Of a stretch of DNA of 44,195 nucleotides, positions 1-44,195 are shown one piece after another; position 1 is the first letter of the stretch, and each line of letters starts with the position of its first letter. The stretch spans positions 1 through 44,195 of the IMG/VR virus record IMGVR_UViG_3300038532_000066. One strand, given 5' to 3'. Source of the DNA: a virus. A program made the position numbers and the translations under genes. The notes below the pieces were generated by a model that saw nothing but the letters and a program-made list of their open reading frames with translations, searched no databases and was not told the DNA's origin.

Positions 1-1
1 T

Positions 2-99
2 GGTTAATTAAATACAACACATGGCTAAATACTCGCGTAGTGAGATTTGGCCGCAGTTGTGTAATTTTACGGCTCAGTTCTTTCTTCAGTTACCCTCGG
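2..99. repeat. Left copy of 98-bp direct terminal repeat
   Basis: Bases 2-99 are identical to 44098-44195. The match stops at base 1, which is T where the right copy has another G of a G run. The window therefore closes into a circle of about 44.1 kb. This most likely reflects assembly overlap of a circular or circularly permuted genome; a short physical terminal repeat is possible but less likely. Confidence 0.9.
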
Positions 100-110
100 A
101 CGTTTGGTAG
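21..110 (+). CDS. Possible 29-aa peptide before terminator
   Basis: An ATG at 21 opens 29 codons, beginning MAKYSRSEIW and ending in TAG inside the terminator stem. On the circle it follows the 115-aa gene that ends at 44103, with the same orientation and a 13-nt gap. I recognise no family. It may be the last small gene of that operon or a chance frame. The right terminal repeat contains the same start, cut off by the window end. Confidence 0.3.
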   Translation: MAKYSRSEIWPQLCNFTAQFFLQLPSDVW

Positions 111-125
111 CGTTCGGGGGTTTTT
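93..125 (+). terminator. Rho-independent terminator
   Basis: Arms 93-102 and 111-120 can form a 10-bp stem with two G-U pairs and an 8-nt loop, followed by TTTTT. It ends the short rightward operon 43516-44103 (continuing through 21-110) just before the convergent leftward virion operon ends at 124. Confidence 0.75.
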
Positions 126-1038
126 ATAATAGACCAGCCTCAACCGCTGACGGCTCGTAATTACCGTTTGAGATATTCCTTTCTATATCTACTTTAGGAA
201 CAGCGAAGACGCTCACAGGCTGAATTGAGTGCTGGCAGTTGTAGCCTCCGCACGTCACAAAAATAGTTCGCTTATCCGTTCCCTTCATTCGGCCTTGCCA
301 ATCCCCTAACTCGCCCCAAGCCTCTACCTCTTTCTTGTGGTAGAACTTGCCATTCCTGGTCTTACAGAACGGTCTAGTAGTGTCCATCAGTCCACCCGAA
401 TACAAGAACCATTCATAACCCTCTTCCTCGGTAATGGTGGATGTGTAACTCCTATCGGTAATTGCAAACGAATCACTAACCGTTTGTCTGGCATATCGCA
501 TTAACAGCCCATCTCTCTCAGGCGTTCCGTTTATCAGTTCTTGAAGGTTTACTAAAGTGTCTGTGTAGCTTGCGCCCGATGTTACAGCGTTGACCAGCTC
601 CCTTCTTATCGGAGCTTGTACGGTCGCACTTATTCCATCGCCAAGTAAAAGGTTTAACGCTTCGGCCTTACGGGCTAAGAACACTTCCTCAGCTATTACA
701 GGCGCGGTAAAGTCAATGTCTAGCTCCTTAAAGTAGTTATCGTTTATAAGGGCTTGTGTGTCAAACTCCTCAGCTAAACCAGCAACGGCCTCAAGGTACT
801 CGCCTTGTGATGTGAACAACTGCTCTAACAGGTTGCTTATCTCCTCTACTCGTATAAGATTGCTTTGATTCAGAGTTATAAAACCTCCGCTTCTGTCTAA
901 CGTACCAAGGGCTGTGGTTAATTCCGCTAATATCTCTCGTTGAACCAATACCATTTGATTCACGAAAGCATCTGGGACGGACTCTAACCGTTCGTTCTTT
1001 TCCCTTAATATGTCGGCTAACCGCTTTGGTAGTGCCAT
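124..1038 (-). CDS. MuF-like minor head protein
   Basis: This 304-aa protein has a helical N-terminal two thirds and a C-terminal region that looks like the MuF / SPP1 gp7 head-morphogenesis domain. That region contains a DTTRPFCKTRNGKFY segment, a Trp-rich stretch and a GGYNCQH motif near residue 270, where the Cys/His residues fit the conserved C-terminal core. Minor head proteins of this family bind near the portal and may be packaged or ejected with the DNA. It is the last gene of the leftward tail operon, although such genes usually follow the portal gene. The start ATG at 1038 lies 3 nt after the preceding gene. Family assignment is by motif only. Confidence 0.7.
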   Translation of the reverse strand: MALPKRLADILREKNERLESVPDAFVNQMVLVQREILAELTTALGTLDRSGGFITLNQSNLIRVEEISNLLEQLFTSQGEYLEAVAGLAEEFDTQALINDNYFKELDIDFTAPVIAEEVFLARKAEALNLLLGDGISATVQAPIRRELVNAVTSGASYTDTLVNLQELINGTPERDGLLMRYARQTVSDSFAITDRSYTSTITEEEGYEWFLYSGGLMDTTRPFCKTRNGKFYHKKEVEAWGELGDWQGRMKGTDKRTIFVTCGGYNCQHSIQPVSVFAVPKVDIERNISNGNYEPSAVEAGLL

Positions 1039-1041
1039 TCA

Positions 1042-1569
1042 TTAGAGTGTGACTACTCTGTAAAAAAGATGTATGGTAAGATCTGAATCCCCAGCCGTGG
1101 GGTTGCCCGTTGGTGTGTAGGCTTCAATCTTTGTGTTTGCTGGCATATCTTTAGTGACCAGGGAAGCGGAACTCTTTAATGCCATTTTAGTCGGGGTGCT
1201 ATCGTTAACGGCAAGGCCTCCTGACATTATAGCAACCAACGAAGATGTTGTTGCGTGCCTAACGTAAAGGTCTGTATTAGTAGCGTATGATACCGAATTG
1301 AAGTCAAACTGATAAAACGCGCTTATAATCTCAATGACCGTTCCAGCACCTTGCGCGGATATAAGCTCAACTGGTGTTGAATTTAGGGTCAACACATCAG
1401 CACTTGCAATAGTAACAGACGTGCAAAGTGTCTCACAAAAGAACGTGCTTCTTAGCTGTCCTAAAGTGGTAGTCTTAGTTTCGTTGTCCGTTGTGTTTAT
1501 AATGATCTCAGCACCATCGACTATCTCTGCCGTTGACGCGCTTGGTAATTGTGATATTGATGTAGCCAT
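1042..1569 (-). CDS. Fibre-like virion protein
   Basis: A 175-aa protein beginning MATSISQLPSASTAEIVDG. The short opening (SxSxLPxA...xxDGAEIxxxxxxxETKxTTLxQL) is the connector seen at the N-terminus of many phage fibre or baseplate-attached proteins. The rest is rich in Thr, Ser and Val and probably beta-structured. Its start overlaps the stop of the upstream 519-aa gene by one base (TAATG), so translation is probably coupled. It lies in the tail module downstream of the tape measure, consistent with a fibre or host-contact role. The receptor is not predictable. Confidence 0.55.
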   Translation of the reverse strand: MATSISQLPSASTAEIVDGAEIIINTTDNETKTTTLGQLRSTFFCETLCTSVTIASADVLTLNSTPVELISAQGAGTVIEIISAFYQFDFNSVSYATNTDLYVRHATTSSLVAIMSGGLAVNDSTPTKMALKSSASLVTKDMPANTKIEAYTPTGNPTAGDSDLTIHLFYRVVTL

Positions 1570-3128
1570 TATCCTGTTGTTAGTCTTCCTCCGTCTGGGA
1601 GGAATATGATTTCATTGTTTCCTGTTGTGATCGGGTTTCCGTTAGGGTCGCAAGCCTCTACCTTGCTCGACTTTCTTCTATTCTCAATCAACACATCTTT
1701 CTCCCTCAACGTAAGCGTAACCCCACCCATATCAGTCTCTTTATTCCAACTTATTGTAGGGTATTCATCGTCTTCAATAAACACCTCCGTACCGTCAATA
1801 TAAACGTGGTCGTAGCCTCCTAAGTGAATCATGAAGTCGTGTACATAGCTAGGGGCTGCAAACGTTAGAGACTTGTTCTTGCGGCCTCTGTAATACGTTG
1901 TCGACTTCTTGCCCGTGCTGAACTCATAACTATTTCTTGTGGCCGTTGCGCCTCCGTGAGCGTACTGACAGCCGATTCTAAGCATTGGACTGAACCCTGT
2001 AAACTCAAAGCCAGCACCCATTCCATCCGAATCGTTGCAAACTGTAATCTTGTGGGTACAGTCGGCTGCGCTTTCAAGAACTCGAATAGGTACACTTGTA
2101 TGTTGAACCGTTCGCGCGGTTGCTCTTATTGTCAGGTCTGTAACAGATAGAGAAGATGTAAGACCACCGCCAACCATCTTGAAAGATGAAGAGTTAGTAC
2201 ATGTGATCGTCTCAGTAAACGTACCGTTGCTATTTTGGGTTGTGCCTGTTGCAGAACCTAACTGAACGTAAAACGTATTCCCCGCCATATTAGCTAGGGT
2301 ATATTCTACCTCATACTCAGTCCCCGCGCAAAGCACACCAGACATAAGGGCTTGACCCGTTGCACTTGACCCGTTGAAATCGGCTGAACCGCCTGAGATT
2401 GTCCATGTACTATCAGTTGACCAAGCCCCTGTATCAGTCTCGAAATCTTCTTGCACAAACCCACCTTGCACACAATTACACGGGTCTGATACTTGTAAAG
2501 TGTAACACCCCTCGCCTACTGCTATATCCTGCCAATCAACTCCAAGTGTAGCCCATTGGTTAGTAAAGTTGAAATCAGATTTATCGTAAGTGTGTTGGGT
2601 TGTCCCGTTCGCGTCTACTACATAAACCTCGAAGTTCAGGTTAATCGGGACTGCGACTACATTAGTAAACGTTCCTGAAGCAGCACCGTCAGCGGAGACT
2701 ATCAAAGAAGTAACCGAGTCGGCTGTTATCCAAAACTCATAAGACCCACTAGAATCAACTATGTTAACCTCCGTTCCGTATGTTACCGCAAATTGCCCTG
2801 TAGTTACAACGAAGTCCATTGTAACCCTCCAATAAACATCGTCAGCACTTGGTAACGTTTGGCGTATATTAGACGCGCTTCCGGTTACTTTCTGCGCCCA
2901 ACCGTTTACCGTATCGATTGTAAACGTAGAGCCTGATATTGTCCAATCACTTGATGACGTAAACGAACCGTTACTTATAGCGTTTTGTTCGTAAGCGCAC
3001 GGGCCTATCTCTAATTGAAACTGCTGAACGTCCCCATACTCCGCGTACTGCATCCAGTTATGGTCAACCAGATTACACTCTGCTGAGTAATCAAATCTTA
3101 TAGGGTGGTGGTCTATCGTGTTAGCCAT
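1569..3128 (-). CDS. Tail protein with carbohydrate-binding-like repeats
   Basis: A 519-aa protein with two internal segments of similar pattern: around residues 52-150 (ISNGSFTSSSDWTISG...) and 225-335 (FVQEDFETDTGAWSTDSTWT...). Both resemble the jelly-roll carbohydrate-binding modules found in Bacteroidota phage tail proteins. The C-terminal 180 residues are a different beta-rich region. It overlaps the upstream 642-aa gene by 8 nt and probably forms part of the tail tip or receptor-binding complex. The domain call rests on sequence pattern. Confidence 0.55.
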   Translation of the reverse strand: MANTIDHHPIRFDYSAECNLVDHNWMQYAEYGDVQQFQLEIGPCAYEQNAISNGSFTSSSDWTISGSTFTIDTVNGWAQKVTGSASNIRQTLPSADDVYWRVTMDFVVTTGQFAVTYGTEVNIVDSSGSYEFWITADSVTSLIVSADGAASGTFTNVVAVPINLNFEVYVVDANGTTQHTYDKSDFNFTNQWATLGVDWQDIAVGEGCYTLQVSDPCNCVQGGFVQEDFETDTGAWSTDSTWTISGGSADFNGSSATGQALMSGVLCAGTEYEVEYTLANMAGNTFYVQLGSATGTTQNSNGTFTETITCTNSSSFKMVGGGLTSSLSVTDLTIRATARTVQHTSVPIRVLESAADCTHKITVCNDSDGMGAGFEFTGFSPMLRIGCQYAHGGATATRNSYEFSTGKKSTTYYRGRKNKSLTFAAPSYVHDFMIHLGGYDHVYIDGTEVFIEDDEYPTISWNKETDMGGVTLTLREKDVLIENRRKSSKVEACDPNGNPITTGNNEIIFLPDGGRLTTG

Positions 3129-5049
3129 TGCTTATCATTTCAATTTCTGATTCACCCGTGTAAAGGTTCTGCTTGAATCTGTGAACCCATCCACTTCTAT
3201 CTATGTTCTGGTTTTGAATCCTCAGCGTTTTCTTCGTGTCGTTCAAATATGCTACACCTTCCTCTATTGATAATGGAAAATTAGTAGATGTCTTTAGCGG
3301 GGCGCGAAGGTTTCCCGTGTTGGTTTGCCCCACTATTTGAACAGCCCTAACGTCAGTTGTCAACCATGTAAAGTCATCGAATTGAACTTGCGCGGGGTGT
3401 GTTCCAACTGGTAAACTCTGCTGTGTTTCTAATCTTACTTTTAAATAGTCGTTCTCATCCATACTGATGTAATCAGTGTCGTGAGTTATCGCAGTTGCCC
3501 CGAAATTTGTGGTTTGACTATACTGTGTGCCGTTGTATGTTGTTAGAAGTGTCCCGCCTGAATCGTAGTGGTCTATTTGTATTCTGAATGTGATAATGTT
3601 ACCCGCAACCGTTGGAGGTGTTATTGACTGCCAGATTCCTGTAAACTGAAACTTATATGCTCCCTCGTCTCCTGGTGTGTATTCACCCGTCACATTATCA
3701 TAAGCTCCGTCTTGGTCAAAGTTAGGCGGGGTTGTCTCATCGTCAAATACAATTCCATTATTAGTCCACGCAGGAGCTTGAACCACGTTTATTAGTATAC
3801 CACCAACCTTCTCAGCTTGGAATTGGTGAACGCCATTGTTAACCCCGTAAGCCGTCAAAGAACCCGTTAGGTAGTCTTGATACCTCTCAATAACCTTTCG
3901 ATTCGTGTAGGCTTCGTTATACCAATTCTCATCAAGGTTCAACGGGTCGCTTTTATCTGCAAAAGTGGTGAGGGTTGTGTCTGTTTCTATTATGAAAACC
4001 TTGTCATCGTACGCTTCGCTTTCAAACTCTACAACCTCTTGTATCTTGTTGGTGTCAACAATAAACTTAGAGTCTATTGATAGGTCTAATCTCTGGTCTC
4101 TATTACACTCTCCGGTTATCGGGTAAACCTCACGCTCAAAGCCATAGTTCAATATGTTATTAGAAGCATCGCATGCTGTGTTTCCTGAGTCGCATTGGAA
4201 GTCTCTTAGAATCTCACCGCCTACTTCAACCCTTGAATACAGCAAGTCTTGAATAAAACTAAGCTCTGTCTCGTGCGCATCGCTTATGATAACCGCATTG
4301 GATGAGGCTCTAAAATAACTGATATGCTCAATCACAACGTAAGGTGCGCCGTTTATCCTTTCAAAGCCCATAGCGATATTACGCAACGCTCTGAACGTGT
4401 CGTAAAGCTGCTTAAATGAACAAGTAGGGTCTTCCGCGTTTGCCCTGCCTCTTAAGTTAGGAGCGGATGTTATCCAAGCGTTAGAGCCGTCACCCGTGTT
4501 GAAGTAGTCAGACTTAAACCCAACTTTGAAGTCAGACATCCAATGAACCAACTTAGAGAACGCCCAGTAAACTTTGAACCCTGTAGCTTCGTCTGTGTAG
4601 TAAGTGCCATCAGAAGGCTTGAACACAGACACCTCATGCCTAACGGTGCTTATGGCGACCCCGTTCTTTGATGTTTCAGAGCCTAAGTCTATCTCTGTTG
4701 ACTTGTTGTTTTGAATCCTTGCGCTAAAAGCATCGTCCTCGACCTTGCATGTGCAGCTTCTCTCAGTTTCGTTAAACACGATTGATGGTAAAAAAATAAC
4801 CCCATTCAATTCATGTAGCCCATCGCTTTCAATCTCAATCAGCACATCCACCAACTCACACGCGCCCGACAAAGCCTTGTTGTATAGATACGTGAACGCG
4901 CCCCCATGCCACGTGTATTCCTGAGTGTAGTCTATAGCTATAATTTGACTGTTGTGGTCAACAGACACTTCTGTAGATGTTTCCATCCAGCCATCAGGGC
5001 TGTCGTACTGAGTGCCGTCTAAATAAAAACGTATGGCATTACCACTCAT
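3121..5049 (-). CDS. Tail-tip / baseplate structural protein
   Basis: A 642-aa protein directly downstream of the tape measure gene, overlapping it by 11 nt. This position normally holds distal tail or tail-associated proteins. Cysteines at about residues 112 and 114 (SCTCK) are visible, and the middle region (around residues 465-565) contains a beta-sandwich-like block. It has no catalytic motif that I recognise. The role is inferred mainly from gene order (tape measure - this gene - CBM-like gene - fibre-like gene). Confidence 0.55.
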   Translation of the reverse strand: MSGNAIRFYLDGTQYDSPDGWMETSTEVSVDHNSQIIAIDYTQEYTWHGGAFTYLYNKALSGACELVDVLIEIESDGLHELNGVIFLPSIVFNETERSCTCKVEDDAFSARIQNNKSTEIDLGSETSKNGVAISTVRHEVSVFKPSDGTYYTDEATGFKVYWAFSKLVHWMSDFKVGFKSDYFNTGDGSNAWITSAPNLRGRANAEDPTCSFKQLYDTFRALRNIAMGFERINGAPYVVIEHISYFRASSNAVIISDAHETELSFIQDLLYSRVEVGGEILRDFQCDSGNTACDASNNILNYGFEREVYPITGECNRDQRLDLSIDSKFIVDTNKIQEVVEFESEAYDDKVFIIETDTTLTTFADKSDPLNLDENWYNEAYTNRKVIERYQDYLTGSLTAYGVNNGVHQFQAEKVGGILINVVQAPAWTNNGIVFDDETTPPNFDQDGAYDNVTGEYTPGDEGAYKFQFTGIWQSITPPTVAGNIITFRIQIDHYDSGGTLLTTYNGTQYSQTTNFGATAITHDTDYISMDENDYLKVRLETQQSLPVGTHPAQVQFDDFTWLTTDVRAVQIVGQTNTGNLRAPLKTSTNFPLSIEEGVAYLNDTKKTLRIQNQNIDRSGWVHRFKQNLYTGESEIEMISNG

Positions 5050-7234
5050 TTCTACTAGACTTCTTTAGTGATTCTGATATACGGTCGGCCATGTAGACAA
5101 ACCCTTGCTTGTTAGACTGTCTAAGCCTATCGGTGGCTTGCAATAGGTTCATATCATTAAAACCATTCAGCTTCGCAGATTCAGCCATTCCCTCAAAGCC
5201 GCCTGATTCTATTCTACCAATATCAACCGTTGGAATGTGATACTTTTCCAGAATCTTCATTGATTCTTCATGGGTAATAACAGGATAGCCCCCACCATCA
5301 TAGATAAGCTCTGGCCCTTCCTCTCCCACTATCTTAAATCCAGCGGGCGCATCTAGCGTCCCCCTTGCAAATTGTGGTATTGGCTGACTAGCTATCAAAC
5401 CAGCCTGTAAAGCACCCGCAACGCCCGTGGCGATAGATTGCGGCACGTTAGGTGGTGTCTGTGCTAATGCTGATACAATACCCGATGCTGTGTTGATTAT
5501 GGTTTCAAACAAACGAAGATCTTTAGCCTGTTGCGCTTGCTTTCTCTTTAATTCACCTGATTGTCTAGTGAACTCTTCCTCAGTTAGTAGCCCTTGCTGA
5601 AACTTCTGATTCAATAGGTTCTGTTCAAACTCTACTTGCTGCCTGGTCTGCTCCATTGCAATAGCCGCAACCTGACCGAAAGCACTACTAGCCGCATCTA
5701 CGTATGTAAGGAAGTTCTGTTTGCGTTGCGCTGTTACCTTGTTGTCAATCCTTATCTGTTCATCAGCCGCATCCATTTGCTTCTGATTTTCAGACGCTAC
5801 AGCAGCGGCAGCGTCAAACCCTTTATTAGCCTCCTTCAAAGCGTCTGCAAGCCCGTAAACCGCGCCCGTCATGCCTTCTACGTTATGCTTATCCTCTTTA
5901 TCTAACGTGTCGTTAAATGCTTTAGATGACTTCGCAGCCTTACCTAGTAACCTGTTCAACTCAGACATTGCGTGAGACAACTCAGGAATGATAGCAGCTT
6001 GACGCTCTAACGTAGTGTTTTGCGCCATCTGCTCTGCCTGTAGGTCTTTGACGATCTTAGCCCAATAAGCAGCGTTCTTAATTGTGTTGGCCTGTATTAC
6101 TTGCGCGGCCTTCTTAACCTCGAATTGCTTCTGCATCTCCTTTCTTAGACGCTCTTGCATTCTTAATGCATCCTCTGTTATATCTAACGCCTCGGCCTCT
6201 CTACCATACCTCCTGATTTGCATTTCCTGAGCTTCATCGCTCAACTTTAGAAATTTCTGTATCTCATCAATGCGCCCTCTTGAGAGCATATCCGAGATCA
6301 TTCTAAACTCATCTAGCTTCAAGGTTGCCGCATCAATATTATCAGCGAACTCCTTAGTGATTCTATTAGCCACCTTGAACGGCTCTAATAGGCCGTTAAC
6401 AACGTTTGTTACTACAGTCGTGAACCCATCGAAACCATCATACCTTTCAGCTAACTTAGCTAGCACATCATTGGTCTCTTGCACCTCACTATTGAACTTC
6501 TCTAACTGGTCAAAGGCGGTTAGAACTATGTTCTCGTTTATGATAGCACCGAATTTCTCTTTGAAGTTGGCTGTCGATGCGGCCAGCTGATCCATGCGGT
6601 CTTTGGTTGTAACAACCTCATTACCCATTTTACGCATTTCCTCGGTTGCTATCTCTCCAATAATCTTAGAGATGTCGCCAACACTAGCAGCTTCAACACC
6701 AACGCCCTTTAGCTTCTTTCTAAGCTCGACCGCTGATATTCCAAGGTTGTCAAGTATTAGCGGAGACTTACGGCCAATACCAAGCACGATAGAGTTAACT
6801 AGGTAGTCAACCTCCTCCCCCGTCTCCTTCGCTCTACGTCTTGCGAACTCAAATAACTTAGCAAGGTCTTGAAGTGGTATCTTAAAGTTAGAAGCCCTTA
6901 CCGCGCTCTTCATCAACTCAAGGTCGGATACCGTCCCTCTCGTTGCGTCTCTTAATCCTTGTAGTAATTTAGGGTCGCCTATTCGCTCAAACGCCCTTCT
7001 CACACCCTCACCCTCAGCAGCTAACTTAGAAGCCTCAGCAGTAAACGCCACAATCCTATCAACTGCAAACGCAGCCGCAACAGCCGCGCCCAACTTACCC
7101 ATAGTCTTATTAAGACCAGACGCAGACTCATCGACCTTGTCAAAGTCTTTCTGAGCTTGCTTCGTTCCCTTGTCTATTTGGGAATTATAGTCTTTTAGGT
7201 CTGCCTTATATTTAGCAATTACTTCGTCAGCCAT
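5039..7234 (-). CDS. Tail tape measure protein
   Basis: A 731-aa protein with a long helical, Lys/Glu/Ala-rich sequence. It has an N-terminal coil (residues 1-45), a hydrophobic segment near 48-62 (AAVAAAFAVDRIVAFTAEA), a prophage-tail helical domain around 60-180, and further coils at 370-560. A small Gly-rich domain with GEEGPELIYDGGGYPV follows near residue 640, a motif typical of tape measure C-termini. These proteins set tail length and pass through the tail during ejection. At roughly 1.5 angstrom per residue a tail near 110 nm is expected (inference). It lies downstream of the tail-assembly-chaperone pair. Confidence 0.88.
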   Translation of the reverse strand: MADEVIAKYKADLKDYNSQIDKGTKQAQKDFDKVDESASGLNKTMGKLGAAVAAAFAVDRIVAFTAEASKLAAEGEGVRRAFERIGDPKLLQGLRDATRGTVSDLELMKSAVRASNFKIPLQDLAKLFEFARRRAKETGEEVDYLVNSIVLGIGRKSPLILDNLGISAVELRKKLKGVGVEAASVGDISKIIGEIATEEMRKMGNEVVTTKDRMDQLAASTANFKEKFGAIINENIVLTAFDQLEKFNSEVQETNDVLAKLAERYDGFDGFTTVVTNVVNGLLEPFKVANRITKEFADNIDAATLKLDEFRMISDMLSRGRIDEIQKFLKLSDEAQEMQIRRYGREAEALDITEDALRMQERLRKEMQKQFEVKKAAQVIQANTIKNAAYWAKIVKDLQAEQMAQNTTLERQAAIIPELSHAMSELNRLLGKAAKSSKAFNDTLDKEDKHNVEGMTGAVYGLADALKEANKGFDAAAAVASENQKQMDAADEQIRIDNKVTAQRKQNFLTYVDAASSAFGQVAAIAMEQTRQQVEFEQNLLNQKFQQGLLTEEEFTRQSGELKRKQAQQAKDLRLFETIINTASGIVSALAQTPPNVPQSIATGVAGALQAGLIASQPIPQFARGTLDAPAGFKIVGEEGPELIYDGGGYPVITHEESMKILEKYHIPTVDIGRIESGGFEGMAESAKLNGFNDMNLLQATDRLRQSNKQGFVYMADRISESLKKSSRNEW

Positions 7235-7275
7235 TCGATGCGTTTAGCAGTCGTTTAATGCCTGACAGCGGCAAC

Positions 7276-7395
7276 TTAGGATTGAGCTTTGATAGCCTTT
7301 GCCTTTTCGTCTACAAAAATAGTCAATTCTACTAAGAACTCGCTAGATGGTTTAGACCAGAATCTATCAAAGGTCGCATCGTCCCCCGCTACCAT
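7276..7395 (-). CDS. Second frame of tail-assembly chaperone (39 aa)
   Basis: From ATG 7395 a 39-codon frame (begins MVAGDDATFDRFW) ends 42 nt before the tape measure gene. The same frame is open far upstream inside the 217-aa gene and there reads NAYTFRKFVRM just before this ATG, which looks like real coding sequence. A small frame between the chaperone and the tape measure is the classic gpG/gpGT arrangement, in which a -1 ribosomal frameshift makes a longer fusion. It could instead be translated on its own. Confidence 0.55.
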   Translation of the reverse strand: MVAGDDATFDRFWSKPSSEFLVELTIFVDEKAKAIKAQS

Positions 7396-7397
7396 TC

Positions 7398-8051
7398 TCA
7401 CGAACTTTCGGAAGGTGTAGGCGTTTCGCTGGATGTTCTGATGTACTTCGTGCCACCGATAGCTTCCATCCTGTTTAGGTGTTGACTTTTCATTGCCTGG
7501 TAGCTTTTCTGTAATTCCAACGCATCCTTTGTGGAAAGATTGTACCTTTTGAATAGTTCTCTCGATTCCCGTTGATTGAAAAAAAAAGCGGTATCGTCAA
7601 TCTTTGAATCTAGAAACTTTAATTTCTCATCGTGAACCCTAGTGTCGAACCCATTAGCGTTCTCATCTTCTCTAACGTAGCTTGCTGCGAGGATATTAAG
7701 CATTGCGTCTATATTAACGCATCTACGCTGAAAGTCCTTTAGAGACGTTAAAACAGCCCCTACCTTCATTGTTTCACCCTTGGCTAGATAGACCTCGCAG
7801 TCATCAAACGCTTGGTTTATCAGGTCTGATGTTAATGAAACGGCTAAGTAGCTTGTGTACGTTTGAATCTCACCCATCCTAACAACAGGCATCAACCCGT
7901 CTGGGTATCTGTAGTAAGCGCGGCCCTTGTCGTCCAAGAACGCCAACTCTAATTGGTTACCTCCGTCTGGTCTGGTCAACTTATCATTAACCCACTCTAA
8001 GACGGTTTCGCGGCCTATCCAGTTAAGGAGTTTGAATATCAATGCCCTCAT
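7398..8051 (-). CDS. Tail-assembly chaperone candidate
   Basis: A 217-aa mostly helical protein immediately upstream of the tape measure, separated from it only by a 39-codon frame. Position, size and C-terminal disorder (ETPTPSESS) fit tail-assembly chaperones, which bind the tape measure and recruit tube subunits. The region encoding DDTAFFFNQRES contains a run of nine T on the coding strand (7579-7587), a potential slippery tract. The -1 frame is open from there to the stop of the 39-codon frame. No family motif was recognised; the call is from context. Confidence 0.55.
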   Translation of the reverse strand: MRALIFKLLNWIGRETVLEWVNDKLTRPDGGNQLELAFLDDKGRAYYRYPDGLMPVVRMGEIQTYTSYLAVSLTSDLINQAFDDCEVYLAKGETMKVGAVLTSLKDFQRRCVNIDAMLNILAASYVREDENANGFDTRVHDEKLKFLDSKIDDTAFFFNQRESRELFKRYNLSTKDALELQKSYQAMKSQHLNRMEAIGGTKYIRTSSETPTPSESS

Positions 8052-8217
8052 AAATCACTTTAACCTTGTAAAAGACAGGACGCTTTCGCCCCTTCTCAAT
8101 CTTATACCCGCAACGAAAATAAGACTTTCCCGCAAGATATGCTTTTAGGTGTCTCTTTTCAAAGGCTTCTTCTGCTCGGCTTGCAAAGCCTGACGTTTTC
8201 CCCCCGAACTTTCTCAC
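8023..8217 (-). CDS. Small basic protein, unknown function
   Basis: A roughly 64-aa Lys/Arg-rich protein (VRKFGGKTSGFASRAEEAFE...). I prefer the GTG at 8217 because it overlaps the stop of the upstream membrane-protein gene as GTGA, the 4-nt coupling common here. An ATG at 8241 would add eight residues but overlap the neighbour by 28 nt. It overlaps the next gene by 29 nt. No known domain is visible. Confidence 0.55.
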   Translation of the reverse strand: MRKFGGKTSGFASRAEEAFEKRHLKAYLAGKSYFRCGYKIEKGRKRPVFYKVKVIYEGIDIQTP

Positions 8218-8552
8218 CTGTTGTACATCTTGTAAATCCAAGTGTTAAGCAGTGCCACTATCATCAACGTAGGCACGTAGCAAAATACCAACTCCCACTC
8301 CCTCAAGTGTATTGGAGCTAGTAAGATGTAGTAAAAAGTTCCCCATATCGAAGCCATGCAGGTTACACACGCGAATAAAGGCTTTGCTAGATGGGTCTTC
8401 CAGTTCTTAACGGGTCGAAACAACTCATCTACATCATGCAACTCCTCATACCAATCTTCTGCGTTATAGCTCGTGAAATGGCTTAGTAGTGCATTAATGA
8501 CGATATGCGTACCAACACAGGCGGCTGCAATAACAAGGCAGAGTAATATCAT
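8214..8552 (-). CDS. Membrane protein, three TM helices
   Basis: A 112-aa protein with hydrophobic segments at about residues 1-24, 60-82 and 87-107. A FACVTCMASIWG motif lies at the start of the second helix. A Cys-x-x-Cys at the entry of a membrane helix is reminiscent of DUF1360-type small membrane proteins, but I cannot confirm this. It sits in a tightly overlapping leftward block between a beta-rich virion-like gene and the tail chaperone. A lysis or superinfection role is possible but unsupported. Confidence 0.6.
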   Translation of the reverse strand: MILLCLVIAAACVGTHIVINALLSHFTSYNAEDWYEELHDVDELFRPVKNWKTHLAKPLFACVTCMASIWGTFYYILLAPIHLREWELVFCYVPTLMIVALLNTWIYKMYNR

Positions 8553-8923
8553 GCCGCTTCCATTGTTACGGTTGACTGTTCTACTCTATTTCCATCCGCA
8601 TCAAATACATCAACAAATCTTTGAATCACACAACTAACCGAAGTTGTCAGGTCTGGGAGCGTCCAATTAACTTGCTCGGATTGCGTTAATGATTCCTCGT
8701 TAAGCCAGATTCTATAAGTCGTGTTAGGTGCTAATGAATCTTCGTGTTGTAGAGTTATGAGGCTAGCCCCGTCCGTGGTGGTCTCATACCTCTTTACCTG
8801 TCTAGTAGCTAGGTTCTCAAAGTAAACGTAAAGGTTGGTAGTGTTGGAAGTGTACCTACCCATTGATATTCTACCGTTACACCTAGTTAAAGGCTTCATT
8901 TGTGTACACGCTTCACACGCCAT
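8549..8923 (-). CDS. Beta-rich small virion-like protein
   Basis: A 124-aa protein starting MACEACTQMKPLTRCNG, with four Cys in the first 15 residues and one later. The remainder is Thr/Ser/Val-rich and likely beta-sandwich. It overlaps the small-terminase candidate by 11 nt and the following membrane-protein gene by 4 nt. Composition and place suggest a virion component. I do not recognise a family. Confidence 0.5.
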   Translation of the reverse strand: MACEACTQMKPLTRCNGRISMGRYTSNTTNLYVYFENLATRQVKRYETTTDGASLITLQHEDSLAPNTTYRIWLNEESLTQSEQVNWTLPDLTTSVSCVIQRFVDVFDADGNRVEQSTVTMEAA

Positions 8924-9272
8924 CTTTTCCGTTTATAAATTCTACACTTAGCTTCTTGAGGTCTTCTTTATCGAAGTCAATCTTAGACTCTGTTCTACTT
9001 CCGTTTAATCGGTGTGCTTCATCGTCGGAGCAGATCAATTTCATTAGGGCTACTTGAAGAGTCGCATTGTCTGATGCATACCACTTCTTTCGCATACTAA
9101 CCTTAGTACTAACCTTGTTAGAATCTAAAGCCTCTTTTATCTCGTCTATTTTATCTAAGCCCTTGTTATACAGCGTTGCCCTACATTCTTTAACGTAGTG
9201 CTGTATTTCATCAAAGAACATTAGGTTGTTCTCTTGTATTGCTTCTAAAGCCCTCGCTTTTAGATCAGCCAT
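8913..9272 (-). CDS. Terminase small subunit candidate
   Basis: A 119-aa helical protein. Residues 50-95 (VSTKVSMRKKWYASDNATLQ followed by a helix and SDDEAHRLNG) match the pattern I know from small-terminase proteins of Bacteroidota phages: basic helix, W-Y-x-S-x-N-x-T-L-Q, then LxKLI and an acidic turn. Such proteins recognise the packaging site and load the large terminase. The large subunit lies 25 kb away at 34230-35522, which is unusual. The start overlaps the stop of an upstream 28-aa membrane peptide (TAATG). Confidence 0.6.
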   Translation of the reverse strand: MADLKARALEAIQENNLMFFDEIQHYVKECRATLYNKGLDKIDEIKEALDSNKVSTKVSMRKKWYASDNATLQVALMKLICSDDEAHRLNGSRTESKIDFDKEDLKKLSVEFINGKDGV

Positions 9273-9358
9273 TACCGCCTCGATTTAAGACACTCATACG
9301 CAATGCTCCCCAAGACGTAAGCCGTCATGATAATAGCCAGTATCTGTAGTGGTGTCAT
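9272..9358 (-). CDS. 28-aa membrane peptide
   Basis: ATG at 9358, 28 codons (MTPLQILAIIMTAYVLGSIA then YECLKSRR). It has one hydrophobic helix with a basic tail. Its stop overlaps the start of the small-terminase gene as TAATG. A promoter -7 box lies 5 nt upstream of the ATG, the same spacing as at other genes here, which supports a real and possibly leaderless gene. Confidence 0.55.
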   Translation of the reverse strand: MTPLQILAIIMTAYVLGSIAYECLKSRR

Positions 9359-9363
9359 TGGTA

Positions 9364-9371
9364 CAAAATTA
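9364..9371 (-). promoter_or_regulatory. Promoter -7 box TAATTTTG
   Basis: On the minus strand TAATTTTG matches the Bacteroidota -7 consensus TAnnTTTG. No clean TTG lies 19-21 nt upstream. The box ends 5 nt before the ATG at 9358, so the transcript would have almost no leader. An identical box precedes 33814. Confidence 0.5.
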
Positions 9372-9382
9372 ATCAATTTCCG

Positions 9383-9436
9383 TCAACCTGTGATAAATGC
9401 CACTATCGCGCCACTTATCAAACCGTTGGCAAACAT
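9383..9436 (-). CDS. Possible 17-aa hydrophobic peptide
   Basis: ATG at 9436 overlaps the stop of the preceding 28-aa frame (TAATG) and gives MFANGLISGAIVAFITG then TGA. It is short and hydrophobic. The coupling to the upstream frame is the only support. It may be a relic or a chance frame. Confidence 0.25.
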   Translation of the reverse strand: MFANGLISGAIVAFITG

Positions 9437-9522
9437 TAAAACGACACTTCGTTTTTGCCAACATCAGATAAAAACACATGCTCTGTCAGTGCATCGTTCG
9501 GGTGTAGGTGTTTAGCGTCCAT
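9436..9522 (-). CDS. 28-aa hypothetical peptide
   Basis: ATG at 9522 begins three bases after the stop of the 71-aa gene and runs 28 codons (MDAKHLHPNDALTEHVFLSD...). The stop overlaps the next ATG (TAATG). It fills an otherwise empty stretch of a densely packed operon, so it is probably translated. The function is unknown. Confidence 0.4.
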   Translation of the reverse strand: MDAKHLHPNDALTEHVFLSDVGKNEVSF

Positions 9523-9533
9523 AATTAAATATT
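9521..9533. repeat. 13-bp inverted repeat, outer end of segment A
   Basis: ATAATTAAATATT here is the reverse complement of 9982-9994. The same inverted pair brackets 22580-23377. The two flanks enclose the genes 9525-9976 and include the stop codon of the last one. Confidence 0.7.
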
Positions 9534-9740
9534 CCCACGCACAATTACGGCTTTGCGTATGGGGCATTCTCTAACCTTTCCATCATCGCAAGCAACTGTT
9601 AGGTATGTCGTTCCCCAAAAACTTTTGGTTGTCCCGATAACATCGCCCTCGTAATCAACATCAAGCAATGATAAATCTTCACTCCAATACATTTCTGGTA
9701 TAGTATGCAATGGCCTAACATATTTCCATTTAACTCTCAT
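9525..9740 (-). CDS. Hypothetical 71-aa protein in IR-flanked segment
   Basis: A 71-aa protein (MRVKWKYVRPLHTIPEMYW...) rich in Trp/Tyr, with a small SH3-like beta pattern (GDVIGTTKSFWGTTYLTVAC). Its ATG overlaps the stop of the upstream gene by 4 nt. The codons for the last residues (N-I-stop, AATATTTAA) are part of the terminal inverted repeat. The 257-aa gene at 22600 ends with the same N-I-stop. No family is recognised. Confidence 0.65.
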   Translation of the reverse strand: MRVKWKYVRPLHTIPEMYWSEDLSLLDVDYEGDVIGTTKSFWGTTYLTVACDDGKVRECPIRKAVIVRGNI

Positions 9741-9976
9741 CCGTTTATGAATTTATCATGCTTTTCGTGGTAGATGTTTGCTTGCTCATCGGGTATCTTC
9801 ATAAGTTCAGATTGCCACACCTCGCTCTGCGTTATTTCTCTGTATGTAATCCATGATTTTGTTCCTTCGTTCCACCTCATCCATACTGGCTTTCCGTAGT
9901 ACATTCTGCACCAATACGGTCTATTGTTACCATCGATGAATACAAACCCTTTTTCGTCTAATTTCTCTAAGGCCAT
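9737..9976 (-). CDS. Hypothetical 79-aa protein in IR-flanked segment
   Basis: A 79-aa protein (MALEKLDEKGFVFIDGNNRP...) rich in Trp and Tyr. It is the first gene of the leftward block 9976-124. Upstream is an AT-rich stretch AGTAATAATTAAATATT followed by GAGCGATGGC. The same two blocks precede the gene at 22600, separated there by two extra T. No domain is recognised. Confidence 0.65.
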   Translation of the reverse strand: MALEKLDEKGFVFIDGNNRPYWCRMYYGKPVWMRWNEGTKSWITYREITQSEVWQSELMKIPDEQANIYHEKHDKFING

Positions 9977-9981
9977 CGCTC

Positions 9982-9994
9982 AATATTTAATTAT
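9982..9994. repeat. 13-bp inverted repeat, inner end of segment A
   Basis: AATATTTAATTAT is the reverse complement of 9521-9533. It lies just upstream of the ATG at 9976 and overlaps the likely promoter of that gene. Confidence 0.7.
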
Positions 9995-10041
9995 TACTGT
10001 ATTGCTTCGTAGTTAGTTTTGTGCTGATATACCGTGCCAGT

Positions 10042-10100
10042 GTACAACACACGCTATAGCCCATACCCTTCGGGATACGTGCCATAGCTACATCGTTGAA
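10042..10100. repeat. Isolated attC-like palindrome
   Basis: ACAAC (10044-10048) and GTTGAAT (from 10095) flank an imperfect hairpin containing GCTAT (10053-10057) paired with ATAGC (10084-10088). GTTGAAT fits the integron core GTTRRRY. It lies in the divergent gap between the leftward and rightward operons. On the minus strand its GTTGTACAC is complementary to GTGTACAAC at 23424-23432, the site after segment B. Confidence 0.4.
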
Positions 10101-10138
10101 TGAAAATCGGTCTACATTCACCCGTCAATAATAAACGT

Positions 10139-10146
10139 TATTTTTG
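10139..10146 (+). promoter_or_regulatory. Promoter -7 box TATTTTTG
   Basis: TATTTTTG matches TAnnTTTG. The -33 position 19 nt upstream reads TTC rather than TTG. It ends 4 nt before the ATG at 10151, as at 36421 and 43516, suggesting near-leaderless early transcription. Confidence 0.5.
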
Positions 10147-10150
10147 ACAA

Positions 10151-10735
10151 ATGCAAAAGTATCTAGGTTACATTATAGCCGTTGCACTACTAATCGCTTT
10201 CTTCCTGTTCAGAGGTTGTGGCCCTGATAACGTTAGAGTTGAAACTGAATACATCTACGACACAACCGAGCGTGTTATTATTAAGGAGATTCCAAAGGTT
10301 GTTGAAACGATACACTACCGCGAAGTCCCAAAACTAATAAGAGATACTATTACGCTAACCAAGCACGACACGTTAGCGATAGTAACGCAATGGATGGACA
10401 GTCTAAAGACGTTTGAGGACGTTAGGCGGGACACTAATATAGAGGCTACTATTACTGATACCATCTATCAAAATGAGATTGTTGGGCGTTCATTTGCTTA
10501 CAAGATTCTAAGACCAACGATAGTAAACACCTACAAACCAGACCGTTTTCAGTTAATCTTATCGGCTCAGATGGGAACGGGTATTAGTTACAATAACGAA
10601 TTTAACTCTATATTTGGGGGCGTGGACTTAGGATTGAAGTTTAAAAGTGGGACTTATTTCTCATTAGGCTACATGGCTGGGGAGTCACACTTTGCCACGT
10701 TAAGAGTAGGACAAGTAATAAGACTTAAACGATGA
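10151..10735 (+). CDS. Membrane-anchored protein, spanin-like candidate
   Basis: A 194-aa protein. Residues 3-22 form one hydrophobic helix (YLGYIIAVALLIAFFLF) followed by GCGP, then a charged stretch with many Thr/Val/Ile (30-125). The C-terminus (135-194) alternates hydrophobic and polar residues with Gly turns and ends LRVGQVIRLKR, like an outer-membrane beta-strand segment. One inner-membrane anchor plus a periplasmic domain suggests an envelope role such as spanin. This is inference. It is the first gene of the rightward operon. Confidence 0.6.
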   Translation: MQKYLGYIIAVALLIAFFLFRGCGPDNVRVETEYIYDTTERVIIKEIPKVVETIHYREVPKLIRDTITLTKHDTLAIVTQWMDSLKTFEDVRRDTNIEATITDTIYQNEIVGRSFAYKILRPTIVNTYKPDRFQLILSAQMGTGISYNNEFNSIFGGVDLGLKFKSGTYFSLGYMAGESHFATLRVGQVIRLKR

Positions 10736-10902
10736 ACAACGGAAGGTTACGACTAGACCATATTAGAAAACTTCACCCCAACCTATCTATGAGTGAGGCT
10801 TTGGACTTGCTGAAATTTGCGAGGAAGAATACCATTACGCATATTGAGTGCTATGGTAACGGTGAAATCATTTACCCGAAGTGGTTATCTAAATCAAAAT
10901 GA
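10732..10902 (+). CDS. Hypothetical 56-aa protein
   Basis: ATG at 10732 overlaps the stop of the upstream gene (ATGA) and the stop overlaps the next ATG in the same way. The 56-aa product (MNNGRLRLDHIRKLHPNLSM...) is basic and helical, resembling a small DNA-binding fold, but I recognise no family. The double overlap supports it being real. Confidence 0.6.
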   Translation: MNNGRLRLDHIRKLHPNLSMSEALDLLKFARKNTITHIECYGNGEIIYPKWLSKSK

Positions 10903-11108
10903 CCGAGACCTGCTACCCTTCCTGCAAATGCGTTAAGCGGTTCGTTGACCACTTTCTAAAGATAAACGCAGCGAGACAGGCGAAGCTAGGAATAGGCTCA
11001 ACAGACGAAGAGAAACAAGCGGCTAAGGACGAGTGGTTAAAAGACCTTGAATTGATAAGGATACTAGACCCTGTTTTAGCTAACACGCTACACGCCCAAG
11101 ACGACTGA
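10899..11108 (+). CDS. Hypothetical 69-aa protein
   Basis: A 69-aa protein with an N-terminal Cys cluster (MTETCYPSCKC), then helices. It lies between a coupled 56-aa gene and the metallophosphoesterase, 4 nt before the latter. The Cys cluster could bind metal, but there are only three cysteines. The function is unknown. Confidence 0.6.
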   Translation: MTETCYPSCKCVKRFVDHFLKINAARQAKLGIGSTDEEKQAAKDEWLKDLELIRILDPVLANTLHAQDD

Positions 11109-11112
11109 AAAC

Positions 11113-12144
11113 ATGGCAGGAAAACGAACAGTATCAGGTGAGACTATCTTAGAATATCTTAATGATTCAAGATGGAAGAACACCCCTACTAAGTCATTAG
11201 CTAAGTTAATCTATAAAGAGAATCCAGAGGTATTTCGAGATGTTGAGCATGTTCGTGCTAGGCTTAGATACTATAAGGGTCAATCGGGTAAAGAACTTCG
11301 TGAGAAGTTATCAGATAGGTCGCACACAACAAAAAGAGCAGAGGCGGCTATTGCTTTAGGCATACCAAACCCCTACGGGTTACCTGATTCAGATGAGGAC
11401 GAATGGGATGCGTATGTATTGCCAAAAGCGTGTACTAGAATCCTACTTCTTTCTGATATTCACGTACCATACCATAATATTGAGGCAATTACGAAAGCGA
11501 TTGAGTACGGAAAGGAAAAGAAAGCCAACGCGATTGTATTCAATGGCGATACGGTGGACTGTTACGCCTTGTCTCGATACGAAAAAGACCCACGAAAGCG
11601 AAGATTCGCAGAAGAGTTAGAAGCCACCAGACAGCTTTTAAAGGTCTTTAGAGAGCAGTTTCCTGGAGTTCCTTTTTACTTCAAACTTGGCAACCATGAA
11701 GAAAGGTATGAGGCTTACATGAGATCAAAAGCGCCTGAGTTATTGGGCGCGCCTGAGTTCACCTTAGACACCTTATTAAGGTTTGGTGAGCTGGGTTGTG
11801 ATCTAATACAGGATAAGCGGATCATAAAGGCTGGTAAACTGAACATCATGCACGGCCACGAGTTCGGGCGGTCTGTCTTTAGTCCTGTTAATCCAGCACG
11901 AGGTTACTACATGAGGTCAAAGACTACAGTAATCTGTGGACACAATCACCAAACGTCTAGCCATACTGAAAAGAATATGGAAGGTAAGGTAGTTACAACT
12001 TGGTCTACTGGTTGTCTTTGTGAGATGCACCCTCAGTACATGCCCGTTAATAAGTGGAATCACGGGTTTGCGTTTGTTTACGTAGATGAAAAAGGTGAAT
12101 TTGAAGTTGATAACCTTTCGATTATTGACGGCAAGATTCGATGA
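11113..12144 (+). CDS. Calcineurin-like metallophosphoesterase
   Basis: A 343-aa protein. An N-terminal 95 residues of helical, possibly DNA-binding sequence precede a complete metallophosphoesterase core: DIH (115-117), NGD (144-146), GNHE (193-196), HGHE (247-250) and GHNH (276-279). These are the residues that bind the two catalytic metal ions. Phage members act as phosphatases or nucleases; the substrate cannot be read from sequence. The gene overlaps the following membrane-protein gene by 4 nt. Confidence 0.88.
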   Translation: MAGKRTVSGETILEYLNDSRWKNTPTKSLAKLIYKENPEVFRDVEHVRARLRYYKGQSGKELREKLSDRSHTTKRAEAAIALGIPNPYGLPDSDEDEWDAYVLPKACTRILLLSDIHVPYHNIEAITKAIEYGKEKKANAIVFNGDTVDCYALSRYEKDPRKRRFAEELEATRQLLKVFREQFPGVPFYFKLGNHEERYEAYMRSKAPELLGAPEFTLDTLLRFGELGCDLIQDKRIIKAGKLNIMHGHEFGRSVFSPVNPARGYYMRSKTTVICGHNHQTSSHTEKNMEGKVVTTWSTGCLCEMHPQYMPVNKWNHGFAFVYVDEKGEFEVDNLSIIDGKIR

Positions 12145-12356
12145 GTGAGGTTGTTTTTATCATAACGATAATCCTGATAATCAACCTAGTAGTCCTGCTA
12201 TTCAGTTTTATAGGTCTTTGCCTTTTAATCTGGATGCACTACAAGTATCGCAATCTAAGAGACCAAGTGGATGGGATATTCGACACGTGCGCTAATACTG
12301 ATGAGTTGTTAGCGTATCAGGCACAGCAGGAGCAGATAACGGCTTCTCAGAACTAA
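12141..12356 (+). CDS. Small membrane protein with coiled tail
   Basis: A 71-aa protein with one long hydrophobic segment, possibly a hairpin (residues 4-33), then a basic and helical tail ending in a Gln-rich stretch. Its start overlaps the metallophosphoesterase stop (ATGA). It is the last gene before a roughly 500-bp non-coding stretch. The role is unknown. Confidence 0.65.
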   Translation: MSEVVFIITIILIINLVVLLFSFIGLCLLIWMHYKYRNLRDQVDGIFDTCANTDELLAYQAQQEQITASQN

Positions 12357-12426
12357 TTTTGTTATACAGTATTTAATAGTACTTTTACAGCAGCCCGTTT
12401 CGGGTTAGCGGTTTGCCAAAATTGCG

Positions 12427-12458
12427 GCCCTGTCCTGTTGGATGGGGCTAATTTTTTT
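12427..12458 (+). terminator. Terminator-like hairpin with T run
   Basis: GCCCTGTCC (12427-12435) and GGATGGGGC (12440-12448) form a 9-bp stem with two G-U pairs and a 4-nt loop, followed by TA-A and seven T. It would end the operon 10151-12356. If the surrounding region is one long structured RNA, this hairpin would be internal to it. Confidence 0.6.
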
Positions 12459-12467
12459 CTATATTTG
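12438..12467 (+). promoter_or_regulatory. Promoter TTG-19-TATATTTG
   Basis: TTG at 12438-12440, a 19-nt spacer, and TATATTTG at 12460-12467 match the Bacteroidota sigma consensus. The -33 lies inside the terminator stem, so the two elements are nested. Transcription would start near 12474, within the structured region. The box and the next four bases (TACC) recur at 19163. Confidence 0.55.
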
Positions 12468-12814
12468 TACCTATAATTGTCGGGGTTAATAAGAGTTGAC
12501 CGACAGCGAAGGCAAACCGCGAACAAGCTCAACCAATTTTCATAGTGTAGAAAGCCCCGTAGGTGCAATGTCGTCCGACTGACAACACCAAGCTAAAGCA
12601 TACGTGCCAACGGTTAAAACAAGGGGTTATTCCAAACGATACTAAACCAGTATCAAGTGGCGGCACAAAGGATTGAGGAGGCCACGACTAATGTAAGGAA
12701 GGTATACGCTAACCAAATAGGCACTACTCCCCCTAATGCTTAGATAGAGTCGGTATGTTTAAGAGTGAACCTTATTTAGAAACATTCCAAATAAGCATTA
12801 AACGAAGCCTTTCT

Positions 12815-12844
12815 TTGCACTTTATGTAAATAGTTGTATGTTTG
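12815..12844 (+). promoter_or_regulatory. Early promoter TTG-19-TATGTTTG
   Basis: TTG (12815-12817), 19-nt spacer and TATGTTTG (12837-12844). The -33 half (TTTGCACTTTAT) is repeated almost exactly at 15832, indicating a shared phage promoter. It drives the replication operon starting at 12862. Confidence 0.75.
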
Positions 12845-12861
12845 GAGAAACAAATAAAGCG

Positions 12862-12996
12862 ATGGATATATTACATCACATAATTCACATCATAGCCCTA
12901 GCAGCGGTGGGTGTTGGGGTTATAATTGAAAAAGATAGGCGGGTGCGCACATGGATGGTTGTCTGTTTGATTTGGATTGTAGCCTCAATGACATGA
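12862..12996 (+). CDS. 44-aa membrane protein
   Basis: ATG at 12862, 18 nt after the promoter -7 box. The 44-aa product has two hydrophobic helices (residues 6-22 and 31-43) separated by a charged loop KDRRVR. The stop overlaps the next ATG (ATGA), supporting translation. The function is unknown. Confidence 0.65.
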   Translation: MDILHHIIHIIALAAVGVGVIIEKDRRVRTWMVVCLIWIVASMT

Positions 12997-13208
12997 CCTA
13001 TACCCCCGAACAGATAACCCAACTACGAGATAGGCTACCCGCTGGAATGTTAGCAGACCTAGCGCGTCAGGTTGGCATGAAGTACACAACAGCCCGTTAT
13101 GCGTTTAGCGCAGTTAATAAGAAAGGCTACGGCAACTTTGAATCAAGACAACAACTTTATAAACTCGCTGAGGACAAACTAAAAGACCTTGGCTTTAAAC
13201 TCAAATAA
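12993..13208 (+). CDS. Small helix-turn-helix protein
   Basis: A 71-aa protein from ATG 12993, chosen because it overlaps the upstream stop (ATGA); an ATG at 12951 is possible but would overlap the upstream gene. MLADLARQVGMKYTTARYAF (residues 19-38) reads as helix-turn-helix, followed by a second helix with Arg/Gln/Lys. It is likely a DNA-binding regulator of the early operon. The target is unknown. Confidence 0.6.
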   Translation: MTYTPEQITQLRDRLPAGMLADLARQVGMKYTTARYAFSAVNKKGYGNFESRQQLYKLAEDKLKDLGFKLK

Positions 13209-13209
13209 G

Positions 13210-13497
13210 ATGAAATGGCTGAACACATTGATCGGTACTTATCATGGCTGGATAGACAGCAAGAAGATTGCAGGGCAGAAATCCGAAGCCTCGAATGGAC
13301 GCTTGCCAAAAGTAAAGCAACACTCGCAAAGAGTAAAAGATTGGGCTTTGAGCGTTCTCGAAAGTTCGGAGACGGTCGAGCAATCATTCACCGGATTGAA
13401 GCTCTTGGAGCTGGCGGGGTTGACCGACTGTGATGAGTACAAAGTGTGGAACGAATTTAAGAACAGCCTTGAATGGCAACCAAAACAACAGCGATGA
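13210..13497 (+). CDS. Hypothetical 95-aa protein (overlapped by another frame)
   Basis: ATG at 13210 is one base after the upstream stop, and the stop overlaps the next gene as ATGA, so this frame fits the operon. The product is helical with a C-terminal EYKVWNEFKNSLEWQPKQQR. A second long frame, 13215-13433, lies in the +2 register (see findings). No family is recognised. Confidence 0.6.
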   Translation: MKWLNTLIGTYHGWIDSKKIAGQKSEASNGRLPKVKQHSQRVKDWALSVLESSETVEQSFTGLKLLELAGLTDCDEYKVWNEFKNSLEWQPKQQR

Positions 13498-13730
13498 AAA
13501 TAGAAGTAAAAGAAGTAGAGAAGTCGCCAAACAGCAAATACCCAAAATTAATGTACATGGACGATAAGCGCGTGATACTTTTAGCCACAGGTGAGACTGA
13601 GGGCGGCTTGGTGCGAGGTATGATTATACACTCCTTAGTTGGTGTGGCGAGTGACGTTGGGGCTTATGATGAAGGGTGGGTTTTAGAAGTTGAAGATTTC
13701 AACGGCACAATAACCTTGTCAAACAACTAA
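13494..13730 (+). CDS. Hypothetical 78-aa beta-rich protein
   Basis: A 78-aa product from ATG 13494 (MKIEVKEVEKSPNSKYPKLM...), beta-rich, with a GETEGGLVRGMI turn. The in-frame ATG at 13473 would add seven residues, but 13494 gives the usual ATGA coupling. It lies just upstream of the annealing protein. The function is unknown. Confidence 0.6.
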   Translation: MKIEVKEVEKSPNSKYPKLMYMDDKRVILLATGETEGGLVRGMIIHSLVGVASDVGAYDEGWVLEVEDFNGTITLSNN

Positions 13731-13749
13731 AAACAACTATCTTAAAGCG

Positions 13750-14385
13750 ATGAAAGAACTAATAACAGCCGTTAACTCGGTAATGAAAGAAGTAAAGGGA
13801 ATGGAAAAAAACAGCCGCGTTGGTGGCAATTCCAAAAACGCCTACAACGGAACAAAAGACCAAGACGTTAAAGAGGTATTTAATGACGCACTATCTAAGC
13901 ATGGTCTAGCAATGATACCTTTTGACATTGAAGAGTCAACTCAGGTTGATAGGTGGGAGGGTGTAGACCCGTGGAGCAAATCAACGCCAAAGGATACTAA
14001 GATGTTCCAGTCTGTGTTTACAAAGGTTGTAGTTAAGTATAATCTATACCACGTAAGCGGTCAATCAATAGTCGTTTGCGGATACGGGCACGGGGTTGAT
14101 CCGCAAGATAAGGGAGCGGGAAAGGCGACAACTTACGCAATGAAAAACGCTCTACTCTATACATTCCTTACACCTGTTGGGAAAATTGACGATACAGAGA
14201 CAACACACTCTAACGAAATTCAAACCCCACAAGCGAAAGCAAAGCAAGTCTTAACAGCCAACCACCCTAAGTACAATGAGTGCATCAAGTATCTCAAAGG
14301 TGCTGGCTCAATGACCAAACTAAAGGAAGGTTATGAGATAAGTAAAGACGTTGAGGAGAAACTAATGGCAATCGTATTAGCATGA
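13750..14385 (+). CDS. erf: ERF-family single-strand annealing protein
   Basis: A 211-aa protein. The core YGHGVDPQDKGAGKATTYAM followed by KNALLYTFLTPV and a DD pair (residues 112-149) is the ERF superfamily signature. ERF proteins anneal complementary single strands during phage recombination, alone or with an exonuclease. No exonuclease gene is evident nearby. The C-terminal 60 residues are a separate helical tail. The gene shares the replication operon with the DUF3127-like and NinG proteins. Confidence 0.85.
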   Translation: MKELITAVNSVMKEVKGMEKNSRVGGNSKNAYNGTKDQDVKEVFNDALSKHGLAMIPFDIEESTQVDRWEGVDPWSKSTPKDTKMFQSVFTKVVVKYNLYHVSGQSIVVCGYGHGVDPQDKGAGKATTYAMKNALLYTFLTPVGKIDDTETTHSNEIQTPQAKAKQVLTANHPKYNECIKYLKGAGSMTKLKEGYEISKDVEEKLMAIVLA

Positions 14386-14519
14386 AAAACGCGATAATCT
14401 CACTATCATTTTACGGGCTATTCTTTGGCGTGATTGGCTTGGGAATCTACATTACTGGGACGGGCTGGCCTCTGTGGGCTTTGGTGTTCACGCCTAATAT
14501 TAAGATCAAATCAAAATGA
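14382..14519 (+). CDS. 45-aa membrane protein
   Basis: ATG at 14382 overlaps the ERF stop and its own stop overlaps the next ATG (both ATGA). The 45-aa product has one or two hydrophobic helices (residues 3-25 and 28-38) and a Lys-rich end. Function unknown. Confidence 0.6.
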   Translation: MKNAIISLSFYGLFFGVIGLGIYITGTGWPLWALVFTPNIKIKSK

Positions 14520-14746
14520 GTAGGGTCAACGATTGGTCAATACAACTCAACGCAGAGATGGACGCGGAAATCTTCCAACAGATACCCGAACACCTTAGAG
14601 ACCAGATAAAGACCAAGAAAATAGACTACGCTCACATGAAGCCTATCTATAAAAAGGACAAGCTGTGGAACGATGTTAACGACCAGCTAAAAGAGCTTTA
14701 CAAAACCCGCGCTGAAATTGAAGCGCGAATAAGAGCAGAGCAATGA
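14516..14746 (+). CDS. Hypothetical 76-aa helical protein
   Basis: A 76-aa charged, helical protein (MSRVNDWSIQLNAEMDAEIF...) with a coiled-coil-like C-terminus (NDQLKELYKTRAEIEARIRA). It overlaps both neighbours by 4 nt. It may act with the adjacent annealing machinery, but no family is recognised. Confidence 0.6.
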   Translation: MSRVNDWSIQLNAEMDAEIFQQIPEHLRDQIKTKKIDYAHMKPIYKKDKLWNDVNDQLKELYKTRAEIEARIRAEQ

Positions 14747-15105
14747 TAATTCTAAACGCAAGTGTGCAGAATATCACATCTAAAGTCGATAAAACCATCA
14801 AACTTACTTTCGTAACTCAGGAACTACCACCTAAAGACGCGGGTGAGTTATTCGGTATGCAGAATGAGTTAGTAGGTTTAGGCATTGCTAGAAACTCGCT
14901 AACGTCAGAAGAGGTTGACTTGCTAAGGGATAATAAGTTCGGCATTGACTCAATCCCAGGACAGAAATCCCAAAGCAAACGAATTAGAGACGTGCTTTAC
15001 GTACTTTGGAAGCAGAATAACGAGGGCTTTGAAACATCGGAAGCCTATTACAATCATAAAACGAATCAAATCATTTCACATCTTAAAGAGAAAATAGAGG
15101 ACTAA
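14743..15105 (+). CDS. Hypothetical 120-aa protein of recombination operon
   Basis: A 120-aa protein with a beta-strand start (MIILNASVQNITSKVDKTIK) and a helical second half. It overlaps the next gene by one base (TAATG). Its position between ERF and the OB-fold protein suggests a DNA-metabolism accessory. No motif allows a precise name. Confidence 0.55.
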   Translation: MIILNASVQNITSKVDKTIKLTFVTQELPPKDAGELFGMQNELVGLGIARNSLTSEEVDLLRDNKFGIDSIPGQKSQSKRIRDVLYVLWKQNNEGFETSEAYYNHKTNQIISHLKEKIED

Positions 15106-15410
15106 TGGCACACACAATCAAAGGAACAATTACACAGATAGGAGACGTTCAAGAGTTCTCTTCTGGGTTCACCAAAAAAGAAATGGTAATCGAAGAACCA
15201 GGCGAATACCCTAACCCTCTTCCGGTTGAAGCTGTCAAAGACGGAATAAGCAAGATGGACGGGTTTAGCGTAGGCGATGAAGTAAGCGCAGATGTGTTCG
15301 TTAACGGCAGAGAGTGGGAGGGTAGACACTTTGTAAACCTGAGACTTGCGAAGATTGAGAAGGTTGAAAGCGAGCAGCCTAAAGAGGAAGGTCAAAGTTT
15401 GCCGTTCTAG
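15105..15410 (+). CDS. DUF3127-like OB-fold protein
   Basis: A 101-aa protein. The pattern GTITQIGDVQEFSSGFTKKE, then MVIEE and GREWEGRHFVNLRL matches the DUF3127 family, common in Bacteroidota and their phages and predicted to be OB-fold single-strand-binding proteins. The acidic tail ends in LPF, like the partner-recruiting tip of SSB. It lies next to ERF and NinG. It probably coats single-stranded DNA during replication or annealing. Confidence 0.7.
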   Translation: MAHTIKGTITQIGDVQEFSSGFTKKEMVIEEPGEYPNPLPVEAVKDGISKMDGFSVGDEVSADVFVNGREWEGRHFVNLRLAKIEKVESEQPKEEGQSLPF

Positions 15411-15796
15411 TGGCTAAGACCCGTTCTAAACTTGTTCGCGAACTTGACCGCGTGTTTTCAATCTACATAAGAATGAGAGACGCTAACCTGGACGGCTTCG
15501 CTGAGTGTGTTACTTGCGGAAAGGTTGACCAATGGAAGAGTTTACAGTGCGGTCATTTCATGTCGAGAGGTAAATACGCCACAAGATGGGACGAGCAAAA
15601 TTGTGGAACGCAATGTAAAAAATGCAATATCTTCAATCAGGGCGAGCAATTCAAGTTTAGCATACACTTAGACCAACGGTACGGAGAAGGCTCGTCAGAC
15701 GCATTGTTATTGCGCTCAAATCAAACGGTAAAGTTTTCCAATGACGAGCTGAAACAAATGATTGAGGTTTATAAGGAAAAGATTAAAGACCTATAA
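15410..15796 (+). CDS. ninG: NinG/Rap-like recombination nuclease
   Basis: A 128-aa protein starting at GTG 15410, overlapping the upstream stop (TAGTG). It carries C33-x2-C36, the CGHF motif (47-50) and N64-C65 with C69-x2-C72, the zinc-binding pattern of lambda NinG (Rap). NinG promotes Holliday-junction or annealing-type recombination in phages. Lambda NinG is longer, so this is the conserved core. It is the last gene before a new promoter. Confidence 0.8.
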   Translation: MAKTRSKLVRELDRVFSIYIRMRDANLDGFAECVTCGKVDQWKSLQCGHFMSRGKYATRWDEQNCGTQCKKCNIFNQGEQFKFSIHLDQRYGEGSSDALLLRSNQTVKFSNDELKQMIEVYKEKIKDL

Positions 15797-15832
15797 CCCT
15801 TATCTGGAATCATTCTAAATAACGATTCTTGT

Positions 15833-15862
15833 TTGCACTTTATTCAAATAGTGTTACTTTAG
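15833..15862 (+). promoter_or_regulatory. Early promoter TTG-19-TACTTTAG
   Basis: TTG 15833-15835, 19-nt spacer, TACTTTAG 15855-15862. The stretch TTTGCACTTTAT is shared with the promoter at 12815, so both belong to one early promoter family. It drives 15887 onwards. Confidence 0.65.
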
Positions 15863-15886
15863 CCGATGTAATCAAAACACAAAACG

Positions 15887-16066
15887 ATGAAAACCCAAAA
15901 GCACAGAGACGAAATAGCAGCGGGTGAAGAGGATTACTCTGAAACCATCAACCCCGAATACTGCGTAGAGTGTGATGAGAAGTCAGACAACGTAGACTAC
16001 GATGATCCTTACGTCTGTAAATACTGCCTAAAACGAAAGCGAAATGAACAAGAAAGAACTAGATAA
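15887..16066 (+). CDS. 59-aa zinc-ribbon protein
   Basis: ATG at 15887, 24 nt downstream of a promoter box. The 59-aa product has C27-x2-C30 (CVEC) and C44-x2-C47 (CKYC) separated by an acidic loop, and a basic tail. This is a small zinc ribbon likely to bind DNA, RNA or a protein partner. It overlaps the next gene by 23 nt. Confidence 0.65.
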   Translation: MKTQKHRDEIAAGEEDYSETINPEYCVECDEKSDNVDYDDPYVCKYCLKRKRNEQERTR

Positions 16067-16370
16067 GCACTTCAACAGCTCCCCAAGTTGGGACATTCCA
16101 AGCACTAAGAAAGCTAAATGGTGTTTAGAGACTGAACGCGATGACATCCTGTTAAAACTCAACTGGTACGCCAATACCCTGCGAGAACCAAAGCTAACGA
16201 TGCCTCAGTTTTTGCAACTGGCGAGAGAGCGAAGTCAGCTAACAGTCAGGCTAGACAGGGTTAAGCGTCAGATAGACATTCTGAAAGCCAAAAACTACAG
16301 CATCAAAAGGCTCAAGGATAAGATACCGAACACTATCTCTATTCCGAGGGGTATAACGTTAGGACGATGA
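16044..16370 (+). CDS. Hypothetical 108-aa helical protein
   Basis: A 108-aa basic, helical protein with a probable coiled coil (residues 55-90). It overlaps the zinc-ribbon gene upstream and the DnaA-like gene downstream (ATGA). No family is recognised. Confidence 0.6.
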   Translation: MNKKELDKHFNSSPSWDIPSTKKAKWCLETERDDILLKLNWYANTLREPKLTMPQFLQLARERSQLTVRLDRVKRQIDILKAKNYSIKRLKDKIPNTISIPRGITLGR

Positions 16371-16699
16371 AAAAGAGACTACTACAAGCGGCCTTTAACG
16401 CTTTCGGGTACACGCCCAAAGAGAAAGACCGCAAAGCTGAAAGGGTTGTTATCAGGCACGTCTTAGCCTATCTCCTCACAACTCAGGCAGGGCTAACGTT
16501 AGAACACGCTGGTAGGGTATTAGGGTTTAATTACGCAACGATCCTGTACGCAAAGAATCTTATCAGCTATCGTATCACAACGAAAGACCCGCGAACGATG
16601 GAGACGCTAAGGGCTATTCAAAACGAGTTGAAACCACCTACTGTTTGGATAGCCCAAAGCGTGATGAGTACGAACTTCAAAAAGACTTTGATAGGTTAA
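16367..16699 (+). CDS. DnaA domain IV-like protein
   Basis: A 110-aa protein. Residues 26-70 (VVIRHVLAYLLTTQAGLTLE, then GRVLGFNYATILYAKNLI) follow the DnaA domain IV pattern in which the helix-turn-helix and the H-x-T-V-x-H-A-like signature bind DnaA boxes. Here the signature reads NYATILYA. There is no ATPase domain. It may act as an origin-binding factor or compete with host DnaA. It is immediately upstream of the helicase-methyltransferase. Confidence 0.65.
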   Translation: MKKRLLQAAFNAFGYTPKEKDRKAERVVIRHVLAYLLTTQAGLTLEHAGRVLGFNYATILYAKNLISYRITTKDPRTMETLRAIQNELKPPTVWIAQSVMSTNFKKTLIG

Positions 16700-16711
16700 A
16701 CAAAAAAAACG

Positions 16712-18889
16712 ATGAACGACTACGAACAATTCCTGCAAACCAAAAAGAAGGGGTTTATATCTTCTGGATTCAAGCCCGATTTACTAAATAAAAACCTATT
16801 CCCATTTCAAAAGCATATCGTTGAGATAGCTTTACAGAAGGGGCGATTTGCAATATTTGAGGATTGTGGATTAGGAAAGACCATTCAGCAGTTAGCTTGG
16901 GCGGAGGCTGTATTCAATCACACGGGCGCAAAAGTTCTGATACTTGCACCTCTGGCAGTTGTGGAACAGACTAAAAAAGAGGCCGTCCAATTCGGCATCA
17001 ATACAGATAGCTTTGATATTACGAATTACGACCAACTAAAAAACACGGATACTAGATTATATTCTGGTGTTGTGTTAGATGAAAGTTCAATCTTAAAAGG
17101 GCGAGACGGTAAGTTATCTTCGTTGATAATCGAAACATTCAAGGACACCCCATACAAGTTAGCTTGTACTGCAACGCCAAGCCCTAATGACCACATGGAG
17201 CTAGGCCAACACTCAGAGTTTTTAGGAGCAATGAGCTATCTTGAAATGCTCGCAATGTACTTTGTGCATGATGGTGGCGAAACATCTAAATGGAGATTAA
17301 GAAAGCATGCAACTGACGACTTTTGGAAGTACGTATGTACGTGGTCTATTTCACTAGACAATCCCGCAACACTTGGCTTTGAAATGTGCGGGTATGATCT
17401 ACCACAGATTGAATACATTGAACATGTCATTCCGGTTGAAAACAACACAATGACCTTATTCGGAGATGTTGCGGTTTCAGCCACCGACCTACACAAGGAT
17501 TTGAATAGATCGTTTGACAAAAGGGTTGATAAGACAGTTGAGTTGGTTAATTCAAATGACGAACAGTGGATCGTGTGGGGGTTAAAGAACGCGGAAACGG
17601 ATGCGCTCGCAAAGGTTCTGAATGATTCTGTAAACGTGCAAGGGTCTGATTCCCCAGAATACAAGGCTAAACATTTAAATGGGTTTGCTAATAAAGACTT
17701 TCGAGTGTTGGTCACGAAAACATCAATTGCATCATTTGGCATGAATTACCAGCAATGCCACAATATGGTATTTATGTCTTACGATTTCAAGTTTGAGGCG
17801 TTCTACCAGGCTGTAAGAAGGTGCTATCGGTTCGGTCAAACCAATAAGGTCAATGTCCATATCCTCATACCTGAGAGTCAGGTGAATGTTAGAAAGACCA
17901 TTCTCAATAAGGAGTTGAAGCATAAAACAATGATTCATGAAATGAGCCAATACTCCGCTAATGCTGACTACAAAACACTAAAATCAAACTTCAAAGTAAT
18001 AAACAAGGAAATGAACACCAACGACTACAAAATTATAAACGGGGACTGCGTTACGGAATCCAAAAAACTAGAAGACAACTCCGCTGATCTGGTTGTTTTT
18101 AGCCCGCCCTTTGCTGAGCTTTATGTGTATTCAGATAAGGAGGCTGACATGGGTAATGTAAGAAACTACAAGGAATTTGAGCAGCACTTCAAATACCTGA
18201 TTCCAGAATTGAAACGAGTCCTAAAGTCGGGGCGTATTTGCGCAGTTCATTGTATGGACTTACCAATACAAAAAGGAAAAGAGGGATTTATCGGGCTAAG
18301 AGATTTTAGCGGAATGTTGATTGATTGGTTTTCTGATCAAGGGTTTATTTACCACGCAAAGACTACAGTATGGAAGAATCCGGTTACGGAAATGCAGCGA
18401 ACAAAGGCACTAGGATTGCTGCATAAGACTATTAAAAAGGATAGCGCAATGTCGCGAGTGGGTATACCTGATTACATTCTGTTTTTTAGGAATGAAGGAG
18501 AAAACGAAACCCCTATAACACACCAAGACACAGACCCAAACGAACCCAACTATTTACCTGTTGATCTTTGGCAGAAGTATGCTAGTCCAGTTTGGATGGA
18601 TATTGATTACTCCAGAACGCTTCAATACAGGTCTGGTAGGGACGGTAATGATGAGAAGCACATCTGTCCTTTACAGCTTGATACGATAGAAAGAATCATT
18701 CACTTATATTCAAATGAGGGTGAGACGGTTTTCAGCCCATTTGGAGGCATAGGTTCAGAGGGTTTTCAAGCATTGAAGATGAATAGGAAGTCAATCAGTA
18801 TCGAGCTGAAAGAGAGTTACTTTAAATTGAATGAAGCTAACCATAGATCCGCAGTTCAAGAACGTGATTCTGTTTTAACTCTATTCTAA
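16712..18889 (+). CDS. SNF2-like helicase fused to DNA methyltransferase
   Basis: A 725-aa fusion. The N-terminal part is a superfamily 2 ATPase: Walker A DCGLGKT (51-57), DEXX-like VVLDESS (120-126), TATPS (153-157) and a C-terminal helicase lobe ending near YRFGQ (about 374-378). From about residue 433 (MNTNDYKIINGDC) it is an AdoMet-dependent methyltransferase with SPPF (about 464-467) before FSPFGGIGSEG (about 673). This motif order fits beta-class amino-methyltransferases. It may protect phage DNA while translocating. No partner nuclease is visible. The gene overlaps the next start by one base. Confidence 0.85.
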   Translation: MNDYEQFLQTKKKGFISSGFKPDLLNKNLFPFQKHIVEIALQKGRFAIFEDCGLGKTIQQLAWAEAVFNHTGAKVLILAPLAVVEQTKKEAVQFGINTDSFDITNYDQLKNTDTRLYSGVVLDESSILKGRDGKLSSLIIETFKDTPYKLACTATPSPNDHMELGQHSEFLGAMSYLEMLAMYFVHDGGETSKWRLRKHATDDFWKYVCTWSISLDNPATLGFEMCGYDLPQIEYIEHVIPVENNTMTLFGDVAVSATDLHKDLNRSFDKRVDKTVELVNSNDEQWIVWGLKNAETDALAKVLNDSVNVQGSDSPEYKAKHLNGFANKDFRVLVTKTSIASFGMNYQQCHNMVFMSYDFKFEAFYQAVRRCYRFGQTNKVNVHILIPESQVNVRKTILNKELKHKTMIHEMSQYSANADYKTLKSNFKVINKEMNTNDYKIINGDCVTESKKLEDNSADLVVFSPPFAELYVYSDKEADMGNVRNYKEFEQHFKYLIPELKRVLKSGRICAVHCMDLPIQKGKEGFIGLRDFSGMLIDWFSDQGFIYHAKTTVWKNPVTEMQRTKALGLLHKTIKKDSAMSRVGIPDYILFFRNEGENETPITHQDTDPNEPNYLPVDLWQKYASPVWMDIDYSRTLQYRSGRDGNDEKHICPLQLDTIERIIHLYSNEGETVFSPFGGIGSEGFQALKMNRKSISIELKESYFKLNEANHRSAVQERDSVLTLF

Positions 18890-19158
18890 TGACCCCCGAC
18901 CAGATAACACAAGCAGTATCAGACGCTTCTGGAGTTCCAATAGGCCGAATGAAAAGCGGAGATAGAAAAAGAGACGCGGTATGTGCTAGGCACGTAGCTA
19001 TGTACCTGATACGCAAAAAGACGGGCGAACCGTTTAGGGTTACGTCAAAGCGATTCAATCAGAATAGATGCTCCGCTGCCCATGCATTTGACTACGTAAG
19101 CAACCAGATTGAGGTCAAGCAAACTGATACTATGTATTTGTTGAGCTTATTGGAATAA
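18889..19158 (+). CDS. Second DnaA domain IV-like protein
   Basis: An 89-aa protein. RDAVCARHVAMYLIRKKTGE followed by FNQNRCSAAHAFDYV (residues 27-65) resembles DnaA domain IV, with the signature altered to RCSAAHA. It starts within the stop of the helicase-methyltransferase gene (TAATG). Together with 16367-16699 it brackets the fusion gene, suggesting linked roles in replication initiation. Confidence 0.55.
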   Translation: MTPDQITQAVSDASGVPIGRMKSGDRKRDAVCARHVAMYLIRKKTGEPFRVTSKRFNQNRCSAAHAFDYVSNQIEVKQTDTMYLLSLLE

Positions 19159-19170
19159 TGCTTATATTTG
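19141..19170 (+). promoter_or_regulatory. Promoter TTG-19-TATATTTG
   Basis: TTG 19141-19143, 19-nt spacer, TATATTTG 19163-19170. It overlaps the end of the DnaA-like gene and would start transcription near 19177, giving a leader of about 136 nt before 19313. Confidence 0.7.
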
Positions 19171-19312
19171 TACCGTTCAGAATTGACACGCTGAACGTCT
19201 TAAACCCAGAAGAAATGCAAAAGATTCATCTTAACGCGGGTAAAACTGACCGACCGATTGCTTCTGGTATCGGACGGATGGGGCGCGTCAACGCCACCCG
19301 CAACGATTTATA
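19171..19312 (+). promoter_or_regulatory. Structured 5' leader of replication genes
   Basis: The leader contains GCGGGT (19236-19241) paired with ACCCGC at 19296-19301. Inside are an imperfect stem (CCGACCGA / TCGGACGG, one mismatch) and GGCG-CGTCAA-CGCC. This gives a multi-branched fold of about 66 nt just before the start at 19313. It could be a cis-regulatory RNA or simply the coding sequence of the short frame 19215-19313. Confidence 0.35.
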
Positions 19313-19313
19313 A
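19215..19313 (+). CDS. Possible 32-aa leader peptide
   Basis: ATG at 19215 opens 32 codons (MQKIHLNAGKTDRPIASGIG...) and the stop overlaps the next ATG (TAATG), the coupling used elsewhere in this phage. AGAAGAA precedes the start. It competes with a structured-leader interpretation of the same bases. Confidence 0.4.
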   Translation: MQKIHLNAGKTDRPIASGIGRMGRVNATRNDL

Positions 19314-20056
19314 TGGCTAGACCCCAAAGGCATAACGTGGATTACTTTCCTCATTACATATCAGACGGCAAGAAGATGTTTGTCATCGAATCCAAGTTTG
19401 GCAACGATGGCTATGCAACTTGGTTTAAGATTCTTGAAATCTTAGCAAAGACTGACGATCATTGGTTGGATTTAGAGGACGAGGGTAATCTGATGTTTGT
19501 AGCCGCAAGGTGTAAAATTGATGAGGACAGACTACTTGAAATAATAGAGGCAATTACCAAGCTAGGAGAGTTTGATTCTGACATTTGGAAGCAATCAAAA
19601 GTAATTTGGTCGCCTAAGTTGATAGAGAGTTTACGGGACGCATACGCCAAAAGGAGTAATGAATGTATGAGTTTAGAGAGTTTACGGGGTCATTTACTAG
19701 GTTTAGGGAGGTATAAAACCACAAAGAAAAGTAAAGTAAAGGATACTAAACTAAATGAAACTAAAGAAGAGATACACCCGCTTGTTGAATGGCTGAGTAA
19801 AAACGCTCCAAGAGTTCAACAACTTAAAGAGCCGATAACCTTTGAAGAAGCCGAGAGAATCAGTCAGGAATTCCGGTCTGAACTTATCGAGCAAGTGTTC
19901 ACTTCGATGCACAACTACAAGAAGTTATTGACCAACGTAGTGAGCGCAAACCTTACTTTTAGAAAGTGGGCAGCTAAAGACAATACTCAGAGCGTAGAAC
20001 CAAGGCCGTTAAAGTTGGCCACCTTAGACGCTAACGGCAATCTGAAAGTAGGATGA
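19313..20056 (+). CDS. DUF4373-like replication protein
   Basis: A 247-aa protein. The first 100 residues (ARPQRHNVDYFPHYISDGKK...YATWFKILEILA) match the Lin1244/DUF4373 N-terminal domain of phage and plasmid replication proteins, a winged-helix fold. The rest is Lys-rich linker and helices. It overlaps the DnaB gene by 4 nt. It probably acts as initiator or helicase loader; this is inferred from position. Confidence 0.7.
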   Translation: MARPQRHNVDYFPHYISDGKKMFVIESKFGNDGYATWFKILEILAKTDDHWLDLEDEGNLMFVAARCKIDEDRLLEIIEAITKLGEFDSDIWKQSKVIWSPKLIESLRDAYAKRSNECMSLESLRGHLLGLGRYKTTKKSKVKDTKLNETKEEIHPLVEWLSKNAPRVQQLKEPITFEEAERISQEFRSELIEQVFTSMHNYKKLLTNVVSANLTFRKWAAKDNTQSVEPRPLKLATLDANGNLKVG

Positions 20057-21384
20057 ACCAACCAAACAACATAAGGCTAGAAGCGAAAGTAATAGGTTCA
20101 CTACTGCTAAACCCAGACCTGTACGTTGAAAGCAATGGGTTAATATCCTTCGAGACGTTCTACAAACTAGAAAACCAAGTTACGTACAAGGCACTTGAAA
20201 CGCTTTCGCTGCAAGGTAGAATCGTATCGCTCGAATCAATCCAGCAGGAAATAAACCGATCCAATGAGAAGGTTGATGTCTATAAACTGACAACAGATGG
20301 CGGTACTTCCCGAACATTCGCGGAGGACTGTCTGATGCTGAGGCAGATTGAGATACAACGGGAGCAACTGAAACTAGGCTACGAAATATCAAACCTTGCG
20401 ATTGATGACGCTAACGACCCGCTAGAAACGAACAACCACCTAATGTCAGAGACTGAACGCATCGTCAGCCTGACAGATATGAGCCAACCTAAAACTAATA
20501 CCGCGCTCGTTGCTTCGCTATCCGAACGGATGGAAAAGGCAATGACAAAAGGTGGGGTTACAGGTCTAAGAACAGGCTACAAGATTCTGGACACTATTTA
20601 CGGAGGCAGACAGCCAGCACATTTGATAATTAAAGCGGGTCGCCCCGCAATGGGTAAGACTGCCAACGCACTTTGCGAAGCCTATCACATGGCGTTCGAC
20701 TACAATTACAGAGTAGCTTTCTTTTCGTTGGAAATGAGCGCGGAGGAATTGATGCAAAGGCTTGTGAGCGTTCACACCCGAATACCGATCAAAGATTTAA
20801 GGTCTGGACTACTAACCAAAGACCAATGGGGCATATTCAACGCTCAAAGCGGAGGAGTTCAAAGCGATAACCTTATGATAATTGACGATGTTTACCAATT
20901 GTCAGGAATCCGAACACGGTGTAAGAAGCTGAAAATGAAAGGCCAACTAGACGCGGTGTTTATTGACTACATTGGTCTGGTTCAACACTCAGTTGCGAGG
21001 GGACGAAGTAGGGAAAATGAGGTAAGTGAGATAAGTCGAACACTAAAAATGATGGCTAAAGACTTGCAAGTTCCTGTTATTGCTTTGTCGCAGTTGAACC
21101 GAAACTCAGACACCCGCAGCGGCAACCGTCCCGTTTTGGCAGACCTTAGAGAATCAGGCGCGATTGAACAGGATGCAGACGTGGTTGAGTTCCTTTTCCG
21201 GCCAGAGTATTACCAAGAAGGCGACCAAGTGGGGAAGGCATTTGTATTAATAGCTAAGAACAGACATGGATCAACATTGGATGTTGAGTTTGATTTTCAA
21301 GCGGAATGTACTAGATTCGATGACCCAAACAGTTTACCACCAATAGAAAACACTAGAATAGATGTCCAGAGTGAACACTTCTAA
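20053..21384 (+). CDS. dnaB: Replicative DNA helicase, DnaB family
   Basis: A 443-aa protein. The N-terminal DnaB domain covers about residues 1-110. The RecA-like ATPase follows, with Walker A GRPAMGKT near residue 200 and Walker B FIDYIGLV near 303. ALSQLNR and the late motif around ESGAIEQDADVV also match. Family members unwind the replication fork 5'-3'. The length is close to that of bacterial DnaB. It lies directly after the DUF4373-like protein. Confidence 0.92.
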   Translation: MNQPNNIRLEAKVIGSLLLNPDLYVESNGLISFETFYKLENQVTYKALETLSLQGRIVSLESIQQEINRSNEKVDVYKLTTDGGTSRTFAEDCLMLRQIEIQREQLKLGYEISNLAIDDANDPLETNNHLMSETERIVSLTDMSQPKTNTALVASLSERMEKAMTKGGVTGLRTGYKILDTIYGGRQPAHLIIKAGRPAMGKTANALCEAYHMAFDYNYRVAFFSLEMSAEELMQRLVSVHTRIPIKDLRSGLLTKDQWGIFNAQSGGVQSDNLMIIDDVYQLSGIRTRCKKLKMKGQLDAVFIDYIGLVQHSVARGRSRENEVSEISRTLKMMAKDLQVPVIALSQLNRNSDTRSGNRPVLADLRESGAIEQDADVVEFLFRPEYYQEGDQVGKAFVLIAKNRHGSTLDVEFDFQAECTRFDDPNSLPPIENTRIDVQSEHF

Positions 21385-21535
21385 TTTGAATATGCTGCTA
21401 GACGATAGTTCAGAAGCATTAAAGGCAATGATTGACAACCCTACAAAGGACACGCTCGAAATATTCCAGCGCAAAAACCAACTAGCTAGGGATGAGGTGC
21501 GTAGACTAAGGGTTGAGATAAAAACAAAGCAATGA
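21362..21535 (+). CDS. 57-aa hypothetical protein
   Basis: ATG at 21362 lies within the end of dnaB (23-nt overlap), and the stop overlaps the next ATG (ATGA). The 57-aa product (MSRVNTSNLNMLLDDSSEAL...) is helical and ends in a basic coil. It is probably real because of the coupling. Confidence 0.55.
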   Translation: MSRVNTSNLNMLLDDSSEALKAMIDNPTKDTLEIFQRKNQLARDEVRRLRVEIKTKQ

Positions 21536-21876
21536 GCAAGACACACGAAGCAAAGGCTTTATTCGAGAAGCTGAAAACAGCCCATGAATTGCCGAATGAC
21601 AATTCTGGCGAGTATAATCTTGGATATGTTGACGCAATGAACATGGCAATAAACACAGTTAAGAAAATCGAAGGGCTGAAAGACTCCAAGAAGTGGGTGA
21701 GATATTCATGGGAAGATAAAGACAGTCATCCACCTAAAGCTGGTAAGTATTGGATTTATCGTCAGGGATGCAATAAACAACACTCAGAACAATGGAACGG
21801 GTCAGGATGGTCAAGTAGCAACAACGACTGCACCCATTGGCAACCATTACCCCAACCACCTAAGACAGAAGGATGA
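21532..21876 (+). CDS. DUF551-like protein
   Basis: A 114-aa protein. The C-terminal part (HPPKAGKYWIYRQG...CTHWQPLPQPP) matches the DUF551 pattern, a small domain frequent in phage early regions that ends in HWxPLPxPP. The N-terminal 50 residues are helical. The function of the family is unknown. It overlaps both neighbours by 4 nt. Confidence 0.65.
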   Translation: MSKTHEAKALFEKLKTAHELPNDNSGEYNLGYVDAMNMAINTVKKIEGLKDSKKWVRYSWEDKDSHPPKAGKYWIYRQGCNKQHSEQWNGSGWSSSNNDCTHWQPLPQPPKTEG

Positions 21877-22181
21877 ACAACCTACCGAAAGAGTTTTACG
21901 AGTGGCTTAGAAAGCTAAAGCACCCGCATATCGTCTACCTACGTGAGAGGAAAGAATGGTTTGACATGCTGCCTGAGACGTGCCGGACTGCGCTTGTTGT
22001 GGAGTGGTTGGAGGTGGAGGGGGACTTTGTAGTGTCTGCTCAATATAGCGGGGAAGATGATTCATTTGCAACGTGTATAGAAAAGAGGACAGAGGTACTG
22101 CCTGTTATTATTGATTTCAAACATGGTAAGACAAGAAACGAAGCACTAATAGCAGGAATAGAAAAAGCACTTGAAATATGA
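21873..22181 (+). CDS. Hypothetical 102-aa protein
   Basis: A 102-aa protein (MNNLPKEFYEWLRKLKHPHI...) with a Trp-rich centre. It overlaps the DUF551-like gene upstream and a 52-aa gene downstream by 4 nt each. No family recognised. Confidence 0.55.
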   Translation: MNNLPKEFYEWLRKLKHPHIVYLRERKEWFDMLPETCRTALVVEWLEVEGDFVVSAQYSGEDDSFATCIEKRTEVLPVIIDFKHGKTRNEALIAGIEKALEI

Positions 22182-22336
22182 AAGCAACATCTTACACGGT
22201 TAGGCTCAACGATCATCCTGTCGCTCTTGTAAATTACAAAGAAGTGATCGACTTCTATAGGCAGCCTTGGTATAAGAGGTTATTCAAATCCGCACCGATG
22301 AAAGAGTTCATTTACATAGATAAGAAACCCTGTTGA
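22178..22336 (+). CDS. 52-aa hypothetical protein
   Basis: ATG at 22178 overlaps the upstream stop (ATGA). The 52-aa basic product (MKATSYTVRLNDHPVALVNY...) ends KKPC. No domain recognised. Confidence 0.55.
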   Translation: MKATSYTVRLNDHPVALVNYKEVIDFYRQPWYKRLFKSAPMKEFIYIDKKPC

Positions 22337-22396
22337 CCACGTCCACCAACTCCAGAACCTTTACCACGCTTTAACGGGTGAAGAACTTACGCTGAA

Positions 22397-22516
22397 ATGA
22401 AAACCAACTGGCAAGCACGAGCAAACGGAATCAAGGCTAAGAAGATTCTAACGGTTGTGATTCTTCTCTGCTGGACTTTGGCCGGTGGCATGGCTTATCA
22501 GGTGTTTGTGTTGTAG
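22397..22516 (+). CDS. 39-aa membrane peptide
   Basis: ATG at 22397, 39 codons. A basic start (MKTNWQARANGIKAKK) is followed by one hydrophobic helix (residues 17-39). It is the last gene of the dense early operon before the accessory array. Confidence 0.5.
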   Translation: MKTNWQARANGIKAKKILTVVILLCWTLAGGMAYQVFVL

Positions 22517-22579
22517 TCAACGGTACAGATAAAAAACATGCGGGAATTACGCACTGAACTTGATACGAGAACAGAAGTA

Positions 22580-22592
22580 ATAATTAAATATT
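22580..22592. repeat. 13-bp inverted repeat, left end of segment B
   Basis: ATAATTAAATATT is identical to 9521-9533 and the reverse complement of 23365-23377. It lies just upstream of the ATG at 22600, in the same context as at 9976. Confidence 0.7.
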
Positions 22593-22599
22593 TTGAGCG

Positions 22600-23373
22600 A
22601 TGGCAAAAAACAGTAAAATAGAATGGACAGAACACACGGTTAATCTTTGGTGGGGATGTACTAAAGTACACGCTGGATGTGATAACTGCTATGCAGAAAC
22701 ATTATCGCATAGATGGGGTAATGACATTTGGGGTGAAGGAAAAGACCGCAAAAGAATTAAATCAGCTTTCAATGATTTAAATAAATATCAAAAGGAAGCT
22801 GAAGAAAAAGGAATTGATGTAAGAGTATTTGTTGGGTCAATGATGGATATTTTCGAGAAGTCAAAACCAATATCAAACAAGCACTTATTGGCTGAAACTA
22901 CCGAAGATTTGAGAAACGAATTATTCAATAGAATTTCAAATGGTAAATACAACAATCTTACTTTCCTTTTTTTGACTAAAAGACCAAGCAATATCAACAA
23001 ACAAATTCCTTTAGATTGGCAAAATTACCCACCAAAAAACGTTTGGTTCGGATGCTCTCCTGTTGACCAAAAGACATTTGAAAACCTTGTACCAATCCTT
23101 CAACAGGTAAATGGAAATTTGTTTTTGAGTGTAGAACCACAATTGGCAGAAATAAAGAATATTGATTTATCTGGGATTGGCTGGGTAATTCAAGGCGGTG
23201 AAAGCGGACACGGAAAAAGACCGTTTGATTTGCTTTGGGCTGACCGATTGAAATTAGAATGTAGAAGCCAAAATGTTCCTTACTTTTTTAAGCAAATAGA
23301 TAAGGTACAGGAAATACCCGAAGAATACTTGGTAAGAGAATTACCTTTTGAGCGGGTGGGAGAAAATATTTAA
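22600..23373 (+). CDS. DUF5131 (phage Gp37/Gp68-like) protein
   Basis: A 257-aa protein. WWGCTKVHAGCDNCYAE near the N-terminus (C20, C27, C30) and later FLTKRP and GGESGHGKRP motifs are characteristic of the DUF5131 / phage Gp37-Gp68 family. That family has a radical-SAM-like TIM-barrel prediction and three conserved cysteines that may hold an iron-sulfur cluster. It is frequent in phages, with unknown reaction. The gene is more AT-rich than the early operon and is bracketed by a 13-bp inverted repeat. It may be an acquired unit. Confidence 0.8.
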   Translation: MAKNSKIEWTEHTVNLWWGCTKVHAGCDNCYAETLSHRWGNDIWGEGKDRKRIKSAFNDLNKYQKEAEEKGIDVRVFVGSMMDIFEKSKPISNKHLLAETTEDLRNELFNRISNGKYNNLTFLFLTKRPSNINKQIPLDWQNYPPKNVWFGCSPVDQKTFENLVPILQQVNGNLFLSVEPQLAEIKNIDLSGIGWVIQGGESGHGKRPFDLLWADRLKLECRSQNVPYFFKQIDKVQEIPEEYLVRELPFERVGENI

Positions 23374-23377
23374 TTAT
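23365..23377. repeat. 13-bp inverted repeat, right end of segment B
   Basis: AATATTTAATTAT is the reverse complement of 22580-22592 and includes the stop codon of the DUF5131 gene. Two following bases (GG) are also shared with segment A. Confidence 0.7.
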
Positions 23378-23426
23378 GGTTAAGTTGACGCAAAAGTGTC
23401 TACGAAGCGATTCGGTAGTGCTTGTG

Positions 23427-23490
23427 TACAACGGCATCTTGTATGGTGTCGTAGTGAGGCACGAGCTATGCACTATACAAAGTGTTGTGG
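23427..23490 (+). repeat. attC-like site
   Basis: ACAAC (23428-23432) and GTTGTGG (23484-23490) form the outer arms. TTGTAT (23439-23444) pairs with ATACAA (23475-23480), and an inner TCGT pairs with ACGA (23449-23452 / 23461-23464). The spacing, unpaired bases and variable centre are as in attC sites of about 60 bp. Confidence 0.6.
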
Positions 23491-23525
23491 GGAGTGCTGA
23501 TTTTTAACTATAAAACTTAATTGAA

Positions 23526-23777
23526 ATGACAAAAGACGAGAAAATAACACGGATTGTAGAGCTTAGAAAAGGTATTGCTGAACTAAGGCAATTGAAAAAA
23601 GAAGTGAATGGCAGAAATAATTCTAAGCGACTAAAACACTCTAAAATGAATGATTGGGCAAAGGATTGTTTAGATAATTCTGCTTGGGCTGAAAGTAGGA
23701 TAGCTACATTGAACCACTACATTGATAAGGCAAAGACCGAAATAGAACGATTAAAGCTCGAATTAGAATTTGCGTAG
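23526..23777 (+). CDS. Cassette gene, 83-aa coiled-coil protein
   Basis: An 83-aa, highly charged helical protein (MTKDEKITRIVELRKGIAEL...) that looks like two antiparallel coils. It is AT-rich with an A-rich leader. It sits between attC-like sites at 23427-23490 and 23785-23812, so it is the payload of one cassette. The cassette starts GTTGTG and ends CACAAC. No family recognised. Confidence 0.6.
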   Translation: MTKDEKITRIVELRKGIAELRQLKKEVNGRNNSKRLKHSKMNDWAKDCLDNSAWAESRIATLNHYIDKAKTEIERLKLELEFA

Positions 23778-23783
23778 CATTAC

Positions 23784-23812
23784 ACACAACGGGATACGGC
23801 TATGAAGCGTTG
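23784..23812 (+). repeat. Partial attC-like site
   Basis: CAACG (23787-23791) and CGTTG (23808-23812) enclose 16 nt that resemble the left half of the other sites (GGATACGGCTATGAAG). It is shorter than the rest and may be truncated. Confidence 0.4.
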
Positions 23813-23849
23813 CTGATAAAAAGACTATAACTTTTAAATTATAAACGAC

Positions 23850-24068
23850 ATGAATAAAGAGAAAAAAACTTTGAATAATCACGAAAACGGCAATGATTTT
23901 ATAGCCGATGTTAGCGGTAGTTCTTTGCCCTTAAAAATTGAAAGGGTAATAGTAGTTGCTGCTCAACGTTGGGGAAAAGATTATGCTGGCTCAACAGTTG
24001 GAATAATTGGTAGAGATGCAATTGAAATTTGTGAGAAGTATGGTATTGATTGGGAGAATTACCGCTAA
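23850..24068 (+). CDS. Cassette gene, 72-aa unknown
   Basis: A 72-aa protein (MNKEKKTLNNHENGNDFIAD...) with a short helix-rich C-terminus. The stop lies within the left arm of the next attC-like site (GCTAAC, 24064-24069). The preceding leader is A/T-rich with no Shine-Dalgarno. No family recognised. Confidence 0.6.
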   Translation: MNKEKKTLNNHENGNDFIADVSGSSLPLKIERVIVVAAQRWGKDYAGSTVGIIGRDAIEICEKYGIDWENYR

Positions 24069-24196
24069 CGGTTAAGTATATGAAGCGGTGGCGATTAATA
24101 GCTGTAAGATTGCCGACACGCTTAAACTAAATTAAACAGCTAAAAGTGGTTAAAAAGACGTACAACGCCACTGATTTATATACAATGTTGTGCGCA
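24063..24196 (+). repeat. Long attC-like site
   Basis: GCTAAC at 24064-24069 and GTTGTGCGCA at 24187-24196 are the end arms. GTGGCG (24088-24093) pairs with CGCCAC (24166-24171), and the adjoining AGTATATGAA and TTTATATACA segments pair imperfectly. The span of about 130 bp is near the upper end for attC sites. Confidence 0.6.
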
Positions 24197-24210
24197 GTAT
24201 TTATTTTTAT

Positions 24211-24438
24211 ATGAAAAAAATAATTATAAAAGCAGACGCTAATAGCGGTTTTTTAAGAACCGAAGCATTACAGAAAGCCATAGAATTTGAAGAGAGATAT
24301 ATGGCAGAAAAGAAAGAAGGTTGGTATCATGGTGTTCTTTGGGTTAAAGAAAGCAACACGGGTAATAGTGAGTGGCAAATTTATGTTTACCATACTAAAA
24401 CCGCTATTATTGCTTGTGTAGATATGCGTAGTAGGTAA
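24211..24438 (+). CDS. Cassette gene, 75-aa unknown
   Basis: A 75-aa protein from ATG 24211. A GTG at 24190 in frame is rejected as start because it lies inside the attC-like arm. The product has alternating strands and one amphipathic helix (ALQKAIEFEERYMAEKKEG). The cassette begins GTTGTGCGCA and ends TGCGCACAAC (24442-24451), an exact complement over 10 bases. Confidence 0.6.
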   Translation: MKKIIIKADANSGFLRTEALQKAIEFEERYMAEKKEGWYHGVLWVKESNTGNSEWQIYVYHTKTAIIACVDMRSR

Positions 24439-24441
24439 TAT

Positions 24442-24503
24442 TGCGCACAACGTCTCGATAAAAGGACGTGGCTTTTCGCCATGCCTTTTATGGAACGTTA
24501 GCG
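24442..24503 (+). repeat. attC-like site
   Basis: AACGT (24449-24453) pairs with ACGTT (24495-24499), ATAAAAGG (24458-24465) with CCTTTTAT (24484-24491), and GTGGC (24468-24472) with GCCAT (24478-24482). Mismatched bases lie between the boxes, as in attC sites. The following GCGATC/GATCGCAAC (24501-24524) looks like an empty mini-cassette. Confidence 0.65.
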
Positions 24504-24538
24504 ATCCGTTTTAATGATCGCAACGGCCTTTAGCGGGG

Positions 24539-24567
24539 CTGCGCGGGTTGAGGGAAACCCGAAGCAG
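24539..24567 (-). terminator. Hairpin between convergent operons
   Basis: CTGC-(1)-CGGGTT and AACCCG-(2)-GCAG form a strong stem with a 6-nt loop, directly after the amidase stop. There is no T run on either strand, so termination is plausible but unproven. Confidence 0.35.
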
Positions 24568-24572
24568 ACACC

Positions 24573-24995
24573 CTAGACGCTTGGCGTCATATCCTTATAC
24601 TCTTCTTTAGCATCAAACGATGGACACGCCTTAGAGCTTATATCTCTGTGGCCAATAACCTCCGCGCTCCTATACCTATCTAATAGGTCTTGAATCATAC
24701 ACCTTAACCCTTCCTTTTGCGCGTCTGTACGTGTGTCTTTTGGATTCATTGACGTATCACACCCGCCAGCATAACAAATACCGATAGAATCGCTGTTATG
24801 GCCTTTGGCGTGTGCGCCTGACTTGTGTTCTGGTCTGCACTCGTGGCGTTCACCATTTAAGTCTATAAACCAATGATAACCAATATCGCTCCATCCGTTA
24901 TCGGTTACGTGCCACCTGTACAAATCTTCCTTAGTAACCTCACGGCCTTCGGGTGTTGCTGTGCAATGAACTACGATTTTACTTATCTGTCTCAT
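24573..24995 (-). CDS. Endolysin, N-acetylmuramoyl-L-alanine amidase
   Basis: A 140-aa PGRP/amidase_2 domain with no extra binding module. Likely zinc ligands are H10 (VVHCTA), H116 (GHRDIS) and C124 (ACPSFD), with Y40 in the expected place. It cleaves the bond between muramic acid and the stem peptide at lysis. It has no signal peptide and overlaps the upstream holin-like gene by 4 nt. It is last in the leftward head/lysis operon. Confidence 0.88.
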   Translation of the reverse strand: MRQISKIVVHCTATPEGREVTKEDLYRWHVTDNGWSDIGYHWFIDLNGERHECRPEHKSGAHAKGHNSDSIGICYAGGCDTSMNPKDTRTDAQKEGLRCMIQDLLDRYRSAEVIGHRDISSKACPSFDAKEEYKDMTPSV

Positions 24996-25285
24996 TTATC
25001 ATTTAGTTTACGCTCAAGTTCTTCAATCCTCTTAGCCTGATCCTGCTCAATCTTATCCCTGAGACCATTGACCTCATCTTGTTTCTTTTTAGCGTGATCC
25101 CACAGCTTCCAAGAAACATAAACAAGTAAGACCAACGCACCCGCTGGGCCAATTACCCAACCTATCAGGTCAGAAGGTGGTGAAGAAATAGCAGAGCCAA
25201 CGACCGTACCACCCATCAAAGGGATAGCGACCTGGCCGCTGGTTATTAGAAAGTTCCAAGTTTCATTATACATAGGGGTTGTCAT
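24992..25285 (-). CDS. Holin-like membrane protein
   Basis: A 97-aa protein with a hydrophobic region at residues 12-32 and a clear helix at 40-60 (LIGWVIGPAGALVLLVYVSW). A strongly charged coiled-coil tail (LRDKIEQDQAKRIEELERKL) follows. The place directly upstream of the amidase, in an overlapping pair, fits holin. An inner-membrane spanin is the alternative. Confidence 0.6.
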   Translation of the reverse strand: MTTPMYNETWNFLITSGQVAIPLMGGTVVGSAISSPPSDLIGWVIGPAGALVLLVYVSWKLWDHAKKKQDEVNGLRDKIEQDQAKRIEELERKLNDK

Positions 25286-25662
25286 TTAATTAGCTCAACA
25301 TTGCACGCATACAACCCCCCAAACACAATCGCCCTCCACTTTAAATAAGCGTCAGACCCGTCTGGTCGTTGGTATGCGTTCTCGAAATCATACACAGTCA
25401 TACCGTGTACAAGATCGTCAGACGCTTTCATTGTTTTCCCTTTGTATTGGTCAGATACAAAGTCAATGAACGGCTTACTCCTCATCTCTTTAATGCTACG
25501 CCCTATGTGCTTAAGAAATGCTTTGTTTGCGTAAATAATCCGGTCTGTCTTTACATCTGCAATTACTTGGCCTTGGCTGTCTATTTCATGGATGAGCATA
25601 AGCCCAAAGGTTAGGTCGGGATTAAATAACGCTCGTATCAGAAATAGTATTTTAGTTATCAT
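25282..25662 (-). CDS. Stand-alone PAS-domain protein
   Basis: A 126-aa protein consisting almost entirely of one PAS fold. DVKTDRIIYANKAFLKHIGR (36-55), IKEMRSKPFIDFV (57-69) and FENAYQRPDGSDAYLKWRA (93-111) match the conserved PAS strands and helices. There is no kinase, HTH or cyclase domain attached. It is cotranscribed with the lysis genes (4-nt overlaps both sides). It may sense a ligand or redox state or bind a host PAS protein; this is inference. Confidence 0.75.
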   Translation of the reverse strand: MITKILFLIRALFNPDLTFGLMLIHEIDSQGQVIADVKTDRIIYANKAFLKHIGRSIKEMRSKPFIDFVSDQYKGKTMKASDDLVHGMTVYDFENAYQRPDGSDAYLKWRAIVFGGLYACNVELIK

Positions 25663-25880
25663 GGTACTTCTGTTTTAGTCCATTCACTACTATTTAAAAA
25701 GTCTATTATATCCTCAACACACTCAGCCGACTTTGGTAGGTCTTTTGGAAGTTTGTCGAATTTAAACAGACATTTGTCCCCCTTTAGACTTTCACGAACA
25801 TCCGTTACATCTCCTACCTGATCCCAATTTTCTTTACCTGTCAGGTCTTTTTTATTCACTATTACATATTTACGGGACAT
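25659..25880 (-). CDS. Hypothetical 73-aa protein
   Basis: A 73-aa acidic/basic mixed protein (MSRKYVIVNKKDLTGKENWD...). It overlaps the LamG protein gene by 11 nt and the PAS gene by 4 nt. No family recognised. Confidence 0.55.
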   Translation of the reverse strand: MSRKYVIVNKKDLTGKENWDQVGDVTDVRESLKGDKCLFKFDKLPKDLPKSAECVEDIIDFLNSSEWTKTEVP

Positions 25881-27720
25881 CTGATACGAAGTTTGAAGCG
25901 TCCATATTTGTCATTGTGCCGTCATTAGAGGCTTTAACGTCCGTCCACGTTGGAGAAGTATCGCCAGAACCCGCAGGCCACCAGCTTACCACGTCCGAAT
26001 AGAAAGACAACAGCCTAACGTCAATCAATGACCCTGAGTTGTATAACTCCGTGATCTCTGCCGCGCTCATTTCTGAATCTGTTATCACAGCTAAAGCCAT
26101 TTTGCCGTCCCAATACCATGATCCTCGCTTTCCGAAAACGTAAGGTAGTCCCGTGTTTGTGTCGTCCGTGTCCGTAGCCTGCGTAACGTAAACGCCATTC
26201 TTGTAGAGTTTCCACGTTCCTGCTGCGCTGCGGGTTACGGCAATGTGAACCCAGTTACCTACCTCCCCCGTAAAGTAGCCTGAGTGATTGATGAGCGCAC
26301 TACCACCGCTAGCGTATATCTGTAAGTTTGCGCCTAGTTGAAGCAACATGAACCCGTCAAATGGTGAACCCGCATCCAGATTGTCAATGATGCCGTGGTT
26401 GCCACTTATGGTATCTGTCTTTACCCATATCGAGTATGACCTCGCGCCCGTTCCAAATTCTAAACTAGCGTCATTCGCTACTGATACATACTCGTTAACC
26501 CCATCAAACTCGGTAGACTTGTCAAAGGTGATTCCATCACTCGTAACCTCAACACAGTCGGCTATACTACTTGAGCCATCTGAGGCCATTACATGAATTT
26601 CAAACGTGCCAGCCCTATCAACAAACCAATTATAAGCGTTACCCGCCTGTTGGGTTATGTAGGTAATATCTGAACCCGTGGAAGAGAAGTAATAGTAAAC
26701 CGTTGGCGTGAAATCAGTAACCGTTCCCGTGATTGTGATAGTGTCGCCTATCGTTGGGGCATCGTCTGAAACGGTTGTAGTTATCGAAGGTACATTTGGA
26801 ATCTCTACTGTATCGCCTACGATAGTCCCTACAGACGTGCCATTTTCATACTCAACTAACACGTCCAAAGAATCCTCAGAATCTACGCTCGCAAAGGCTG
26901 AACCGTTTACGGTTATTGCCGAATCCGAAATAGTAACGGTCGCCCCCGATACACTACCTACATCGTCCCCGTCCTCTGAGTGTACGTCAATATCGTAAGT
27001 GTCCCCACTTGCTGGCGTTCCGCTTTCAATGCCATTGACATTAACCGTAACAGGGTCGCAATCTCCTGCGTATCTAGCTTGCAAGCAAGTAACCTGTTCT
27101 GGTGTTAACCTCTCCGCCACCTCGTCCGAGCAAAAGTCAAACCCGTGCAAAATGTCCTGATCTGTTGGACAACTGTCCATACACTCAGCCCTGCCCTCTA
27201 CTACCACATCAACATCAAGCGAGACAACTGTCCACTTAAACGGAATGTCTTTAGCGGGTGCTGGGCTGTATTCCTCTGCGTATATCGCTGCTGAATCGGT
27301 TGAACTATTACTTACTATACATTCAACTTTTCGCGCCTTTATATCGCTTCGCAAGGTCTCGTTTCTAAACGTTAGCTGTTTGGTTAAAACCTCACTTAAT
27401 CGGTCTGCCGTAAACTCGTCATCTGTTCCTACATCTCCACGTCTCTTATAGGCTATCAGCTTGAATGGAATAGTCCATTGATAAAGTATATCGGTAGTTA
27501 GTGTGTTTTGAATCTCTGAACTCGTTACGTCACCTTTGCGCCAATACGTAACACCCGACCATTGGTCTATTTCTATCCTTTCAAAGTTGCCATCTTGCTT
27601 GTAGTGAACAGGAAAGACATTATCACCTTCGCTCTTTAACTCAGTAAGGCAGTACCGCTTATCAAAGTACCCGATAAGGTCAATCTTAGCATTTAGATAA
27701 TCTACTATCGTCTGCTTCAT
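25870..27720 (-). CDS. Virion protein with Ig-like and LamG domains
   Basis: A 616-aa modular protein. Residues 1-180 form a mixed domain in the position where neck or tail-terminator proteins are encoded. A CMDSCPTDQDILHGFDFC linker precedes Ig/PKD-like beta repeats (about 220-390). Residues 400-616 are a LamG/concanavalin-like fold (FDGVNEYVSVANDASLEFG and ITELYNSGSLID are typical). LamG domains bind glycans, so it may decorate the virion and bind host polysaccharide. It overlaps the upstream gene by 4 nt. Confidence 0.7.
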   Translation of the reverse strand: MKQTIVDYLNAKIDLIGYFDKRYCLTELKSEGDNVFPVHYKQDGNFERIEIDQWSGVTYWRKGDVTSSEIQNTLTTDILYQWTIPFKLIAYKRRGDVGTDDEFTADRLSEVLTKQLTFRNETLRSDIKARKVECIVSNSSTDSAAIYAEEYSPAPAKDIPFKWTVVSLDVDVVVEGRAECMDSCPTDQDILHGFDFCSDEVAERLTPEQVTCLQARYAGDCDPVTVNVNGIESGTPASGDTYDIDVHSEDGDDVGSVSGATVTISDSAITVNGSAFASVDSEDSLDVLVEYENGTSVGTIVGDTVEIPNVPSITTTVSDDAPTIGDTITITGTVTDFTPTVYYYFSSTGSDITYITQQAGNAYNWFVDRAGTFEIHVMASDGSSSIADCVEVTSDGITFDKSTEFDGVNEYVSVANDASLEFGTGARSYSIWVKTDTISGNHGIIDNLDAGSPFDGFMLLQLGANLQIYASGGSALINHSGYFTGEVGNWVHIAVTRSAAGTWKLYKNGVYVTQATDTDDTNTGLPYVFGKRGSWYWDGKMALAVITDSEMSAAEITELYNSGSLIDVRLLSFYSDVVSWWPAGSGDTSPTWTDVKASNDGTMTNMDASNFVSDVP

Positions 27721-28292
27721 TTGTTCAAAAACTTAATCAGTTCCTTTTGAGCTACCTTGCGAAATCGTTTCTTTTCTTTCTTGGTATGCTTGAAGATTGA
27801 ACCGTACTTTTCTTCTAAGCCGTTCACCTTTTGTACATTGACTTCCTTTCTTAGCTTAATCACGTACTCATTCACGCTTACTTTGATCGTGTTAGGTTCT
27901 GGGCTTCCGTCATTACTTGGCCCCAGTGGTACATTAGCGAAGTCGCTTTGTAATTCGTTCTGTAGCCTCAAATTAACCACAGGCGGGTTGAACCCTTGTT
28001 GTTGTTTTAACGCTCGGTAATTCCGATAGTAACTTGTTTTAGTCGGCTTGCCCGTCTTGCCTCGGTGCGTTCCCGCCCTTCTTAGGTTTTTGTCCTCTAC
28101 CCAAAGCTCGGTAGTAGTGTTGTAGTTCCCGATAGAACCGCCTGCCGAGTTCTTCCCTTCGTGAAATATCCTGTTAGTTATTAATCCGTGTGTCGTTCTA
28201 GCTGCGATTCTTAAAGGCACGTTCTCTTTAGCAAGTGTTCTGGCTTGCCTTTTCATTTTCGCGAAGTGTTCCTCTAATGTCAGTTGAGCCAT
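27717..28292 (-). CDS. Head-tail joining protein, gp10-like candidate
   Basis: A 191-aa basic protein beginning MAQLTLEEHFAKMKRQARTL, with residues 20-60 resembling the N-terminal helix and loop of HK97 gp10-type neck proteins. The C-terminus is strongly basic. It lies between the capsid genes and the LamG protein and overlaps the next gene by 4 nt. The call is mostly from position. Confidence 0.5.
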   Translation of the reverse strand: MAQLTLEEHFAKMKRQARTLAKENVPLRIAARTTHGLITNRIFHEGKNSAGGSIGNYNTTTELWVEDKNLRRAGTHRGKTGKPTKTSYYRNYRALKQQQGFNPPVVNLRLQNELQSDFANVPLGPSNDGSPEPNTIKVSVNEYVIKLRKEVNVQKVNGLEEKYGSIFKHTKKEKKRFRKVAQKELIKFLNK

Positions 28293-28393
28293 ATCTGAAC
28301 TACCTTAATAGTATCTCCTTTAGAGACTACCCTAAATTCCTTAACGCCCTTGCTTACGGAAATGACGTTACAAGCCTGTTTGTCCTTTCGCAT
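28280..28393 (-). CDS. Possible 37-aa beta peptide
   Basis: ATG at 28393 lies within the end of the 335-aa gene, and the 37-codon frame (MRKDKQACNVISVSKGVKEF...) runs to the start of the gp10-like gene, overlapping by 13 nt. It fills an otherwise uncoded 60-nt gap. The composition is reasonable, but there is no other support. Confidence 0.45.
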   Translation of the reverse strand: MRKDKQACNVISVSKGVKEFRVVSKGDTIKVVQIWLN

Positions 28394-29361
28394 TTCAAGC
28401 AAATATCATTAACGGGCAAAACCATGTTATTCAAAACACCCTTCATTGTTTCATCGTACTTATCCTTATACATCATTTGGCGTTCAACGTACTTGTCCCG
28501 ATTAGTCGAATGATCGTTAAACCTGGAAGAGTTAAACAGCGCGTATTCCATTAGCAACTCAGCCGTCTTATAAAGTACGGGCATCGCTAATACATTCTTT
28601 TGATTACACATCCAGCCTTTATGGTCGCACTCGACCGAATAAACAATAGAAAGACCGCCCGTGTCGGCTGTTCCTGTCAAGTTCGATTGAACTACACTTG
28701 AACCTGTCGAGTTGTTCACAGCCCTTACGCCCAAGTAAGAATTGACCTGATTGTAAGCCGTATCCGAGCAGCTTGTGCAGCCTGTTAAGCCCACGGTAGA
28801 TTTATACGCATCAACACCCGTTGAATCATACATCACACCGATAAACATTGGTTCTAAATTGCCTGAGTATTCGTAATTAGTAAATGCCTCTACAACTTCA
28901 CCCGCTACCGCTGCGATAGTCTCTGTTGCTAGTGTCTCACCTGTTAGCGTGTTGAATATCTTTACGTCAATGTTTCCCGTGTGATTGCCATAGAACTTGA
29001 TTGAAGAAATAACCAACTTCAAAGAACTTTTACTCTGATCCATCTTTATCTCCAAGCCTTTATAAGTAGCCGCTATTGCATCACTGGCCGCGTTTCTCTC
29101 GTCATAAATACCTACCCGCTTGCTGTCGATAACCGAATGAGTGATATAATTACCCGTGAACTGACTGTAAACATCATTCTTTACAACGTTTATTGCATCG
29201 TTCAGCTTATCATCAAACATCGCCTTAACGGTCTCGTGTGGAGCATCGTAGAACTTCTCCATCTCAGAAGAAGTAACAAGCGAATCAATGTAAAGTGATA
29301 CAGTAGGCGTAGTGTCGGTACATTCCGACTTTATACCCAGAAGGTTATCTAAACAGGCCAT
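28354..29361 (-). CDS. Head-tail adaptor / structural protein
   Basis: A 335-aa protein with helical ends and a beta-rich middle (about 100-245). It has a Cys-rich start (MACLDNLLGIKSEC) and CTSCSD and CDHKGWMCNQKN segments. It directly follows the major capsid gene by 46 nt, the position of head-completion or adaptor proteins in Bacteroidota siphophages. No motif gives a firm family. Confidence 0.5.
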   Translation of the reverse strand: MACLDNLLGIKSECTDTTPTVSLYIDSLVTSSEMEKFYDAPHETVKAMFDDKLNDAINVVKNDVYSQFTGNYITHSVIDSKRVGIYDERNAASDAIAATYKGLEIKMDQSKSSLKLVISSIKFYGNHTGNIDVKIFNTLTGETLATETIAAVAGEVVEAFTNYEYSGNLEPMFIGVMYDSTGVDAYKSTVGLTGCTSCSDTAYNQVNSYLGVRAVNNSTGSSVVQSNLTGTADTGGLSIVYSVECDHKGWMCNQKNVLAMPVLYKTAELLMEYALFNSSRFNDHSTNRDKYVERQMMYKDKYDETMKGVLNNMVLPVNDICLKCERTNRLVTSFP

Positions 29362-29406
29362 GTATGGTTAAAAAAGGGGAGGCTCATACGTCCTCCCCGA
29401 TTAGAT

Positions 29407-30480
29407 TTACGAATTGTCAACGTCAACCGCTGCGAATCGAGTAACCCCAGAAAGGTCATCACCCGCTTGGTAGATGTCGCTAGGCAATCCAACAACCTTA
29501 GTAGTGGCTGTAAGAACCGTGTGAACGGTCTCGCAGTCAATCTTAAAGCTGATGTCTGCCATCAATCCTGTACGTGGGTCTTGAATAATTCCTAGCTTAA
29601 CGGTGTCATCATTTCGACCGTTAAAACTCTCATCATACATATTGAACTGCAATAGCTGCAAAGCACCCTGGCCAACTGCCCAAGACTTAGAGTAGTCATT
29701 AGAGTTAGCCGCAACCACTGAGCGATCATACTGAGCTGCGATTCCCATACGGGCCGCAAGTACATCAATATTCATTCCTTGGTCGCTTAGACCTCCACCT
29801 GTAACTCGCTGCATGAAAGATTCTGCCAACTCAAGCCCTCCGAACAATCTTGTTGGGCCGAAGTTTGACATATCCGCTGCTCTGCGAATATTAGCGAAAG
29901 TGTAAGGGTATTCAGCGTAGCCATCTGCACCAGAATCGGCCAAACGTGTACGGGTAGTAAACGTCTTCCAATCTGGTGAAAGGCTTGAGTCCTGAATGTT
30001 CTCTACGTGCGTATTCCACTCTCCGAGCAATGCAGACGCTTGAGTAGCTGACTTAGTGGCCACCTTTCTCACAAGTGCGTCCATGTATCGCTGTACCTGT
30101 TCCGCGTAGAACATCTCATTATCTTGGCAATAAGATACCAAGTCTCCATAAGAGAAGGTGAACTGAGCCTGCTCGTTTACAGACGTGTCCATTGGGTAGG
30201 TTGCGGAGCAATCGTCAATAGTGTCCGAAGCTGTACAAGTTCGCGACTGGTCTGAATCTACGCTAGATTCTAGTACGCGTGGAAAGTAAACCACTTCAAC
30301 GGTTCTGAGTTTCCCCTTGCCGTTAATTTCCTGCTGTAGGCCGTTTCTGTTTTCGGCACTTAGCAAATATTCCATAAAAGGCTGCTCCTCGCGAAAGGTT
30401 GCAGACCCGTTGGAATCCCAAAGTTGATTGAGGCGCTCTTGTATGTTTGTACACGCTGTCAATCCTGATCCTGCTGACAT
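29407..30480 (-). CDS. Major capsid protein
   Basis: A 357-aa protein following the coiled-coil scaffold candidate. Size, acidity and order (portal - small protein - scaffold - this - adaptor) fit an HK97-fold capsid protein. The helical region around 110-150 (NEMFYAEQVQRYMDALVRKV) could be the spine helix. There are five Cys in the first 100 residues. The assignment is by synteny and size; the fold is not proven from sequence. Confidence 0.7.
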   Translation of the reverse strand: MSAGSGLTACTNIQERLNQLWDSNGSATFREEQPFMEYLLSAENRNGLQQEINGKGKLRTVEVVYFPRVLESSVDSDQSRTCTASDTIDDCSATYPMDTSVNEQAQFTFSYGDLVSYCQDNEMFYAEQVQRYMDALVRKVATKSATQASALLGEWNTHVENIQDSSLSPDWKTFTTRTRLADSGADGYAEYPYTFANIRRAADMSNFGPTRLFGGLELAESFMQRVTGGGLSDQGMNIDVLAARMGIAAQYDRSVVAANSNDYSKSWAVGQGALQLLQFNMYDESFNGRNDDTVKLGIIQDPRTGLMADISFKIDCETVHTVLTATTKVVGLPSDIYQAGDDLSGVTRFAAVDVDNS

Positions 30481-30591
30481 ATTAATTAGGATTAAAGGTT
30501 AGTAAATAAATGTTGACCTGTAATGTTGGTCAGACAACCTTTAGCCTTTTTGTGTCAGCTATGACAACGTGTCGCTAGTCGGGCGAAGCCC

Positions 30592-31428
30592 TTAGAAAGC
30601 CCTGTTAGCTGTGGCCCTGCTTGGTCTGTTATTAGGTAGACCGTCAGTATTCACAGCCGCTGGCTTGCTTACAAAGTTACTATTTTTTTCAGTATTAGGC
30701 GCGGCTAAAAGACCCTTCTCTTTTGCCTCCATCTCGAATACGTCTTTCGGGTTCATAAACTCACCATGCTTTGAAGGGTTTGGAATTAGATTACCGTCCT
30801 TTTTGATCTGCAACTTTCCATCGTCTGAAAGGTCAAGTGCATAGGTCTTATTCATGTACGTATCAAACCCGATCTTCTTAAGGTCATCAACTTGTTTTGA
30901 AAACGATAAAGAACCCATCAAGCCCTCTTTTTTAGCGTCAATGGTCGATGTCTTTTGCTTGGTCAACCACTCGTTTTCTTTGGCTTCAAATTCTTGCTTG
31001 GTCTGGTTCAATAGACTTTCAAAGTTGGACTTTTCCGCCACAACCTTATTATACTTATCTTCCCACTCTTTCGCTACCTCCTCAACCTTTGGCGACTTAG
31101 CAACCTTTTCACTTAGTTCTGAAATCTGAGCCTCGTAAGTTTCTTTTGCACGACCCGTTACAAGGTCAATTATCTCTTCGACCTTCTTCCCTTCAATCTC
31201 ATCCTTTGAAACCTCAACCCCGAAAGCGTCTTTTGCTTGTCTCTTAAGGTGGGTAGTGATCGAGCCCGTTACACGCCCCGTCAACTTTGAACGAATCTCA
31301 TCGTCATTAGCCGCGTTTTCGCGGGTCAGGAACTTAGAGTCAAATGCTGTCTTAAACTCTTCTAGGTTCTCGGCTTTTACGCCTGTGTATTCAAATATTT
31401 CTTGTGCTGTTAATCCCTCGTTAGCCAT
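30592..31428 (-). CDS. Scaffolding protein
   Basis: A 278-aa, Lys/Glu-rich helical protein with a long coiled coil at about 105-165 (ISELSEKVAKSPKVEEVAKE onward). It has a compact C-terminal segment and a disordered Asn/Pro-rich tail ending RPSRATANRAF. It lies immediately upstream of the capsid gene, the classic scaffold position. No Ser/His/Asp protease motif is seen. Confidence 0.7.
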   Translation of the reverse strand: MANEGLTAQEIFEYTGVKAENLEEFKTAFDSKFLTRENAANDDEIRSKLTGRVTGSITTHLKRQAKDAFGVEVSKDEIEGKKVEEIIDLVTGRAKETYEAQISELSEKVAKSPKVEEVAKEWEDKYNKVVAEKSNFESLLNQTKQEFEAKENEWLTKQKTSTIDAKKEGLMGSLSFSKQVDDLKKIGFDTYMNKTYALDLSDDGKLQIKKDGNLIPNPSKHGEFMNPKDVFEMEAKEKGLLAAPNTEKNSNFVSKPAAVNTDGLPNNRPSRATANRAF

Positions 31429-31465
31429 TGAAAATTGATTTGGTAAGTAGTTGTTGAATAATAGT

Positions 31466-31864
31466 TCATAGGTATGTACGTTGTATGATAGCCCATGCGT
31501 CTTCGCCTTTGTAGTCTATGCCTTTGGTTTTTACCTCCGCTTCTGGGTCTGCAAATGTCTCAGCATATCCAAGCGCGTAGGCTCGTTCTTTCATTGTCTG
31601 AGCGTCTAAACACTGAGACAGCGTGAGCAATGATGGTTTTCCGTTTTTCTTTAGGAAGCGAATCTCTGGGTTTTTGGTAATTCCGATAATGGGACTTGTG
31701 ATTCTTTCGGCCTTTTGATCCTCAATCACCTCATTGATTTTAGCCGCAGTATCAGCAACTTTATCTAGCTGTTCTTTAACAGCCTTTTGATGCTTAAACT
31801 CCTTAGCCTTATCAGCCGCTATTTGTGCTTTAGTTCTTCTTTTTCTCTTTGGTTTTTCTGCCAT
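31466..31864 (-). CDS. Hypothetical 132-aa protein in head module
   Basis: A 132-aa protein with a strongly basic N-terminus (AEKPKRKRRTKAQIAADKAK), a coil (25-50) and an acidic end. It lies between portal and scaffold genes. It may be a minor head or scaffold-associated component. No family recognised. Confidence 0.55.
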   Translation of the reverse strand: MAEKPKRKRRTKAQIAADKAKEFKHQKAVKEQLDKVADTAAKINEVIEDQKAERITSPIIGITKNPEIRFLKKNGKPSLLTLSQCLDAQTMKERAYALGYAETFADPEAEVKTKGIDYKGEDAWAIIQRTYL

Positions 31865-31874
31865 TTTTCCTCAT

Positions 31875-33722
31875 TTATGCAGTCTTTCTGGTAGTTAGAA
31901 AGTCAATTACTTTGGTTGTACTTGAATCCACGTCCCTCACCAACTCCTTAGCGCGTTCGTGAACTCTCTTAATCTGCTCGTCAATATCCAAATCTAAGAT
32001 ACTTGGGTCTTCTGCCACCAACTCTGTAACGATGTAGTTAGCTGAATCGTGTAACACAACCTCCCAAGGCTCTACCAACTGTTGAGCAACCTTTACATTT
32101 ATATCGTCAGAGCTTAATGTAAGCAATCTATCAGCCTTAGCCATCAAGTCGAAGGCTTTAGTAGTTTGGCTGTTGCCGTAGTGTATCGACCTAAAAAACT
32201 TGAAAATAAGCATATTAACAGCCGTATCAGGTAAACCAGCTTCTTTAGCCGTCTTAATATCGTTCAAATAATCATCGGTTGTCTTGAAAGAGAACGACTT
32301 AGGACGGTTAACGCTTGGTAATTCCTTATCTACTCCGTATCGCTGAATTGCCATCTGCTCCACAATAAACTCGAAAGTATCAAACGTCTGATCTGAGAAC
32401 GTGGCAATAAACCTAAAGTAAGCGTCCTGGTCTAACAGTCCACCTATTGCAGTATCGTCTGACGGTTGCGCTACTGTGCTTGACGTTCTTAAGTGAAGCA
32501 TCTGACGGGCTTCAATCTTGTCCTGTTGGGAAGTCTCTCTAACGAACTCTAAGCCGCTTGTGTCTGGTGTTACGAATTGAAGTGGTACGGTTGTATCTGT
32601 ACCCGCGTCTACACCTTGCTTTTTCTTTTTATAGTAGTTCTTCATCGGGCTAAGGTTCATCTTATACCCCGTCCCGTTACAACTCTTACACGTTCCTGAT
32701 ATGTCGCCCTCTACTAACCATGCTCCGTTCTGACACCTTCCCTCATCGTTTTGGAAATCACACTCATCGGCCTCAATAATAGCCGTAGGAAACACGATGC
32801 GGTTAATAGAAACCTCTACGTTGTTGTCCTTTGCTAACGCCCTATCAAGTAGGTCGGTCGAATAGTAAAATAATGAAGTCCAATAAACTTCTCCGTTGTC
32901 TTGAACATCGGCCAAACCCTTTAGACGCTCCGCTGGAATCTTTCCTGAATCATGATGGAAGTAAACCGCATAACTAAAGGTGTGGTCTGTGAACTTCCCT
33001 ACTTGCTCAACCCTCCAAATGTAGGTGTCATCGTAAACCTCGAACACCCTTCCTACTTTATGAGGCTTTCCAGCGTATTCAACCACGCTCTTTTCCTTGC
33101 TCTCAATAGCTACGTAAACCGAATCCTTATACCCTACCACTTGTTCGCTTGAGTAGTAGAAAGGCATAGGCTCATAATACTCAAGATCATCAACGACCAA
33201 TTCACCTTCCTCTGTCATTCGGGTCGGGATGTGTTTAGGCTTAACCGAAATAACCCCGTTAGCGTCTTTTGCTTTCAACGCTGGTATCATGGTCTTTAGA
33301 TACGAAGTAGCAGACCGATAAACAGGAACGCCCGTGAATAGATATTCCTGTAATGTATTATCTCCACCTTCTTCTGCGAACTCCCACGACCAATTGGCTT
33401 CATTGGTTACGTTGGAAACGCTAGAAACGAAGTCAACGAACACGGGGTGAGTAGTACAGCGATAAGTGTTTCTTAAATACTTAGCTTCTTCCTCAGATTG
33501 ATTAGGGGCGCGGTGCTTGAAAAGCATCTCAGGAAACACGTCAACGTCAGCATGTGGTGAAATCCTACGCATTTGGTTTACCGCTTTCCGATACCCTTCG
33601 TAATAATCAGGCACGTACTCGAAGTGCGTGTTATAGTTGCCGTTGTCGTAAGTAACCTTATAGGCTGCTTTCGATTTAGCTAGAACATGATTGATTATAA
33701 CCTCAACCTCCTGTTGTTCCAT
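31875..33722 (-). CDS. Portal protein with Cys-rich insertion
   Basis: A 615-aa protein with the size and position of a portal (after terminase, before scaffold and capsid). Residues 321-353 carry C321, C330, C345 and C348 (ECDFQNDEGRC, then GTCKSCNGTGY), a zinc-ribbon-like insertion reminiscent of DnaJ CxxCxGxG repeats. Such insertions occur in portals of Bacteroidota phages. The C-terminal half is helical. The portal ring is the DNA channel and packaging motor dock. The start overlaps the stop of a 30-aa frame. Confidence 0.7.
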   Translation of the reverse strand: MEQQEVEVIINHVLAKSKAAYKVTYDNGNYNTHFEYVPDYYEGYRKAVNQMRRISPHADVDVFPEMLFKHRAPNQSEEEAKYLRNTYRCTTHPVFVDFVSSVSNVTNEANWSWEFAEEGGDNTLQEYLFTGVPVYRSATSYLKTMIPALKAKDANGVISVKPKHIPTRMTEEGELVVDDLEYYEPMPFYYSSEQVVGYKDSVYVAIESKEKSVVEYAGKPHKVGRVFEVYDDTYIWRVEQVGKFTDHTFSYAVYFHHDSGKIPAERLKGLADVQDNGEVYWTSLFYYSTDLLDRALAKDNNVEVSINRIVFPTAIIEADECDFQNDEGRCQNGAWLVEGDISGTCKSCNGTGYKMNLSPMKNYYKKKKQGVDAGTDTTVPLQFVTPDTSGLEFVRETSQQDKIEARQMLHLRTSSTVAQPSDDTAIGGLLDQDAYFRFIATFSDQTFDTFEFIVEQMAIQRYGVDKELPSVNRPKSFSFKTTDDYLNDIKTAKEAGLPDTAVNMLIFKFFRSIHYGNSQTTKAFDLMAKADRLLTLSSDDINVKVAQQLVEPWEVVLHDSANYIVTELVAEDPSILDLDIDEQIKRVHERAKELVRDVDSSTTKVIDFLTTRKTA

Positions 33723-33814
33723 TAAGCCGCTTTCGCTAGGATGTAAAACTCTTCTAAGTAACCGCTGCCATTTCCTGTCTTAGGACGACCGCAACAAGAC
33801 CAAACTATCTTCAT
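33722..33814 (-). CDS. 30-aa peptide upstream of portal
   Basis: ATG at 33814, 30 codons (MKIVWSCCGRPKTGNGSGYL...). The stop overlaps the portal start (TAATG). A -7 box TAATTTTG ends 5 nt upstream, so the operon appears to begin with this small gene. Adjacent cysteines and a GRPKTGNGSGY turn are visible. Function unknown; it may serve translational coupling. Confidence 0.55.
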   Translation of the reverse strand: MKIVWSCCGRPKTGNGSGYLEEFYILAKAA

Positions 33815-33819
33815 AAGTA

Positions 33820-33827
33820 CAAAATTA
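33820..33827 (-). promoter_or_regulatory. Late promoter -7 box TAATTTTG
   Basis: Minus-strand TAATTTTG, identical to 9364-9371 and with the same 5-nt distance to the ATG. It would drive the portal-to-amidase operon. No TTG is found 19-21 nt upstream. Confidence 0.5.
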
Positions 33828-34117
33828 ATATATTATTAGGATATAGCGACCCTATACTGACATCTATCTATTAGAGTCAATATAGACAAGGTTAAAACAG
33901 AAACCCTGAATGCGCTTTTATTACCCTTACCCCTGACAACGGGCTTTGCTAACACCACTTAGATAGTAAACCTTTCGGTCATGTCGTGACTAGGTTGTCG
34001 GTCGCTCGGACAGAGCCTAGATTTATCGTGGCCGCTCACGTATAAAAACATTGTCTGAGTGGTAGAAAGCGTCTATCTGTTCAGCTTATCGGGTCGGACT
34101 TTGAAAACACCCTAAAT
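33828..34117. other. Uncoded 290-bp stretch upstream of head operon
   Basis: I find no credible coding frame. Palindromic bits include CTAGG (33991-33995) with CCTAG (34017-34021) and inner TGTC/GACA, plus ACAAC...GTTGT arms (33936-33999) resembling an eroded attC-like site. It may contain a packaging site, an untranslated RNA or regulatory DNA. Nothing decisive is visible. Confidence 0.35.
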
Positions 34118-34156
34118 AAAAAACCCCGTCAAGTTCCGCACAACTATCTGGGGTTT
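34118..34156 (-). terminator. Terminator after large terminase
   Basis: AAACCCC (34121-34127) pairs with GGGGTTT (34150-34156), with an inner AGTT/AACT. On the minus strand the stem is followed by TTTTTT. It closes the glycosyltransferase-terminase operon. Confidence 0.65.
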
Positions 34157-34229
34157 AAGCCTGTTCTTACAGGTCAATCAAAGCCTTCAATGTTAGCATG
34201 CGGACTAACGATAAGACAAACTTACAAAA

Positions 34230-35522
34230 TTATCTTTGATGGTTAGCAATCCAATCATTAAGTTCAGTTGAATCGTAATCATAACGAGCCGCATCTAAGT
34301 GGTCGGCCCTTTGTTCTTTCTTAGTTCTTTGGGCCTTTATTATCTTACCTTCTGCATTCACCTCAACCGTTTCCAGATCACTTATCAGATTAGGGCAATC
34401 GGGGCTTATTCTCAGGTCTGGGAAGTGCATCAATAAATAGTTAACGTCATTCCTTGAGTTAGTATGTCTAGGGTTTGACTTCTTTATTTTGAACTGCCTA
34501 CCCCTTAGATTTAACTTCCTTTCAATCAGTTTATAAAGATTAGCGTGATCGCGTTGGCTTAACTGCCTAGCGTTGCCCGAAGCGTCCCCGTGAATAACAC
34601 AGGTAGGTAAACTAGGCTTATACGCGCTTAGAATGTAATCACAAGCCTTGTCAATAGTCCCGTCTTCAATCGTTGCTTCGTCAAACGTGTGGTGGTGGTA
34701 TCCTTCTTTATCCCTCCAGAAGTGGGAAAACGTAATAGCGAAAGGCGAAATATTGAAATCAAAGTTGATACGCAGAACCTTCTGAGGCTGATAAGAACAG
34801 GTTTTAACGTGCTTTAAATAGTCGAATTGAGTAGCGAAAGGGTTTTGAACGTCCCGCTTTCCCCATCCCCCCATAGCGGTTACTTTCCACCTCTCGAAAT
34901 CCGTCTCTTTCATTCTATCCATCAAAGCGATGAACGAAGGCGATAGATTTACTTGATTATCAAGGTAGGTACTCCAAACAATCTCTGCATCTGGTCGCTC
35001 AACATCAAAGAACTCTTTACGAATCCAATGGTCAGGGCCGATGTCGGTGTTCATGGTCATGCGAATTTGAAGAACATCGCTCTTTAACGTCCTTACAGAT
35101 TCATCAACCTGGTCAAAGTCTGGTTTAGTTGTTTCGGTCGGTTCTTCAAACCATACGTGCGTAGGGTCTTTAATCGACTTGAATTTGGCGACCTCGTGGC
35201 TGCTCGACTTCTTTAAACCCTTAGCTAGTATCTTGTTGCCTGTGATACGATGCTCAACTTCCATCGTGTTTTCACGAATGATGAACTCGTTACCGATGTC
35301 AAGTGCTTCTATTGCTGATTTGATTTCAGCAAACTGGGAATCTCTGATTGATCCGTGAATCTCACGAACTAAAACCCCTCTGTAGTATTCGGGTTGACGG
35401 CACTTAATAACGTGAAAGTAAGCCTCATCGTGAGACTTTCCACCGCCTCTACCACCTACCTTTATCACATACCGTTTAGATGTGAACCAAGCAGGCTTGT
35501 AGACCTCTAATAGCTTAATCAA
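34230..35522 (-). CDS. terL: Terminase large subunit
   Basis: A 430-aa protein. Walker A GGRGGGKS (23-30) and Walker B THVWFEEPTE (121-130) form the packaging ATPase. The nuclease half has D255 (NFDFNIS), D313 (HGDASGN) and a C-terminal LDAARYD near 409. The sequence resembles the Terminase_3/PBSX group. It translocates and cuts concatemeric DNA. Its start overlaps the upstream glycosyltransferase by 4 nt. The small subunit is not adjacent. Confidence 0.92.
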   Translation of the reverse strand: MIKLLEVYKPAWFTSKRYVIKVGGRGGGKSHDEAYFHVIKCRQPEYYRGVLVREIHGSIRDSQFAEIKSAIEALDIGNEFIIRENTMEVEHRITGNKILAKGLKKSSSHEVAKFKSIKDPTHVWFEEPTETTKPDFDQVDESVRTLKSDVLQIRMTMNTDIGPDHWIRKEFFDVERPDAEIVWSTYLDNQVNLSPSFIALMDRMKETDFERWKVTAMGGWGKRDVQNPFATQFDYLKHVKTCSYQPQKVLRINFDFNISPFAITFSHFWRDKEGYHHHTFDEATIEDGTIDKACDYILSAYKPSLPTCVIHGDASGNARQLSQRDHANLYKLIERKLNLRGRQFKIKKSNPRHTNSRNDVNYLLMHFPDLRISPDCPNLISDLETVEVNAEGKIIKAQRTKKEQRADHLDAARYDYDSTELNDWIANHQR

Positions 35523-36421
35523 TGCTTATTAGCGTGTTTATCCTTGTTCGCTTGACCTATCTTGTACTTGTGATTCTGACCGTGTTCCTTTTTCCATTGA
35601 ATCAACACCCTGTCGTAATACTCTAAATAGGCGACTTTGGTAAGCGTTTGGCCGTTGCCATTCCCGTAAACACTCAATAGGTAAGAATCCTCCGCAAGCT
35701 CTGTCATGCCCTTTTTAGGGTGATGGTTGCCAAAGTGTATAGGAGCAGGGTAGAACTCGTGAGAAGCGTCTAAACCCATCTTAGAAAGCACACCTGAGAA
35801 GATAAGCTCATCAGGTAACGTACCGCCCCACTTTTCTTGCAGTTTCAATAGGTCGAAGCCCTTGTTATAGTATTTCTTAACCTCGGTTGCGAACTTCTTA
35901 GTATCTGGACACGTCTTGAAGTAGCACCAACTCGATTGAATCGCTACTATCTTGTCTTTCTTTTTCAATCCGAAGAACTCCGTAATGTCCTCATTCTTAG
36001 CCCAGATTGAGTAATTAACCACCTCGTCCTGACTGCCAACTCCCTTAACGTCTGTGATGTAATACTTCTCACTTTCAGAACATTGAGTGAATAGCCCTTC
36101 GATGTCATGCCAGCAAAGCGCGTCAACGTCTAAATAGATGAACTCCTTGTATAGCTTTGAGCCTATGTCATAGATACGAACTTTAGCACGTGCTGGGTCT
36201 ACCTTTCCATCCTTCATGTAGTCATCTTCTTTGAGGTCGATGATATTGTCGAAGTATTGGTAATCCTCTGCGAAAATGTAGTCCATCAAGTCGGGTTGAA
36301 CCGCTAAAGTAATATGAACATTTGAATGTCTTTTGAGTGAGTAAGCTAGATTAGCCGCCAACTCTGCGTAACCTTTAGCTCCGAACGCTAAAAGTAAAAT
36401 CCCTCTTTGCTTTTTTGCCAT
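35519..36421 (-). CDS. Glycosyltransferase (GT-A fold, GT8-like)
   Basis: A 300-aa protein. An N-terminal nucleotide-sugar-binding pattern precedes FIYLDVDALCW with the metal-binding DxD at D98/D100. A conserved-looking late segment DELIFSGVLSKMG and a His-rich HFGNHH near 230 follow. These fit retaining GT-A enzymes of the GT8 type. The acceptor is unknown. It is coupled to the terminase gene (ATGA overlap), so it is expressed with packaging functions. Confidence 0.7.
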   Translation of the reverse strand: MAKKQRGILLLAFGAKGYAELAANLAYSLKRHSNVHITLAVQPDLMDYIFAEDYQYFDNIIDLKEDDYMKDGKVDPARAKVRIYDIGSKLYKEFIYLDVDALCWHDIEGLFTQCSESEKYYITDVKGVGSQDEVVNYSIWAKNEDITEFFGLKKKDKIVAIQSSWCYFKTCPDTKKFATEVKKYYNKGFDLLKLQEKWGGTLPDELIFSGVLSKMGLDASHEFYPAPIHFGNHHPKKGMTELAEDSYLLSVYGNGNGQTLTKVAYLEYYDRVLIQWKKEHGQNHKYKIGQANKDKHANKH

Positions 36422-36425
36422 ATTG

Positions 36426-36457
36426 CAAATTTAAGTATATTGCGCGAAACTAAGCAA
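36426..36457 (-). promoter_or_regulatory. Promoter TTG-21-TAAATTTG
   Basis: On the minus strand a TTG lies 21 nt upstream of TAAATTTG (36426-36433), matching the Bacteroidota consensus. The box ends 4 nt before the ATG at 36421, implying a near-leaderless mRNA. Confidence 0.6.
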
Positions 36458-36460
36458 GAC

Positions 36461-36525
36461 ACAACGTTGAGAATATGCACCGTATGTAGTGCAACGGAAT
36501 ATGGGGTATATTTAGTGTTACCCAC
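36461..36525 (+). repeat. attC-like site at start of second array
   Basis: ACAAC (36461-36465) and GTTACCCAC (36517-36525) are the outer arms. AATATGCAC near 36472-36480 pairs imperfectly with GGGGTATATTTAGTG around 36503-36517. It marks the left edge of the array, next to the glycosyltransferase promoter. Confidence 0.55.
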
Positions 36526-36563
36526 AGTACGGGTTTTTAGTATAAAATTTAAAAAAACAGATA

Positions 36564-37091
36564 ATGAAACATAATATTGATTGGAGTAAAAGTACAAATG
36601 GAGTTATGCTTTGCTCGTTTGAAAAGACAATAGAATTAATGCCCGAAGTAGAACCTATAATAAACGAGTTGTTGGAATCTGGACTACTTGAATTACCTAA
36701 AGAGGAATATGCAGTTGATGTAAAAATACATATGCTTATGCCGAAGCAATTCCCTTGTATTCCAAATTGGCACAGAGATTTTGTACCAAGAGATGAAAAC
36801 TTGAAAAGAGATTTTAGAGGTATAACAGGCGAGAAAATGTATATGTGGTTAAGTGGCCCTCCGCTAACAGAATACAAAGATAAGGAGGGAAACAACTACT
36901 TTAAAGAAGAACAGAAATGGCATACGTTCACTCAAAATGATTTACATAGAGGTATTATGAGTAATGAACATACTTGGAGGTGTTTTATTCGTGTAATACC
37001 AAAGAAGTTCATACACCCAACCACTATAAATGTCAATCAAAGAAGAATACACACACAAGTTTACTTAAACGCTGAAAAATTCAATTGGTAG
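36564..37091 (+). CDS. Cassette gene, putative 2OG-Fe(II) oxygenase-like protein
   Basis: A 175-aa protein. H70-x-D72 (NWHRDF), a distal H128 (DLHRGI) and R139/R143 give the spacing of the metal- and 2-oxoglutarate-binding residues in double-stranded beta-helix dioxygenases. WLSGPPLT and the surrounding strands are consistent with that fold. Substrate unknown. The cassette starts GTTACCCAC (36517) and ends GTGGGTAAC (37107-37115), exactly complementary. The gene is AT-rich and opposite in orientation to flanking phage genes. Confidence 0.55.
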   Translation: MKHNIDWSKSTNGVMLCSFEKTIELMPEVEPIINELLESGLLELPKEEYAVDVKIHMLMPKQFPCIPNWHRDFVPRDENLKRDFRGITGEKMYMWLSGPPLTEYKDKEGNNYFKEEQKWHTFTQNDLHRGIMSNEHTWRCFIRVIPKKFIHPTTINVNQRRIHTQVYLNAEKFNW

Positions 37092-37106
37092 CACTCACGT
37101 AGTATT

Positions 37107-37140
37107 GTGGGTAACGGTTTGTATAAGGTGTCGTAGCGAC
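37107..37140 (+). repeat. Partial attC-like site
   Basis: GTGGGTAAC (37107-37115) complements the start of this cassette. A GGTGTCGTAGCGACC palindrome follows. The right arm (GTT...) is missing, so the site looks truncated. Confidence 0.45.
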
Positions 37141-37186
37141 CTAAACAGCACGAATAACTGAATTAAAAATAACTTAAATAAAAAAA

Positions 37187-37390
37187 ATGGACATAATTAA
37201 AACACTTAAAAGCTATGCACTTTATACTTTGTTGGTAGTATGTGGTTTTGCGGTTTGGTATCTAGGAAATGCATTTGTATTGCTTGAAATGAATTTTGCA
37301 AATTGGGAACAAAACATTAGGTTTTTAGTAGCGATAGAAGGTGCTATTACCTCTATTGGTGCAATAGCTATTTATCAAGTTAATAGATAG
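37187..37390 (+). CDS. Cassette gene, small membrane protein
   Basis: A 67-aa protein with two hydrophobic helices (about 10-32 and 44-63). It is AT-rich, with an A-rich leader. No family recognised. Small membrane proteins are common cassette cargo and sometimes toxins or immunity factors, but there is no evidence for either here. Confidence 0.6.
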   Translation: MDIIKTLKSYALYTLLVVCGFAVWYLGNAFVLLEMNFANWEQNIRFLVAIEGAITSIGAIAIYQVNR

Positions 37391-37446
37391 CAAAACTATT
37401 ACTACCAACAGACAGGTATATGAGTAGAAAACTTAACGGATAAATT

Positions 37447-37689
37447 ATGAAAGAATTATTTGAAGAAGTCGAAAAGAAAGGGCTTAAAGTAGTATTTGGT
37501 TTGGAAGCACAAGGGCATATCCCGACCATAGAAGCAGAATTAAAAAGGTGGAACGATAATGAGTATGGAAATGATATGACTTATTGTAAAGCAGTTTGGG
37601 AGGGTATTGGTAAGAAAATAGGTTGGTGTTCATTCACGGCTGCCCTTTCTTATTTCGAGTACCTTAATGAAAAGGAGAATGGTAGTTAA
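37447..37689 (+). CDS. Cassette gene, 80-aa unknown
   Basis: An 80-aa helical protein (MKELFEEVEKKGLKVVFGLE...) with two Cys and a WCSFTAALSYFEYL segment. It follows the membrane-protein gene by 56 nt without a clear attC-like site between, so both may belong to one cassette. Confidence 0.55.
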   Translation: MKELFEEVEKKGLKVVFGLEAQGHIPTIEAELKRWNDNEYGNDMTYCKAVWEGIGKKIGWCSFTAALSYFEYLNEKENGS

Positions 37690-37700
37690 GTTTTTTGCTT

Positions 37701-37775
37701 ATATACCATGTTGTATGGCGAAGCGTACCGTTTCAATGGCATACAACGTAAAAGCTATGGTGCGTGGCTTTCAAC
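37701..37775 (+). repeat. attC-like half sites enclosing an empty mini-cassette
   Basis: GTTGTATG (37710-37717) and CATACAAC (37740-37747) are exact complements 22 nt apart, as if a cassette had lost its gene. A further AAAGC/GCTTT hairpin follows with AACAACG near 37774. Confidence 0.45.
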
Positions 37776-37806
37776 AACGCATCTAAACAAAAATAAACTT
37801 TGAATT

Positions 37807-38025
37807 ATGAGTACAGTATCAGAAAACAACCAACAGCCATGCACTGTAGCGGATGTTAGCTGCTGGCGATTTATCAAAGGTGAGCAAAACGAAGTGAACC
37901 TAATTGAAATGCCTACGGGCGAAAACTTTGAAATGCTATTTGATGACGGTAGTGTTTGCGAATTTTACGATGACGATATGCCTTTTGCTGAATGTATTGC
38001 TTGGCGACCACTCGCTTGCAGCTAA
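37807..38025 (+). CDS. Cassette gene, 72-aa acidic protein
   Basis: A 72-aa acidic protein (MSTVSENNQQPCTVADVSCW...) with five Cys and a DDGSVCEFYDDDMPF stretch. It ends at the left arm of the long attC-like site (GCTAAC). AACTTTG lies just upstream and may be a promoter remnant. No family recognised. Confidence 0.55.
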   Translation: MSTVSENNQQPCTVADVSCWRFIKGEQNEVNLIEMPTGENFEMLFDDGSVCEFYDDDMPFAECIAWRPLACS

Positions 38026-38152
38026 CGTTTTGCGGTATGAAAAGTTGGGGATTAAAAGAGATAAACTTTCGCACCGCCACAATGATAAATAATAGTATTA
38101 ACCTTCGGGAAACTACACACGCCCCAATTTTTTATACCGTGTGTTATGCCCC
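38021..38152 (+). repeat. Long attC-like site, strong imperfect palindrome
   Basis: The left arm 38021-38050 (GCTAAC..., CGGTATGAAAAGTTGGGG) and right arm 38122-38149 (CCCCAATTTTTTATACCG..., GTTATGC) pair with few mismatches around a 70-nt centre. The length of about 130 bp is like large attC sites. The right arm GTTATGCCCC starts the next cassette. Confidence 0.7.
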
Positions 38153-38170
38153 GTTTTTATTCTTTATTTT

Positions 38171-38683
38171 ATGAATCACGAATTTGCACAAGACAAAATA
38201 AATAAATCAGACGAATTTTATACGCTTGAATATGCTATAAAGCCATTATTGAAATACATCCCAAGTGATAAAACTGTATGGTGTCCATTTGATAAAGAAG
38301 AAAGTAATTTTGTAAAGTTGCTCCGAGAAAATGGGAATACTGTAATTTACGGACACATTGAAGACGGTAAAAACTTTTTTGAATATGAGCCACAAAATTA
38401 CGATTACATTATTAGCAACCCACCATATAGTTTAAGAACACCGATTTTAGATAGGTTATTTTTGATAGGCAAACCATTTGCTTTATTGATAAATGAAAGT
38501 GGATTATTTGATACTAAGAAAAGGTATGAAATGCTAAAAAACAATCCTTTTGAAATAATGGTTTTTGATAAGCGAATTAACTATATAAAAGACGGTGTAA
38601 TTAAAAAAGGTGCTACATTCAAAAGCATTTATTTATGCAGTCAATTATTACCAAGCAAATTCGTTTTCGAGGTGCTTTCTTAA
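38171..38683 (+). CDS. Cassette gene, NPPY-motif methyltransferase-like protein
   Basis: A 170-aa protein from ATG 38171; a further upstream ATG (38141) lies in the attC-like arm. Residues around 78-84 read SNPPYSL, the catalytic motif IV of adenine-N6 methyltransferases. VWCPFDKEESNFVKLL near 38-53 replaces a canonical FxGxG motif I. It is short, perhaps a solitary or reduced enzyme. The cassette starts GTTATGCCCC and ends GGGGCATAAC (38686-38695), complementary over 10 bases. Confidence 0.65.
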   Translation: MNHEFAQDKINKSDEFYTLEYAIKPLLKYIPSDKTVWCPFDKEESNFVKLLRENGNTVIYGHIEDGKNFFEYEPQNYDYIISNPPYSLRTPILDRLFLIGKPFALLINESGLFDTKKRYEMLKNNPFEIMVFDKRINYIKDGVIKKGATFKSIYLCSQLLPSKFVFEVLS

Positions 38684-38685
38684 AT

Positions 38686-38756
38686 GGGGCATAACGGACG
38701 TGGGTATGAATAAGCGATAGCGACCCGTAGGGTTATTTATACTCTGTGTTATATGC
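38686..38756 (+). repeat. attC-like site
   Basis: GCATAAC and GTTATATGC are the outer arms. GGGTATGAATAAGC and GGTTATTTATACTC pair imperfectly around a short centre containing GCGATAGCGACCCGTAG. The length of about 70 bp fits attC. Confidence 0.65.
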
Positions 38757-38782
38757 TGTGGCGGTTAATTAAAAATGAAATT

Positions 38783-39301
38783 ATGACAAGAAATGGAACA
38801 CCAACAAAGCCGAATAAGACAAAGACGGCTACTGCTGCTGACAGAGTGTTTACTAAAAACACAACAGCAAAATGGATTGTAGATTACTTTAAACCACAAG
38901 GCTCAATTTTAGAACCTGCTGCTGGGGAAAATGCCTTTTACGATTTATTTGAAAGCGAGAATAAATACAGATGTGAAATTGACGAAGGACTTGACTTCTT
39001 TGATTGGGATAAGAAAGTAGATTGGATAATTACAAACCCACCTTACAGTATTTATGACCACTTTCTTCAAAAGGCATTTTCTATTGCTGACAATGTTGTG
39101 TTTTTTGTGCCGATAGCCAAAGCCTTTAAAAGCAACAAAGTACAAAAGATGGTGCTTGAATACGGTGGGTTAAAAGAGATAGTGTATATGGGCGGAGGCA
39201 GTAAACACGGATTTGGATTTGGCTTCCCCGTTGGATGTTTACACTACCAAAAAGGCTTTGTGGGTGATTGTAAAATCACCTATGTGATGGACGGATGGTA
39301 G
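38783..39301 (+). CDS. Cassette gene, adenine-N6 methyltransferase-like protein
   Basis: A 172-aa protein from ATG 38783 (the in-frame ATG 38753 is in the attC-like arm). ILEPAAGENAF (about 41-51) is motif I and ITNPPYS (about 82-88) is motif IV of gamma-type adenine methyltransferases. No target-recognition domain or nuclease is attached. It could guard phage DNA against host restriction. The cassette begins GTTATATGC (38748) and ends GCATATAAC (39307-39315), exactly complementary. Confidence 0.72.
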   Translation: MTRNGTPTKPNKTKTATAADRVFTKNTTAKWIVDYFKPQGSILEPAAGENAFYDLFESENKYRCEIDEGLDFFDWDKKVDWIITNPPYSIYDHFLQKAFSIADNVVFFVPIAKAFKSNKVQKMVLEYGGLKEIVYMGGGSKHGFGFGFPVGCLHYQKGFVGDCKITYVMDGW

Positions 39302-39306
39302 CCATT

Positions 39307-39345
39307 GCATATAACGGCTTCGGGTATGGCATCGTATTTTTACGG
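39307..39345 (+). repeat. Partial attC-like site
   Basis: GCATATAAC (39307-39315) followed by GGCTTCGGGTATGGCATCG, similar in layout to the left arms of neighbouring sites. The right arm is not found before the next gene. Confidence 0.4.
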
Positions 39346-39370
39346 AATTGAAACACTAAAATTAAATAAC

Positions 39371-39670
39371 ATGAAAGATAAATTGAAACTAGCACTTTGG
39401 GATAAAGTAAAAAGCACTTATCCAAGCGGAACAAGCAAACACACCAACGCCCTTTTGGAAGAAGACTTTGATAGTTTTCTCGATGAAGTAGTAAAAATAT
39501 GTGCTATACCCATTGTTGGCGGTAGTTACATTGTTTTTGAAGACGGTTCAGACGAAGGGGTTGAAGGCATGATACAACTTAGCAACAAGTTTGAAACACT
39601 TGATGACGCTAAAAAGTATGCTGATGGCTGGAAAGATAAAAATACTTACATAGCTAAGTTGGTGGAGTAA
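39371..39670 (+). CDS. Cassette gene, 99-aa unknown
   Basis: A 99-aa protein from ATG 39371 (a 39305 start would run through the attC-like remnant). Helical N-terminus and a compact beta hairpin (IPIVGGSYIVFEDGSDEGVE). No family recognised. It is the last cassette before the terminator of the leftward operon. Confidence 0.58.
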   Translation: MKDKLKLALWDKVKSTYPSGTSKHTNALLEEDFDSFLDEVVKICAIPIVGGSYIVFEDGSDEGVEGMIQLSNKFETLDDAKKYADGWKDKNTYIAKLVE

Positions 39671-39674
39671 TTAC

Positions 39675-39730
39675 CGCCAACACCTCGCTAAATAGACGTG
39701 CGTAGCATGGAATTTAGCGGCAGTTGTAGC
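39675..39730 (+). repeat. Compact attC-like site
   Basis: GCCAAC (39676-39681) and GTTGTAGC (39723-39730) flank CGCTAAAT (39686-39693), which pairs perfectly with ATTTAGCG (39712-39719). The 56-bp length and the order R''-L''-L'-R' are those of the shortest attC sites. Confidence 0.65.
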
Positions 39731-39734
39731 AAAC

Positions 39735-39762
39735 GAAAAAGGGCCAGCAATAAGCCAGCCCT
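39735..39762 (-). terminator. Terminator of glycosyltransferase operon
   Basis: Arms 39740-39748 and 39754-39762 form a 9-bp stem (two G-U pairs) with a 5-nt loop. On the minus strand it is followed by TTTTT. It stops leftward transcription before it enters the cassette array antisense. Confidence 0.75.
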
Positions 39763-39785
39763 CTCAAAGTCGATCGCTCAACTCC

Positions 39786-40334
39786 TTATGAGAATACGCC
39801 TGATGGCACTGCCTGAATCGCAGGGTTGCTTGGGTCTTTCCATGCAACCGTGTACTCGTAACGAGCCGCGTCAGAAGTGTCATTTGGTACAATCAATCCA
39901 CCTTTGAAGATAGCTCCCTTTGGAGGATCAACCAAAACAGCGTTATCACCACTTGCGAGGTGAAACAACACGGCCTTAGCTGTGATTCCAGAAGTTGCAT
40001 CCAAGGTGTCATAAGCTGCCGAACTCGAAGTGTTCACGTTCGCATCAACCCAAGTCGCAGTACGCGAATAGTTGACGGCCCGTGCTTCTTGACCAGCTAC
40101 CATAACGTCTATCTCATTCGGAGAAGCTGCTTCGATTCCTGCCTTGATGTTCTTGTAGAGTATTGCTCGACCCGCAGCTATATCAGCCGCTATCGTAATC
40201 CCGTTAGTGAAGTCGGTTGTCGTAGCATCGCAGTCAAAGACTACAGCTTGGTCAAACCCACCTTCTAGCGGATTACCGCAATCATTCAATACCTGTGGAG
40301 AAATATCAGAGCAGTTGTAATTAGTACAACCCAT
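39786..40334 (-). CDS. Virion-like structural protein (tail tube or decoration candidate)
   Basis: A 182-aa protein, Ala/Thr/Asp-rich with an N-terminal Cys cluster (MGCTNYNCSD). The composition is like Bacteroidota phage virion proteins. Size fits a major tail tube protein, which I do not find elsewhere; a head decoration protein is equally possible. It has its own promoter-like box and terminator, suggesting high expression. No motif decides between the options. Confidence 0.45.
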   Translation of the reverse strand: MGCTNYNCSDISPQVLNDCGNPLEGGFDQAVVFDCDATTTDFTNGITIAADIAAGRAILYKNIKAGIEAASPNEIDVMVAGQEARAVNYSRTATWVDANVNTSSSAAYDTLDATSGITAKAVLFHLASGDNAVLVDPPKGAIFKGGLIVPNDTSDAARYEYTVAWKDPSNPAIQAVPSGVFS

Positions 40335-40407
40335 CTCAAATGAATGTTAGATGTAAATACTCTGTTTTATTGCCTTGAGTAGTTTCGGCAACTTTCTAAC
40401 GACACTA

Positions 40408-40415
40408 CAAAATTA
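40408..40415 (-). promoter_or_regulatory. Promoter -7 box TAATTTTG
   Basis: Minus-strand TAATTTTG matches TAnnTTTG and lies about 70 nt upstream of the ATG at 40334. No TTG at 19-21 nt. Confidence 0.4.
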
Positions 40416-40427
40416 AACAATTTATCG

Positions 40428-40994
40428 TTATGAGTTGACCGTATTGGCCACATTCCTATCGTGGATAACCATCTCAGCTAAGACCTTATCAACCTTGTAT
40501 GACGGGAAGTCATCGGGCATAAACGTGTGAGGCCGACAATAGCAGTTTTTGCGGTCGCTCATAAGGCTTAGGAACGGACTGTTAGCTCGTGGCCTGTTTG
40601 AAGGGTAAACGCCCTTAGAATCTCTCTTTCTGTAATCTATATCAATTACCATTTCACGGCCTTTAAACATCTTGGCCGCTGTTTGGATTTCCTCTAACGC
40701 TCCTGGCAATAGAATATCGTCATTGTCTAGCCTAGTAGATAGCAACCATCCGTCAGGTTGAAATGTTTGAACTAAATCCGTAACGGGAAACATGACTGGG
40801 AATGGACAAAGCTCATCCATTAAATCTTGTGGCGTTCTAGGGTCAAATGAAACAACCCAGTCAAACGCAGCGTCCTGACTTAACACAGATTCCTTAGTTG
40901 CTTTGAACAACTCTAAACGGTGGTTCATCCACTCGTCAGCGTCAGGACGGTCGTAGATACCGTTATTGAATCGGGTTAGTATTACGTGTTGCAT
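40428..40994 (-). CDS. Glycosyltransferase, rhamnosyltransferase-like
   Basis: A 188-aa protein from ATG 40994 (MQHVILTRFN...); an earlier in-frame ATG at 41018 would lengthen the overlap with the previous gene. WVVSFDPRTP (46-55) and TRLDNDDILL (88-97) match the putative rhamnosyltransferase family. DNDD would bind the metal-nucleotide sugar. Acceptor unknown. It is the last of four consecutive glycosyltransferase genes. Confidence 0.7.
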   Translation of the reverse strand: MQHVILTRFNNGIYDRPDADEWMNHRLELFKATKESVLSQDAAFDWVVSFDPRTPQDLMDELCPFPVMFPVTDLVQTFQPDGWLLSTRLDNDDILLPGALEEIQTAAKMFKGREMVIDIDYRKRDSKGVYPSNRPRANSPFLSLMSDRKNCYCRPHTFMPDDFPSYKVDKVLAEMVIHDRNVANTVNS

Positions 40995-41664
40995 TGTTCT
41001 GGAATATCTTATCGGCAACCCTTATAAGTCGCTGTTGGTCTGTTCTGTGTTCGGTGTCGTGTATCGTTTCCTTCGGATTGAGATAGCCAAAGTAATCCGA
41101 TGGGTGCGCTAAACAAACGATGTCTTTACCCTTAAGGCTAGCATCCTCCGCCAATACAAGGTCGGCCATACATTGCCGCGAATATCTGAATATCAACGGC
41201 CTGTAATAATGAGTGTTGAAAGCCATTACACCCGTACCACCCACGTCAACTTTGTGGTCTGTTGGGTTAGCGTTCAAACACATTGTAAGCTCGTGGCCTT
41301 TGTAATATGGCAACCCTTTACCTAGCAACCTTCGCCCGTGGTGTGTGACTATACAACCATGTTCTTTGATAGATGAAACCATATCGTCTGCGTAAGTCTC
41401 AGGATAAATAAGGTCATCGTCTAGTGTAAAGTAATACTCGTGCTTGTCTCTTGGAAATCCGTTACCAACCAGAAACCGAAACTTACCAAGGTCGGTTAAA
41501 TCACCGTCTCGGTTCATTACCTCAACCCACTCAGGAATAAAAGAAGCGTCTTTACCGTTCCAATAAACCCGCGTGTAGTCGAATTGACCTTTAATGCTTT
41601 CAAGCATCTCTAATAAGCAATCTTCGCGGCTTGGGTAGGAAGCTATGTTTGCGGAGCGTTTCAT
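40963..41664 (-). CDS. Glycosyltransferase, GT-A fold
   Basis: A 233-aa protein. The N-terminus ASYPSREDCLLEMLESIKGQ and FTLDDDLIYP (D82-D84) give the GT-A pattern; a GGTGVMAFN segment and an aspartate-rich AEDASLKGKD follow. It resembles GT families that act on surface glycans. It overlaps the 65-aa gene upstream by 4 nt. Acceptor unknown. Confidence 0.68.
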   Translation of the reverse strand: MKRSANIASYPSREDCLLEMLESIKGQFDYTRVYWNGKDASFIPEWVEVMNRDGDLTDLGKFRFLVGNGFPRDKHEYYFTLDDDLIYPETYADDMVSSIKEHGCIVTHHGRRLLGKGLPYYKGHELTMCLNANPTDHKVDVGGTGVMAFNTHYYRPLIFRYSRQCMADLVLAEDASLKGKDIVCLAHPSDYFGYLNPKETIHDTEHRTDQQRLIRVADKIFQNNATRNTNPIQ

Positions 41665-41858
41665 CCTACTCTCATTAAAGTGTTTTCTTCTGCGCTTATC
41701 TCGTAATCATGGTGAACTGAAAACTCAACCCCGCTAGACAACCCATAAAGAACTTCTGATTTGCTTACTACTAATTGCGTAACCATTCTTGGATCTTGGT
41801 TTCTATCTGTCTTGAGATACACAATCTGGTCAATATCGAACTCGTTTTTTATTGTCAT
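41661..41858 (-). CDS. Hypothetical 65-aa beta protein
   Basis: A 65-aa protein (MTIKNEFDIDQIVYLKTDRN...) with the layout YLKTDxDQxxRMVT...GLSSGVEFSVHHDYEIS, a small barrel-like protein that recurs in Bacteroidota phages. Function unknown. It overlaps the 43-aa frame upstream and the glycosyltransferase downstream. Confidence 0.6.
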   Translation of the reverse strand: MTIKNEFDIDQIVYLKTDRNQDPRMVTQLVVSKSEVLYGLSSGVEFSVHHDYEISAEENTLMRVG

Positions 41859-41961
41859 CTTTTAATAGTTCCGCTTGTATCTGGTTCTTGAGATTCCACC
41901 GCTTAATAGGATTGACCGCGTGGCTCAGTTGTAAGTATAGGTTTGCTAGTTTGTTGGTCAT
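41830..41961 (-). CDS. 43-aa basic peptide
   Basis: ATG at 41961 overlaps the stop of the upstream glycosyltransferase (ATGA). 43 codons (MTNKLANLYLQLSHAVNPIK...), helical and basic. It overlaps the next gene start by 29 nt. Probably real because of the coupling. Confidence 0.5.
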   Translation of the reverse strand: MTNKLANLYLQLSHAVNPIKRWNLKNQIQAELLKDDNKKRVRY

Positions 41962-42581
41962 CGGTACTTGTCTTTAATAGCGTCAATAGCAATTCTACGT
42001 TCGCTCTGGTTATTCATTTGCTTACTCTTTTGAGTGGCGTGGTGTCTGTAAGTGTACAAAGTAGCGTCAATGTAACCGATACTCTTACCCTGACTTAATA
42101 ACCACAAATTAAAGTCATATTCTTCACCCGTCCAAAGTTCTTCATCAAACCACTCACCCTCTGTTAAGTCGGCTCGATATGTAACCGTTCCGCCGTGGAT
42201 ACAGTTGTTTTGTAGCATATCCTTTAACCTGGGTCGTCTTATCTCAGGTTTCCACTTTCTTATCCTCGGTTCTTTGAAGGTGAAATTATCCTCGTAAATA
42301 CAGTTTGAGTTTCCATGAATGAAGTCGTAACCCCTCATGCCTTCTAACGTGTGTTTAATCGCTTCTGGTGGTAGTAGGTCGTCATCGCATAGATAGGTTA
42401 TAAACTCGCCTTTAGCGCGCTCTATGCCTCTGTTCAGGTTGTAGCTCACCCCGTTGTCCGATTGGCTTAGTATTACCTCACCTTCAACGTCCGCGAATTT
42501 AATAGCCTCTTCCGCTGATTCAACGGCCTCAGACAAGTAGCCTCTGTCTTTAACGTATGGAATTATGATACTAATCTTCAT
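41958..42581 (-). CDS. Glycosyltransferase family 2
   Basis: A 207-aa protein from ATG 42581 (MKISIIIPYVKDRGYLSEAV), the usual GT2 start; ATG 42596 is possible. YLCDDDLLPP (about 63-72) is the DxD metal site. GEEYDFNLWLL near 156-166 matches the ED-type catalytic region of GT2. It adds a sugar from a nucleotide donor to an unknown acceptor, possibly a virion protein or host glycan. Confidence 0.78.
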   Translation of the reverse strand: MKISIIIPYVKDRGYLSEAVESAEEAIKFADVEGEVILSQSDNGVSYNLNRGIERAKGEFITYLCDDDLLPPEAIKHTLEGMRGYDFIHGNSNCIYEDNFTFKEPRIRKWKPEIRRPRLKDMLQNNCIHGGTVTYRADLTEGEWFDEELWTGEEYDFNLWLLSQGKSIGYIDATLYTYRHHATQKSKQMNNQSERRIAIDAIKDKYR

Positions 42582-42738
42582 CTCTAATATGCACACAAAC
42601 GTGCCACCATATTAACATTATTCTCAATCCCCACCCATGTAATTGAAGCCCTAAATCATAGTGCTTAAACCCAACATGGATAAGAAATAAATCATTGCTT
42701 TTACAAACATGAATAGATTTAATCGCGCTTATTTCCAT
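42571..42738 (-). CDS. 55-aa hypothetical protein
   Basis: ATG at 42738 lies inside the end of the previous glycosyltransferase. The 55-codon frame (MEISAIKSIHVCKSNDLFLI...GWGLRIMLIWWHVCVH) fills the gap between two glycosyltransferase genes and overlaps the next start. Strand-rich, with many His and Trp; similar short proteins occur in Bacteroidota phages. Function unknown. Confidence 0.5.
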   Translation of the reverse strand: MEISAIKSIHVCKSNDLFLIHVGFKHYDLGLQLHGWGLRIMLIWWHVCVHIRDED

Positions 42739-43394
42739 CCCCATGCGTCCTCTGCTTCTGTGTGTACGTGTCCTATTGTGCTTGTCATTCCTATGTGTTT
42801 AGATAGTGAAGGTACGTGAAACAACTGTTTCAACCCTAGTTCGTGCATCACTTGCGGTATGCAATGGTCAATCTGTTGATTCGCTTCGTAGTTGTCTCTG
42901 TGATTGATAAAGAACGGGTGTTCAAGTACTTTCTGAGCTACTTCTCTTCTGAAAAAGTAACCGCCTCCGTAACTAGAATCCCACCCACCCGCTACAGGTT
43001 GCCATCCTCCGTTCTTCCACTTGTTTCTTCGACCTAACTCTCTCGGAGTGTAAACAGCGCAATAACCTACTAAGTCGGGGTTCAACGCTTGTTCAATTGT
43101 CTTCTGAACTTCTATATTGTATTTGAACACTAAATCATCGGGTAGAACGCCTACAATATCACCATCCTTACTGCCATTAACCAATTCTCTTAATGTTCTT
43201 GCATAGTGCTTAAAGCATCCCAACTGGCTAACATATTTCTCGACTAGCATTGTGTGTCCGCCTGTTCCTATGTCGTGCGGCCCGTCAACTGAGATAAATA
43301 CCTCGGTGTGAGTAAACTTATCCAATACAGACTCATAAGCCTCTGGTAATGTTTCAACGTCTCTAGGGACGTGCATCATTGCAATGTGAATCAT
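42729..43394 (-). CDS. Glycosyltransferase, GT-A-like
   Basis: A 221-aa protein. MIHIAMMHVPRDVETLPEAY, then FISVDGP (33-39) and GVLPDDLVF (82-90, D86-D87) give the nucleotide-sugar and metal sites. GGGYFFRREVA near 142-152 follows the acceptor side. It is the first gene of the leftward glycosyltransferase operon. A weak TAATAATTTG box lies upstream. Confidence 0.65.
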   Translation of the reverse strand: MIHIAMMHVPRDVETLPEAYESVLDKFTHTEVFISVDGPHDIGTGGHTMLVEKYVSQLGCFKHYARTLRELVNGSKDGDIVGVLPDDLVFKYNIEVQKTIEQALNPDLVGYCAVYTPRELGRRNKWKNGGWQPVAGGWDSSYGGGYFFRREVAQKVLEHPFFINHRDNYEANQQIDHCIPQVMHELGLKQLFHVPSLSKHIGMTSTIGHVHTEAEDAWGWK

Positions 43395-43418
43395 GCGTCA
43401 ATAATACAAATTATTATC

Positions 43419-43426
43419 TAACTTTG
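43419..43426 (+). promoter_or_regulatory. Promoter -7 box TAACTTTG
   Basis: TAACTTTG matches TAnnTTTG. Transcription would start near 43433 and meet a terminator at 43473-43501, giving a short RNA. No clear -33 TTG. Confidence 0.4.
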
Positions 43427-43432
43427 AAGTGT

Positions 43433-43501
43433 TCATCGTTGCGGGGGTTTTACTTGTTTTTCTCCCCGCTTTAGCCCTAACCTAGAGTTGGGGCTTTTTT
43501 T
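43433..43501 (+). ncRNA. Putative ~70-nt small RNA
   Basis: Between a -7 box and a strong terminator lie about 70 nt with GCGGGG/CCCCGC (43441-43468) as a first hairpin and the terminator as the second. No coding frame is present. This is the architecture of a short, independently terminated RNA. Start and existence are inferred. Confidence 0.4.
43473..43501 (+). terminator. Strong Rho-independent terminator
   Basis: AGCCCTAAC (43473-43481) and GTTGGGGCT (43487-43495) form a 9-bp stem with one G-U pair and a 5-nt loop, followed by six further T. It lies upstream of the gene at 43516, not after a gene. Confidence 0.8.
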
Positions 43502-43503
43502 AT

Positions 43504-43511
43504 TATGTTTG
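43504..43511 (+). promoter_or_regulatory. Promoter -7 box TATGTTTG
   Basis: TATGTTTG ends 4 nt before the ATG at 43516, the same near-leaderless spacing as at 10151 and 36421. No TTG at 19-21 nt. Confidence 0.5.
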
Positions 43512-43515
43512 CCGA

Positions 43516-43707
43516 ATGAGTAAAAGTGATTACAAGTACATTCGATGGACTAAATACCAAGGGCGTAGGTTCTGGCAAGCAAGGGTGGGAAGTAAGACTA
43601 AACTATTCCCGCCAACCGATGAAGGCGAAAGGGCAGCGGCTAAGTATTCAGACCTTTTGTTGATTAAGGAGGGTAGAGAACCTGTTAACGTGCTTGTGAG
43701 GAATTGA
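43516..43707 (+). CDS. AP2-like DNA-binding protein
   Basis: A 63-aa protein. YKYIRWTKYQGRRFWQARVG (6-25), KTKLFPPTDEGERAAAKYSD follow the AP2 domain pattern: three strands ending W-x-A-R, then a helix rich in Ala. In phages such domains are usually attached to HNH endonucleases; here it stands alone. It probably binds DNA. It starts a short rightward operon. Confidence 0.6.
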   Translation: MSKSDYKYIRWTKYQGRRFWQARVGSKTKLFPPTDEGERAAAKYSDLLLIKEGREPVNVLVRN

Positions 43708-43755
43708 CACAACGGAGGCAGCTAAACAGCGGTATTAACGGTTAAATAGATACTG

Positions 43756-44103
43756 ATGAAACGACCAAAACTAGAATATTACGGAAAGCCAAAAGTGACT
43801 GACAAAGGCGTTGAGACAAATGTGCCTATTTCGGATGTTATGAGATTTGTAAAAGAACTAGAAGCATACTGCGACCGCCTAGAACAAGTTAATTCTGATG
43901 CTTTAGCTGATGTTGTATTAAGTGAGGAACGAACGGAGTTAAACCCCGATAAGGAATTACTGGATTGCATACATAACCTAATGGGGTACTTTGACACACC
44001 AATAGCACGACTAAAAATGCAGGGTGAAGATTGTGAAGCCGTGAGAAAAATTGGAAGAGAGGTATTAAGTAAGCACAACAGAGATTGGCGAGGGGGGGGT
44101 TAA
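43756..44103 (+). CDS. Hypothetical 115-aa protein
   Basis: A 115-aa protein (MKRPKLEYYGKPKVTDKGVE...), acidic, with helices at 27-50 and 66-110. It ends RGGG-stop in a run of eight G at 44092-44099, so the true C-terminus depends on that homopolymer being read correctly. It follows the AP2-like gene. Family unknown. Confidence 0.55.
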   Translation: MKRPKLEYYGKPKVTDKGVETNVPISDVMRFVKELEAYCDRLEQVNSDALADVVLSEERTELNPDKELLDCIHNLMGYFDTPIARLKMQGEDCEAVRKIGREVLSKHNRDWRGGG

Positions 44104-44195
44104 TTAAATACAACACATGGCTAAATACTCGCGTAGTGAGATTTGGCCGCAGTTGTGTAATTTTACGGCTCAGTTCTTTCTTCAGTTACCCTCGG
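44098..44195. repeat. Right copy of 98-bp direct terminal repeat
   Basis: Identical to bases 2-99. See the left copy: the window closes on itself, so the sequence represents a full genome circle. Confidence 0.9.

Follow-up and report, generated by a model that had tools for sequence, protein, structure and literature searches.

Genome and location of the arrays

The DNA analysed here is the whole of IMG/VR virus record IMGVR_UViG_3300038532_000066 (44,195 nucleotides), hereafter called the window. Sequence comparison within this 44,195-nt record revealed a 98-bp direct terminal repeat, which makes the record a complete phage genome; genes encoding a terminase, a portal, a tape-measure protein, DnaB and a helicase were identified. 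The helicase shares 77% amino acid identity with that of Flavobacterium columnare phages and, on this basis, the host is probably a flavobacterium. No cassettes were found in these F. columnare phages with a related helicase, and the rest of their genome could not be aligned to the window. The single close relative, IMGVR 3300038585_000122, shows 100% identity to the window across the 21 kb that were compared. Viral scans with DnaB, the amidase and two of the array-1 cassette proteins returned only this contig, so that no empty-site relative came to light.

Two arrays of genes separated by attC-like sites are present (Table 1). Array 1 is placed, as the original prediction had stated, between the rightward early genes and the convergent, leftward lysis operon, which contains an amidase gene (24573-24995, minus strand). 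A PAS-domain-like protein is also encoded inside this operon (25282-25662, minus strand). The four sites that had been proposed at 23427, 23784, 24063 and 24442 are borne out by R'' cores ending at 23432, 23790, 24069 and 24451, and the R' cores start at 23484, 23910, 24187 and 24497.

Table 1. Coordinates of the features discussed in the text
Feature	Position	Strand	Remarks
Direct terminal repeat, left copy	2-99		98 bp
DUF5131 (phage Gp37/Gp68) gene	22600-23373	+	probably the first cassette in array 1, on weaker evidence
attC-like site W1	23423-23493	+	R'' TGTGTACAAC, stem TTGTATGGTG/CACTATACAA, R' GTTGTGGGGA
Cassette gene, 83 aa	23526-23777	+	no known family; ends 23484/23790 match 8/10, 5/7 non-core
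attC-like site W2	23781-23919	+	R'' TACACACAAC, stem CGGCTATGAA/TTTATAGCCG, R' GTTAGCGGTA
Cassette gene, 72 aa	23850-24068	+	ends 23910/24069 match 10/10
attC-like site W3	24060-24196	+	R'' TACCGCTAAC, stem GTATATGAA/TTTATATAC, R' GTTGTGCGCA
Cassette gene, 75 aa	24211-24438	+	no known family; ends 24187/24451 match 10/10
W4, short terminal hairpin	24442-24506	+	R'' TGCGCACAAC, ATAAAAGG...CCTTTTAT, R' GTTAGCGATC
Array 2	36456-39732	+	sites W5-W12, seven cassettes, anatomy as array 1
Direct terminal repeat, right copy	44098-44195		98 bp

The ends of the DUF5131 cassette (22510/23432) match at 8 of 10 positions, and no attC was found to the left of this gene. It is surrounded by a perfect 15-nt inverted repeat consisting of A+T only (22580-22594 and 23363-23377).

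Site W2 is much longer than it appears, extending from 23784 to the R' box GTTAGCGGTA at 23910, and therefore the ATG of the reading frame 23850-24068 is inside the attC. The site holds the start codon and the first 20 codons of this gene, which is read in frame from W2 across the GTT (...NGNDFIADVSGSS...). The cassette has an exact 10-base complementarity (23910-23919 with 24060-24069) that was absent from the original prediction, while the one that had been described, between 24187-24196 and 24442-24451, is likewise exact over its 10 bases.

The R'' cores of array 2 end at 36465, 37115, 37409, 37747, 38026, 38695, 39315 and 39681, and the array is closed by a short hairpin (39672-39732). It includes two adjacent short DNA-methyltransferase-like cassettes (38174-38683 and 38753-39301), both assigned to phrog_799. 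Also in this array, an attC-like site of 300 bp (37400-37719) holds an entire reading frame of 80 aa (37447-37689) in its loop. As had been anticipated, the cassette genes are not conserved phage core genes. The payload, with methyltransferase-like genes in array 2 and small proteins without an assigned function, is accessory and probably made of host-interaction genes.

Integron-cassette signature

In an integron cassette the box at the start pairs with the one at the end of the same cassette, with GTT and AAC cores, and this was observed in both arrays. Over the 10 cassettes, an average of 6.5 of the 7 positions outside the cores were complementary between a cassette's own ends. The corresponding average was 2.0/7 for the two halves of a site and 1.79/7 for GTT/AAC pairs drawn at random from the window (P(7/7) = 1e-4). 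Nine of the ten cassettes had at least 6/7 non-core complementarity or perfect ends. Complementary own ends together with non-complementary site halves are the signature expected of circular cassettes recombining between G and TT.

We also used a strict chain test, in which an attC has to be followed by a cassette with at least 9/10 complementary ends and by another attC. On the plus strand of the window eight such links were obtained, all of them within the two arrays, with 0 in the remaining ~38 kb and 0 in 379 kb of control DNA, made of regions from genomes of the same Flavobacteriaceae set that is described below. These counts uphold the claim that two such arrays are beyond chance. The arrays have a G+C content of 36%, compared with 43.5% in the rest of the window, and the spacing between cores is 115-119 bp in most of the long sites.

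The description of the sites as having a "textbook" attC layout goes too far. Of the 12 R' boxes in the window, as read by eye, none fits the GTTRRRY of integron cassettes. Minimum-energy folding of whole sites, a weak discriminator for sites of 120 bp, gave mostly unremarkable values, and among the array-1 sites only 24442-24506 clearly beats shuffled sequence (z -4.3). Since attC conservation is confined to the AAC and GTT triplets (PMC3607928), the misfit to GTTRRRY lowers the likeness to class 1 type sites only. No Rfam family matches the array sites.

No match to an integron integrase was found anywhere in the phage record, which consequently does not hold a complete integron with its integrase gene in cis. 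For this reason the arrays are CALINs, with four clustered sites in array 1 and eight in array 2, where two are the threshold (at least two; PMC9024848).

Occurrence of the W2 type of site in other genomes

A 134-bp piece of W2 is present with 87% identity in Cellulophaga phage phi17:1. A 20-base pattern taken from the right end of W2 matched phi17:1, the virus of the window and two other viral contigs, and its 18-base version matched one Bacteroidales MAG contig. This attC type was thereby seen in five unrelated contexts with different neighbouring genes. In all five, identity jumps at the AAC core (upstream mean 0.2-0.4, core 1.0), and it drops just past GTTAGC, a motif that, unlike the left edge, belonged to the search pattern. 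The next gene is in frame through the site in the five contexts (IADVS...). The left breakpoints at the core, together with the own-end complementarity and the attC-shaped spacers, sustain the original prediction of integron-type cassettes.

When the W2 attC was used as a DNA query, it was found in 0 of 300 Flavobacteriaceae genomes and in 1 of 247 genomes of the order to which the Bacteroidales MAG belongs. The pattern TATGNNAAGTTGGGGATTAAAA was detected in 18 viral contigs and in 0 of 395 Bacteroidota genomes, collections which differ in size, and this was not counted as evidence.

Chromosomal arrays and the adjacent XerA-like recombinase

The scan with the W2 pattern also matched Flavobacterium sp. 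9AF, in which roughly twelve cassettes, with 109-126 bp between cores, form an array at the start of a contig and adjoin a gene for a 353-aa tyrosine recombinase (NZ_LR733556, 9788-10849, minus strand). Homologues of this recombinase (E < 1e-40) were found in 62 of 80 Flavobacteriaceae genomes, many of them at contig ends. The 301 kb around 20 of these homologues contained 48 linked cassettes, against 0 in the 379 kb of control DNA. In all 15 array-bearing loci, 9AF included, the array is placed 3' of the recombinase gene, at a distance of 46-2750 bp in 14 of them and of 7.8 kb in one, and all of the 53 chromosomal cassette genes are codirectional with the recombinase. In four of the six loci inspected, a short palindrome and GTTGT come after the stop codon of the recombinase gene, an arrangement resembling an attI. 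Judged from sequence, chromosomes of Flavobacteriaceae thus appear to have the arrangement of an integron platform, that is, a recombinase, an attI-like site and an array in fixed order. One genome (G045) has two platforms (L068 and L071) separated by ~1.6 Mb, and behind each of them come 9-13 cassettes that pass the strict linkage test, with near-uniform sites of 118-119 bp.

These recombinases do not qualify as IntI, which should exceed the curated cut-off of TIGR02249 (265 bits) and have the insert of the I2 region: they scored 161-211 bits, with profile positions ~180-237 unmatched, and all the array-adjacent recombinases that were aligned with IntI1 are without the IntI-specific insert region. 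The best family of those scanned is the XerA-like NF040815, some being just below its cut-off, and the neighbours among solved structures are, in order, XerA, IntI4 and XerD. The chromosomal recombinases have an extra N-terminal domain of ~80-110 aa.

In two viral contigs with an array in common, the array is immediately followed by a gene for a 266-aa relative of the recombinase, which means that the viral association of recombinase and array was seen for a single array. The presence of this recombinase suggests that the enzyme may in some cases be encoded along with the phage array. At 12.0-15.3 kb of a viral contig (IMGVR 3300027806_000037) an array ends ~50 bp before a 266-aa recombinase of this kind and is a candidate phage-borne integron. 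A search of 148 Bacteroidota with the viral-type recombinase gave four matches; three of the loci have no convincing arrays, and the fourth has an array of the chromosomal type with classical polarity.

Polarity of the sites and the probable mobile unit

Attachment sites of class 1 integrons, such as that of aadA1, read AAC-A...C-GTT. Read in the sense of the gene, the chromosomal sites also read AAC-A...C-GTT and have the shorter spacer at the R'' side, whereas the phage sites read AAC-G...T-GTT and have the longer spacer at that side. It follows that the classical sense is that of the chromosomal arrays and that the genes of the phage arrays are inverted. We compared 72 viral sites, nearly all from phage contigs, with 72 chromosomal sites of Flavobacteriaceae; the viral set takes in two sites of the Bacteroidales MAG contig, and some viral contigs may be host DNA. 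After duplicates were removed, 69 viral sites were positive and 2 negative, against 3 and 69 of the chromosomal ones (Fisher p = 2e-34), polarity being read from spacer asymmetry and flanking bases and gene orientation from the longest reading frame, both supplied by an attC detector that was written and tuned in this analysis. The integron-cassette arrangement of a sense gene with the attC at its 3' end is accordingly found in the chromosomal arrays and not in those of the phages. The isolate phage P12002L has about eight attC-like sites in two arrays (31.1-33.0 and 38.0-39.9 kb), with the viral polarity.

The extent of similarity between sites also differs. Similarity between viral sites ends at AAC (median 0 nt beyond) and continues past GTT into the downstream gene. 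Between loci, it runs more than 12 nt beyond the core to the right in 11 of 33 viral comparisons and to the left in 1 of 33, and the chromosomal sites are the mirror of this, with 92 of 164 to the left and 21 of 164 to the right, although the pairwise comparisons are not mutually independent. The only nearby ATG is inside the attC in 11 of 47 viral cassettes and in 0 of 41 chromosomal ones. Moreover, phi17:1 contains a near-identical duplication of 180 nt that begins at the core and spans the attC and the start of the downstream gene. From the breakpoint asymmetry, the start codons in the attC and this duplication, the mobile unit in phages is most likely formed by the attC and the gene downstream of it. 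If the attC travels with its downstream gene, breakpoints are expected at AA|C after the stop codon, and the point of recombination in phages is probably AA|C, i.e. G|TT on the other strand. The original prediction had expected breakpoints just ahead of the TT of the GTT core, the mirror image of this, and for this phage it finds no support, as viral similarity stops at AAC and runs past GTT. The idea of start-less cassettes using the leader of the previous cassette was also dropped, for the polarity puts leader and gene in one unit.

Proposed mobilisation of the cassettes and alternative explanations

The best overall explanation, to which we assign a probability of roughly 0.7, is that the arrays consist of integrase-less cassettes of the integron type, inverted in the phage and mobilised by a XerA-like recombinase. 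Cassettes would enter or be swapped at the AA|C that follows the stop codon of the gene before (G|TT on the strand that recombines), with the phage DNA present in the cell, and would be gained from a circulating pool during infection. The enzyme may be a XerA-like tyrosine recombinase encoded by the host or by a co-infecting phage, of the same sort as those next to the chromosomal arrays and next to the array common to two viral contigs, and the attC would supply the start codon and the N-terminal codons of some phage cassette genes. The hairpins at 24442-24506 and 39672-39732 may serve as landing sites, because the first cassette would join there in attC orientation and because they resemble the palindromes beside the chromosomal recombinases; W4, next to the lysis operon, is hence a candidate attI-like site. 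We lean, with little more than even confidence, towards the broader proposal that a little-noticed class of integrons in Bacteroidota is driven by XerA-like recombinases lacking the I2 helix, accompanied by a separate, inverted pool in phages in which the attC acts as a 5' leader.

The enzyme could be another one. Of six phage attCs assayed by Qi et al. (PMC9892861), IntI1 integrates five, including one of Polaribacter phage P12002L, so that a XerA-like enzyme is not required, and the cassettes might be ordinary ones moved by the classical IntI of a host or mobile integron, with the XerA-like recombinase as a bystander. We consider this unlikely, given that arrays are 3' of the XerA-like gene in every array-bearing locus with all genes codirectional, that control regions have none, and that Bacteroidetes are reported to have integrons with a recognised IntI only very rarely (PMC9024848). 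Somewhat less credible still is a single capture of part of a host array, by illegitimate or homologous recombination, that left passive debris which is not shuffled in phages. The opposite polarity means that the phage arrays are not a direct copy of the sampled chromosomal ones, one attC type occurs in several phages with different genes, and the well-preserved ends of nine of the ten cassettes speak against long decay, although the phage has no integrase and off-target homologous or illegitimate recombination is what Qi et al. propose for phage CALINs (PMC9892861).

The inversion itself may be questioned, as polarity was derived from spacer asymmetry and flanking bases and not from biochemistry, and as the common W2 attC is followed by different gene bodies right after GTT. 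Both points would suit a viral attC lineage in which the asymmetry evolved the other way, with genes that are not inverted and recombination at the GTT before the gene. This we judge to be as improbable as passive capture, because the breakpoint asymmetry, the start codons in the attC and the phi17:1 duplication each tie the attC to the downstream gene. The 10-bp inverted repeat at both sides of each gene could also recall small transposon-like elements with their own terminal inverted repeats, unrelated to integrons. We rejected this reading, which is very nearly without credibility: the repeat sequence is different in every cassette, with GTT/AAC alone in common, attC-like stems are found between neighbours, and neither a transposase nor target duplications were seen.

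Comparison with known systems and implications

CALINs have already been reported in phages (Qi et al. 2023, PMC9892861), and an integrase-less row of cassettes in a phage is therefore not new in itself. Those CALINs are alike in having integrase-less, attC-separated small genes, including methyltransferases, in virulent phages. P12002L is alike in attC polarity and in its two arrays with about eight sites; two of its sites are named for the assay in that study, in the parts of which that were read the inverted unit, start codons in the attC and Cellulophaga phages are unmentioned.

The sedentary chromosomal integrons of Treponema (PMC3607928) resemble the chromosomal arrays in having integrase and cassettes codirectional, the array 3' and attCs of 63-132 bp. 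They differ in having a recognised IntI, whereas the Flavobacteriaceae recombinases that were aligned are without the IntI insert, and in the phage arrays the genes are inverted and an integrase is missing. Another likeness is a mobile gene of Riemerella anatipestifer, with 27 bp before it and a 140-bp attC-like part after it, which integrates free of homology (PMC13148043); the 140 bp fit the ~138-bp sites in Flavobacteriaceae. That report names no recombinase and reports no integron, and the tie to the XerA-like gene is inferred by us.

Known Xer recombinases act on dif-like double-stranded sites. The recombinases beside the arrays find their best matches, by family and by structure, among the simple tyrosine recombinases of the XerA/XerD type (NF040815; PDB 4a8e, 5hxy), but unlike the known Xer the gene described here is tied to cassette arrays and its chromosomal forms have the additional N-terminal domain.

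In the open-access literature searched, which lacks most subscription papers, so that absence from it is weak evidence of novelty, no account was found of inverted phage cassettes or of start codons supplied by an attC. Nor did it yield one of arrays in Flavobacteriaceae that depend on a recombinase devoid of the IntI insert. The I2 helix is considered necessary for integron integrases to handle the folded single-stranded attC, and no intermediates of this evolutionary step are known (PMC7790495), while integron-like recombinases are described as bearing an insertion, essential to their function though not fully conserved (PMC8138268). A recombinase without the I2 helix beside attC arrays in many Flavobacteriaceae makes the question of this requirement testable. 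The XerA-like platform may also explain how a Flavobacteriales species takes up genes without homology (PMC13148043) and the near-absence of integrons from IntegronFinder surveys of Bacteroidetes (PMC9024848).

For phages, the results suggest a modular exchange of accessory genes with an orientation rule of its own, in isolates that can be worked with (phi17:1 and P12002L). By far the densest viral array seen belongs to a 93-kb viral contig (IMGVR 3300025839_000011, 78445-93027), with 24 attC-like sites in 14.6 kb.
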